Positions 1 to 39,221 of a stretch of 39,221 nt of DNA are shown here, piece by piece (the first letter of the stretch is position 1; the number at the start of each line of letters is the position of its first letter). Under the pieces are notes generated by a model. That model had not been told where the DNA came from, searched no databases, and saw only the letters and a program-made list of their open reading frames with translations. Source of the DNA: Acidobacteriota bacterium (GTDB taxonomy: Bacteria; Acidobacteriota; Terriglobia; Terriglobales; Acidobacteriaceae); NCBI GenBank assembly GCA_021826695.1, contig JAKAYS010000011.1, positions 1 to 39,221 on the forward strand, read 5' to 3'. The position numbers and the translations under genes were made by a program.

Positions 1-10
1 TTCCGATCTA

Positions 11-58
11 TCCCATTTTCGTCGCTTACGCCATGGTCCTTGAAGGAAGCGTGAAGAT
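11..58 (+). repeat. Copy of a rayT 3'-end fragment
   Basis: Positions 21-58 match 2171-2208 with two mismatches over 38 bases; the match continues weakly to position 11 with a one-base shift. The translated part (EGSVKM) corresponds to the start of the C-terminal tail of the RAYT transposase (EGRVEIESEW) encoded near 3890. After base 58 the similarity stops. I read it as a short relic of the rayT/REP family near the left window edge; sequence outside the window could extend it. Confidence 0.5.
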
Positions 59-229
59 GTCCCGAAAAGGCCGGAAAAAGAAAATTACTGGGCAGAGGGA
101 TCGACAGGAACGAAACTGTCCGCCAGTTTGGGATCGCCTTTCCCGGAATAGCGGGGCAAAATCGGATAGGGAAAAACTGGTCGCGAACGCTACATTTATC
201 TCGGCCCTGAACCACCCGCCATTGTCATT

Positions 230-596
230 TTATCTTTTTCTTGAGAATTGAAAAATCATCCCCAAAACACCTGGAACTGCAGCCAAGATCGCCCACCACA
301 GGAGACTCACGATTAGACTAATCAGTCCGTCGGTGGCTCGATATCTTGAGATCTCATTGACCCATAACGCCAGAACGCTTATAACAGCTACACCAATCAT
401 CCAGGAGCCGCTAAACTTTCCCCAGCGAATTCCAGCAAGAGCTGCGGGTAAGAGTGTAGACACCTCCAGCGAGCCGAATAATCAATGGCTGGGATTGCTG
501 AAAGGAGAAGAGATACGTTGGTGCTACTACGACAAATATAAAAACACCGTAGAGTATCACTATCGTTAATGCAACTCGCTTAGAAATGGCACGCAT
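230..596 (-). pseudogene. Small polytopic membrane protein gene, apparently frameshifted
   Basis: Two overlapping minus-strand reading frames look like halves of one membrane protein. The first starts with ATG at 596 and encodes MRAISKRVALTIVILYGVFI..., one hydrophobic segment, then runs into a charged non-membrane tail ending at 411. The second frame, open from about 477 to the stop at 230, reads LFGSLEVSTLLPAALAG followed by two more hydrophobic stretches and ends in FSRKR. The switch would lie at about 475-495, where PLIIRL in frame one is equivalent to LFGSLEV in frame two. Joined, this gives roughly 120 residues with three or four membrane segments. Alternatively the second frame is a separate gene starting at the GTG at 463. 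I do not recognise the family. A sequencing error would give the same picture. Confidence 0.4.
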
Positions 597-673
597 AGAA
601 TCCCGTTACTTGAAAATACGTCCTTGTATTGCGGGAAAGAAAAAGAGTTGGGTGGACAAGTCCTCCACCAATC

Positions 674-1108
674 CTACGGCATAAGGACAATCCCCGACTG
701 TTCTGGCGCAAGCTGGCGAAAATGGCGGAGGTTGAAGGTGTAGATTCGGTCGCAACCCACGCTTCGGGCCGCTGCCAGGTGCAGTGCGTCACAAATCAGG
801 CCTCCAGTCCAGCCTTCTTTGGCGCTCTGCTGGAGGACGTTTCGATACTGTTTCGCATTGAGCGCGATGATTTTGAAGTTGGGCAATATATTTTCAGCCA
901 GCAACTGCCACGCCTCACTGGGATAGATGGGTGGGGTAAAGGGCGCGCGGGTCAACACGGCAAAAAACTCAGCGAGCCCATGCGCGCTGACATGACCCTG
1001 GAGTTTCTTGCCACGCACCTGCCGCAACAGAGCAGATGCCTGGGGATGATGGACATGGTCCGCAACCGACGCGGCAACCAAAACGGATGTATCCAGGTAG
1101 ACCTTCAC
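674..1108 (-). CDS. vapC: PIN-domain toxin, VapC-type ribonuclease
   Basis: A 144-residue PIN-domain protein, the usual size for VapC toxins, which are Mg-dependent endoribonucleases cutting tRNA or rRNA when the antitoxin is lost. Acidic residues expected for the metal site are visible: Asp6 in MKVYLDTSVL, Glu47 in GLAEFFAVLTR and Asp107 in ICDALHLAAA. The fourth, often Asp, position is Asn126 in TFNLRHF, a common variant. The start is GTG at 1108, overlapping the stop of the upstream antitoxin gene by four bases (GTGA), so the two are translationally coupled. Family assignment is firm; the RNA target cannot be told from sequence. Confidence 0.87.
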   Translation of the reverse strand: MKVYLDTSVLVAASVADHVHHPQASALLRQVRGKKLQGHVSAHGLAEFFAVLTRAPFTPPIYPSEAWQLLAENILPNFKIIALNAKQYRNVLQQSAKEGWTGGLICDALHLAAARSVGCDRIYTFNLRHFRQLAPEQSGIVLMP

Positions 1109-1365
1109 AGGCCGACAATGTCCTTCATTCGCTCGTCCTCCACACTCTCCGTCAGCCGCTCCCAGTCAAAGCCGCGTGGCGCCTTGCCAGTATGCACCAG
1201 GACCCCATTCTTCTTGAGTAAAGAGGGCCGATGAGCGACAGGCCGTAACAGGATGCCATCAGCGGATTCAGTGGCCTCAAGATGCGCGCCTTCGACTAGA
1301 CCCATACGGACACGAACAGGTTTGGGAAGGACAACACGTCCAGATTTATCTATGTGCAACTTCAT
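1105..1365 (-). CDS. vapB: AbrB/SpoVT-type antitoxin
   Basis: An 86-residue protein whose N-terminus MKLHIDKSGRVVLPKPVR is a typical swapped-hairpin AbrB/MazE DNA-binding domain (about residues 1-45). The C-terminal half (APRGFDWERL...) should wrap the partner toxin. It is immediately upstream of, and overlaps by four bases, the PIN toxin gene, which is the standard antitoxin-toxin order. I chose ATG 1365 because the AbrB fold begins there; an in-frame ATG at 1389 would add eight residues (MACAIING) encoded by the operator repeats and is less likely. Transcription is probably autorepressed through the two palindromes that overlap the start codon. Confidence 0.85.
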   Translation of the reverse strand: MKLHIDKSGRVVLPKPVRVRMGLVEGAHLEATESADGILLRPVAHRPSLLKKNGVLVHTGKAPRGFDWERLTESVEDERMKDIVGL

Positions 1366-1400
1366 GCCATTTATTATGGCACATGCCATTTCTTATGGCA
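1365..1400. promoter_or_regulatory. Tandem palindromic operator of the toxin-antitoxin pair
   Basis: Two near-identical inverted repeats lie 19 bases apart: TGCCAT-TTATT-ATGGCA at 1365-1381 and TGCCAT-TTCTT-ATGGCA at 1384-1400. Both have six-base arms and a five-base spacer, and the spacers differ at one base. The first abuts the antitoxin start codon. Two phased dyads at this location are what a cooperative AbrB-type antitoxin/toxin complex normally binds; that role is inferred. Confidence 0.7.
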
Positions 1401-1574
1401 CAACTTCCGCTACGCCTGACTGGACTCCAGGGTCGTAGATAAATGGGCGAAGGGTCTACTAAATCTCGCATAATGGGGTGACACGATGGGTCAAAAATAG
1501 AGCCCGGCGTGGTGCAGGAAAGAAAATGGCAGCTTGGATTGGCGCACTCTCGCCATGCCGCCCGACACGCCGTC

Positions 1575-1676
1575 TTCGGCCTGTGAATGCTTGCCGGCGG
1601 CAAACAGCCGCACGGCGCGGCGGCGGCGTTCCTGCATGGCTCGAAAGTCCCGGCGCGGCGCAATGGATCGTGTCAT
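1575..1676 (-). pseudogene. N-terminal relic of a winged-helix (IS630-like) transposase
   Basis: The minus-strand translation beginning MTRSIAPRRDFRAMQERRRR and continuing AVRLFAAGKHSQAE resembles the start of the helix-turn-helix region of IS630-family transposases (pattern RRDFxAMExRRxxAxxLFxxGxSQAE). After SQAE the expected second helix is replaced by DGVSGGMARVRQ and the frame stops at 1491, with no recognisable DDE domain. It is therefore a relic at most. Recognition is from memory of the family and rests on about 34 residues. Confidence 0.4.
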
Positions 1677-1804
1677 ACCTTACAACTTGCCGCCATAGCC
1701 CCGAGATCGTCACTATATTATGCGAGGTTCAGTAAGTGCGTATACCAATCGCAATCAGATTACTAGGTCGCAGATGGCCCACTCAAATATCCGTAGAAAA
1801 GCCA

Positions 1805-1836
1805 AAGGGCGAATTCTCTTGCGAGAACTCGCCCTT
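1805..1836. other. Strong stem-loop in a gene-free stretch
   Basis: AAGGGCGA (1805-1812) pairs with TCGCCCTT (1829-1836). Inside it TTCTC pairs with GAGAA around a TTGC loop, with one A-C mismatch between the two stems. No T-run follows on the plus strand; on the minus strand the hairpin is followed by a pyrimidine-rich TTTGGCTTTTC. It could be a weak minus-strand terminator or a repeat hairpin. The surrounding stretch from about 1680 to 2170 shows no gene I can support. Confidence 0.4.
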
Positions 1837-2133
1837 AGCAATCCGAATTTTCGAAGATCTGTTTTCGGGAACCAGATCACAACCTTGCGCTTCCAGAATT
1901 CCTCAGGACCTGCGAGCGGAACCCGCACATCCCGTGTTCTTCCGTACTTGCATGTCGTAAAAGCTTTCTGTCCGCCGACTGTCTTCAGTTGCCTGAAGTG
2001 AGTCTCGTCGCCGATCCTCGAGCCAGCTTCGATTCCGCCTTCTTCTCTGAAAGATTTCTCTTCCGTTGCAATGAGTATTGCATGAGAACTTCTCGTTCCC
2101 GGGGAATTATTTCGGTGGAAATCATGTACTTTT

Positions 2134-2161
2134 TGTGCGAAAACAGCCCGTTTTCCGCACA
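2134..2161. other. Stem-loop just upstream of the rayT relic
   Basis: TGTGCG-AAAAC pairs with GTTTTC-CGCACA with one bulged base and a short AGCCC loop. It directly precedes the rayT-like fragment that starts near 2171, so it may mark one border of that relic. No function is assigned. Confidence 0.35.
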
Positions 2162-2170
2162 TCCCATCCC

Positions 2171-2317
2171 GCCGCTTACGCCATGGCCCTTGAAGGAAGC
2201 GTGAAGATTAAATCGGAGTGGGTTTCCAGAAAGAGCGAGCGAGCAGAGGGGAGATTCTGTGCTGCCGTTGAACTTCATCTTCCCCCACGCAAGCGTTGCC
2301 GCGGCGACAAGGCTTGA
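2171..2317 (+). pseudogene. C-terminal relic of a second RAYT transposase plus REP tail
   Basis: The translated plus-strand frame reads YAMALEGSVKIKSEWVSRKS and then ERAEGRFCAAVEL, matching the C-terminal tail of the intact transposase at 3387-4004 (YATGVEGRVEIESEWTARKR, then ERTAGRLCSTVEP). Similarity continues into the downstream REP: the degenerate hairpin arms CCCCCACGCAAGC and GGCTTGAAGGGGC (about 2281-2324) correspond to the hairpin overlapping the rayT stop near 3978-4017. Upstream of 2171 the catalytic domain is absent. This is a detached 3' end of a rayT-REP unit. Confidence 0.65.
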
Positions 2318-2462
2318 AGGGGCACCGCGGCCCATTTTGGCCATCCATCGTCAGTTGGAGTAAGCTGAGTACGATTTGCACAGACGTTGTCTCGACGCTT
2401 GCGCTGCATCCTTCGCAACATTGCATCGACAAAACAAAACCCTACACAAAGGACCACGACGG

Positions 2463-3230
2463 ATGGCACATAGAAAACTTTCTCAACTGGCGATTGCAGT
2501 GATGACGACTGTAGCGATGAGTGGATACTTGTTCTCCGCTGTGGCACAGACGCAAGCGCCGAATACGCTGACCGCACAGGAAAAAGCCGATGGCTGGAAG
2601 TTACTTTTCAACGGGAAAAATCTGGATGGCTGGCACTCCTATCACGAGCAGGGTGTAGGGAAAGACTGGTCCGTGAAGCATGGCGCGATCGTGCTGAACA
2701 AGCGGAACAGCGATCCTTCCGCCGATTATCAGGACATCGTCACGAATGACGAGTTTTCGAATTTCGATTTCAAAGTGGAGTGGAAGGCGAAACCCTGCAT
2801 CGACAGTGGCGTCATGTTTTGGGTACACGAATCGCCGGAGTATAAACAGCCCTATAACACAGGCCCGGAGATGCAAATTGCGGACCTGGCCTGCACCGTA
2901 CCCGACAGCAGGATTTTGATGGAGCGCTCGGGGGACATTTTCGATCTGATCTCGGACAAGGTCGAATACGTGAAGCCAGCCGGAGAATGGAACCAGTTCG
3001 AAATTATCGCCGACAACGGACACGTTCAGTTGTTCCAGAACGGGCATAAGGTCATCGACACTGACCTGAATGGAGAAGAGTGGAAGGGCCTGGTTGCGCA
3101 TAGCAAATTTGTGAAAATGCCTGGCTTTGGGACCTTCCGCAAGGGCCATATTGCTCTGCAGGGAACGGAACCCAAGGGCAAACCGGGTGAGAGACTCATG
3201 TTCCGCAATATCGAGATCAAGCCGCTGTAA
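2463..3230 (+). CDS. Secreted DUF1080 (3-keto-disaccharide hydrolase-like) protein
   Basis: A 255-residue exported protein. Residues 1-29 form a signal peptide (basic MAHRK, hydrophobic core, cleavage after SAVA before QTQAP). The rest is a single DUF1080 beta-sandwich of the concanavalin-like type, opening with the diagnostic WKLLFNGKNLDGWHSY and ending with FRNIEIKPL. Members characterised elsewhere act on 3-keto-glycosides or are linked to sugar turnover; the substrate here is unknown. ATG 2463 is chosen because it is preceded by AAGGACC with good spacing and starts a clean signal peptide; an upstream in-frame ATG at 2376 gives a poor N-terminus. It stands alone, with REP/RAYT debris on both sides, so no operon partner helps define its role. 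Confidence 0.85.
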   Translation: MAHRKLSQLAIAVMTTVAMSGYLFSAVAQTQAPNTLTAQEKADGWKLLFNGKNLDGWHSYHEQGVGKDWSVKHGAIVLNKRNSDPSADYQDIVTNDEFSNFDFKVEWKAKPCIDSGVMFWVHESPEYKQPYNTGPEMQIADLACTVPDSRILMERSGDIFDLISDKVEYVKPAGEWNQFEIIADNGHVQLFQNGHKVIDTDLNGEEWKGLVAHSKFVKMPGFGTFRKGHIALQGTEPKGKPGERLMFRNIEIKPL

Positions 3231-3309
3231 ATTTATTGCGCTGAACGCGGAACAAGCTGCGTAGCACCGTGTCCGCGGAGACCCAGGCGTGTGTGCTAAC
3301 GTAGTGTGG

Positions 3310-3371
3310 CCGGGTGGCCCATTCAAGCCCACCCTGAGCGTAGCCGAACGGGTTGGCTTGAGTGGGGGAGA
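3310..3371. repeat. REP hairpin, left border of the rayT unit
   Basis: It starts with CCGGGTGGCCCATTCAAGCC (3310-3329). With one mismatch this is the reverse complement of the sequence at 3998-4017 beyond the rayT stop, and it also matches 4366-4385. The hairpin arms CCCATTCAAGCC and GGCTTGAGTGGG enclose a spacer containing GAGCGTAGCCGAACGG. Bases 3318-3371 are identical to 3602-3655 inside the rayT gene (54 of 54). Confidence 0.8.
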
Positions 3372-3386
3372 GAGTAATCTGCATCC

Positions 3387-4004
3387 ATGCCATCTAGGCT
3401 GAAACGATTCCACGAATCCGGCCAGAGCCATTTCATCACCTTCTCCTGCTACCACCGCCATCCCCTATTCGCGGAACCGGCAACCAGAGGAGTTTTCGAA
3501 CTCGCGCTGGAACGTGTCCGACTGAGTTTCGGTCTCCGTGTTTACGGCTACGTAGTCATGCCCGAGCACGTTCATTTACTTGTCAGCGAACCCGACGGTG
3601 CCCCATTCAAGCCCACCCTGAGCGTAGCCGAACGGGTTGGCTTGAGTGGGGGAGAAACTCGCCGATCTCTCGCCGATGTCATCAAGTCCCTCAAGCAGGG
3701 AGTGTCGCGGCGCTTGATCGGGAAAGCCAAGCACTTCTGGCAAAAGCGCTATTACGATTTCAACGTTCGGGATAATAGTCAGTTCGTGGAGAAGCTTCGC
3801 TACATTCATCGCAACCCGGTGAAGCGTGGATTGTGCGAACGTCCGGAAGACTGGCAGTGGAGCAGTTTCCTTCACTATGCTACGGGCGTCGAAGGACGCG
3901 TGGAGATTGAATCCGAGTGGACGGCAAGAAAACGTGAACGCACTGCGGGAAGGCTTTGTTCAACCGTGGAACCTCTTCCCCACTCAAGCCAAAAGCAGGC
4001 TTGA
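3387..4004 (+). CDS. rayT: REP-associated tyrosine transposase (RAYT, Y1 HUH family)
   Basis: A 205-residue single-tyrosine HUH endonuclease (IS200-like, PF01797). RAYTs nick at REP hairpins and are thought to spread them. Visible features: the metal-binding HUH motif His61-Val-His63 in MPEHVHLLVSEP, the family block FWQKRYYDFNV with the probable catalytic tyrosine near residues 122-123, and the conserved RYIHRNPVKRGL helix. The C-terminus WQWSSFLHYATG...EIESEW is also typical. Residues 72-90 (APFKPTLSVAERVGLSGGE) have no counterpart in the family; they are encoded by a REP copy inserted in frame right after the HUH strand. The last residues and the stop codon lie in another REP. The start is ATG 3387 (MPSRLKRFHESGQSHFITF), standard for the family. 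It is intact as an ORF; whether the insertion leaves it active is unknown. Confidence 0.88.
   Translation: MPSRLKRFHESGQSHFITFSCYHRHPLFAEPATRGVFELALERVRLSFGLRVYGYVVMPEHVHLLVSEPDGAPFKPTLSVAERVGLSGGETRRSLADVIKSLKQGVSRRLIGKAKHFWQKRYYDFNVRDNSQFVEKLRYIHRNPVKRGLCERPEDWQWSSFLHYATGVEGRVEIESEWTARKRERTAGRLCSTVEPLPHSSQKQA
3602..3655. repeat. REP copy inserted in frame inside rayT
   Basis: This 54-base segment is identical to 3318-3371 upstream of the gene and comprises the full REP hairpin with its spacer. Its length is a multiple of three, and it is read through as 18 codons of the transposase between SEPDG and TRRSLADV. The other frames of the element are not used, so the open frame across it is what preserved the gene. 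Confidence 0.85.
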
Positions 4005-4017
4005 ATGGGGCACCCGG
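3978..4017. repeat. REP hairpin, right border of the rayT unit, overlapping its stop codon
   Basis: CCCCACTCAAGCC and GGCTTGAATGGGG form arms around AAAAGCA, followed by the tail CACCCGG. The rayT stop codon (TGA, 4002-4004) lies inside the right arm. Together with 3310-3329 this gives the rayT unit 20-base inverted ends with one mismatch. Confidence 0.8.
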
Positions 4018-4067
4018 CGAAACAACTGGCAGTAACCTGCATGTTAGATGGTAGGAGGAGTTGGGCA

Positions 4068-4313
4068 ATGACTCAAGACGATGTTGCACTTCTGCGTCGA
4101 AGCATCGATAAGGTAGTTCGACTTCACTGCACGGATGGTGAGGTTATCTCTGCCAAAATCGATCTAGTAGATGAAAACGACGGAGAGATCGTTTACCAAA
4201 TGCTGGCCACAAATCAGGAGACTAAGCCTGCCTACTCAAAAGCTGGAATAGATGCGGCGTACCTGCTTCGCTTCGATGAAGTTGAATGGGTGGAACAGGA
4301 AGTTCAAACCTGA
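4068..4313 (+). CDS. Small protein of unknown function, possibly Sm-like
   Basis: An 81-residue cytosolic protein beginning MTQDDVALLRRSIDKVVRLH. It has no signal peptide, cysteine motif or membrane segment. ATG 4068 is supported by a strong GGAGGAG at 4054-4060, seven bases upstream; the longer frame back to 4005 starts inside the REP and is unlikely. The alternating beta pattern (VRLHCTDGEVISAKIDLV ... GEIVYQML ... AYLLRFDEVEWVE) suggests a small barrel of Sm/LSm or similar type, a weak inference from pattern alone. It sits between REP repeats and converges with the hldD operon. I do not recognise a named family. Confidence 0.7.
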   Translation: MTQDDVALLRRSIDKVVRLHCTDGEVISAKIDLVDENDGEIVYQMLATNQETKPAYSKAGIDAAYLLRFDEVEWVEQEVQT

Positions 4314-4365
4314 TCTGATCTGTCTCTCCTAAATCATTAAGGATTAGGGTAACCTACACATCGAG

Positions 4366-4481
4366 CCGGGTGCCCCATTCAAGCCGTGTTTGGCTTGAGT
4401 GGGGACGTTTCTAATCCCGCTACAGCATACACCTGTTTCCCAGATGAGCCGCAAAGTGCGCGGCGCATCTGGGGCACCCGG
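4366..4481. repeat. Paired REPs (BIME) between two convergent genes
   Basis: The element is bounded by a perfect 12-base inverted repeat, CCGGGTGCCCCA (4366-4377) and TGGGGCACCCGG (4470-4481). The left half is a REP with arms CCCCATTCAAGCC and GGCTTGAGTGGGG. The right half is a different hairpin, CCCAGATG (4439-4446) with CATCTGGG (4466-4473). It lies between the 3' ends of the 81-residue protein gene (plus) and hldD (minus), where it could act as a bidirectional transcript end. Confidence 0.75.
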
Positions 4482-4517
4482 AGTATCGCGGGCGATCCTA
4501 CCTGAAAAAGTAGCTTT

Positions 4518-5513
4518 TTACGCGGTCGCGAATGTCTCGGCAATGCCGTCTTCCAGCGTAGTGAAGGGTCGCGTGTAGCCGCCTTGTTGCTGGAGCATCG
4601 TCGTGTCGGCTTCGGTGAAGTGCTGGTAGCGTCCGGCGAGGTCGTTGGGGAAGGGGATATATTCGATCTTTCCCTTGGCCTTTCCTTTGGCATGGATCTG
4701 CATCAGAGCTTTTGCAACATCGTTGAAGCTGCGGCTGGCCCCGGTGCCTGCGTTGAAGACTCCCTGATACGTTTCTTGCGCGCGGCCCATGGTGGAGCGG
4801 AACGCGTCGTCACCTAATCCGGCGAAGAACAAATTCATGCGGCACAGGTCGCGTACATAGACGAAGTCGCGGCGCTGTTCGCCGTCGCCGTAGCCGCCAG
4901 AGCCTTGAAACATGCGGATGACGCCGTTCTCTTTTAACTGCTGCGAGAAGTGGTGCATGACGGACGCCATGCGGCCCTTGTGCTGCTCCCGCGGGCCGTA
5001 GACGTTGAAGTAGCGCAGGCCGACGACGGTGCTTTCGATGGTCGGCAACAAGCGGCGCACGTAATTGTCGAAGACCAATTTGGAAAATCCATAGATGTTC
5101 AGCGGGCGTTCATTTTCCGGTATGGGAGTGAAGCGCTTGCTGAGGCCATAGACGGCAGCCGTCGAAGCATAGACGAAGGGAATGTGATATTGCAGCGCGT
5201 AATGCAGCAGTTCCTTCGAGTAGGTAAAGTTGTTGTCCATCATGTATGCGCCGTTGTCTTCCAGCGTGTTCGAGCAGGCCCCCTGATGCAGGATGGCGCG
5301 GATGCGCTTGGCCGAGAGCGCATTGGAGCCGATGGCGCGGCGAAACTCGGTTTTGTCCATGTAGTCGCAAAAAATTGCGTTCTGCAGGTTGAGAAATTTC
5401 GCGCTGTTGGTGCTTAGATTATCGACACAGAAAATTTCGTTTTCGCCGATGCGGTTCAATTCGTGAATGAGATTGCTGCCGATAAATCCCGCGCCGCCGG
5501 TGACGATAATCAT
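4518..5513 (-). CDS. hldD: ADP-L-glycero-D-manno-heptose 6-epimerase
   Basis: A 331-residue short-chain dehydrogenase-fold epimerase converting ADP-D,D-heptose to ADP-L,D-heptose, the donor for LPS inner core. Visible features: nucleotide-binding GGAGFIGS (residues 6-13), the HldD-typical LSTNSAKFLNL, Ser117 in YASTAAVYG, and the catalytic pair Tyr141-x3-Lys145 in YGFSK. Length fits the family (about 310-330). ATG 5513 is the start of the Rossmann fold and overlaps the hldE stop by four bases; an in-frame extension upstream to 5957 is only read-through of antisense-free hldE sequence. Last gene of the GT9-hldE-hldD operon; the 3' end faces a BIME. Confidence 0.93.
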   Translation of the reverse strand: MIIVTGGAGFIGSNLIHELNRIGENEIFCVDNLSTNSAKFLNLQNAIFCDYMDKTEFRRAIGSNALSAKRIRAILHQGACSNTLEDNGAYMMDNNFTYSKELLHYALQYHIPFVYASTAAVYGLSKRFTPIPENERPLNIYGFSKLVFDNYVRRLLPTIESTVVGLRYFNVYGPREQHKGRMASVMHHFSQQLKENGVIRMFQGSGGYGDGEQRRDFVYVRDLCRMNLFFAGLGDDAFRSTMGRAQETYQGVFNAGTGASRSFNDVAKALMQIHAKGKAKGKIEYIPFPNDLAGRYQHFTEADTTMLQQQGGYTRPFTTLEDGIAETFATA

Positions 5514-7006
5514 GCTTTCTCCCGATTGGTTGCATCGCTGGCCGTCATCTTTTTTATGATGTTGCTGGTGCTGAAGCCTGCCACGGTGGGAACGATGGCC
5601 ACGCGTCCGCCCCAACTGCGAATCATCTCCGCGCCGACTACGGTCGCTTCGGTGTAGTCGCCGCCTTTGACCAAAACATCCGGGCGCAAGGCCTCGATGG
5701 TTTCTAGCGGCGTGTCTTCCTCGAAGATGACGATGGCATCGGTCGAGGCCAGGGCGGACAGGATGCGGGCGCGCTCGTTTTCGCCGACGATGGGCCGCGC
5801 CGGACCTTTCAGCCGCTGCACGGACGCATCGCTGTTGATGCCGAGGACGAGATGGTCGCCCATGCGATGTGCGTCTTCGAGCAGAGTAATGTGGCCGATG
5901 TGCAGCAGATCGAAGCAGCCGTTGGTGAAGACGATACTTTCGCCGCGATTGCGCCATTGCGCCGCGCGCGCGATAAGGCCCGCGCGATCGACAACTTTTT
6001 CCTGCGTGCTGAGTGTGAGTTCGCTCGACAGGGTAGCCAGCAAATTCGCGCGATCGATCGGCACCGTCCCGACGCGGCTGACGACAATGCCTGCTGCGAC
6101 ATTGGCGAGTTGAATCGCGCTTTCGAGATCGAGCCTCGCCGCGGCCGTCGCGGCCAGCGTTGCAATCACGGTATCGCCCGCGCCGGAGACATCGTAAACT
6201 TCACGCGCCTGCGCGGCGGCCCGCACGTCTTCGGCTGGATTGGCCCGCAGCACGCGGATGCCACGCTCGCTCATGGTTACGGTGAGGTAGTCGAGCGCGA
6301 GCGTCCCGAGGAGAGCACGGGCCGTGTTCATCAGCACATCGTGATCCAACGTCGAGACGCCCGTGCAAGTGGCGAGTTCCTGAAGGTTCGGGCAAATGGT
6401 CGTGGCGTGCCGGTACTTCGAAAAATTGCTGCCCTTGGGATCGACCAGAACGGGAATGTTTCGTTTGCGCGCCTCGGCGATGACGTACTGACAGACCCGT
6501 TCCGGCAGCGCGCCTTTGGCGTAGTCGGAAAGGATGATGCTGTCGGCCTGAGCAATCTGGGAGCTAAGAAGTTGAAGCAGGGAATCCACCTCGGATGCAG
6601 AGGGTAGCTCTGGAGTCTCGACATCGAGACGCATGAGCTGCTGACGGCCAGCCATGACGCGGGTCTTCGAGATCGTCGGACGCTGCCAGACGCAGAGGGC
6701 GTCGGTTGCAACATTGGATGTGGAGAGCAGCCCGCGCAGGGTCCGCGCATCCTCATCCGCTCCCAGGAATCCCGCCAGCGATACCTGCGCGCCAAGGCCG
6801 ACAAGGTTCATGGCGACGTTGGCCGCGCCGCCAGCGACGTTGGTGCGGCGCACGGAGCGCAGCACAGGCACCGGCGCTTCCGGGGAGATGCGATGGACGT
6901 CGCCCCAGACGTACTGGTCCAGCATCAAATCGCCCACCACCAAAACTCGATAGCGCTGGAAGCCAGACTCAACCAGATTGAGAACACGATGAAGGTCGCG
7001 GATCAT
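5510..7006 (-). CDS. hldE: Bifunctional heptose-7-phosphate kinase / heptose-1-phosphate adenylyltransferase
   Basis: A 498-residue two-domain enzyme making ADP-heptose for LPS core. Residues 1-320 are a PfkB/ribokinase-type kinase: GDLMLDQYVWGDVHRISPEA at 25-44, GGAANVA at 59-65, and the GAGDT anion hole with catalytic Asp278. Residues 350-498 are a cytidylyltransferase-like domain starting FTNGCFDLLHIGH, with the nucleotide-binding His369-Ile-Gly-His372. Full length, both active sites intact. ATG 7006; its stop overlaps the hldD start (ATGA), indicating coupling. A gap of 90 bases separates it from the upstream GT9 gene. The phosphatase GmhB and isomerase GmhA are not in this window. Confidence 0.95.
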   Translation of the reverse strand: MIRDLHRVLNLVESGFQRYRVLVVGDLMLDQYVWGDVHRISPEAPVPVLRSVRRTNVAGGAANVAMNLVGLGAQVSLAGFLGADEDARTLRGLLSTSNVATDALCVWQRPTISKTRVMAGRQQLMRLDVETPELPSASEVDSLLQLLSSQIAQADSIILSDYAKGALPERVCQYVIAEARKRNIPVLVDPKGSNFSKYRHATTICPNLQELATCTGVSTLDHDVLMNTARALLGTLALDYLTVTMSERGIRVLRANPAEDVRAAAQAREVYDVSGAGDTVIATLAATAAARLDLESAIQLANVAAGIVVSRVGTVPIDRANLLATLSSELTLSTQEKVVDRAGLIARAAQWRNRGESIVFTNGCFDLLHIGHITLLEDAHRMGDHLVLGINSDASVQRLKGPARPIVGENERARILSALASTDAIVIFEEDTPLETIEALRPDVLVKGGDYTEATVVGAEMIRSWGGRVAIVPTVAGFSTSNIIKKMTASDATNREKA

Positions 7007-7096
7007 AATGCGTTCCCTTGTATCTTAAATTGCCTTGGCGCGATGCGACGGAACTGGTCGCTTCGCGATGCCAACTTCCTCACAGAAAGGTAAATA

Positions 7097-8161
7097 TCAG
7101 GCAGCCTTCGCCAGCGCGCGATGCACAGCGGCCAACACTTCGCCCGGCGCAATGGACGTCAGGCATTTCTTCTTCTGTTCGATGCAAATCTCCAAATCGC
7201 AGCCCCAGCAGTCGGTGCGGTGGTAGACCACCTCATGATGTTCGCCCCAGGGAAACCATGTTCGAGGTCGATTCCGAGCAGAGAACACGACCACGCAGGT
7301 TGTTCCGACGGTGGCAGCCAGATGCATGGGGCCACTGTCATGCCCGAGGAACAGCCTGGCGCGCGCCATTACGGCGGCGGATTCCCGCGGTGTGACGCTG
7401 CCGCACAGGTTGACGGAACGGCCAACCCAGGAAGAGGCCGCGAATTCGCTGACGGCGTATTCTTCGTTGGCCCCAATGAGGACCAGGCCGTGCTGCGGCA
7501 ACTCCGCTGCCAGAGTATCGAGCACGCTACGCCAATTTTCGCGGCCCCAGTCCTTGGCCTGCACCTTAGTGCCAACGCTACAGGCAATTAAGGGACGATC
7601 CTGAACGGGTACAAGCACATCTGCGGCGCGTTTGTGCTCGTCGAGAGTGAGTCTCAGGTCCCAGTTCGCAGTGTCGTTCAGATCGATTTTTCCCAGGCCA
7701 CGCATCAGGCGGGCCAGCCTTGCTGCTTCCGGCTCATACCAGCCAGTTGCGGAATCGAGCCGGTTGGCGCGGGAATCGCGGGCCAATGGAAGCCCGACCA
7801 TGCGGGGTATGCCGCACAGTCGAAAGAAGGCGGCGTCGCGCAGGACCTCGCCGGCCTGGCGGCGGGGCGTGAGGTAAACGAGCACTTGCGGACGGAAGGC
7901 GCGAATCTGGCGTTGCAGATCGATGAGTTCCAAAACATTGCGCGAACCGATCGGATAACGCAGAAAGCCATGCACCAAGCCCGAGCCGTCGAGTACTTCA
8001 TACGCAGCCGGTGCTTTGCTATGCACTGGGATGTTTGTCAGCAGACAGCGTTCCGCATCGGGGTAAGCACGGGCAATCTGGTGAAAGCAGGGAAGTGCAA
8101 CAACAGTGTCGCCGAGGCTGCCCAGCCGATAAATCAAAACGCGCTCGATGCTATTTTGCAT
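7097..8161 (-). CDS. Glycosyltransferase family 9 (ADP-heptose:LPS heptosyltransferase-like)
   Basis: A 354-residue GT-B fold GT9 enzyme. The N-terminus VLIYRLGSLGDTVVALPCF is the family signature. The C-terminal half carries the donor-site block FLGHDSGPMHLAATVGTTCV, the sequence typical for ADP-heptose transferases. The terminal region DCWGCDLEICIEQKKKCLTSI has four cysteines, a feature common in many GT9 proteins. It is the first gene of the operon leading into hldE and hldD, which fits transfer of the heptose these make to lipid A-core. Which heptosyltransferase step (WaaC, WaaF or WaaQ-like) cannot be fixed. ATG 8161; the divergent nuoI promoter lies about 90 bases away. Confidence 0.88.
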   Translation of the reverse strand: MQNSIERVLIYRLGSLGDTVVALPCFHQIARAYPDAERCLLTNIPVHSKAPAAYEVLDGSGLVHGFLRYPIGSRNVLELIDLQRQIRAFRPQVLVYLTPRRQAGEVLRDAAFFRLCGIPRMVGLPLARDSRANRLDSATGWYEPEAARLARLMRGLGKIDLNDTANWDLRLTLDEHKRAADVLVPVQDRPLIACSVGTKVQAKDWGRENWRSVLDTLAAELPQHGLVLIGANEEYAVSEFAASSWVGRSVNLCGSVTPRESAAVMARARLFLGHDSGPMHLAATVGTTCVVVFSARNRPRTWFPWGEHHEVVYHRTDCWGCDLEICIEQKKKCLTSIAPGEVLAAVHRALAKAA

Positions 8162-8251
8162 GCCAATAGAAAATCAGATGCTATCGTGAGGGACTCGCTA
8201 TGGGAAGAGTTTTCAGCAGACCAGAATTATTATGTTCCGCTGCTTGGGTCG

Positions 8252-8257
8252 TATAAT
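8252..8257 (+). promoter_or_regulatory. -10 box for a leaderless nuoI transcript
   Basis: A perfect TATAAT lies six bases before the nuoI ATG (8264-8266). Transcription would normally begin about seven bases after the box, at or next to the A of the start codon. No purine-rich ribosome site lies between, and the -35 region (around 8229-8234) is weak. This implies a leaderless mRNA. Confidence 0.6.
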
Positions 8258-8263
8258 GCAATC

Positions 8264-8749
8264 ATGTCGATTGTCCGCGATATCGCAGCCGTTGCCAAGG
8301 GAATGAGTGTCACTTTCGGGGAGATATTCGAGCCCACTGAGGTGGAAAATTATCCCGATGGCCCCGGTCCGATGCGCGGCGCAAAGTTTGAAGAGCGTTT
8401 TCGCGGTCGCCATGTATTGCAGCGCGATGAAAATGGCCTGGAAAAATGCGTGGCCTGTTTTCTATGCGCGGCGGCTTGCCCTGCCAACTGCATCCATATT
8501 GAAGCGGCGGAGAACACAGCCGAGCAACGGATTTCCAGCGCAGAACGCTACGCCAAGGTCTACAACATCGATTACAACCGCTGCATCTTCTGCGGCTATT
8601 GCGTTGAAGCGTGCCCGACGGACGCCATTACGCATGGGCATGGATTTGAACTTGCCTCGCTGAACGCCACCACCATGGTGATGCGCAAAGAAGATATGCT
8701 GGCGCCGATGCCGGGTTCCCCGGCCATGACAGATTTGTCCTCTCGCTAA
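8264..8749 (+). CDS. nuoI: NADH-quinone oxidoreductase subunit I (stand-alone)
   Basis: A 161-residue ferredoxin-type subunit that carries clusters N6a and N6b of complex I between the flavin arm and quinone site. Two complete 4Fe-4S motifs are present, CVACFLCAAACP and CIFCGYCVEACP, each CxxCxxCxxxCP. The N-terminal amphipathic part (VAKGMSVTFGEIF) and length suit NuoI. The frame is open far upstream (to 7634) but that part is antisense to the GT9 gene; ATG 8264 is the family start. No other nuo gene is near, so this is either a second copy or a detached subunit gene. The TATAAT at 8252 suggests leaderless expression. Confidence 0.9.
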   Translation: MSIVRDIAAVAKGMSVTFGEIFEPTEVENYPDGPGPMRGAKFEERFRGRHVLQRDENGLEKCVACFLCAAACPANCIHIEAAENTAEQRISSAERYAKVYNIDYNRCIFCGYCVEACPTDAITHGHGFELASLNATTMVMRKEDMLAPMPGSPAMTDLSSR

Positions 8750-8822
8750 ATTGTAAACAGTACAGTCGTTAAGATAGACCAGCAGGACTGTCAGGCACCT
8801 GGTTGTTTCTAACTCTAATAGC

Positions 8823-8999
8823 GGATTTACAGTTATTTCTGGGAAGGAGTCATTCTGAACGGAGGTCACTTCGCCGCGGCGAACGACCGGAGTGAAGAAT
8901 CCAGACAATGTGCGCGGTGTAATCTCAGCCATTACCCTCTGGATTCTTCGCTGCGCTCAGAATGACTCATCCCGTTTTGAACACACCATCTGTAAATCC
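8823..8999. repeat. Palindromic intergenic element, copy A
   Basis: Outer inverted ends GGATTTACAG (8823-8832) and CTGTAAATCC (8990-8999) enclose inner inverted repeats GAGTCATTCTGA (8847-8858) and TCAGAATGACTC (8957-8968). Between these lies the motif pair GAAGAATCCAG / CTGGATTCTTC. No frame is open through it and no target-site duplication is obvious. It fills most of the 315-base space between nuoI and the next gene; the rest holds only that gene's leader. Confidence 0.8.
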
Positions 9000-9064
9000 T
9001 TTCCAGCCTGCGCGAAGGATGCTGTCGGGCTTTGTGTCAGTTGTTTTTGGAGGGTATCAATAAC

Positions 9065-9679
9065 ATGATTCGATCTCACTTTTTACCTATCGGCATGGCG
9101 TGCGCGTTGGCATTTGCATCTAATGCCCAGGCGCAGTCTGTCGACAAAGCAAGTGCCGGCATCGCACAGCAGCCGGCGCAGTATGGCCCAGCGTTTCGCA
9201 AGCTGGAAAAGGGCCAGGCGCCCCACATGAAGGTGCAGGTGCTGAACCATAGCAAAGAGGAAACAACCTACGCCGTCATTTTTGGTAAGGGAGATGAAGT
9301 GCTCGCTGGCTTGACGGAGTTTGCAGAGGAAAAACATCTTGGGGCCAGCAGAATTACTGGCATTGGCGCGATCCAGGACGCAATGCTGGGTTGGCTTGAT
9401 CCACAAAGAAAAATGTATCGCCTGGTTCCTATTGCGCATCAGTCGGAGGTACTTTCTCTGATCGGTGACATCGCGTTGCTGCATGGCAAGCCCGTGATCC
9501 ACGCGCACATGATTGTCGGATATCCGGATGGCAGCGTGCATGGCGGCCATTTGATCGACGCACACGTCTGGCCGACGCTGGAGGTGATCGTTACGGAATA
9601 TCCGAATGCGATGCGCAAGAAAATGGATGCGGAGAGCGGCATGGCGCTGATCGATCCTTCTGTAAAAACGAACAATTAA
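9065..9679 (+). CDS. Secreted PPC/DUF296-domain protein
   Basis: A 204-residue protein with an N-terminal signal peptide (MIRSHFLPIGMACALAFASN, cleavage after AQA near residue 24). A PPC/DUF296 domain follows at about residues 55-185. Bacterial DUF296 proteins form trimers with a histidine-rich metal site; here HxH in VIHAHMIVG and GGHLIDAHVW supply candidate ligands. In plants the domain occurs in AT-hook nuclear proteins, but the bacterial function is unknown. Export is unusual, since most bacterial members look cytosolic. ATG 9065 is preceded by GGAGGG at 9049-9054. metH follows after 46 bases on the same strand, so co-transcription is possible. Confidence 0.8.
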   Translation: MIRSHFLPIGMACALAFASNAQAQSVDKASAGIAQQPAQYGPAFRKLEKGQAPHMKVQVLNHSKEETTYAVIFGKGDEVLAGLTEFAEEKHLGASRITGIGAIQDAMLGWLDPQRKMYRLVPIAHQSEVLSLIGDIALLHGKPVIHAHMIVGYPDGSVHGGHLIDAHVWPTLEVIVTEYPNAMRKKMDAESGMALIDPSVKTNN

Positions 9680-9725
9680 GCAGAGCGATACTGACCTCTA
9701 CACAGGAAGTTACATTGGAAGCCAC

Positions 9726-12700
9726 ATGCAAACCTTTTTAGAAGTTTTGAAAGAACGCGTGATTGTCTACGACGGCGCCATGGGCACCAGTATTCAAACG
9801 CACAACCTGACCGTCGATGACTATTGGGACAAAGAAGGCTGCAATGAACTGCTGGTGCTGAGTCGCCCGGATGTCATTCGCGGCATTCACGCAAGTTTTC
9901 TCGAGGTGGGCTGCGATGTCATCGAGACCGACACCTTCGGTTCGTCGCGCATCGTGCTGGCCGAATATCAACTGGAAGACAAAACGCGGGAACTGAACAT
10001 CGTCGCGGCGAAGTTGGCCAAGGAGGTGGCCGCGCAATATTCGACGCCGCAAAAGCCACGCTTTGTCGCCGGATCGATTGGCCCTACCACGAAGCTGCCC
10101 TCGCTGGGCCATATCTCCTACGACGCGATGGCAGCGACCTATCGCGAGCAGATTGAAGCGCTGATCGAAGGTGGCGTGGACATTCTGCTAATCGAAACCT
10201 GTCAGGACATGCTCCAGGGCAAGATCGCATTGGCCGCGTGTGAAGATGCCATGCGCGCAACCGGCAAGCGCCTGCCGGTACAAATGCAGGTGACGCTGGA
10301 GGCAACAGGGACGATGTTGCTGGGCAGCGAAATTGGCGCGGCGCTGGCGGTGCTGGAATGCTTTCAGCCGGACATTGTCGGCTTGAATTGCGCGACCGGA
10401 CCACGCGAGATGAACGACGCGGTGCGCTTTCTCTGCCAGAATGCGACGCGTCCTGTCAGCGTGTTGCCGAATGCCGGTTTGCCGCAAAATGTTGGCGGCC
10501 ACGCAGTCTACGCGTTGACACCGGAAGAACTTGCGCGCTACCACAAGCAGTTCGTCGAAGAGTATGGCGTTCGCGTTGTAGGCGGCTGCTGCGGAACGAC
10601 GCCGGAGCACTTGCGCGCGGTGGTGGAAGCTGTCGGGCACGCCACGCCAGCCGTGACGAATGCCGTTCCGCGCAGCGTCGCTGCCAGCGCGTTTTCCGCG
10701 ATTCCGCTGGAGATCGATGGACAACCTGTGATCGTCGCTGAAGAGATGAATACGACCACGCGCAGTCCAGTGTTTCGCGACATGGTTCGCTCTGGAGACT
10801 ACGACGGCATTCTCGCGCTGTCGAAACGGCTTGCGGTGGAAGGCTCGCAGATGTTGGACCTCTGCTGCGCCATCGTCGGCGAAGACGAAAAAGCGTACAT
10901 GAATGGAGTGCTGGAAAAGATTGCCACCCGGGTGCCTGCGCCGGTACTGGTGGACTCGACAGAAGCGGATGTAATTGAAGAGGCGCTGAAGCGCATTCCC
11001 GGCAAGCCGCTGATCAATTCCATCAATCTGGAGGACGGCGAAAAGCGCACCTCGCTGGTGCTGCCGATGGCGCGACGCTACGGCGCAGCCGTGATTGCGT
11101 TGACGATCGATGAACAAGGCATGGCGCTGACTGCCCAGAAAAAACTGGCCATAGCGCAGCGCATTTATGAACTTGCAACCCGAAAATATGGCCTGCGCGG
11201 GCAGGACCTGATCTTCGATCCATTGACGCTGCCGATTTCGACCGGGCAGGAGGACTATCGGACGGCAGGCATGGAAACGCTGGAGGCCGTGAAACTGCTG
11301 AAGCAGGAATTGCCGGAATGCAAAACGATCCTGGGCGTCAGCAATATTTCCTTCGGCCTGTCCACCTATTCGCGGCGTGTACTGAACAGCGTGTTTTTGA
11401 AAGAGGCCGTGGACCGTGGGCTGGATATGGCCATTGTGAATTATTCGAAGATTTATCCACTCTACAAAATTCCTGAAAGGGAAGTGGAGTTGGCCCGCAA
11501 GCTCATCTTTCGCGATACTGCGGAAGGCGATCCGTTGCAGGTCTTCATGGCCTACTTTGCAGGCCTGCAAAAAGACCCGAATGCTGCGCCGGAAGAAGAA
11601 GCCGTCGAGGCGTTGACCGTCGAAGACAAGCTGAAGCAGTTGATTATTCGCGGCGAGCGCAGCGTCGGCGCAGGCGCAAACAAGAAGTCGCTGGAAGATT
11701 TACTGGAGGATGCGCTCGAAATCCATACGCCGCTGAACCTCATCAATACTGTACTGCTGGATGGCATGAAGACGGTCGGTGAACTGTTTGGAGCACGCAA
11801 AATGCAATTGCCGTCGGTGCTCGATTCCGCGTCCGTCATGAAGGCCGCGGTTGCGTATCTGGAGCCGAAGATGGAGCGCGTCGAAGGTTCGCAACGTGGG
11901 ACGATTGTGCTGGCGACGGTCAAAGGCGATGTACACGACATCGGCAAAAATCTAGTGGACATCATTCTTTCCAACAATGGCTACAAGGTGGTGAACCTCG
12001 GCATCAAGCAACCGTCCGATGTGATTATCCAGGCAGCCCACCAGCACAAGGCTGACGCCATCGGCCTGAGCGGACTGCTGGTGAAGAGCACGCTGGAAAT
12101 GAAGTACGTGATTCAGGACCTGCAGCGGCTGGAGAGCCAGATTCCCGTCATCTGCGGCGGCGCTGCGCTGACGCGCAAGTATGTCGAAGACGATCTCCGC
12201 GCGCAATACGCTGGCCCGGTGTATTACGCGGAGGACGCCTTCGCGGGGCTGCATGTCATCGGGGACCTGACCGATGCGGATACAGTCGTGCGCGATGGAC
12301 GCATAGAAGATGGGCGCACCGTAAAGAAATTCGAGCGTAAAAATCTTCTGCCAGAGGAGCAGACGGGGCCGCAGGAGCCAGTGTCTACGAAGCGTTCGCA
12401 TGTTATTCAGGACGCGCCGGACATTCCGCAGCCACCGTTTTATGGCGTGCGCGTGCGAAAGGATTTTTCACTCGATACATTGTTCGGCTACATCAATGAG
12501 ACCGCGTTGTTCAAAAACCAGTGGCAACTGAAGACTGCGTCCGCGACGGATTATGTCCGACTGGTCGATGAAAAATATCGGCCCATTCTGCGCGAGATGC
12601 TGGTCGAAGCAAAACGCGACGGCTGGCTGGAGCCAAAGGTCGTGTACGGCTACTTTCCGTGCAACAGTGAGGGCAACGATGTCATCGTGTATTCCGCGGA

Positions 12701-13229
12701 GAGCGCACAACCAGGGAATACGAAACAGGAACTGTTACGTATTTCTTTCCCGCGCCAGCGTGAGGGCCGTGGACTTTCGATTGCGGACTTTTTTCAGCCA
12801 CTGGAATCCGCCAAGCTCGACGTCATTGGTTTTTCCGTGGTGACGGTCGGCCAGCGCGCCAGCGATTTGACAAAGGAATTGTTCGAGCGCGGAGACTTTA
12901 CGAAATATCTCTATACGCATGGACTCAGCGTGGAAACCGCTGAAGCTCTGGCGGAGTTTATGCACAAGGAAATGCGTGCGGAGCTTGGCATTGGCGGGGA
13001 AGATGCTACGGATGTGCGCGACCTGTTTCATCAGAAATATCGCGGATCGCGCTACTCGTTTGGTTATCCGGCGTGCCCGAATCTGGAAGATCAGACGAAA
13101 ATATTTGCACTGCTGCATCCGGAGGAAAACATCGGCGTGCGGCTGACGGAAAGCTATCACCTGGAGCCTGAGCAGAGCACGGACGCGATCGTCGTGCATC
13201 ATCCACAGGCGAAGTATTTCGTTGTGTAG
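9726..13229 (+). CDS. metH: Cobalamin-dependent methionine synthase
   Basis: A 1167-residue full-length MetH, transferring the methyl group of 5-methyl-tetrahydrofolate to homocysteine through B12. Domain order: homocysteine-binding barrel (about 1-310) with zinc ligands Cys222, Cys288 and Cys289 in GGCCGTTPEH; pterin-binding barrel (about 340-610); helical cap (about 640-730); B12-binding domain with the axial ligand His737 in GDVHDIGKNLV; and AdoMet reactivation domain (about 895-1165) ending in SYHLEPEQSTDAIVVHHPQA. All five are intact, slightly shorter than the E. coli enzyme. ATG 9726 follows GGAAGC. Only 46 bases separate it from the PPC gene, too few for a cobalamin riboswitch. Confidence 0.97.
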   Translation: MQTFLEVLKERVIVYDGAMGTSIQTHNLTVDDYWDKEGCNELLVLSRPDVIRGIHASFLEVGCDVIETDTFGSSRIVLAEYQLEDKTRELNIVAAKLAKEVAAQYSTPQKPRFVAGSIGPTTKLPSLGHISYDAMAATYREQIEALIEGGVDILLIETCQDMLQGKIALAACEDAMRATGKRLPVQMQVTLEATGTMLLGSEIGAALAVLECFQPDIVGLNCATGPREMNDAVRFLCQNATRPVSVLPNAGLPQNVGGHAVYALTPEELARYHKQFVEEYGVRVVGGCCGTTPEHLRAVVEAVGHATPAVTNAVPRSVAASAFSAIPLEIDGQPVIVAEEMNTTTRSPVFRDMVRSGDYDGILALSKRLAVEGSQMLDLCCAIVGEDEKAYMNGVLEKIATRVPAPVLVDSTEADVIEEALKRIPGKPLINSINLEDGEKRTSLVLPMARRYGAAVIALTIDEQGMALTAQKKLAIAQRIYELATRKYGLRGQDLIFDPLTLPISTGQEDYRTAGMETLEAVKLLKQELPECKTILGVSNISFGLSTYSRRVLNSVFLKEAVDRGLDMAIVNYSKIYPLYKIPEREVELARKLIFRDTAEGDPLQVFMAYFAGLQKDPNAAPEEEAVEALTVEDKLKQLIIRGERSVGAGANKKSLEDLLEDALEIHTPLNLINTVLLDGMKTVGELFGARKMQLPSVLDSASVMKAAVAYLEPKMERVEGSQRGTIVLATVKGDVHDIGKNLVDIILSNNGYKVVNLGIKQPSDVIIQAAHQHKADAIGLSGLLVKSTLEMKYVIQDLQRLESQIPVICGGAALTRKYVEDDLRAQYAGPVYYAEDAFAGLHVIGDLTDADTVVRDGRIEDGRTVKKFERKNLLPEEQTGPQEPVSTKRSHVIQDAPDIPQPPFYGVRVRKDFSLDTLFGYINETALFKNQWQLKTASATDYVRLVDEKYRPILREMLVEAKRDGWLEPKVVYGYFPCNSEGNDVIVYSAESAQPGNTKQELLRISFPRQREGRGLSIADFFQPLESAKLDVIGFSVVTVGQRASDLTKELFERGDFTKYLYTHGLSVETAEALAEFMHKEMRAELGIGGEDATDVRDLFHQKYRGSRYSFGYPACPNLEDQTKIFALLHPEENIGVRLTESYHLEPEQSTDAIVVHHPQAKYFVV

Positions 13230-13260
13230 CGCGCTTCTCGTATAGACGTGGTTGAAACAT

Positions 13261-13365
13261 GAGAAGAGTCATTCTGAGCGAAGCGAAGAATCCAGACACG
13301 GTTGACCAGGGAAAGATTCTCTGGATTCTTCACTGCGCTACGCTCCGTTCAGAATGACTCTTCTC
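13261..13365. repeat. Palindromic intergenic element, copy B
   Basis: Perfect 17-base inverted ends GAGAAGAGTCATTCTGA (13261-13277) and TCAGAATGACTCTTCTC (13349-13365) enclose GAAGAATCCAG and CTGGATTCTTC arms. It lies 31 bases after the metH stop and could serve as its transcript end. It belongs to the same family as copies A and C-F but has a different outer flank. Confidence 0.8.
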
Positions 13366-13410
13366 CCATTGTGTAAGAAGAGAATCCCTGTAGATGCCAA
13401 AAGACCATAC

Positions 13411-13438
13411 GCCAATACATGTTTGAACATGCATTGGC
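13411..13438. promoter_or_regulatory. 28-base palindrome upstream of the glucosaminidase gene, candidate operator
   Basis: GCCAATACATGTT and AACATGCATTGGC are inverted 13-base arms with one mismatch around a central TG. It lies 61 bases before the ATG at 13499, where a promoter would be expected. There is no T-run after it, so a repressor or activator site is more likely than a terminator. The cognate regulator is not known. Confidence 0.45.
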
Positions 13439-13498
13439 GCATGCAATGAATCGATGCGCGAATACTTAGCTTAGAGTCTTCCTTTCTAAGGAGTTTCC

Positions 13499-13975
13499 AT
13501 GTCGATCCAATCGCTGTTTCTGTCACGCGCATACCGCGCCGCGCTAGCCGCCCAACATATCTTTCCGGAATATGCCGCCTGCGAGGCGGCGCTCGAGTCT
13601 GGCTGGGGCCACTCCAGACTGGCCGTCGAGGCCAATAATTTGTTCGGTCAGAAGCAAAGCCATCCGCCGCTTGCAGGGACAGAAACCGTCACCATGCCGA
13701 CGCGCGAATTCCTTCACAACCACTGGATGACGGTGCTGGCGAACTGGACGAAATTTCCCGGTTGGATCGAATGCTTTGCGGCGCGCATGGCCCTGTTGCG
13801 ACGGCTGCGCTACGCCTTCCCGCACTATCGGGCGGCGCTCGATGCCACCAGTGGCGAGCAGTATGTCATGGCCGTTTCGCAGAGCTGGTCCACCGATCCG
13901 GAACGCGCGGGCAAAGTGCTCGCGGTCTACGATGCACACGTCGGAACGTTTCAGAACACCCAGCGAGTGGCATAA
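13499..13975 (+). CDS. Glucosaminidase-domain (FlgJ/LytG-like) protein
   Basis: A 158-residue single-domain protein of the mannosyl-glycoprotein endo-beta-N-acetylglucosaminidase family (PF01832), which cleaves the glycan strands of peptidoglycan. The catalytic glutamate is in ACEAALESGWGHSRLAVEAN, followed by the conserved NLFGQK turn. The C-terminal part (YVMAVSQSWSTDPERAGKVL) is the usual YAT/W-x-TDPxYA-like end of the fold. No signal peptide or cell-wall-binding repeat is visible, unusual for a housekeeping autolysin and more like phage or secretion-system lytic enzymes, although no phage genes are near. ATG 13499 follows AAGGAG at 13488-13493. Confidence 0.82.
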   Translation: MSIQSLFLSRAYRAALAAQHIFPEYAACEAALESGWGHSRLAVEANNLFGQKQSHPPLAGTETVTMPTREFLHNHWMTVLANWTKFPGWIECFAARMALLRRLRYAFPHYRAALDATSGEQYVMAVSQSWSTDPERAGKVLAVYDAHVGTFQNTQRVA

Positions 13976-13999
13976 TTCCCAAGACTGAAAAAATACGAG

Positions 14000-15199
14000 T
14001 TAGAAATTCAAACCTGCCAGCCTCTCGCAAGCCTCCGCCAGTGGGGCAGGCCTTTTCGCGTAGCAGAAACGCAGCAGATTTTCGCCACGTCCTTCTGTGA
14101 AAAATGCGCTTCCGGCGACAGCGGCGACGCCACAGTTAGCGAGCAGAGTGCGCGCCTTTTGCTTGGCCGTCGCGCCCGGTAGACGCGATGCATCCGCGAG
14201 GATGTAATAGGCACCTTCGGGAATCGATGGCGTCAGTCCCGCTGCTGTCAGGGCATCGACAAGCTGATCGCGTTTGCCTTGATAATCCTTTGCCAGGCCG
14301 CTGTAGAAATCGTCCGACAACTGGAGCAACCCTGCGGCGGCCCCATGTTGCAGCGGTGCGGGCGCGCACACGTAGGACAGGTCGTGGAAGTATCCGATGG
14401 CGGGAATCCAGCGCGGATCGGCGGCAAGATAGCCAAGTCGCCATCCGGTAACACTGAATGTTTTGGAGAAGCCGGACATGGTGATGGCGCGCTCGGCCAT
14501 TCCGGGCAGCGAGGCGAAGCTGATGTGCTCGGTGGAGTCGCAGAGAAAATACTCATAAATCTCATCGGTAATGACGAGCAGATCATGCTGCTGGGCCAGC
14601 TCGGCGATGGCCTCCAGTTCTTTTCGCGTAAAGACCTTGCCGGAAGGGTTACAGGGCGTGTTGATGACGAGCGCTCGCGTTTTGGGGGTGATGGCGCGTT
14701 TCAAACGATCGACGTCCAGTTCCCACCGGGGCGCGTCGAGCAGGACCGTCACGGGCTTGATGCGCAGAGAGGTCAGCGTATTACGGTGGTACCCGTAGAA
14801 GGGCTCAAACAACAGGGCCTCATCGCCGGGATTCAGCAGCGCCATGCAGGCGGCAAAAAATGCTCCCGTCGCTCCCGCAGTCACCAGCACGCCAGACTCC
14901 GGATTGCATGTCAGCCGGTTGTAATGCGCCATCTTTTGCGCGATGGCAGCCCGCAAAGGAGCGATGCCATCCAGGCGCGTGTAGATGTTATGGCCGCTGC
15001 GAATGGCTGCTATTGCGGCCTCGACCACCGGCGCGGGAGGCTCCGTATCGCACACTCCCTGGGCCAGATTGATGCCCTGAATACGGTCGCATTCGACGGA
15101 CATGGCGCGAATCTCGGATTGCATAATGTCGGCGGAGAGTTCGCTCAGCGCAAGTCGGCTGGTTTTCGCTAATGTCGGGGCAGTCGTGGTGGTTGGCAT
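14000..15199 (-). CDS. PLP-dependent class I/II aminotransferase
   Basis: A 399-residue fold-type I aminotransferase. Visible residues are the PLP lysine Lys246 in SGFSKTFSVTGWRLGY, Asp212 in TDEIYE, Asn184 in NTPCNPSGK and the arginine binding the substrate carboxylate in LLRFCYAK. The opening GINLAQGVCDTEPP and overall layout resemble the kynurenine/methionine aminotransferase group (YbdL, KAT), but the substrate cannot be settled. The start is taken at ATG 15199; a longer frame to 15262 begins at a poor site. Its 3' end is 24 bases from the convergent glucosaminidase gene. Confidence 0.85.
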   Translation of the reverse strand: MPTTTTAPTLAKTSRLALSELSADIMQSEIRAMSVECDRIQGINLAQGVCDTEPPAPVVEAAIAAIRSGHNIYTRLDGIAPLRAAIAQKMAHYNRLTCNPESGVLVTAGATGAFFAACMALLNPGDEALLFEPFYGYHRNTLTSLRIKPVTVLLDAPRWELDVDRLKRAITPKTRALVINTPCNPSGKVFTRKELEAIAELAQQHDLLVITDEIYEYFLCDSTEHISFASLPGMAERAITMSGFSKTFSVTGWRLGYLAADPRWIPAIGYFHDLSYVCAPAPLQHGAAAGLLQLSDDFYSGLAKDYQGKRDQLVDALTAAGLTPSIPEGAYYILADASRLPGATAKQKARTLLANCGVAAVAGSAFFTEGRGENLLRFCYAKRPAPLAEACERLAGLNF

Positions 15200-15313
15200 T
15201 GGTACGCAGTCTACCGCGTTCCTGCGACTTCGCCAATCGCGCGCAATCCAAACGACGGTCAAATCTATCGTAAGCTACAGAATCCACATATCATTTCTGC
15301 TATGTTTGGAGAA

Positions 15314-15331
15314 ATTCATCGTCCTTTCACG
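15314..15331 (+). promoter_or_regulatory. Possible Pho box upstream of pstS
   Basis: Two TTCAY-type half-sites, ATTCATC (15314-15320) and TTTCACG (15325-15331), are spaced 11 bases apart, as in direct repeats bound by PhoB-family regulators. A degenerate third half (TATTCTA) follows about 11 bases later. They lie 96-113 bases before the pstS ATG. The match is partial and the PhoB site of this lineage is not known to me, so this is a suggestion. Confidence 0.4.
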
Positions 15332-15426
15332 TTGGTATTCTAAAGTGGGAGTGCCTCCGAAAAGTAAAGAGTAACCGTGTAATAGGCGTACTCAAATTTC
15401 GATCTCGATGGGAAGAGGAATTCTCT

Positions 15427-16449
15427 ATGATTCGTCGACTACTAGCACTGGCGGTTCTGACCACAGCAAGTGCATTCGCGCAGCAGATATCGCTTACAGG
15501 AGCGGGTTCCACCTTTGCTTATCCGCTCTACTCCAGTTGGGCCAGCCAGTATCACACATTGCATCCGAATGTTGAAGTGAACTATCAATCGATTGGTTCA
15601 GGCGGCGGAATTCGCCAACTGATTGCAGGCACGGTAGATTTTGGTGCGACCGATGGTCCGATGACCGATAAAGAACTGGCGGAAGCGCAACAAAAGCGGG
15701 GTACGGCGATCCTGCATTTCCCAACGGCATTGGGCGCGGACGTGCCCTCTTATAACATTCCCGGCGTGACGACAGAGTTGAAGTTTACGCCTGCCGCTCT
15801 TGCTGGCATCTATCTCGGTCACATCACCAAATGGAACGACCCGGAAATCCAGAAGACGAATCCCGGCATCAAATTACCCGCTGCGAATATCGTCGTGATC
15901 CATCGCTCCGACGGTTCGGGTACGACGTATTGCTGGGTCGATTATCTGTCCAAGGTAAGCCCGGAGTGGAAGAACAAGATCGGTGTCGGGACCTCTGTGA
16001 ATTGGCCAGTGGGACTGGGCGGAAAAGGGAATGAAGGTGTCAGTGGATTGATACGGCGCATTCCAAACTCCATCGGTTACATTGAACTGATTTACTCGAT
16101 TCAGAATCACATTCTCTACGGGGATGTCGAAAACAGTTCCGGTAAATTCATCAAGGCCGATCTGAATACAGTGACCTTCGCGGCTGCTGGCGCAAGCAAA
16201 ACCATGCCAGCGGATTTTCGCGTCTCGATCACGAATCCAGCCGGTGCCCAGGCGTATCCAATCTCCACGTACACATGGTTGCTGATTCCGGAAAAGATGG
16301 GCGACAAAACCAAAGGCGCAGCATTGAAGGCATTTGTTCACTGGGGTCTGACAGATGGGCAAAAATATGCAGCTCCATTGGCATATGCTCCTCTGCCGAA
16401 TGTTGTGGTGCAAAGAGAATTGCAGCAGATGAAGAAATTGCAGTATTAA
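15427..16449 (+). CDS. pstS: Phosphate ABC transporter, periplasmic phosphate-binding protein
   Basis: A 340-residue periplasmic binding protein for inorganic phosphate. Residues 1-18 are a signal peptide (MIRRLLALAVLTTASAFA, then QQISL); no lipobox cysteine, so soluble in the periplasm. Phosphate-contact motifs are present: LTGAGSTFAYPLYSSW, the GSGGGIRQL loop, FGATDGPMT and HRSDGSGTTYCW. ATG 15427 follows GGGAAGAGGAA. First gene of pstSCAB, with 155 bases to pstC occupied by a hairpin repeat. Regulation by phosphate starvation is expected from the family; a candidate Pho box lies upstream. Confidence 0.95.
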   Translation: MIRRLLALAVLTTASAFAQQISLTGAGSTFAYPLYSSWASQYHTLHPNVEVNYQSIGSGGGIRQLIAGTVDFGATDGPMTDKELAEAQQKRGTAILHFPTALGADVPSYNIPGVTTELKFTPAALAGIYLGHITKWNDPEIQKTNPGIKLPAANIVVIHRSDGSGTTYCWVDYLSKVSPEWKNKIGVGTSVNWPVGLGGKGNEGVSGLIRRIPNSIGYIELIYSIQNHILYGDVENSSGKFIKADLNTVTFAAAGASKTMPADFRVSITNPAGAQAYPISTYTWLLIPEKMGDKTKGAALKAFVHWGLTDGQKYAAPLAYAPLPNVVVQRELQQMKKLQY

Positions 16450-16481
16450 GCGTCCCTCCGGTTGTGTTTATGGTAGGGGGG

Positions 16482-16573
16482 CGTCATTCTGAGCCGCAGG
16501 CGAAGAATCTCTGTATTGGCTTTCCTCCCCAATACGGAGATCCTTCGGTCGCCGCGGCGACCGAAGGATGACG
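16482..16573. repeat. Palindromic intergenic element, copy C, inside the pst operon
   Basis: Outer arms CGTCAT (16482-16487) and ATGACG (16568-16573) enclose two strong hairpins. ATCTCTGTATTGG (16507-16519) pairs with CCAATACGGAGAT (16529-16541) with one G-U pair. TCCTTCGGTCGCCG and CGGCGACCGAAGGA form a perfect 28-base palindrome at 16541-16568. It sits between pstS and pstC, with the pstC ribosome site AGGAG at 16594-16598 just after it. Confidence 0.8.
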
Positions 16574-16604
16574 AATTCTATTGTGGTGTTTACAGGAGCG
16601 AACG

Positions 16605-17594
16605 ATGGCCAATGCCGCACTCTCCACCCCCGGCGTGCCGATGCAATCTAGGGGGTTGGAAAAGAAACAGACATGGCTGGAACGGCTGCGCAAGGGTGAT
16701 GAGGTGGTCCATCTCATCACCCTTGCCGGTGCATGGTCGATCATTGTAATCACGGGACTTCTGGTGCAGCATCTCTGGGTCTATTCGGCCATTGCCCGCC
16801 ACACGTTCGGTTGGCGCTTTTTGTTTACCAGCACATGGGACCCCGTCAATGGATTGTTCGGCGCGTGGCCGTTCGTGTATGGAACGATTGTGACCTCCAT
16901 TCTTGCTTTGGTCATTGCTATCCCCATCGGGTTGGGTACAGCGATTTTTCTGGCGGAACTGGCCCCGCGCAAAGTCTCCGATGCGCTGACATTTCTGGTT
17001 GAATTGCTGGCTGCGGTCCCTAGCGTCATCTATGGGCTGGTCGGCATTTTTCTACTGATTCCTATCCTGACTACAGCGATGCCATACTTTCAAAAAGTAT
17101 TTGGCTGGCTGCCCATCTTCAGCGGAACGTTTTACGGCGTCAGCTACTTCTCCGCCGCCGTCATTCTTGCGATCATGGTTGTCCCGTTTATCGTTTCAAT
17201 CTCGCGGGAAGTGCTGCTGGCTGTGCCGGTTTCGCAGCGCGAAGCCATGATGGCTCTGGGCGCAACGAAATGGGACGTGACCTGGCGTGCGGTTGTTCCT
17301 TATGCGCGGCAGGGAATCATGGGTTCCATTTTTCTGGCGCTGGCGCGCGCCCTGGGAGAAACGATGGCCGTCACCATGGTGATTGGCAACGTGGCGCAGG
17401 TTTCCACCTCGCTGCTGGCTCCCGGATATACCATTGCGGCGGTTATCGCCAACGAATTTACAGAAGCTACCGGCGATCTTTATTTGCACGCCTTGATTGA
17501 GCTCGGCCTTGTGCTGTTTGCGGTCACGATGATCATCAACGCATTGGCACGTTTACTGATGTTGACCATGAAGGGTCATGAGGTGACAGGATGA
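16605..17594 (+). CDS. pstC: Phosphate ABC transporter permease PstC
   Basis: A 329-residue inner-membrane permease with about six transmembrane segments. The conserved binding-protein-dependent transport motif REAMMALGATKWDVTWRAVV, which docks onto the ATPase, is at about residues 214-233. LARALGETMAVTMVIGN is also typical for PstC. ATG 16605 follows AGGAG with six bases between; an upstream in-frame start at 16581 would lie before that ribosome site. The stop overlaps the pstA start (ATGA). It forms the translocation pore with PstA. Confidence 0.95.
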   Translation: MANAALSTPGVPMQSRGLEKKQTWLERLRKGDEVVHLITLAGAWSIIVITGLLVQHLWVYSAIARHTFGWRFLFTSTWDPVNGLFGAWPFVYGTIVTSILALVIAIPIGLGTAIFLAELAPRKVSDALTFLVELLAAVPSVIYGLVGIFLLIPILTTAMPYFQKVFGWLPIFSGTFYGVSYFSAAVILAIMVVPFIVSISREVLLAVPVSQREAMMALGATKWDVTWRAVVPYARQGIMGSIFLALARALGETMAVTMVIGNVAQVSTSLLAPGYTIAAVIANEFTEATGDLYLHALIELGLVLFAVTMIINALARLLMLTMKGHEVTG

Positions 17595-18472
17595 TCGTTT
17601 CACGTTCCTCATCGAATCCGCCCTCGTATCCGCCGCTGTCCCGGAAGATCGTCAACTATGTCATGCTGAGCCTGACCGGTCTGTGTACCCTGCTGGTTGT
17701 CTCGGTATTGCTGACCATTCTGGTCTATCTTTTGTGGAATGGCGTTCACGCGCTCAACCTCAACTTCTTTACCAAACTTCCCGCTCCGGTAGGCCAGTCG
17801 GGTGGAGGAGTTTCCAACGCGATCATCGGTACATTGAAACTTCTTGCGCTGGCCAGCTCCATCGGCGTCCCCATTGGGCTGTTAGGAGGGATTTACCTGT
17901 CGGAATTTGCCGGAGGATGGTCTGCTTTTACCGTTCGCTACACCACGGACCTGTTGAACGGCGTGCCTTCCGTGGTGATGGGGATTTTTGTGTATACGCT
18001 GGTGGTGCTGCCGATGCACCATTTTTCCACTCTGGCTGGTGGCATTGCATTGGGTATCATGATGATTCCAATTGCTTTACGCAGTACTGAGGATTTCCTG
18101 CGCGCGGTACCGCGCAGTCTGCGGGAAGGCGGACTGGCACTAGGCGCCAGTAAGTCGGAAACGATCTTTACCATCGTCATCCCGGCGGCCATCTACGGCA
18201 TCATAACTGGCATTATGCTCGATGTGGCCCGTGTTGCGGGAGAAACAGCACCGCTGCTATTTACGGCATTCGGGAACCAGTTTGACAGCTCAGGATGGCT
18301 ACAGCCCACATCCTCGCTGCCAGTTGTGATCTACAACTATGCAATTTCGCCTTATGACGAGTGGCACCAGCAGGCATGGGCGGCTGGCTTCGTGCTACTC
18401 TCAGGATTGTTGGTGGTCAGTATTGTCGCTCGCGTGATTTTAGCTCGCGGTAAGAAGTTGTCCCATGGGTAA
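17591..18472 (+). CDS. pstA: Phosphate ABC transporter permease PstA
   Basis: A 293-residue inner-membrane permease with about six transmembrane segments. It has the PstA-typical [20 protein letters not shown] and [13 protein letters not shown], and the ATPase-coupling loop [20 protein letters not shown]. The remaining core [20 protein letters not shown] is also characteristic. ATG 17591 overlaps the pstC stop by four bases, indicating coupled translation and equal amounts of both permeases. pstB follows after 14 bases. Confidence 0.95.
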
Positions 18473-18486
18473 TCGGTAAGTTCGCG

Positions 18487-19329
18487 ATGAAGACCTTGAT
18501 GAAACCATTTGACCTGAGCCAGTTGTCGAAGGCCCACGAAGTACGATTTGCGGGCAGCGAGGGCATGGAAGAGCAACTGCCCTGGCCGCAGTTCACGGTA
18601 GCCGATCTCAATTTCTTTTACGGCCGTCAGCAGGCCCTCAAAAACATCAATTTGATCGTTCCCAACAAGCGCGTCACTGCGTTTATCGGTCCTTCGGGAT
18701 GCGGTAAAACCACCCTGCTGCGCACCTTCAACCGGATGAATGAAACGGTCCCTGGGACACGTGTGGAAGGCAGCATTCGACTGGGCGAAAAAGATCTTTT
18801 CAGCATCCCTGCAACCACCTTGCGTCGCGTGGTGGGGATGGTATTTCAGAAGCCGACTCCTTTTCCAAAATCTATCTTTGAGAATGTGGCTTACGGACTC
18901 CACCTGGAGCACAGACTGCGCCGCAGCGAGATTGCGGACAAAGTAGAGCGAAGCCTGCGCCGCGCGGCGCTATGGGACGAAGTAAAGGACAAGCTGAACC
19001 AGTCTGCGAATGGGATCTCCGGTGGCCAGCAGCAGCGCCTTTGCATCGCGCGCGCTCTGGCTGTCGATCCGGAAGTTCTGCTGCTGGATGAGCCGTGTTC
19101 CGCGCTCGACCCGATCTCAACGGCGAAGATTGAAGATCTGTTGTTCGAACTGAAAAAATTCTGCACCATCATCATTGTCACGCACAACATGCTGCAAGCT
19201 GCTCGCGTCGCAGACTACGTGGGATTTTTCCTCTCCGGCGAACTCATCGAACTGAATCGCTCCAAACAGATTTTCCAAAACCCAGAAAAGCAGGAAACGC
19301 AGGACTACATCACCGGACGCTTCGGCTGA
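18487..19329 (+). CDS. pstB: Phosphate ABC transporter ATPase PstB
   Basis: A 280-residue ABC ATPase that powers phosphate import. Walker A GPSGCGKT is at residues 68-75, the PstB-typical [19 protein letters not shown] follows at about 119-137, the signature SGGQQQR is at 178-184, Walker B VLLLDEP at 197-203, and the switch histidine is in VTHNM. An N-terminal extension of about 35 residues precedes the core; ATG 18499 (Met5) is an alternative start. It ends the operon: the usual downstream phoU is absent, and a repeat element followed by a convergent gene comes next. Confidence 0.94.
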
Positions 19330-19363
19330 ATGGTCTTCAAAGATACAGTATCTGAAAATAAGG

Positions 19364-19518
19364 GAGTCATTCTGAGCCCTTCGGTCGCCGCAGCGACCTC
19401 GAGGGTAAACTCCGCGAAGAATCCAGAAGGTGATAGCTCCGTATGCCAGGCGAATTTCCTCTGGATTCTTCACTCCGGTCGTTCGCCGCGGCGAAGCGAC
19501 CTCCATTCAGAATGACTC
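19364..19518. repeat. Palindromic intergenic element, copy D
   Basis: GAGTCATTCTGA (19364-19375) and TCAGAATGACTC (19507-19518) form the ends of a long imperfect hairpin containing GAAGAATCCAG / CTGGATTCTTC and a GTTCGCCGCGGCGAA core. The left flank (AGATACAGTATCTGAAAATA) and right flank (TTTTTAACATCGG) match those of copies E and F, so the whole repeat probably runs from about 19333 to 19540. It separates the convergent ends of pstB and the MATE gene. Confidence 0.8.
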
Positions 19519-19568
19519 CTTTTAACATCGGTCTACGCTAACTTTGAAATGCTTTGATCCTCCTGCCC

Positions 19569-20954
19569 CTACAACATCGCGACCTCATGTGTCGGAGCTG
19601 GCAGTACAAGCTGCTGGCTCTTTCTCCTCCACACCAACAGCAACGCGCCTGCCAGGACAATCAATGCAAGGCAAAGCCCCACCCACACGCCTCTAGCGCC
19701 CATATGTCGATGGAAGCAGAGATACCATCCTAATGGCAGCCCGAACATCCAATAACAAAGAAAATTGAGCACCATGGCGCTCGCCGTGTTGCTGATACCG
19801 CGCAGCGCGCCGGTCGTTACGGTCTGAATTCCATCGAAGAGCTGGAAGAAGGCGGCGATCAGCAGCAGGGAAACTCCCATGGTAATGACCTGCGGTTGGG
19901 TTGTGTATACGCGCATGATTTGCGTTGGCAGGGTAAGAAACAGAATCGCCCCGACGCTCATGCAGGCGGTTCCCAGGCCGATGCCGAGCCAGCCGACTCG
20001 GATCGCGCCAGCCTGGTCCTTTCGGCCCAGCAAATGGCCCACGCTGATGGCTGTCGCCGAGCCGATACCAAGCGGGACCATGTACGTAACGCTGGCGCAG
20101 TTGAGGGCGATCTGGTGCGCGGCGAGGGCCACAGGGTTCAGTCTTCCGGCAATTACAGTTGCCGCGCTGAAGGCCCCGACTTCCATCAAAATTTGCGACG
20201 CCGCGGGAACGCCAATCCGCAACATGTCCCGCAGACGCACAAAATCCAGCCGTGGACGCATGTGGAACAGGCCGCCACCTATCTTGATTTCCTGATGCAC
20301 GATGACCATGGCGAGGAAGCCTGTCATGTAAATTCGCGAAGCGATAGTGGACCACGCCGAGCCCGCAATGCCATGCGCTTGAAAGCCAAGATGTCCGTAG
20401 ATCAAGGCCCAGTTTCCCAGCCAGTTCACCAGATTGGCGCTGACCAGCGCAAACATGACAGGGCGCGCCAGTTTGATGGCCTGAAGATATCGGCGAAGAC
20501 ATGCGTAGAGCAGCAGCGGAAGCGTGCCCCAGGACAGGATTCGGATGAATGGGCCACTGGCTACAGCGGTAGCGGGATTGACATGCAGGCGAAACAGCAG
20601 GCTGGGCAGCGCATAGGCCAGCGCCATTAGCGGAATGGTGAGAACGACGGAAAGAAAAATCCCCTGGTGCAGGGTGTGATGGCAGTCCTCAAGATCGCCC
20701 GCGCCAAAAGATTTGGCCACCAGAGGGTCCATGGACAAGAGCAGGCCGAAGCCAAACAGGACAATGGTGTAGTACAGAATGCTGCCAAGGCCAACCGCCC
20801 CGATGGCGACTGCATTCAGCCGACCGACCATCGCCGTATCCACGACGGCCATCATCATCCAACCCAGTTCCGCCATAACAACAGGGAACGCCAGATGGAT
20901 GAGAGCGCGCAGTTCATTTTTGTAGAGCGAAATGGAGACTGTGCGTTGCGTCAT
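19569..20954 (-). CDS. MATE-family multidrug/cation antiporter
   Basis: A 461-residue protein with about twelve transmembrane segments in two homologous MatE halves. The N-terminal half carries HLAFPVVMAELGWMMMAVVD, TAMVGRLNAVAIGAVGLG and the MDPLVAKSFGAGD loop typical of the NorM-like branch. The second half repeats the pattern (AATVIAGRLNPVALAAHQIA). MATE proteins expel cationic drugs and metabolites using Na+ or H+ gradients; the substrate is not predictable. ATG 20954 starts MTQRTVSISLYKNELRALI. It is divergent from galK across about 180 bases that show no clear operator. Confidence 0.9.
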   Translation of the reverse strand: MTQRTVSISLYKNELRALIHLAFPVVMAELGWMMMAVVDTAMVGRLNAVAIGAVGLGSILYYTIVLFGFGLLLSMDPLVAKSFGAGDLEDCHHTLHQGIFLSVVLTIPLMALAYALPSLLFRLHVNPATAVASGPFIRILSWGTLPLLLYACLRRYLQAIKLARPVMFALVSANLVNWLGNWALIYGHLGFQAHGIAGSAWSTIASRIYMTGFLAMVIVHQEIKIGGGLFHMRPRLDFVRLRDMLRIGVPAASQILMEVGAFSAATVIAGRLNPVALAAHQIALNCASVTYMVPLGIGSATAISVGHLLGRKDQAGAIRVGWLGIGLGTACMSVGAILFLTLPTQIMRVYTTQPQVITMGVSLLLIAAFFQLFDGIQTVTTGALRGISNTASAMVLNFLCYWMFGLPLGWYLCFHRHMGARGVWVGLCLALIVLAGALLLVWRRKSQQLVLPAPTHEVAML

Positions 20955-21132
20955 GGAATTTGCGAAGAAATGTTTTATGTGTTCGATCTAGTATGACGCG
21001 ATCGTTCTGGGTCCCGCAAAAAGAAGTCGTCCATCGCACTTGACAGTTAAAAAAGCGGTAGAGACAATCAAATTCTTATGCTGGTTTTTTACTGGATGTT
21101 TCGTATGTCTCATATCGAGCAGGTCCGTAAAA

Positions 21133-22296
21133 ATGGCTGACGCCTCCAGGGTCATCGCTATGCATCAGTCTCGATTCGGCGCGCAGGGAGTTGTATTTCA
21201 GGCACCTGGACGCGTCAACCTCATCGGGGAGCATACGGACACCAGCGAAGGCCATGTGATGCCCGCCGCCCTGGATCTTCGCACGCTCTCTGTGCTAAGT
21301 CCGCGTACCGACTCGACCGCTAATATCTACTCGGAGAATTTCGGCGAGCAGGTCAGCATCGATTTACAAAAGTTGCCATCAAGTCCGCGTCAGCATTGGA
21401 GCGATTATCCGACGGGCGTTTTGTGGAGCCTGCGCCAGCGCGGTATTACATGCGGCGGTTTTGATCTAACGCTTGCTGGCAACGTGCCTTCCGGTTCCGG
21501 GCTTAGCTCCTCCGCATCGGTAGAGGTCGCAGTGGCAGTTGCGGTACTGGATCGCGCAGGGGCGCAGCTTGCCAAGCCTGAGATCGCGAAACTATGTCAA
21601 TTTGCAGAAAATAATTTTGTCGGCGCGCAGAGCGGGATCATGGACCAGTTCGCCTCCTGTTGTGGCGTGGAGGGGCACGCACTCCTGCTCGACTGCCGCA
21701 CGCTGGACTACGAAGCGCTGCCGCTTCCAGAACAAGTGTTGTTGGTGATTTGCAATTCCATGGTGAAGCATTCTCTGTCGGATGGAGGGGAGTATAACGA
21801 GCGTCGTGCCGAGGTGGAAGAGGGTGTGCGAATTTTGAAGCGCTACTACCCGGAGATGCAGACCCTACGCGATGTAAATGAGGAGCAATTGCAAGCCAGT
21901 AAGAACGAGATGCCGGAACATGTATTTCTCCGCTGCTTGCATGTAGTGACGGAGAATCGCCGGGTTTTACAGGCTGCCGAAGCATTACGGGAGCATGATT
22001 TTTCCAGCTTCGGCAAACGCATGTATGAAGCGCACAATAGTATGCGCGACAACTATGCTGCCAGTTGTGCGGAGACGGACACCCTGGTGGAACTGGCCGC
22101 AAAGCAGCCCGGCTGCTACGGAGCGCGCATTACAGGCGCAGGATTCGGCGGGTGTACGGTGAATCTTGTGGCTGCGGAGCACTCTGAAAAGTTTGTGGAA
22201 AATCTTCGGGCGGGTTATTTCCAGGCCACTGGAATCCACGCGGAGATTTATTTGTCCCGCGCTTCCGATGGTGCAGGGCCTCTATTGAGAAATTAG
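21133..22296 (+). CDS. galK: Galactokinase
   Basis: A 387-residue GHMP kinase phosphorylating galactose to galactose-1-phosphate in the Leloir pathway. The galactokinase signature GRVNLIGEHTD is near residue 30, the ATP-binding PSGSGLSSSASVEVAVA near residue 124, the catalytic Asp in SGIMDQFAS, and the third GHMP motif GARITGAGFGGCTV near the C-terminus. ATG 21133 starts MADASRVIAMHQ; the frame is open 31 codons further, with a hydrophobic stretch not found in galactokinases. No galT, galE or galM lies next to it. Confidence 0.93.
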   Translation: MADASRVIAMHQSRFGAQGVVFQAPGRVNLIGEHTDTSEGHVMPAALDLRTLSVLSPRTDSTANIYSENFGEQVSIDLQKLPSSPRQHWSDYPTGVLWSLRQRGITCGGFDLTLAGNVPSGSGLSSSASVEVAVAVAVLDRAGAQLAKPEIAKLCQFAENNFVGAQSGIMDQFASCCGVEGHALLLDCRTLDYEALPLPEQVLLVICNSMVKHSLSDGGEYNERRAEVEEGVRILKRYYPEMQTLRDVNEEQLQASKNEMPEHVFLRCLHVVTENRRVLQAAEALREHDFSSFGKRMYEAHNSMRDNYAASCAETDTLVELAAKQPGCYGARITGAGFGGCTVNLVAAEHSEKFVENLRAGYFQATGIHAEIYLSRASDGAGPLLRN

Positions 22297-22297
22297 G

Positions 22298-22430
22298 GCG
22301 GATTCATAGATACTGTAATCGAAAATAGGATGTGTCATTCTGAGCCGGTCGGTCGCCGCGGCGAAGCGACCTCCGTTCAGAATGACTCTTTTTAACATTC
22401 AGCTACGCTCGCCATCAATCCACATCTAGA
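22298..22430. repeat. Palindromic intergenic element, copy E (short form)
   Basis: The inner ends GTCATTCTGA (22334-22343) and TCAGAATGAC (22377-22386) are only 33 bases apart; the GAAGAATCCAG arms present in other copies are missing, so this is an internally deleted form. The left flank from GCGGATTCATAGATACTG (22298) matches copy F from 37347 at 43 of 47 positions. The right flank ends CCATCAATCCACATCTAGA, also as in F. It separates the convergent galK and mannosidase genes. Confidence 0.8.
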
Positions 22431-22462
22431 ACGACAAGAGAAATTCTCAAAGTGGTGTTTTT

Positions 22463-25400
22463 TTATTTCTGCGTCTTCCAGAAATCTGCACCGCGCTTCG
22501 AGTAATCGATGCGGACAGTATTGATGGAGTAAGGCCCAACGGGAACGGTGACATGGTCGCCGGAGATGGAAAGCGGACTGCCTTCTGGGTGTTCCATCAG
22601 GTTTGTTGAGACGGCGGCAGTTGCTCCCGTGGGTACGGCGATGGTCGCATTGGTTTTCTTGCCGGCCCATTCATAGAAGCGCAGGACCAGTCCATTGCCA
22701 TCTTCAGTTTTCTTCATTGCGGTCAGCACGAGGTTTTCCGGTTGCACGGTCACAAAGGAGTGTGTCGGCGGCAACTCGCCGGTGTGCGCTTCCGCCTGCA
22801 TGGCGTGCAGCGTGTAGTTGAATGCGTAGCCGTGCAGCACGGTGTCTGCCTGTCGCCATGTGCCCGCGTGCGGATAGAGCGAATACCGGAAGTGTTGATG
22901 GCCACGGTCCGCATTTGGATCGGGCCATACCGGAGAGCGCAGCAACGAGAGCCGCAATACATTCCCCTTCACATCGTAGCCATATTTTGAGTCGTTAATC
23001 AGGCTGAAACCGTGCGCGTCATCGCCGAGGTCCGCCCAACGCTGCGCGGGAACTTCAAACTTGGCGTCTTCGACGGAGTTGTTGCGCGTCGTCGGGCGTT
23101 CGATGGTGCCGTAAGGAATTTCAAAGGTCGCCTTCGGCCCACTGGCCGCCAAGGGGAAGGCGGCCTTGAGCAGAATGTGCGTTTCGTGCCAGTCCACGTC
23201 GTTGACGACATCGACGCGGCGCATCCCGGCGTAGAGAATGATGTCTTGCGTAAACTTCGATTTGTCCCAGTGTCGGGTGATGCGAACGACATCGCGTACT
23301 GGACCAACCTCGACCAGTTGCACGCTGTCCGCTGCCGTCAGGTCGGTTCCGTGTTGCGCAAAATTCGGGTTGATGTTCCAGGCGTCGTACTCTTTTGGCG
23401 TATCGACGAAGGCCTGCAAAAGATTGCCGCACTGGCCACTCGCAATACTTTCAAAGTGCGACTGCTTGTCATACAGACTGTCGATGCAACCAGTTTTCGG
23501 ATCGACTACAACACGCAGCACGCTGTTTTCCATGGTGGTGCCATTCGTCTTCAGATCGCTTTCTACCTTGCGTGTGCCTGCGACCGCGTGAAGCACGGTG
23601 TAGCCCATGGAGGGAACGTTCTTAGGCTCCAGCAGCAAGTGAAAGCTATGCGTATTGCTGTCATGCGAGAGGACCTGCATGGGAACGGGCTTGTTCTCTG
23701 CGTCGAGCACCGCGATACCGTCCGGCTCGGCCTGTGGCATCTCTACGTTTACCTCGACGATGTCGCTGCGGTTCCAACTCAACGTGTTCCATAGAACGAT
23801 GGGAACGCCTGCGTGATTGCTGGTATCGATGTGGCTGTCGATGTCCGCGAGCGCTTTGTGCGTCGCGTCGTTCGCCGTCCAACGGACAACATCGAACTGT
23901 TTCTGCGCATCTTTGTAAATCACGCCAATCCCGGAGCCAGCCGCGAGATCGTGAAAGCCGTTGAAGGAGACCAGCTTCCATGCTTCCGTCAACTGTTGCC
24001 CCGGATAATTCAATCCGCCCAGCCATGCCAAAGATGAATATTTTTCTGAGTTCAATAACCATTCACTGCTGTGGCGCAGGTTCCACTTGTGTTTTGCCTG
24101 CGTGGTGTACACGCCGCGATGAAACTCAAGATACAGCTCGTCATTCCATACCGGAACGCTAACTTTTCCTGCGGCAGCAGCAGGCAATTGCGTTTTGCCC
24201 GCGGCCAGTGTTTCGTAGTTCCATACCGGGGCATCGGCAGTGTCGACGCGCTGCGCCATGGTGTCGAAAAACGTCTTCGATACGCCGAATTCCAGATGTG
24301 GATAGACCTTGTTCGGTTCCATCCAGCGCACACCGCTGTCCAGCATGTCGCGCGTAGGGCCGCCGCCGTGGTCGCCGATACCGTACAGATGCATCATTTC
24401 CTTCTGTCCGGGATTCAGGTTGACCGCTGTGGCCAGGTCGCTGGCCATCCGCACCGGCTCAATCGAATTGACATAGTCGTGCGGGAAGTAAGTGAGCACG
24501 CGGCTGCCATCCGGGGCCTGCCACCAGAACAGCTTCAACGGAAGCTGATTCGTGTCGTTCCACGCCATCTTCTGCGTGACGAAATAATCGATGCCGGACT
24601 TTTTATAAATTTGTGGCAACTGCCAGTTGTAACCGAAGGTGTCCGGGTTCCAGCCCACGCGCACATCGACGCCGAAATTCTTTTGGAAATAGCGTTTGGC
24701 GACCAAAATTTGACGCACCTGCGACTCGCCACCCGGCAGGTTCAGGTCCGGCTCGACCCACATGCCGCCAACGATTTCCCAACGGCCTTCTTTGACGCGC
24801 TGCTGGATTTGCTCAAAGATGCTGGGGTATTTCTGCTGCATCCACTCGTAATATTGCGCCGCTGACGCGCTGTACGTGTAGTCCGGATATTCGTTCATCA
24901 ATTGCAGCGCGGTCGAGAATGTGCGCTTCACCACATCGACAGTCTCGGTCCACGGCCAGAGCCACGCCGCATCGATATGGGCATTGCCGGTCATGTGGAC
25001 GCTGTATTGTTGCAGCGCGGGCCGCAGCGCTTCAAGTTTGGATTGCGCCTGTTGCAGGGAAGCATCAAAGGCGGCCTGATTCGCTGCATCCAACGCGCCA
25101 AGATTGACGGAAGTGGCTGCGTCCTCCAAAATCTTTTCCTGCGAGGCGAGCGTCGACGGGTCCTGCGTGATGGCGGGCAAAAGGTTGGCCGCGGAGAGAA
25201 GTTCAGCGCGCAAATCTTCTGGATTCGGACGATCGCTGCGGAAGACGACATGCAAGTCCGCGCTGCGCAGGTCCTTGTTGTCCTGTGTGACCAACATCTT
25301 GACCGCTATCAGGACCTTGTCGCCGGGCTTGGCGTTGTTGAATAAAATCTGCTTCTCCAGATCTTCTCCCAATGCGACGCGTCTGCCGTTGTAATACAAG

Positions 25401-25807
25401 ATCATCGGGATCGGCCCATTGGCATTGGCCCGCATCTGGAACCAGATTTGGGCGCCGGTCAGGTCGTAGCCGTGGAGCGTCTTCGGCACCTCAACCCAAC
25501 GGCGAAACCAGACCGCCTCATGCGGGGCAGTGAATGGAGTATGAACGGTCTGCCAGCCGGATGTATCGAGATCGACCTGCTCGCCATGGGCCACATCGCC
25601 AAGATGATATTGCCAGGTGTTCGCCGGGATGGCGTCGAAAGTCCCAAGACGATCGATCACTGTTTTCGCATTGGCTGTAAACAAGTACCGCTTTGGCAAA
25701 ATGTTCTGTGCTGAGAGAGTAGATATATGCACCATTAAGGCAAATGCGCAAACCCATAGGATGGCAGTCACGAAGGTTTTACGAATGCGATTCAAGGCAG
25801 GCTCCAT
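22463..25807 (-). CDS. Secreted GH38 alpha-mannosidase
   Basis: An 1114-residue exported glycoside hydrolase. Residues 1-33 are a signal peptide (hydrophobic ILWVCAFALMVHISTLSA, then QNILP). An N-terminal beta-sandwich-like region (about 35-270) precedes the GH38 catalytic domain. That domain has the zinc-binding His-x-Asp in TGNAHIDAAWLWPWTETVDV, the nucleophile aspartate in GWNPDTFGYNWQLPQIYKKS, and HLYGIGDHGGGPTRDMLDSG. C-terminal beta domains follow, with the family-typical GFSLINDSKYGYDVKGNVLR and LRSPVWPDP. Such enzymes remove alpha-mannose from glycans, with Zn as cofactor. The start is ATG 25807. It is divergent from the M24-like gene, with a palindrome between them. Confidence 0.93.
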   Translation of the reverse strand: MEPALNRIRKTFVTAILWVCAFALMVHISTLSAQNILPKRYLFTANAKTVIDRLGTFDAIPANTWQYHLGDVAHGEQVDLDTSGWQTVHTPFTAPHEAVWFRRWVEVPKTLHGYDLTGAQIWFQMRANANGPIPMILYYNGRRVALGEDLEKQILFNNAKPGDKVLIAVKMLVTQDNKDLRSADLHVVFRSDRPNPEDLRAELLSAANLLPAITQDPSTLASQEKILEDAATSVNLGALDAANQAAFDASLQQAQSKLEALRPALQQYSVHMTGNAHIDAAWLWPWTETVDVVKRTFSTALQLMNEYPDYTYSASAAQYYEWMQQKYPSIFEQIQQRVKEGRWEIVGGMWVEPDLNLPGGESQVRQILVAKRYFQKNFGVDVRVGWNPDTFGYNWQLPQIYKKSGIDYFVTQKMAWNDTNQLPLKLFWWQAPDGSRVLTYFPHDYVNSIEPVRMASDLATAVNLNPGQKEMMHLYGIGDHGGGPTRDMLDSGVRWMEPNKVYPHLEFGVSKTFFDTMAQRVDTADAPVWNYETLAAGKTQLPAAAAGKVSVPVWNDELYLEFHRGVYTTQAKHKWNLRHSSEWLLNSEKYSSLAWLGGLNYPGQQLTEAWKLVSFNGFHDLAAGSGIGVIYKDAQKQFDVVRWTANDATHKALADIDSHIDTSNHAGVPIVLWNTLSWNRSDIVEVNVEMPQAEPDGIAVLDAENKPVPMQVLSHDSNTHSFHLLLEPKNVPSMGYTVLHAVAGTRKVESDLKTNGTTMENSVLRVVVDPKTGCIDSLYDKQSHFESIASGQCGNLLQAFVDTPKEYDAWNINPNFAQHGTDLTAADSVQLVEVGPVRDVVRITRHWDKSKFTQDIILYAGMRRVDVVNDVDWHETHILLKAAFPLAASGPKATFEIPYGTIERPTTRNNSVEDAKFEVPAQRWADLGDDAHGFSLINDSKYGYDVKGNVLRLSLLRSPVWPDPNADRGHQHFRYSLYPHAGTWRQADTVLHGYAFNYTLHAMQAEAHTGELPPTHSFVTVQPENLVLTAMKKTEDGNGLVLRFYEWAGKKTNATIAVPTGATAAVSTNLMEHPEGSPLSISGDHVTVPVGPYSINTVRIDYSKRGADFWKTQK

Positions 25808-25866
25808 TCGGAATTTTTTGTCGCGATTTCCAACTTACACCAAAATAGACCCTGTCGGCGCGCTCA

Positions 25867-25887
25867 TTCGGGAAGATTGTTCCCGAA
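25867..25887. promoter_or_regulatory. 21-base perfect dyad in the mannosidase/M24 divergent promoter
   Basis: TTCGGGAA (25867-25874) and TTCCCGAA (25880-25887) are perfect inverted eight-base arms around GATTG. It lies in the 155 bases between the start of the GH38 gene (minus) and the M24-like gene (plus), 60 and 76 bases from them. This position fits a repressor controlling either or both genes. The regulator is unknown. Confidence 0.5.
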
Positions 25888-25962
25888 CGACACAACAGGC
25901 TTTAAGATAAGTTTTCTGGGGTTTCATCTTTGGAATGATTCGTTATACAAAGGAGAAGCGGA

Positions 25963-27141
25963 TTGCAGGACATGAAGACACTTCCGGTCGATTCAGGTTT
26001 GTTCCCGTTGGCGGCGCGAAAGTCAGAGCTAGCAGGGAAGCATGAACGCATTCGACAATTTCTCGATCGGCAGAACAAAGATGCTCTGTTGTTGATGCGT
26101 CATGAAAATATTGCATGGTCCACAGCGGGAATTGCAGAAATGCGGGTTGCCATCCCCAATGAAACCGCTGTGGGCTGGCTTCTTTTTACGCGGACGGGTG
26201 GCCGTTATTATCTGACGACGGAAAATGAGGCCCCCCGCTTGGCTGCGGAGGAGTTTTCGCATTTAGATTTCCAGCCCATCCTCAGGCCGTGGTATGACGC
26301 TGACTGGCTGTCGGATTTACGCAAGAGGATCGATGTTGGCGCTATAGTCGGCGACCATGCTGCCAGTGGTCTGCCGGTAGTTTCGCTGCAACCTCTGCGG
26401 CTGGTGTTGACCAGTGGAGAAATTGAACGTTACCGCTGGCTGGGCAAACACACTGCTGAGGCGACTGCGGAGCTGCTGATGCGGCTGCGTCCCGGCATGA
26501 CGGAAGCCGATATGCAGGCACAGGTTGCCGAGGCGTTGTTTGCTCGCGGCATACTGCCCACAGTATTTCTGATGGCGACGGACCAGCGAATCCTGAAATA
26601 TCGTCACGCTGTCCCGCGCAATGGCGTGCTGGAAAAATTCGGAATGCTGAACCTTTGCGCGCGCCGTTGGGGGTTGGCGGTTTCCATTACTCGTTATGTG
26701 CATTTTGGGAAAATGCCGGAAGACCTTCGCAATAAATTTCGCGCCGCAGCTCAAGTTTATGCTCGCCTGCTCCAGGCCACGCGCTCCGGCGCTGCTTCCG
26801 ACGCTCTCTTTCACGTTGCGCGGGCCGCGTACGTCGAGGCGGGTTTTCCGGGGGAGGAGCAGATGCACCATCAAGGGGGCGCAACCGGCTATGTGGAGCG
26901 CGAATGGGTTGCCCGACCCGGAGGCAAGGACATCGTTGCCAACTCGCAGGCGTTCGCCTGGAACCCCAGCGTTCAGGGGGCCAAAATTGAGGACACGGTT
27001 TTGCTATTGGAGCACGCGACAAAATCCGGTCCGACGCCAGCAGACCCCATAGAAACGCTGACGAAAACGCCGACTTTGCCGATAGAGGAAACAGAGTGGG
27101 CAGGCTCCGTGTATCGCACTCCCGCTGTGCTGGAGGTTTAA
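25963..27141 (+). CDS. M24-fold (Xaa-Pro peptidase/creatinase-like) protein with degenerate metal site
   Basis: A 392-residue protein with the creatinase N-terminal domain (about 20-150) and pita-bread M24 domain (about 155-375). His215 in KYRHAVPRNG is in the usual substrate-side position. Of the five expected metal ligands, only His303 (HHQGGATGY) and Glu343 (GAKIEDTVLL) are seen. The two aspartates are replaced by Asn230 (GMLNLCAR) and Ser241 (AVSITRYV), and the first glutamate by Asn334 (AFAWNPSV). It may thus act without a dinuclear metal, as creatinase does, or be non-peptidolytic. The AAAGGAG at 25949-25955 is seven bases from TTG 25963, which favours TTG over ATG 25972. No signal peptide. 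Its stop overlaps that of ctaA. Confidence 0.8.
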   Translation: MQDMKTLPVDSGLFPLAARKSELAGKHERIRQFLDRQNKDALLLMRHENIAWSTAGIAEMRVAIPNETAVGWLLFTRTGGRYYLTTENEAPRLAAEEFSHLDFQPILRPWYDADWLSDLRKRIDVGAIVGDHAASGLPVVSLQPLRLVLTSGEIERYRWLGKHTAEATAELLMRLRPGMTEADMQAQVAEALFARGILPTVFLMATDQRILKYRHAVPRNGVLEKFGMLNLCARRWGLAVSITRYVHFGKMPEDLRNKFRAAAQVYARLLQATRSGAASDALFHVARAAYVEAGFPGEEQMHHQGGATGYVEREWVARPGGKDIVANSQAFAWNPSVQGAKIEDTVLLLEHATKSGPTPADPIETLTKTPTLPIEETEWAGSVYRTPAVLEV

Positions 27142-28199
27142 GCGCTGACGGCCAGAGAAGAGTTGTTGTCGGTGGTCTTTTCTGGATCGTGCCGCTTCTC
27201 AACCAGGCAATAGTCCGCCGTCAATAGGACCAGGCATATCCAGAAGACATCGGCGCCCAACAGATGAACAATCTGAATCCACGTGGGCGCAAGCAGAAGC
27301 ACATCCAGCGTGCCTAGAAGGATTTGCACGGTCAGCGTTGAAACGACGGCAATGTCCAGAGCGCGCGTCCGCGGGGCAGCAGTGTTGCGAAAAGACTGTA
27401 CGAGCAGCCAGCAGATAAAAGCTGCCGCGACGATGGCGCTTGCTGGATGAATCCATCGCAGACGCAAGAGCAGCGACGCGGTAGAAGAAAAGTCCTGATG
27501 AAAGGCCCCGGCGAGGGATGTGGCGGGGAAGAGCGTATCTCCCAGAGCTGCAAGCGAGCCCGTCACACCTACGAGCAATGTGGCGACGATTCCCAGGGTA
27601 GGAAAGATCATCTTTCCGTGCCGCAGACTTGTTGTGGCGCGGCTGCGCGGTCTTGTAAGAAATTCCGCCGAAAGAGTAAGAGCGCCAAGCAGTAGCAGTG
27701 TGTTGGCAAAGTGAAAGGAAAGATATACGCCACGCGCAGAGGACTGGTTATGCGCCACCAGACGCAGCAGGACCAGCAGCGCACCCAGGAGTGCTTCATT
27801 CAGCGTCAGCACCATCGCTGCACCGCTTGCCCATCGCGCCAGTTGCCCGCGGACAGTGGAACGCCATGTCCAGATCAACAATACAGCCACCAGTAGCAGC
27901 GATCCGCCGCTCATCAAACGATGCGTAAATTCCACGATGGTATGGAATTGTGGCGACTGTGGAAGCACAACCCCATTGCAGAGAGGCCAGTGGTCGCCGC
28001 AGCCAGCGCCGGAGCCAGTTGCGCGCACCACAGCGCCCCACAGGACGACGAGCACGTTGTACACCAGCACAAACCAAGCAAAGCGTTGCAGCGCGGCAGA
28101 GATAGCTGTCGGAGGGCCGGACACCGTCGATGCGGTGCGTCTGTCGCGCGCAGTAGCATCGGCAGGCACAGAATGGGCGGTATGGGTGCTACGAGTCAT
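27138..28199 (-). CDS. ctaA: Heme A synthase (COX15/CtaA family)
   Basis: A 353-residue inner-membrane protein with about eight transmembrane segments that oxidises heme O to heme A for cytochrome oxidase. Residues after an N-terminal cytoplasmic extension show RATGSGAGCGDHWPLCNG with the CtaA cysteine pair. The heme-ligand histidines are in EFTHRLMSGGS, SFHFANTLL, IHPASAIV and QIVHLLGADVFW. ATG 28199 is preceded by GGAG with a seven-base gap. The stop codon shares bases 27139-27140 with the convergent M24-like gene, so the two share a four-base tail-to-tail overlap. No ctaB or cox genes are in the window. Confidence 0.92.
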   Translation of the reverse strand: MTRSTHTAHSVPADATARDRRTASTVSGPPTAISAALQRFAWFVLVYNVLVVLWGAVVRATGSGAGCGDHWPLCNGVVLPQSPQFHTIVEFTHRLMSGGSLLLVAVLLIWTWRSTVRGQLARWASGAAMVLTLNEALLGALLVLLRLVAHNQSSARGVYLSFHFANTLLLLGALTLSAEFLTRPRSRATTSLRHGKMIFPTLGIVATLLVGVTGSLAALGDTLFPATSLAGAFHQDFSSTASLLLRLRWIHPASAIVAAAFICWLLVQSFRNTAAPRTRALDIAVVSTLTVQILLGTLDVLLLAPTWIQIVHLLGADVFWICLVLLTADYCLVEKRHDPEKTTDNNSSLAVSA

Positions 28200-28386
28200 C
28201 GCATCGCTCCAACCCTGTATTGTAGGCTGAATCGCCAGAAATTCCTTTCAGGAGACAGCACCGGAAGCGACAACCATGGAAAAAAGATTTCTATAGACGA
28301 AATATTGTTTGTCAGCTTTTGGAGCGGGGAAATGGCCCGGATTATTGAGAGGTGTAGCAGTGTCTTTTAAAAGATTCTGCACGGGC

Positions 28387-30369
28387 TTAAAGAACTGAGC
28401 TGTTCATAGGCGCAAAATCTATCTCCAGGTACTGATTCAATGGCCGGTCGGTGAGTAACTCCTTATCGGAGAGTTCCTGAACCAGATAGCTTCGCTTTCC
28501 TAGAAGTTTGGCGACGTGTTCTCGATAATCTGGCGGAACAAAGAGGAATTTACGCGGGCCAGTTCCCCAGATTGCCAGTAGCTGCGCATCGTCCAAAAAG
28601 ATATGGGGCGCATCGGGGTAGTCCGATCCCCACTCCATGGAACTGGTGCGCCCATTGACCAGCAAGGCGCGTCTCTGCGTGTAGAAAATGATGGAGGAGC
28701 CATAGGACTGATCGCCATAAAGTAAAAGCACATTGTTGGGCGCGGAGATCGCGTTGATCGTATCGGCGATGGCCCGCGAGGAAAGCATGGGCTCAAAGCG
28801 GGTGTAGGCAATTTGCGCCGCAACCAGAAACATTGCGGCTGTCATGGCTGTGGTGAATGTGGCGCTCAAGTGCTGTTTGCGGGCGCGCATCCACCATGCC
28901 AGGCTTGGCCCCAGCAGAAGAGTGATTGCAGCGAGGACAGATGGCAGACGCAATGCGGCAAAGGATGGTCCGGTAAGATCGAAGAAGTGAGACATCGAAA
29001 GCGAATAGCCGCCGACATCGCGGTGCGCCAGTAAGGCCCCTATGTCCTCAACGTACGGCAAATGTCGCGAGGCCCAGAGTCCATAGCCAAGCGCCGCGGC
29101 TGCACCTAGTCCGACGAGCGCGAACAGTGCGTGCGAGACCTCCAGCCAACGCATGTCCACGGACTGCTCTGCCGCCGATTCGGTAGCAACGTCCGTCTCC
29201 AGTTTGGCAAGCGCCATGGCAGTCAGGATCAGCAGCGGCAAGTAGGCGGGGTAGGTGTAATACTCCTGATTCGTCGAGAGCGAAAAAAAGAACAGAATAA
29301 ATCCGCCGTAAAGAGCGAGCAGAAGTGTGGTCTTCCCGGAAAAATTCAAGTGCCTACAGCGTTTCCAGGACAGCTTGCTGCTGGAAGCGCGATGTTTACG
29401 CCACGCGGAATACAGAGTTGCAGGCCAATAGAGGCTCCACGGAAATAGCCAGACCAGATGAAGGCCCCAAAATAGATAGCCGGGCAGCTTGTTGTAGTCA
29501 TGTGGGTAACGCCTGCCGAGAAAACGCAGAACGTGTTCGTTGATGAAGTAGAAGTAAAAGAAGCCGTGAACATTTCCAGCGGTGGGAACATTGCCGATCG
29601 GATGTCCCTGGTCCGGGTTATGCAGTCCGGCCAGCAGATGCCACGGTGCGGCAATCGTCAGAAATAGCAGGGTCCCTGTCAGCAGATGAAACTCTCTCCA
29701 GCGCCGCCATTCGCCAGTGAGCAGCAGATAAGGAATTACTCCACCAAGAAAAAACACAGGCGCTATCAGGCCTTTGGCGAGCATGGCCAGGGCCAGCAGC
29801 GCATAGGTTGCATAGATGCGCTCCGGTTGACGGTCTTCCAGACCGGTCAGAAAAAGATAAAGCCCCAGCGCGATCAGAAGCGTCAGAATGGATTCAGGAA
29901 TGAAATATCGTGTGAATAAAAAAACGCCGATGGAAGTGAGAAAGGCAAGCGCGGCATAAAACGCGGCCCTCTCGGTGTAGGCCCGACGGCCCCACAACAG
30001 CGCGAGGATGGCGCATCCCAGCACTGCGAGCGCCTCCGGCAGGTGCGTGGCGAAGGCGTTGAAACCAAAAATCTTGTAATCGATGGCGACCAGCCAGTAG
30101 GGAAGCGGAGGCTTTTCCAGATAGCGAATGCCGTCTACTTTCAGCGTGATCCAGTGGCCGGAGAGCGCCATATGCTGCGCGGCCTGCGCGTGTGTGGCGT
30201 CGGCATCGTCGATCAGCGAAGGCGAGAAAAGGGCCGCAAAGTAGACAGCAAGAAAGATGGTAAGAACCAGTATCCATTCTGCGCGTCGCGAAAAAGGGAG
30301 ATTGCCGGACGCGTTATGCGCATTCCGATTCGAAAATACGTGACTGACGGAAGTATTCAAAGGTCTCAT
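28387..30369 (-). CDS. GT39/ArnT-like membrane glycosyltransferase
   Basis: A 660-residue polytopic GT-C glycosyltransferase of the dolichyl-phosphate-mannose mannosyltransferase/ArnT group, using polyprenyl-phosphate sugar on the periplasmic side. The first periplasmic loop has the catalytic acidic pair Asp54-Asp55 in SPSLIDDADATHAQAA and the conserved YLEKPPLPYWL with Glu85. About eleven membrane helices follow, then a C-terminal soluble domain (about 520-660). The acceptor could be lipid A, as in ArnT, or a protein; not decidable here. Start ATG 30369 (MRPLNTSVSH); an in-frame TTG at 30384 would add five residues. The 187 bases beyond its stop (28200-28386) hold nothing I can identify. Confidence 0.87.
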   Translation of the reverse strand: MRPLNTSVSHVFSNRNAHNASGNLPFSRRAEWILVLTIFLAVYFAALFSPSLIDDADATHAQAAQHMALSGHWITLKVDGIRYLEKPPLPYWLVAIDYKIFGFNAFATHLPEALAVLGCAILALLWGRRAYTERAAFYAALAFLTSIGVFLFTRYFIPESILTLLIALGLYLFLTGLEDRQPERIYATYALLALAMLAKGLIAPVFFLGGVIPYLLLTGEWRRWREFHLLTGTLLFLTIAAPWHLLAGLHNPDQGHPIGNVPTAGNVHGFFYFYFINEHVLRFLGRRYPHDYNKLPGYLFWGLHLVWLFPWSLYWPATLYSAWRKHRASSSKLSWKRCRHLNFSGKTTLLLALYGGFILFFFSLSTNQEYYTYPAYLPLLILTAMALAKLETDVATESAAEQSVDMRWLEVSHALFALVGLGAAAALGYGLWASRHLPYVEDIGALLAHRDVGGYSLSMSHFFDLTGPSFAALRLPSVLAAITLLLGPSLAWWMRARKQHLSATFTTAMTAAMFLVAAQIAYTRFEPMLSSRAIADTINAISAPNNVLLLYGDQSYGSSIIFYTQRRALLVNGRTSSMEWGSDYPDAPHIFLDDAQLLAIWGTGPRKFLFVPPDYREHVAKLLGKRSYLVQELSDKELLTDRPLNQYLEIDFAPMNSSVL

Positions 30370-30473
30370 GCCGATCCATTGCAAACAAAATTAGGATAGC
30401 AGTCTATTCTTCGTCCACTTTATTGCTCCAATCGTGTAATTTTGCAAGCGTGGGCATTGTTCGAGTTCAACAG

Positions 30474-32057
30474 ATGACGACATACGCTGCGGTCGATATC
30501 GGATCGAATTCCGTCCGGCTGAAGATTGCCGCCGTGCGCAATCACCGATTGAAGACGCTGCATGAAGATCGCGAAGTCACGCGACTGGGCGAAAGTGTCT
30601 TTGAAAGCGGGGTGGTTTCACCGGAGTCGATGGCGAGTACGATTCGTGCGTTGCGACGTTTTCGCCGCGCCGTCCAGGCGCACTCCGTGGACCGTTTGCG
30701 CGTGGTGGCGACCAGCGCGCTGCGCGATGCGCGCAATCAACAGGCATTTCTTGCCTGGGTGCATTCGGCGACGGGCTGGAAGGCCGAGATCATCTCTGGC
30801 CTGGAAGAGGGCCGGCTGATCCATCTGGGAGTTGTATCGAACGAGCCAGCGGCGCGCGGACGGTGCCTCCTGATCGACCTTGGCGGAGGTAGTTGTGAGA
30901 TTACCTTCTCCGAACACTCGGCGATTCGTGAAATGGTCAGCCTGCCGCTGGGCGCGGTGCGGTTGACGCGGGAATTTCTGAGGCGCGACCCGGCAACTCC
31001 TGAAGAAGTTGCCCGCATGCAGGACTGGATTCGCCGCGAACTGCGGAAGGCTGAACAGCGCATCGGCGGGGAGCGGATTGCGGCTGTGTTTGCCACCTCC
31101 GGAACAGCGGCCGCACTGGCTGCCGCAGGTCTGGCTGGCGGAAAGATCGGCGCGAAATCGCGCAGCAAGACCGGAGCAAAGACCAGCAAGGCGGTTCCCG
31201 AGAACAAGGCCCGCGCATGGGAACGGACGCCGACTGTCACGGTCCGTAAGCTTGCAGATAAATTGAAGCGAATGTCTCTCGTCCAGAGGAATGCGGTTCC
31301 CGGAATTGGTCCTAAACGCTCCGAGATTATTGTGGCGGGGGCGCATGTGTACGCGGAGATATTAGAGCGATTTCATCTGTCCGGATTTCGCTATTCTCCC
31401 ATGGGGCTGCGCGATGGAATCCTGGCGCTTATGCTTGCCGAAGGTGACGCAAACACCTCTGCCCACCAGCACTTTGAGCAGGACCGCTGGGAGAGCGTCC
31501 TCCAGTTATGCCGTCATTATGGCGTGCAGCCAAAACAGCAGGAACCGGTTGTTGGCCATGCCAGCCAGTTCTTCGACGATCTAAAAAAAGTGCATCAATT
31601 GCCGCCAGAGTACAAGCTGTGGCTGGAAGCGGCAGCGATGATGCATTCCGTCGGCAAATTCATGAACTATCAGGGTCATCACCGGCATACACAGTACATC
31701 ATTGCCAATTCAGAGTTGTACGGATTTACCCCGGAGCAGCGACTGATTGTCTCAGCGATAGCCCGCTATCTGGGAAAATCGCGTCCCACGCCAGCGGACC
31801 GTGTGATGCGCGGCATTCCCGTAGAGCAGCATCCGTATGTACGGCGTGCCGCTGTTCTGTTGCGCATGGCCGTCGCTCTGCATCAGGACCAGTCCAGCGC
31901 CGTGTTGCGCATTCGTACACGAGTGACTGTGAAAAGAGTGACCGTGGAATTGCTACAGGGGCGCTCACGGGCCGATTTGGAATTGTGGGCGCTGCGGAAA
32001 GAAGCAGGCTATTTCCGTGCCGTTTTTGCGCGCGATCTTTTCGTAGAGATTGCTTGA
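30474..32057 (+). CDS. ppx: Ppx/GppA family exopolyphosphatase / pppGpp phosphatase
   Basis: A 527-residue phosphatase of the actin-like ASKHA fold that degrades polyphosphate or pppGpp. The N-terminal VDIGSNSVRLKIA and LLIDLGGGSCEITF are the two phosphate loops; GAVRLTREFL follows. A lysine/alanine-rich insertion (about residues 219-255, KIGAKSRSKTGAKTSKA) interrupts the second ASKHA domain. The C-terminal HD-like domain reads MMHSVGKFMNYQGHHRHTQY; the HD pair is His-Ser, and Ppx members often have His-Glu here, so metal catalysis by this domain is unlikely. Start ATG 30474 begins MTTYAAVDIG; an in-frame ATG at 30423 is possible. The end overlaps sixA by 49 bases, tail to tail. Confidence 0.88.
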   Translation: MTTYAAVDIGSNSVRLKIAAVRNHRLKTLHEDREVTRLGESVFESGVVSPESMASTIRALRRFRRAVQAHSVDRLRVVATSALRDARNQQAFLAWVHSATGWKAEIISGLEEGRLIHLGVVSNEPAARGRCLLIDLGGGSCEITFSEHSAIREMVSLPLGAVRLTREFLRRDPATPEEVARMQDWIRRELRKAEQRIGGERIAAVFATSGTAAALAAAGLAGGKIGAKSRSKTGAKTSKAVPENKARAWERTPTVTVRKLADKLKRMSLVQRNAVPGIGPKRSEIIVAGAHVYAEILERFHLSGFRYSPMGLRDGILALMLAEGDANTSAHQHFEQDRWESVLQLCRHYGVQPKQQEPVVGHASQFFDDLKKVHQLPPEYKLWLEAAAMMHSVGKFMNYQGHHRHTQYIIANSELYGFTPEQRLIVSAIARYLGKSRPTPADRVMRGIPVEQHPYVRRAAVLLRMAVALHQDQSSAVLRIRTRVTVKRVTVELLQGRSRADLELWALRKEAGYFRAVFARDLFVEIA

Positions 32058-32539
32058 ACGGCGCGCAGGATGCGGGGATCGAGCAGCCATTGCAGCTTGG
32101 CGGGCCTTCGTTGCATGTTTAGGGCCGCGATGGTGCCTTTACGAACGCGCACAATGGGACCGGTCGTATCGGGACAAAGCAGACGATTCAAAAATTCCGG
32201 CAGGTTTGGACTGTGGCCGACAAGCAGGACGTCTTCAAATCCGGCAAGGCCATCGAGAAGCCGCTGAAAGTCGCTCCATGTTCCACCGGGGGCCAATGCC
32301 TGGGAAAGCTGGATTTTTTTCTCATAACCAGTTTCGGTCCCAACCAGCGCAGCCGTTTGCAGGGCGCGTTTGAGCGGGCTTGAAAGCACACAGTCAAATT
32401 GCAGCTTGAGGGCATTTAGAGTTTGACCGAGCAAAATACACTGTTGCTTGCCTTCTTTATCGAGGGAACGCTTCTGATCCAGAATGGTGTTGGACTTACG
32501 CTGGCCTGCGCTCGCATGGCGCAGAATATATAAGTTCAT
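32009..32539 (-). CDS. sixA: SixA-type phosphohistidine phosphatase
   Basis: A 176-residue histidine-phosphatase-superfamily protein of the SixA type, which dephosphorylates phosphohistidine on histidine-containing phosphotransfer proteins. The catalytic loop is MNLYILRHASAG with Arg7 and nucleophile His8; Arg58 in SSPLKRALQTA and His109 in LLVGHSPNLPEF complete the phosphate pocket. The C-terminus is basic (STKRSRAKTARK). It lies tail to tail with ppx and 78 bases after the membrane-protein gene upstream on the same strand. SixA-like genes often lie with ppk/ppx genes; the target here is not known. Confidence 0.87.
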   Translation of the reverse strand: MNLYILRHASAGQRKSNTILDQKRSLDKEGKQQCILLGQTLNALKLQFDCVLSSPLKRALQTAALVGTETGYEKKIQLSQALAPGGTWSDFQRLLDGLAGFEDVLLVGHSPNLPEFLNRLLCPDTTGPIVRVRKGTIAALNMQRRPAKLQWLLDPRILRAVQAISTKRSRAKTARK

Positions 32540-32617
32540 AATTCATTATCCAAAGCTCAATCAAATTTTTCTTGCGTGGCAGTTTCAGTCTACAGCTAGC
32601 CTGAAATTGAAAATGCC

Positions 32618-33637
32618 CTATTCCGGAGAGCGCGTATTGTCCTGCTCCGACGAAGCTGTCTCTTGCGGGTTAGATGCAGGAAGCGTGGAGGGTGTTTCTG
32701 CGGGTATTGTCTGCCACACTGGCGCAGTAAACACCGCGGTATGCGCTACTGTTTCAGGTTCCGCCAGCGCAACGACGGCCGTGGCCAATCCTCGCTCCCA
32801 GATACGCGCGGCCAGTAGAGACAAGGTGGCGAGTTGTCCGACAATCCAGGCAAGAAGAACAGCGTGAGGCGGGACGGCAGCCATCCAGAGCCATGTCAAG
32901 AAGAAAAATACAGCCCAGCCGATGCAGCCGATCGAGAAATAACCGAAATAGGCTGGCGCAAATTGCTTGCGCAACAGACGCATGGAAGGGAACAGGACGC
33001 GCCGGACGCGCCGGTTGCCGTCGAGGCCCAGTTGAACGACACTGGCTTCGGCAATGTCGAACCAGAGCCGAAAAAACAATGCGACCAGAGCAAACACTGC
33101 AAATGTAGCGAGAGAGATAAAGAAAAACTGTCGGCCTACATAAATATTGTCGGCATGTTTCAGGAGGAGGCGACGGAGGGCCGCAAGAATGGCCAAAACC
33201 GGCCCCGCAAGGATCAGGACAAAAAGCAGCAGCCGGAAGAAGCGCCAGAAATATTCAATGCCGGAGCGGACAACCACGGCCAGGCGAGGTACCTCGCCGG
33301 TCGCGAATACATAATAGATGCCCGCAGCGAGAATGTTGGAGACGACGCAGTATCCCAGGATGGCTGCGAAGGCCTGCATGTACAGGCTGGTCCCATGTTT
33401 ACCCAGGTTCATCATCAGCAACACATAGGAAGAAACGTCGAAGCGGCCAGCAATGCTTTGCGCGGCCAGGCTGTGGTCCAGTACAGATGCCATGCGCGCG
33501 TGGAAAGGTAGGGCTGCGGCCAGGCCCACTGCAAGGGTCGCGAGGTAGACCCATAGCAGTAAACGTTTATTGGCGAGCGCAAGGCGAAGTCCCGCGCGAA
33601 AGGGAGAATAGTTGCGATTTGCAAGTAATCTGTTCAT
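32618..33637 (-). CDS. Polytopic membrane protein of unknown function
   Basis: A 339-residue protein with about six transmembrane segments, for example LLLWVYLATLAVGLAAALPF near the N-terminus, FFRLLLFVLILAGPVLAILA and FSIGCIGWAVFFFLTWLWMA. The last 50 residues are polar, acidic and proline/threonine-rich (PAETPSTLPASNPQETASSE) and probably face the cytoplasm or periplasm as a tail. No catalytic or transporter motif is recognised. Start ATG 33637 (MNRLLANRNYSPFRAG); the frame reaches 33667. It follows the M1 peptidase gene by 46 bases on the same strand, so it may be its operon partner. Confidence 0.8.
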   Translation of the reverse strand: MNRLLANRNYSPFRAGLRLALANKRLLLWVYLATLAVGLAAALPFHARMASVLDHSLAAQSIAGRFDVSSYVLLMMNLGKHGTSLYMQAFAAILGYCVVSNILAAGIYYVFATGEVPRLAVVVRSGIEYFWRFFRLLLFVLILAGPVLAILAALRRLLLKHADNIYVGRQFFFISLATFAVFALVALFFRLWFDIAEASVVQLGLDGNRRVRRVLFPSMRLLRKQFAPAYFGYFSIGCIGWAVFFFLTWLWMAAVPPHAVLLAWIVGQLATLSLLAARIWERGLATAVVALAEPETVAHTAVFTAPVWQTIPAETPSTLPASNPQETASSEQDNTRSPE

Positions 33638-33683
33638 CTTGTTTGAAATTCCTGTCGACGGTTGCAAAACTGTTGAGGGTCCC

Positions 33684-35660
33684 TTAAATCAGCCATGATG
33701 CGAACTGGGCCATAAATTGTTCGACGAACATCCAGTAGTTGGCCAGCTTCCAGCTTGCTGTGCCATTTGCCGCGACCACGTAGCTGTTGTTGAAGTAATT
33801 CGAGTCCAGAAGAATTTTATGGTCGGGATCGATTTCCGCGGAGACCACCTTGGCATTCTTGACATAGGTATAGCGAATCCATCGGTCCGCTCCGTCCCAA
33901 TGCTCGCGTGTCTTCGATCCATCGCTGAAGCGCACTTCGAGCGTCACGGGAAAGACAAAGTCTCCCTTGCGATGCATGGCGACCACGGTCCGCCACGGGC
34001 CTTTGTAATGTTTCGGCGGAGACTTCCACCACTCGACCGGCTCCGACGCGGCATCGACCACAGCGTAATCCAGCATCTTCGTTCCATAGACCGCGTCTTG
34101 AAAATAGGGGCCAAGATCATTGCGTCCGGAGACTTCAGAGATCGTGTTCAAAAAGTCCGTGCCGGTCGGATGCTTGAATTTATAACGCTCAAAATAAACG
34201 TGCAGCGCTTTCTGCATGGTCGGCTCGCCGACGACCGCTTCCAGTGTCGTCAGCGCGGTCGCCGTTTTGCCATAGGTGATGGCGCCATAGCTGTTCGCGT
34301 TGTAAAACTTCCATGCCCAGCGCGTCAGTGGATCGTAGTCGGGTATGCTCAGATAGCCGAGCCGCTGCGTTTCCAGGTCGCTCATTCTGTCTGTATGCAG
34401 GTCGATGGCCGAGGTCTGCTTGCCATACAGCGCGGCCATCACTTTGGCTTCGGTATACGAGTTGATGCCTTCATCCAGCCATGCTTCTTCAAATTCGTTG
34501 GTGGCGACCATGCCATACCAATATTGGTGTCCGAACTCATGTTCCGTGGTCGTTTCCAGGCCGATGGGCAGCGATTGCGGTGCCCACCAACTGGTGCCAG
34601 CGGTAATCAGCGTAGGGTATTCCATGCCAAACATTTCCGATCCCGGTTCAGGATCGATCAGCGTCATTTGTTTATAAGGGAAGACGCCGTACCATTCATC
34701 GAACTTCTGCATGGTGCGCTTCAATACGGACAAGTAGCGTTTCGCCTGGTTTGCGTGCGCTTGCAGGACCAGACCGTGCAGTTTCACGGTTCCCATGCTG
34801 TTCTGGAAGTTTTCATCGACAACGATGAAATGTGGCGAAGCTGCCCAGGCAAAGTCGTGAATGTCTTCGCCGTAGAAATGCAGCGTCTTGGTCCCGTTGC
34901 CATTCTTCTGTTCACCGACCTGCACGCCGCTGGCTCCCACCGTGTAACGATTGGGCACGGTCAGTTTGACGTCAAACGTGCCAAAGTCGGAGAAAAATTC
35001 TGTCGTCGCGTGATACTGGTGGCAATTCCACGCGCCATGCCAGAAGACGCCGATTTTAGGAAACCACTGGCCACCCATGACGAAGTCGCGTTTGTAGCCG
35101 TTGCGCGCAACGGACAAAGGAAATTTGTCGTGAAAGGTCAAATGGAAATGGATGGTTTCGCCCGGCGCCAACGGCTTTGCCAGATGCACCTGCATGACGG
35201 TGTGGTCGTTCCTGTTGCCGTCGTCCGGCGCGGTGAACTGCATCTGCTGGGTCAGGTCGCCATACCCATCGGCGGAAATCTGATTAATCGTGATGCCGCC
35301 AATTTCATCTTTTGGGTAGTCGTGCGCCGACCCGCGAATGCCGCCGCCCAGGTGCGTCTCATAGGCAAAGGTCGATTGCGGGCGAAATGCATTGAGATAG
35401 AGGTGGAACGGAAAGGTATCGAGGGGCTGTCCGGTTAGGTTTTTGTAATCCAGCGTCTCGGTGGCATCGACGGTCTTCTTCTGCGTATCGACCTTGGCGT
35501 CAATGGTATAGGCGACGACGCGCTGCGAGAGCGGCTGTCCGGCAGGGGCATTCGTGGCAATGGCAGTTTGTGCAGCTACCTGCGCCACGGCCAAGCTTCT
35601 AGTTAGGCAGAGTAGCAGACCCAGAAAAAATACAACAGAAATACGTTGCGCTCGGAACAT
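33684..35660 (-). CDS. Secreted M1-family (gluzincin) metallopeptidase
   Basis: A 658-residue exported zinc aminopeptidase-like protein. Signal peptide about residues 1-26 (MFRAQRISVVFFLGLLLCLT, then RSLAVAQ). An N-terminal beta-domain is followed by the thermolysin-like catalytic domain with the zinc motif HExxH in TTTEHEFGHQYWYGM and the third ligand glutamate in EAWLDEGINSYTEAKVM. The exopeptidase GxMEN motif appears as GMEYP, a variant common in bacterial secreted M1 members. The C-terminal part after about residue 560 has the beta-sandwich FVFPVTLEVRFSDGS. Likely periplasmic. Starts ATG 35660, 33 bases after the methyltransferase stop. Confidence 0.9.
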   Translation of the reverse strand: MFRAQRISVVFFLGLLLCLTRSLAVAQVAAQTAIATNAPAGQPLSQRVVAYTIDAKVDTQKKTVDATETLDYKNLTGQPLDTFPFHLYLNAFRPQSTFAYETHLGGGIRGSAHDYPKDEIGGITINQISADGYGDLTQQMQFTAPDDGNRNDHTVMQVHLAKPLAPGETIHFHLTFHDKFPLSVARNGYKRDFVMGGQWFPKIGVFWHGAWNCHQYHATTEFFSDFGTFDVKLTVPNRYTVGASGVQVGEQKNGNGTKTLHFYGEDIHDFAWAASPHFIVVDENFQNSMGTVKLHGLVLQAHANQAKRYLSVLKRTMQKFDEWYGVFPYKQMTLIDPEPGSEMFGMEYPTLITAGTSWWAPQSLPIGLETTTEHEFGHQYWYGMVATNEFEEAWLDEGINSYTEAKVMAALYGKQTSAIDLHTDRMSDLETQRLGYLSIPDYDPLTRWAWKFYNANSYGAITYGKTATALTTLEAVVGEPTMQKALHVYFERYKFKHPTGTDFLNTISEVSGRNDLGPYFQDAVYGTKMLDYAVVDAASEPVEWWKSPPKHYKGPWRTVVAMHRKGDFVFPVTLEVRFSDGSKTREHWDGADRWIRYTYVKNAKVVSAEIDPDHKILLDSNYFNNSYVVAANGTASWKLANYWMFVEQFMAQFASWLI

Positions 35661-35693
35661 GCGGGAATTGTAACGCCGAATTGCAAAAGTCGC

Positions 35694-36374
35694 CTATAAA
35701 ACCTTTCGCTCCCACATTTCCGCGACCAGCAGACCACCTAGAAATTCGGCCTGTTCGCGGCGTTCAAAGCCGTGGCGAGACAGGGCCCCTGCATAGTCGG
35801 GAATTTCTTTCACCTGTAAATGCGTCATCTTTGCGAAAGCAAAATATAAAAAGCGGATGAGCCATCGTCCGCAGATACGCCACAAACCGGCCCGGGGGAT
35901 GGCAAACTCGGACACCAGCCAGCGCGCGCGCTGAGTCAGGTGCGGCGAGATGCGTTCGATCAGGTCCTCTACCTCGTCGTCAGTCAGGCAATCGAGAAAA
36001 AAATGCGAGGCAACCAGGTCGTAATCCGTTCCAGTGGGGGAAAAGCGGCGCAGATCATCGTGGACAGTTCGCACTTGCTGACTTGCTTGTGGAGAAACAC
36101 GATCGACGCGTTTCCGAAGCTGGGACAGCATGGAAGTGCTGGCATCGACCGCGTCAATCTGGATGTTCGCATTGATGGAAACTAACCTAGCGGTAAATCG
36201 CCCGTCCCCGTCGCCAAGAATGAGCGCGTTCTGAGCATCCCGGCATTGCGTTACAAAGCGGAAGCGGCATCGTTCGAGCATTGGTCCAAAGCTGAGGTAT
36301 TCCATCCAGCGATAGATTCTCGCCAGCGGGTTGAAATTCGGGCTGTCGAAATGAGGCGTTTCATGAGACGGCAT
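35694..36374 (-). CDS. Class I SAM-dependent methyltransferase
   Basis: A 226-residue Rossmann-fold methyltransferase. The SAM-binding loop is ALILGDGDGRFTARLVS (a GxGxG variant, about residues 51-67); the acidic end of strand two is IDAVDASTSMLSQLRKRV; motif IV region is YDLVASHFFLDCLTDDEVED. The N-terminus FNPLARIYRWMEYLSFGPML resembles methyltransferases acting on membrane quinones or lipids, but the substrate is unknown. Its ATG (36374) directly abuts the stop of the upstream UbiA-like gene with no spacing, indicating translational coupling and a shared pathway. Confidence 0.83.
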   Translation of the reverse strand: MPSHETPHFDSPNFNPLARIYRWMEYLSFGPMLERCRFRFVTQCRDAQNALILGDGDGRFTARLVSINANIQIDAVDASTSMLSQLRKRVDRVSPQASQQVRTVHDDLRRFSPTGTDYDLVASHFFLDCLTDDEVEDLIERISPHLTQRARWLVSEFAIPRAGLWRICGRWLIRFLYFAFAKMTHLQVKEIPDYAGALSRHGFERREQAEFLGGLLVAEMWERKVL

Positions 36375-37328
36375 CTAGCGCACGCGCAATAGAAATAGCA
36401 GTGGGGTGAGCAGCGCGGCATCGGCGGCAATGCGCAGCGAGAGCACGCTGAATCGATGGCTGTTGCGGATCAGCACGAGAAATAAGAGGGCACTCGCGGT
36501 AACGGCGGCGAACAGCGGCCAGAGATCAGTCTGTGCGGTGTCCAGAGCAAATATAAAACTTAGAAGGCCGACCGAGCCAGCAAAACCGGTAAGGTGCTCG
36601 CCCAAAAATTCAGTGAGTCCGCGACTGCGTGTTTTCTCTTTGGAATGTGCATGGCCTGCCAGAATGGTATGCGTGATTTCCTGAGAGTCTTCAGCGTCCT
36701 CCCACACCTGTATGGCAACACAATTGAGCCAGCACGCAGCTCCAAATGTGAAGACGGATGCCGTCAGAATACTGCGATGCTCCGCCAGCCGGGCCCACGT
36801 TGGGATGGCGGTTGCGATGGCAAACAAAAAACCGACGGCGAGTTCCTTTGGAAACCAGCGAGCATAGCCAGAATGCCGCGCATTGGAATGTGGGCCATGA
36901 ATCAGCAGAAAATACACCACTCCGATCAGACCAAGGAAGAAATCATCGGTCCGTACGGAACGTTGTGCACGATGCAGGACCAAATATGCCAGCGGAATTG
37001 CAGCCAGCAGCCACGCGATGGTAAATGGTTTGCGATGGCGCAGGTAAAACCAGTGACGGTCACGCAGGTCGGAAGTTTCGGTCGGTCCCCATCCGTCCAA
37101 AAGACGGTCTGCGACGTAAACGCACCATGTACCGAGGGCCAGTGTGGGTAAAGCGACCCAGGAAAAATTCAGTCCGAATACAGCAGCGAAAAACCAACAC
37201 CACAGAATGGCAACTGTAGGCGCATCCAGGCTGAGCAGGTGCCACCATACCCACGGGGCGCGGCCAAGTCGTGTGAGGGTTCGATATTCCGCGCGCGTCT
37301 CAATGAGCGTGGGTTGGCAACTGGGCAC
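36375..37328 (-). CDS. Polytopic membrane protein, possibly UbiA-like
   Basis: A 317-residue protein with seven to eight transmembrane segments. The segment TWCVYVADRLLDGWGPTETS followed by DLRDRHWFYLRHRKP places an aspartate-rich DxxxD-type motif after a membrane helix, as in UbiA-family prenyltransferases (NDxxDxxxD); a second acidic stretch, VWEDAEDSQEIT, follows helix five. Neither motif is canonical, so prenyl transfer is a hypothesis. The start is GTG 37328, preceded by AAGGAA about 11 bases upstream. Its stop abuts the methyltransferase ATG. Together they could build or modify a quinone-like or other prenylated lipid. Confidence 0.65.
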   Translation of the reverse strand: MPSCQPTLIETRAEYRTLTRLGRAPWVWWHLLSLDAPTVAILWCWFFAAVFGLNFSWVALPTLALGTWCVYVADRLLDGWGPTETSDLRDRHWFYLRHRKPFTIAWLLAAIPLAYLVLHRAQRSVRTDDFFLGLIGVVYFLLIHGPHSNARHSGYARWFPKELAVGFLFAIATAIPTWARLAEHRSILTASVFTFGAACWLNCVAIQVWEDAEDSQEITHTILAGHAHSKEKTRSRGLTEFLGEHLTGFAGSVGLLSFIFALDTAQTDLWPLFAAVTASALLFLVLIRNSHRFSVLSLRIAADAALLTPLLFLLRVR

Positions 37329-37346
37329 GATAAGAATTTCCTTGGG

Positions 37347-37552
37347 GCGGATTCACAGATACTGTAGTCGAAGATAAGATGTGTCATTCTGAGGCCGCTG
37401 CGGCGACCGAAGAATCCAGAGGGTGTTTACTTCATAATTTCCGCTATCACCCTCTGGATTCTTCACTTCGGTCGTGTCGCCTCGGCGACCGACCTCTGTT
37501 CAGAATGACTGTTTTTAACATCCGGCTACACTGACCATCAATCCACACTAGA
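37347..37552. repeat. Palindromic intergenic element, copy F (long form)
   Basis: A 206-base element starting GCGGATTCACAGATACTG and ending CCATCAATCCACACTAGA. Inner ends GTCATTCTGA and TCAGAATGAC enclose GAAGAATCCAGAGGG and CCCTCTGGATTCTTC as a long stem. It fills nearly all of the 296 bases between ppk1 (stop at 37625) and the GTG start of the next minus-strand gene; only about 20 bases before that start are left, so the gene's promoter must lie in or before the element. Confidence 0.8.
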
Positions 37553-37624
37553 TTGTCGGCACGTACTGTTCCATGGTATTCGACGCAGAGCGGGAGGTCC
37601 GCGTTTCTAAATTACCGTCGCTCT

Positions 37625-39221
37625 TTATTCCTTCAGAGTCAGTACAAGCTTCGCGTTGGAGGCAACTGCTTTGCTGGCAGTCGCCCTGCCTTTTTTCGCC
37701 TTGTTTGCGGTTGGTGGAGGCGAAGCTGTGCTGGGTTGCTTTGAAAAAGTATCGGTAGTCGCATGTGCTGGAATGTCCTTCAGTGTGGCTTTGCCTTCCG
37801 CCAGACGAATCAGAAATTCCTGTGCCTGGAATGCCGGCTGAAGATTGCCTGTTTGCGCTCTGGCGTCCACATAGGAACCCGTGGGAAGCAGCAGACGCGC
37901 CTGCACATTGTCCGCAAGATAGGCTGCCAGGATCTCCTCGCGAATGCGTTGCCGCAGTTGTGGGTCTAAAACTGGAAAGGCGACCTCGCAGCGCTCAAAC
38001 AGATTGCGGGGCATCCAGTCGGCGCTGCCGCAGTAAATTTCTTCCTCGCCGCCGTTCTGGAAGTAATAGACGCGGCTGTGTTCCAGGAACCTGCCTACAA
38101 TGGACCGCACGCGAATGTTCTCACTCATGCCTTTGACCCCGGGGCGGAGCGCGCAGATGCCGCGCACGATCAGGTCAACCTGCACACCAGCCTGGGAGGC
38201 AGCGTACAAAGCTTCGATGATGCTGTGATCCAGCAGGGAATTCATTTTGGCGATGATGTGTGCCGGGCGTCCCTCAGCGGCGTGTTGCGCTTCGCGATGG
38301 ATCCGCTGCGCAAAGCCCTCGGCAAGGTTCAGCGGCGCGGCCAAAAGCGGGAGGTAGTCGTCGGACTCCGCGTGGGCGGTCAAATAATTGAATACGCTGT
38401 GGACCGCATTCGCGATCGTGGGATTCGCCGTAAGCAGGCTGATGTCCGTATAGAACAGCGCAGTCTCCGCGTTGTAGTTCCCCGTACCCAGATGCGCGTA
38501 TTGCCGGATGACGCCATCCTCCGGGTCGCGGCGGATCAGCAACGCCAGCTTGCAGTGGGTCTTGAGGCCCACGATACCGTGAAACACCTGGACGCCAGCG
38601 TCTTCCAGATCGCGCGCCCAGCGGATGTTCGATGCTTCGTCGAAGCGAGCCATCAACTCGACGACAACTGTCACCTCTTTACTTTGCGCCGCTTCGCGCA
38701 GGGCCTGAAAAATCGGCGAATTGGCGCTTGTCCTGTAGAGGGTCTGCTTGATGGAAAGGACTGTTGGGTCCTCGGCTGCGGCCCGGATAAAATCCACAAC
38801 GGTGTCGTAGGAGTCATAGGGGTGGTGGAGCAGAATGTCCCCGCGACGAATCTCATCGAACAGGTTGACGGATTCGCGATGCAGCCGCAGGCCGCGCGCG
38901 ACAAACGGCGGATATTTCAGCTCGGGTCGCGAGGTTTTTGTATATAGATTCATGAGGCGTAAAAGATTCACCGGCCCGTCGGTGTAGAATATCTGAAAAT
39001 CATCCAGTTCAAAATTTGCCCGCAGCCGTTCGACGATTTCTGGAGAAGCATCGCTCTCAATCTCCAGCCGGACGGCATCGCCCTTGCGCCGGTTGTGCAA
39101 TTCGCTGCGTACGCTTTCGAGCAGGCTCCGCGTCTCTTCTTCCTGTAGATACAAGTTGCTGTTACGCGTGACGCGAAAGGCGGTCCGCGATAGAAACTCG
39201 TATCCGCGATACATGGCGGCA
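37625..39221 (-). CDS. ppk: Polyphosphate kinase 1, N-terminus cut by window edge
   Basis: 531 residues visible; the frame remains open at the right edge. Full PPK1 is about 690-720 residues, so the N-terminal domain and part of the head domain are missing. PPK1 polymerises the gamma-phosphate of ATP into polyphosphate at the membrane. Seen are the FRVTRNSNLYL boundary, DGPVNLLRLMNLY, DPTVLSIKQTLYRTSANSPI, the autophosphorylated histidine region GIVGLKTHCKLALLIRRD (KTHxK), QYAHLGTGNYN, and SADWMPRNLFERCEVAFPV. The C-terminal 50 residues form an alanine/lysine-rich tail (TANKAKKGRATASKAVASNA) beyond the family core. The ATG at 39214 is internal, not the start. Confidence 0.94.
   Translation of the reverse strand, partial: AAMYRGYEFLSRTAFRVTRNSNLYLQEEETRSLLESVRSELHNRRKGDAVRLEIESDASPEIVERLRANFELDDFQIFYTDGPVNLLRLMNLYTKTSRPELKYPPFVARGLRLHRESVNLFDEIRRGDILLHHPYDSYDTVVDFIRAAAEDPTVLSIKQTLYRTSANSPIFQALREAAQSKEVTVVVELMARFDEASNIRWARDLEDAGVQVFHGIVGLKTHCKLALLIRRDPEDGVIRQYAHLGTGNYNAETALFYTDISLLTANPTIANAVHSVFNYLTAHAESDDYLPLLAAPLNLAEGFAQRIHREAQHAAEGRPAHIIAKMNSLLDHSIIEALYAASQAGVQVDLIVRGICALRPGVKGMSENIRVRSIVGRFLEHSRVYYFQNGGEEEIYCGSADWMPRNLFERCEVAFPVLDPQLRQRIREEILAAYLADNVQARLLLPTGSYVDARAQTGNLQPAFQAQEFLIRLAEGKATLKDIPAHATTDTFSKQPSTASPPPTANKAKKGRATASKAVASNAKLVLTLKE

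Follow-up and report, generated by a model that had tools for sequence, protein, structure and literature searches.

The rayT gene described here carries, inside its reading frame, a copy of the REP hairpin that flanks it, which raises the question of when and how this repeat entered the gene of its own transposase and whether it serves any purpose there. The window, which is the whole stretch of 39,221 nucleotides analysed, comes from a member of the Acidobacteriota (Terriglobia) and contains on the forward strand at 3387–4004 an intact rayT (tnpA-REP) gene of 205 amino acids, identified by profile and fold as encoding a REP-associated tyrosine transposase (RAYT). The product scored 107.7 bits with NF047646 (REP-associated tyrosine transposase), above the NCBI curated cut-off of 80, and also matched Pfam Y1_Tnp. 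Its nearest structural relative was TnpA-REP of E. coli (4ER8; profile E 6.7e-19, Foldseek E 1.5e-11), and with NF033573, the NCBIfam IS200 equivalog for IS200/IS605 (subclass 1.1), it reached 25.6 bits, below the cut-off of 55. The residues of the Y1 HUH core all aligned with 4ER8. These are H61 and H63 of the conserved HUH motif H61-V62-H63 (codons at 3567–3575), Y139 in the YIHRNP motif (3801–3803; Y115 of 4ER8) and N143, the third metal ligand (3813–3815; N119 of 4ER8). From this alignment H61/H63, Y139 and N143 are the probable catalytic residues with none missing; FWQ..YYD is the W motif, and the catalytic tyrosine is most probably Y139. As in other RAYT/TnpA-REP loci, inverted cognate REPs surround the gene and many copies exist in the genome. 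The rayT stop codon overlaps the ATG (TGAATG) of a small ORF at 4005–4313, for which a Pfam match was absent. A remnant of the 3′ end of a second rayT (YAMALEGSVKIKSEWVSRKSERAEGRFCAAVE), followed by a decayed REP, was seen at 2171–2325, some 1.1 kb ahead of the intact copy.

The in-gene REP (3597–3655, plus strand) lies 8 codons downstream of the HUH motif and encodes residues 71 to 90 in loop 1, between strand β3 and helix αC, and the reading frame is open throughout the 205-amino acid ORF. The 5′ flanking REP (3313–3371, plus strand) ends 15 nt upstream of the ATG at 3387. The two elements are direct repeats of 59 nt, identical at 58/59 positions with the sole mismatch at 3317/3601. A sequence-only reading of this DNA had reported a 54-base REP identical to the copy 15 bases upstream of rayT, and this was borne out at every position (3602–3655 versus 3318–3371, 54/54). 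Each of these two copies folds into a hairpin whose outer stem measures 12–13 bp (z −4.5 and −3.9), and the stem arms of the in-gene copy are at 3601–3613 and 3639–3651 (plus strand). The REP is compound, as a second palindrome with CCCTGAGCGTAGCCGAACGGG core is nested inside its loop (3613–3638, plus strand, in the in-gene copy) and is repeated elsewhere in the genus. At the position of the putative GT[AG]G foot the 5′ REP reads GGTGGCCC, with GTGG present, and the in-gene copy reads GGTGCCCC. The inverted 3′ REP (3974–4018, minus strand) codes for the C-terminal PHSSQKQA and the stop codon of rayT, a layout which is alike in nearly all orthologues, and a further REP is located downstream at 4365–4405 (plus strand).

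The distribution of this REP family was monitored in the host genome (G000) and its genus. G000 contains 47 exact REP arms (about 25 hairpins) versus 0 for a reversed control pattern, and the REP at rayT is therefore not a chance palindrome. Compound copies at ≥90% identity were found in five genomes of the genus, the copies of G003 matched the in-gene REP at 55/55 positions, and in G007 the inner palindrome alone occurred in many copies at 90%. On contigs C10, C91, C109 and C176 of G000, REP pairs often stood ~185–200 bp apart in opposite order, resembling REPINs/BIMEs. As a control, stretches of the own genome were checked for REPs in genes other than rayT, on the basis of ORFs in place of curated annotation, and a single additional compound REP was met within the frame of a different protein (L155; G000:C68:2878–2937, minus strand). 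This REP falls at about residue 34 of a large protein (GAPFKPALSVAERVGLRG), directly behind a signal-like N-terminal segment, and the protein showed a weak match to Glyco_hydro_2_N. At G000:C133:28389–28613, a rayT of another subfamily ends behind the helix αC region, with its own REPs (CCCACATCTC...GAGATGTGGG) at the break.

The in-gene REP is an insertion since orthologues with an empty site exist. The loop leading from the HUH strand to helix αC (HLL to LADA) measures a constant 45 nt in nearly all RAYT relatives of the family, and loop 1 of the window gene is 63 nt (21 codons) longer than in empty-site orthologues. Thus, the claim that a REP had inserted in frame into its own transposase gene was confirmed by the intact 205-amino acid ORF and by the empty alleles, which were present in nearly all relatives when looked for as that reading had proposed; its figure of 18 added codons was correct as an in-frame gain and too small in size. 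An ancestral protein loop from which the REPs were derived would agree with the presence of the segment in 3/3 genus orthologues having sequence across loop 1. This origin, the one which the earlier reading had named as speaking against insertion, was rejected because of the empty sites; most RAYTs of the clade do not have the segment, and inserts found in both orientations, two loops and several REP families make it hardly credible. The AlphaFold2 model also agreed with the suggestion of a surface loop, as the core was modelled with confidence (pLDDT above 90) and the insert appeared as a peripheral disordered loop (pLDDT about 55).

The perfect identity of the repeats had been taken as a sign of recent insertion, and this part of the earlier interpretation was overturned. 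The insertion is not recent because a REP at the identical codon and in the identical orientation, with an equal residue count between REP stem and helix, is also carried by two congeneric species, G004 (locus L005) and G005 (locus L007), and the core genes of the three carriers have diverged at dS about 1. The comparison of these orthologues indicates that the event predates the divergence of G000, G004 and G005. The REP stem is identical among the three species (26/26 nt), and the loop is different in each, being short in G004, filled by a nested CCCCGGCGAGC palindrome in G005 and compound in the window. A stem that is identical while the loops differ shows that, once inserted, the in-gene REP DNA was overwritten or kept in line with the mobile REP family. 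What is recent or homogenised is only the sequence that the window's in-gene REP has at present, its stem and its compound loop. If the 5′ REP had transposed into rayT only lately and in this strain alone, the 58/59 identity, compound loop included, would be accounted for, but the REPs of G004 and G005 at identical codon, orientation and distance to helix αC would then require several independent hits at one codon, and we regard such an event as very improbable. The rayT core in the genus of the window showed dN/dS of 0.12–0.14 at dS about 1, and the enzyme is kept under purifying selection while bearing the insert.

The recurrence of such inserts was checked in 105 non-redundant RAYT loci, most of the genomes compared being MAGs, of which 36 had CTCAAGCC-type REPs and 69 had other REP families. 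Internal cognate REPs were detected in 13/36 of the former and 3/69 of the latter. In all 16 genes the frame was kept across the insert and the hairpin shared sequence with the gene's own flanking REPs, and every insert (16/16) was located either in loop 1 (β3-αC) or in loop 2 (αC to the FWQ motif). The inserts span several REP families, both orientations and different frames. Judged by orientation, frame, REP family and position in one tree, together with junction anatomy, at least eight insertion events look independent. In loop 1 these are the event in the genus of the window, at least one in the L034/L035/L037/L174/L225 group and one in L036, and in loop 2 those of L037/L040/L043, L041/L189/L207, L049, L055 and L076. 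The chance of eight events falling within some 20 of about 155 residues was estimated to be near 1e-7 on the assumption of equal in-frame tolerance, and the confinement of all events to two loops is as predicted if inserts survive only in tolerated loops. Because detection requires a near-perfect stem, decayed inserts are undercounted.

These results together make it probable that a flanking REP of the RAYT locus was copied locally into rayT in an ancestor of the genus. The insert would have entered the β3-αC loop, and it would have survived because it was in frame and in a loop where the enzyme tolerates extra disordered residues. Afterwards its DNA would have stayed, or become, identical to the REPs in circulation, with a stem that is constant between species and a loop that was exchanged, or taken up by a nested palindrome, differently in each species. 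Related RAYTs have gone through the same repeatedly, always with a REP of the cognate family and never outside the pair of loops bracketing helix αC. The in-gene REP would be a tolerated by-product of local REP copying, and the extra loop would have no function of its own.

The donors could be traced in several relatives. Plus-oriented inserts are akin to the 5′ REP and minus-oriented inserts mostly to the 3′ REP. The L035 insert matches the 3′ end of its own rayT, with 17 nt of rayT coding sequence ahead of the REP, the donor match of the L036 insert extends into the flanks on both sides (47/49), and the L049 insert matches its own 3′ REP at 44/45 positions. The loop of the in-gene REP of L005 aligns with its own 3′ REP over 43 columns, of which one is a mismatch and one a gap. 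The REP arms are also clustered, as 9/12 of the genome-wide arms of G036 and 7/12 of those of G077 are found within 1.8 kb at rayT. The clustering and the donor matches together indicate that the copying is largely local. For the window itself a local donor is unproven because the loop of its in-gene REP matches the 5′ REP and the G003 copies (55/55) equally well, and the 5′ REP was dropped as sole donor for the same reason.

As to how the copies are made, we lean slightly towards cleavage and joining by RAYT on single-stranded DNA, and TnpA-REP proteins from other sources are established to cleave and join REPs on ssDNA in vitro (PMC8266576). A route that leaves RAYT uninvolved, by template switching during replication or by conversion between hairpins, is plausible though less probable. 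It would agree with the travel of donor flanks along with the REP, with the short CGAAC shared at the L036 junction, and with the duplications seen at two loci. In L034 (1501–2118, minus strand) the in-gene REP stands between perfect 24-nt direct repeats of rayT codons (CCTGCTGAGCGAACCACAACAGGA), and the L037 insert shows a 22/24 version of this arrangement, neither of which fits simple HUH transposition. Template switching is disfavoured by the finding that the REPs are cognate only and clustered at rayT, and by the known in vitro activity of TnpA-REP. Recombination between the 24-nt repeats could restore the empty site and may explain the patchy distribution of the inserts. The residues SEPEGAP in L039 were considered as an excision scar and found to be indistinguishable from chance.

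Apparent deletions at related loci were also noted. In G006 (L006, 631–690) and in L197 (1470–1600) the 5′ part of rayT is gone and the remnant starts at a REP that resembles a 5′ flanking REP on its left and continues into loop 1 on its right. This anatomy suggests the outcome expected if the stretch from the 5′ REP to the in-gene copy had been deleted, and the two loci, which look like REP-REP recombinants, would also agree with template switching. In L007, another REP truncates rayT past the W motif. In L230 (1570–1780) a different palindrome family (CCCCAGCGAGC...GCTTGCTGGGGTGGAAGCC) has inserted in tandem into the NPV motif of a degenerate rayT, a pseudogene, and a relative of this family sits in L007, within the loop of its in-gene REP.

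The possibility that the in-gene REP is functional and selected, either as an mRNA or ssDNA hairpin by which RAYT limits itself or as a loop that alters DNA recognition, was weighed against the by-product interpretation. In its favour, three species separated by dS about 1 share all 26/26 stem bases, the hairpin folds well and internal REPs occur in about a third of the clade. The perfect stem at that divergence could also reflect selection on the hairpin, which tells against tolerated copying; however, homogenisation with genomic REPs explains it just as well because the loops differ and match other REPs. A selected element is also difficult to reconcile with its absence from most RAYTs of the clade, with the disorder of the loop in the AlphaFold model and with encoded peptides that are unrelated (three frames, both strands), the last of which disfavours a role for the insert peptide itself. 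On this evidence a selected function, be it the changed target choice or the autoregulation that the earlier reading had asked about, is unlikely. Slightly less likely still is a specific form of it, a built-in brake in which the coding-region hairpin lets RAYT act on its own message or gene, REP-REP deletion kills the gene and REP-laden RAYTs limit themselves. If it were true, recombination between the 5′ and in-gene REPs would remove the N-terminal half, as the remnants in G006 and L197 suggest.

In-frame REPs inside tnpA-REP genes were reported earlier for subclass 2.4 and described as unique to it (Cyanobacteria, Bacteroidetes and scattered others), with the signature NH[IFV]H, WQ and YIxNNP (Quentin et al, 2018, Table 1; PMC6006769). 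The anatomy found here, with REPs in frame between the HuH and Y motifs in the window and 15 relatives, equals that case, and the phenomenon is therefore not new. In contrast to subclass 2.4, the window and most of 54 relatives have EHVH, WQ and YIHRNP, and this acidobacterial family, judged by the published signatures, apparently lies outside subclass 2.4. With that signature absent, the phenomenon appears wider than stated. The recurrence in two loops, the donors carrying rayT sequence, the persistence at the same site with loop change and the REP-REP deletions are new relative to that report. Intragenic REPs and Rickettsia palindromic elements (RPEs) are likewise small palindromic repeats that lie within coding sequences without breaking the frame, and REP ends give stop codons there too, but the genes that house them mostly have no relation to the mobiliser, whereas here the host is the cognate transposase (PMC3733652). 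In the BIMEs with a rayT 3′ end, inverted cognate REPs also flank rayT and rayT 3′-end sequence travels with the REP; the rayT end is there a BIME spacer, whereas in L035 and L036 it has entered the coding part of rayT (Nunvar et al, 2010; PMC2817692). A literature search for REPs in RAYT genes of Acidobacteriota returned general reports only. REPs enter their own transposase gene repeatedly, apparently beyond the subclass in which this was first known; a REP flanking the gene itself can serve as source, and entry is tolerated at two loops. These loci offer natural, dated cases of local REP movement, and their natural alleles (empty, plus insert and minus insert) are usable to test the mobilisation of REPs by RAYT.
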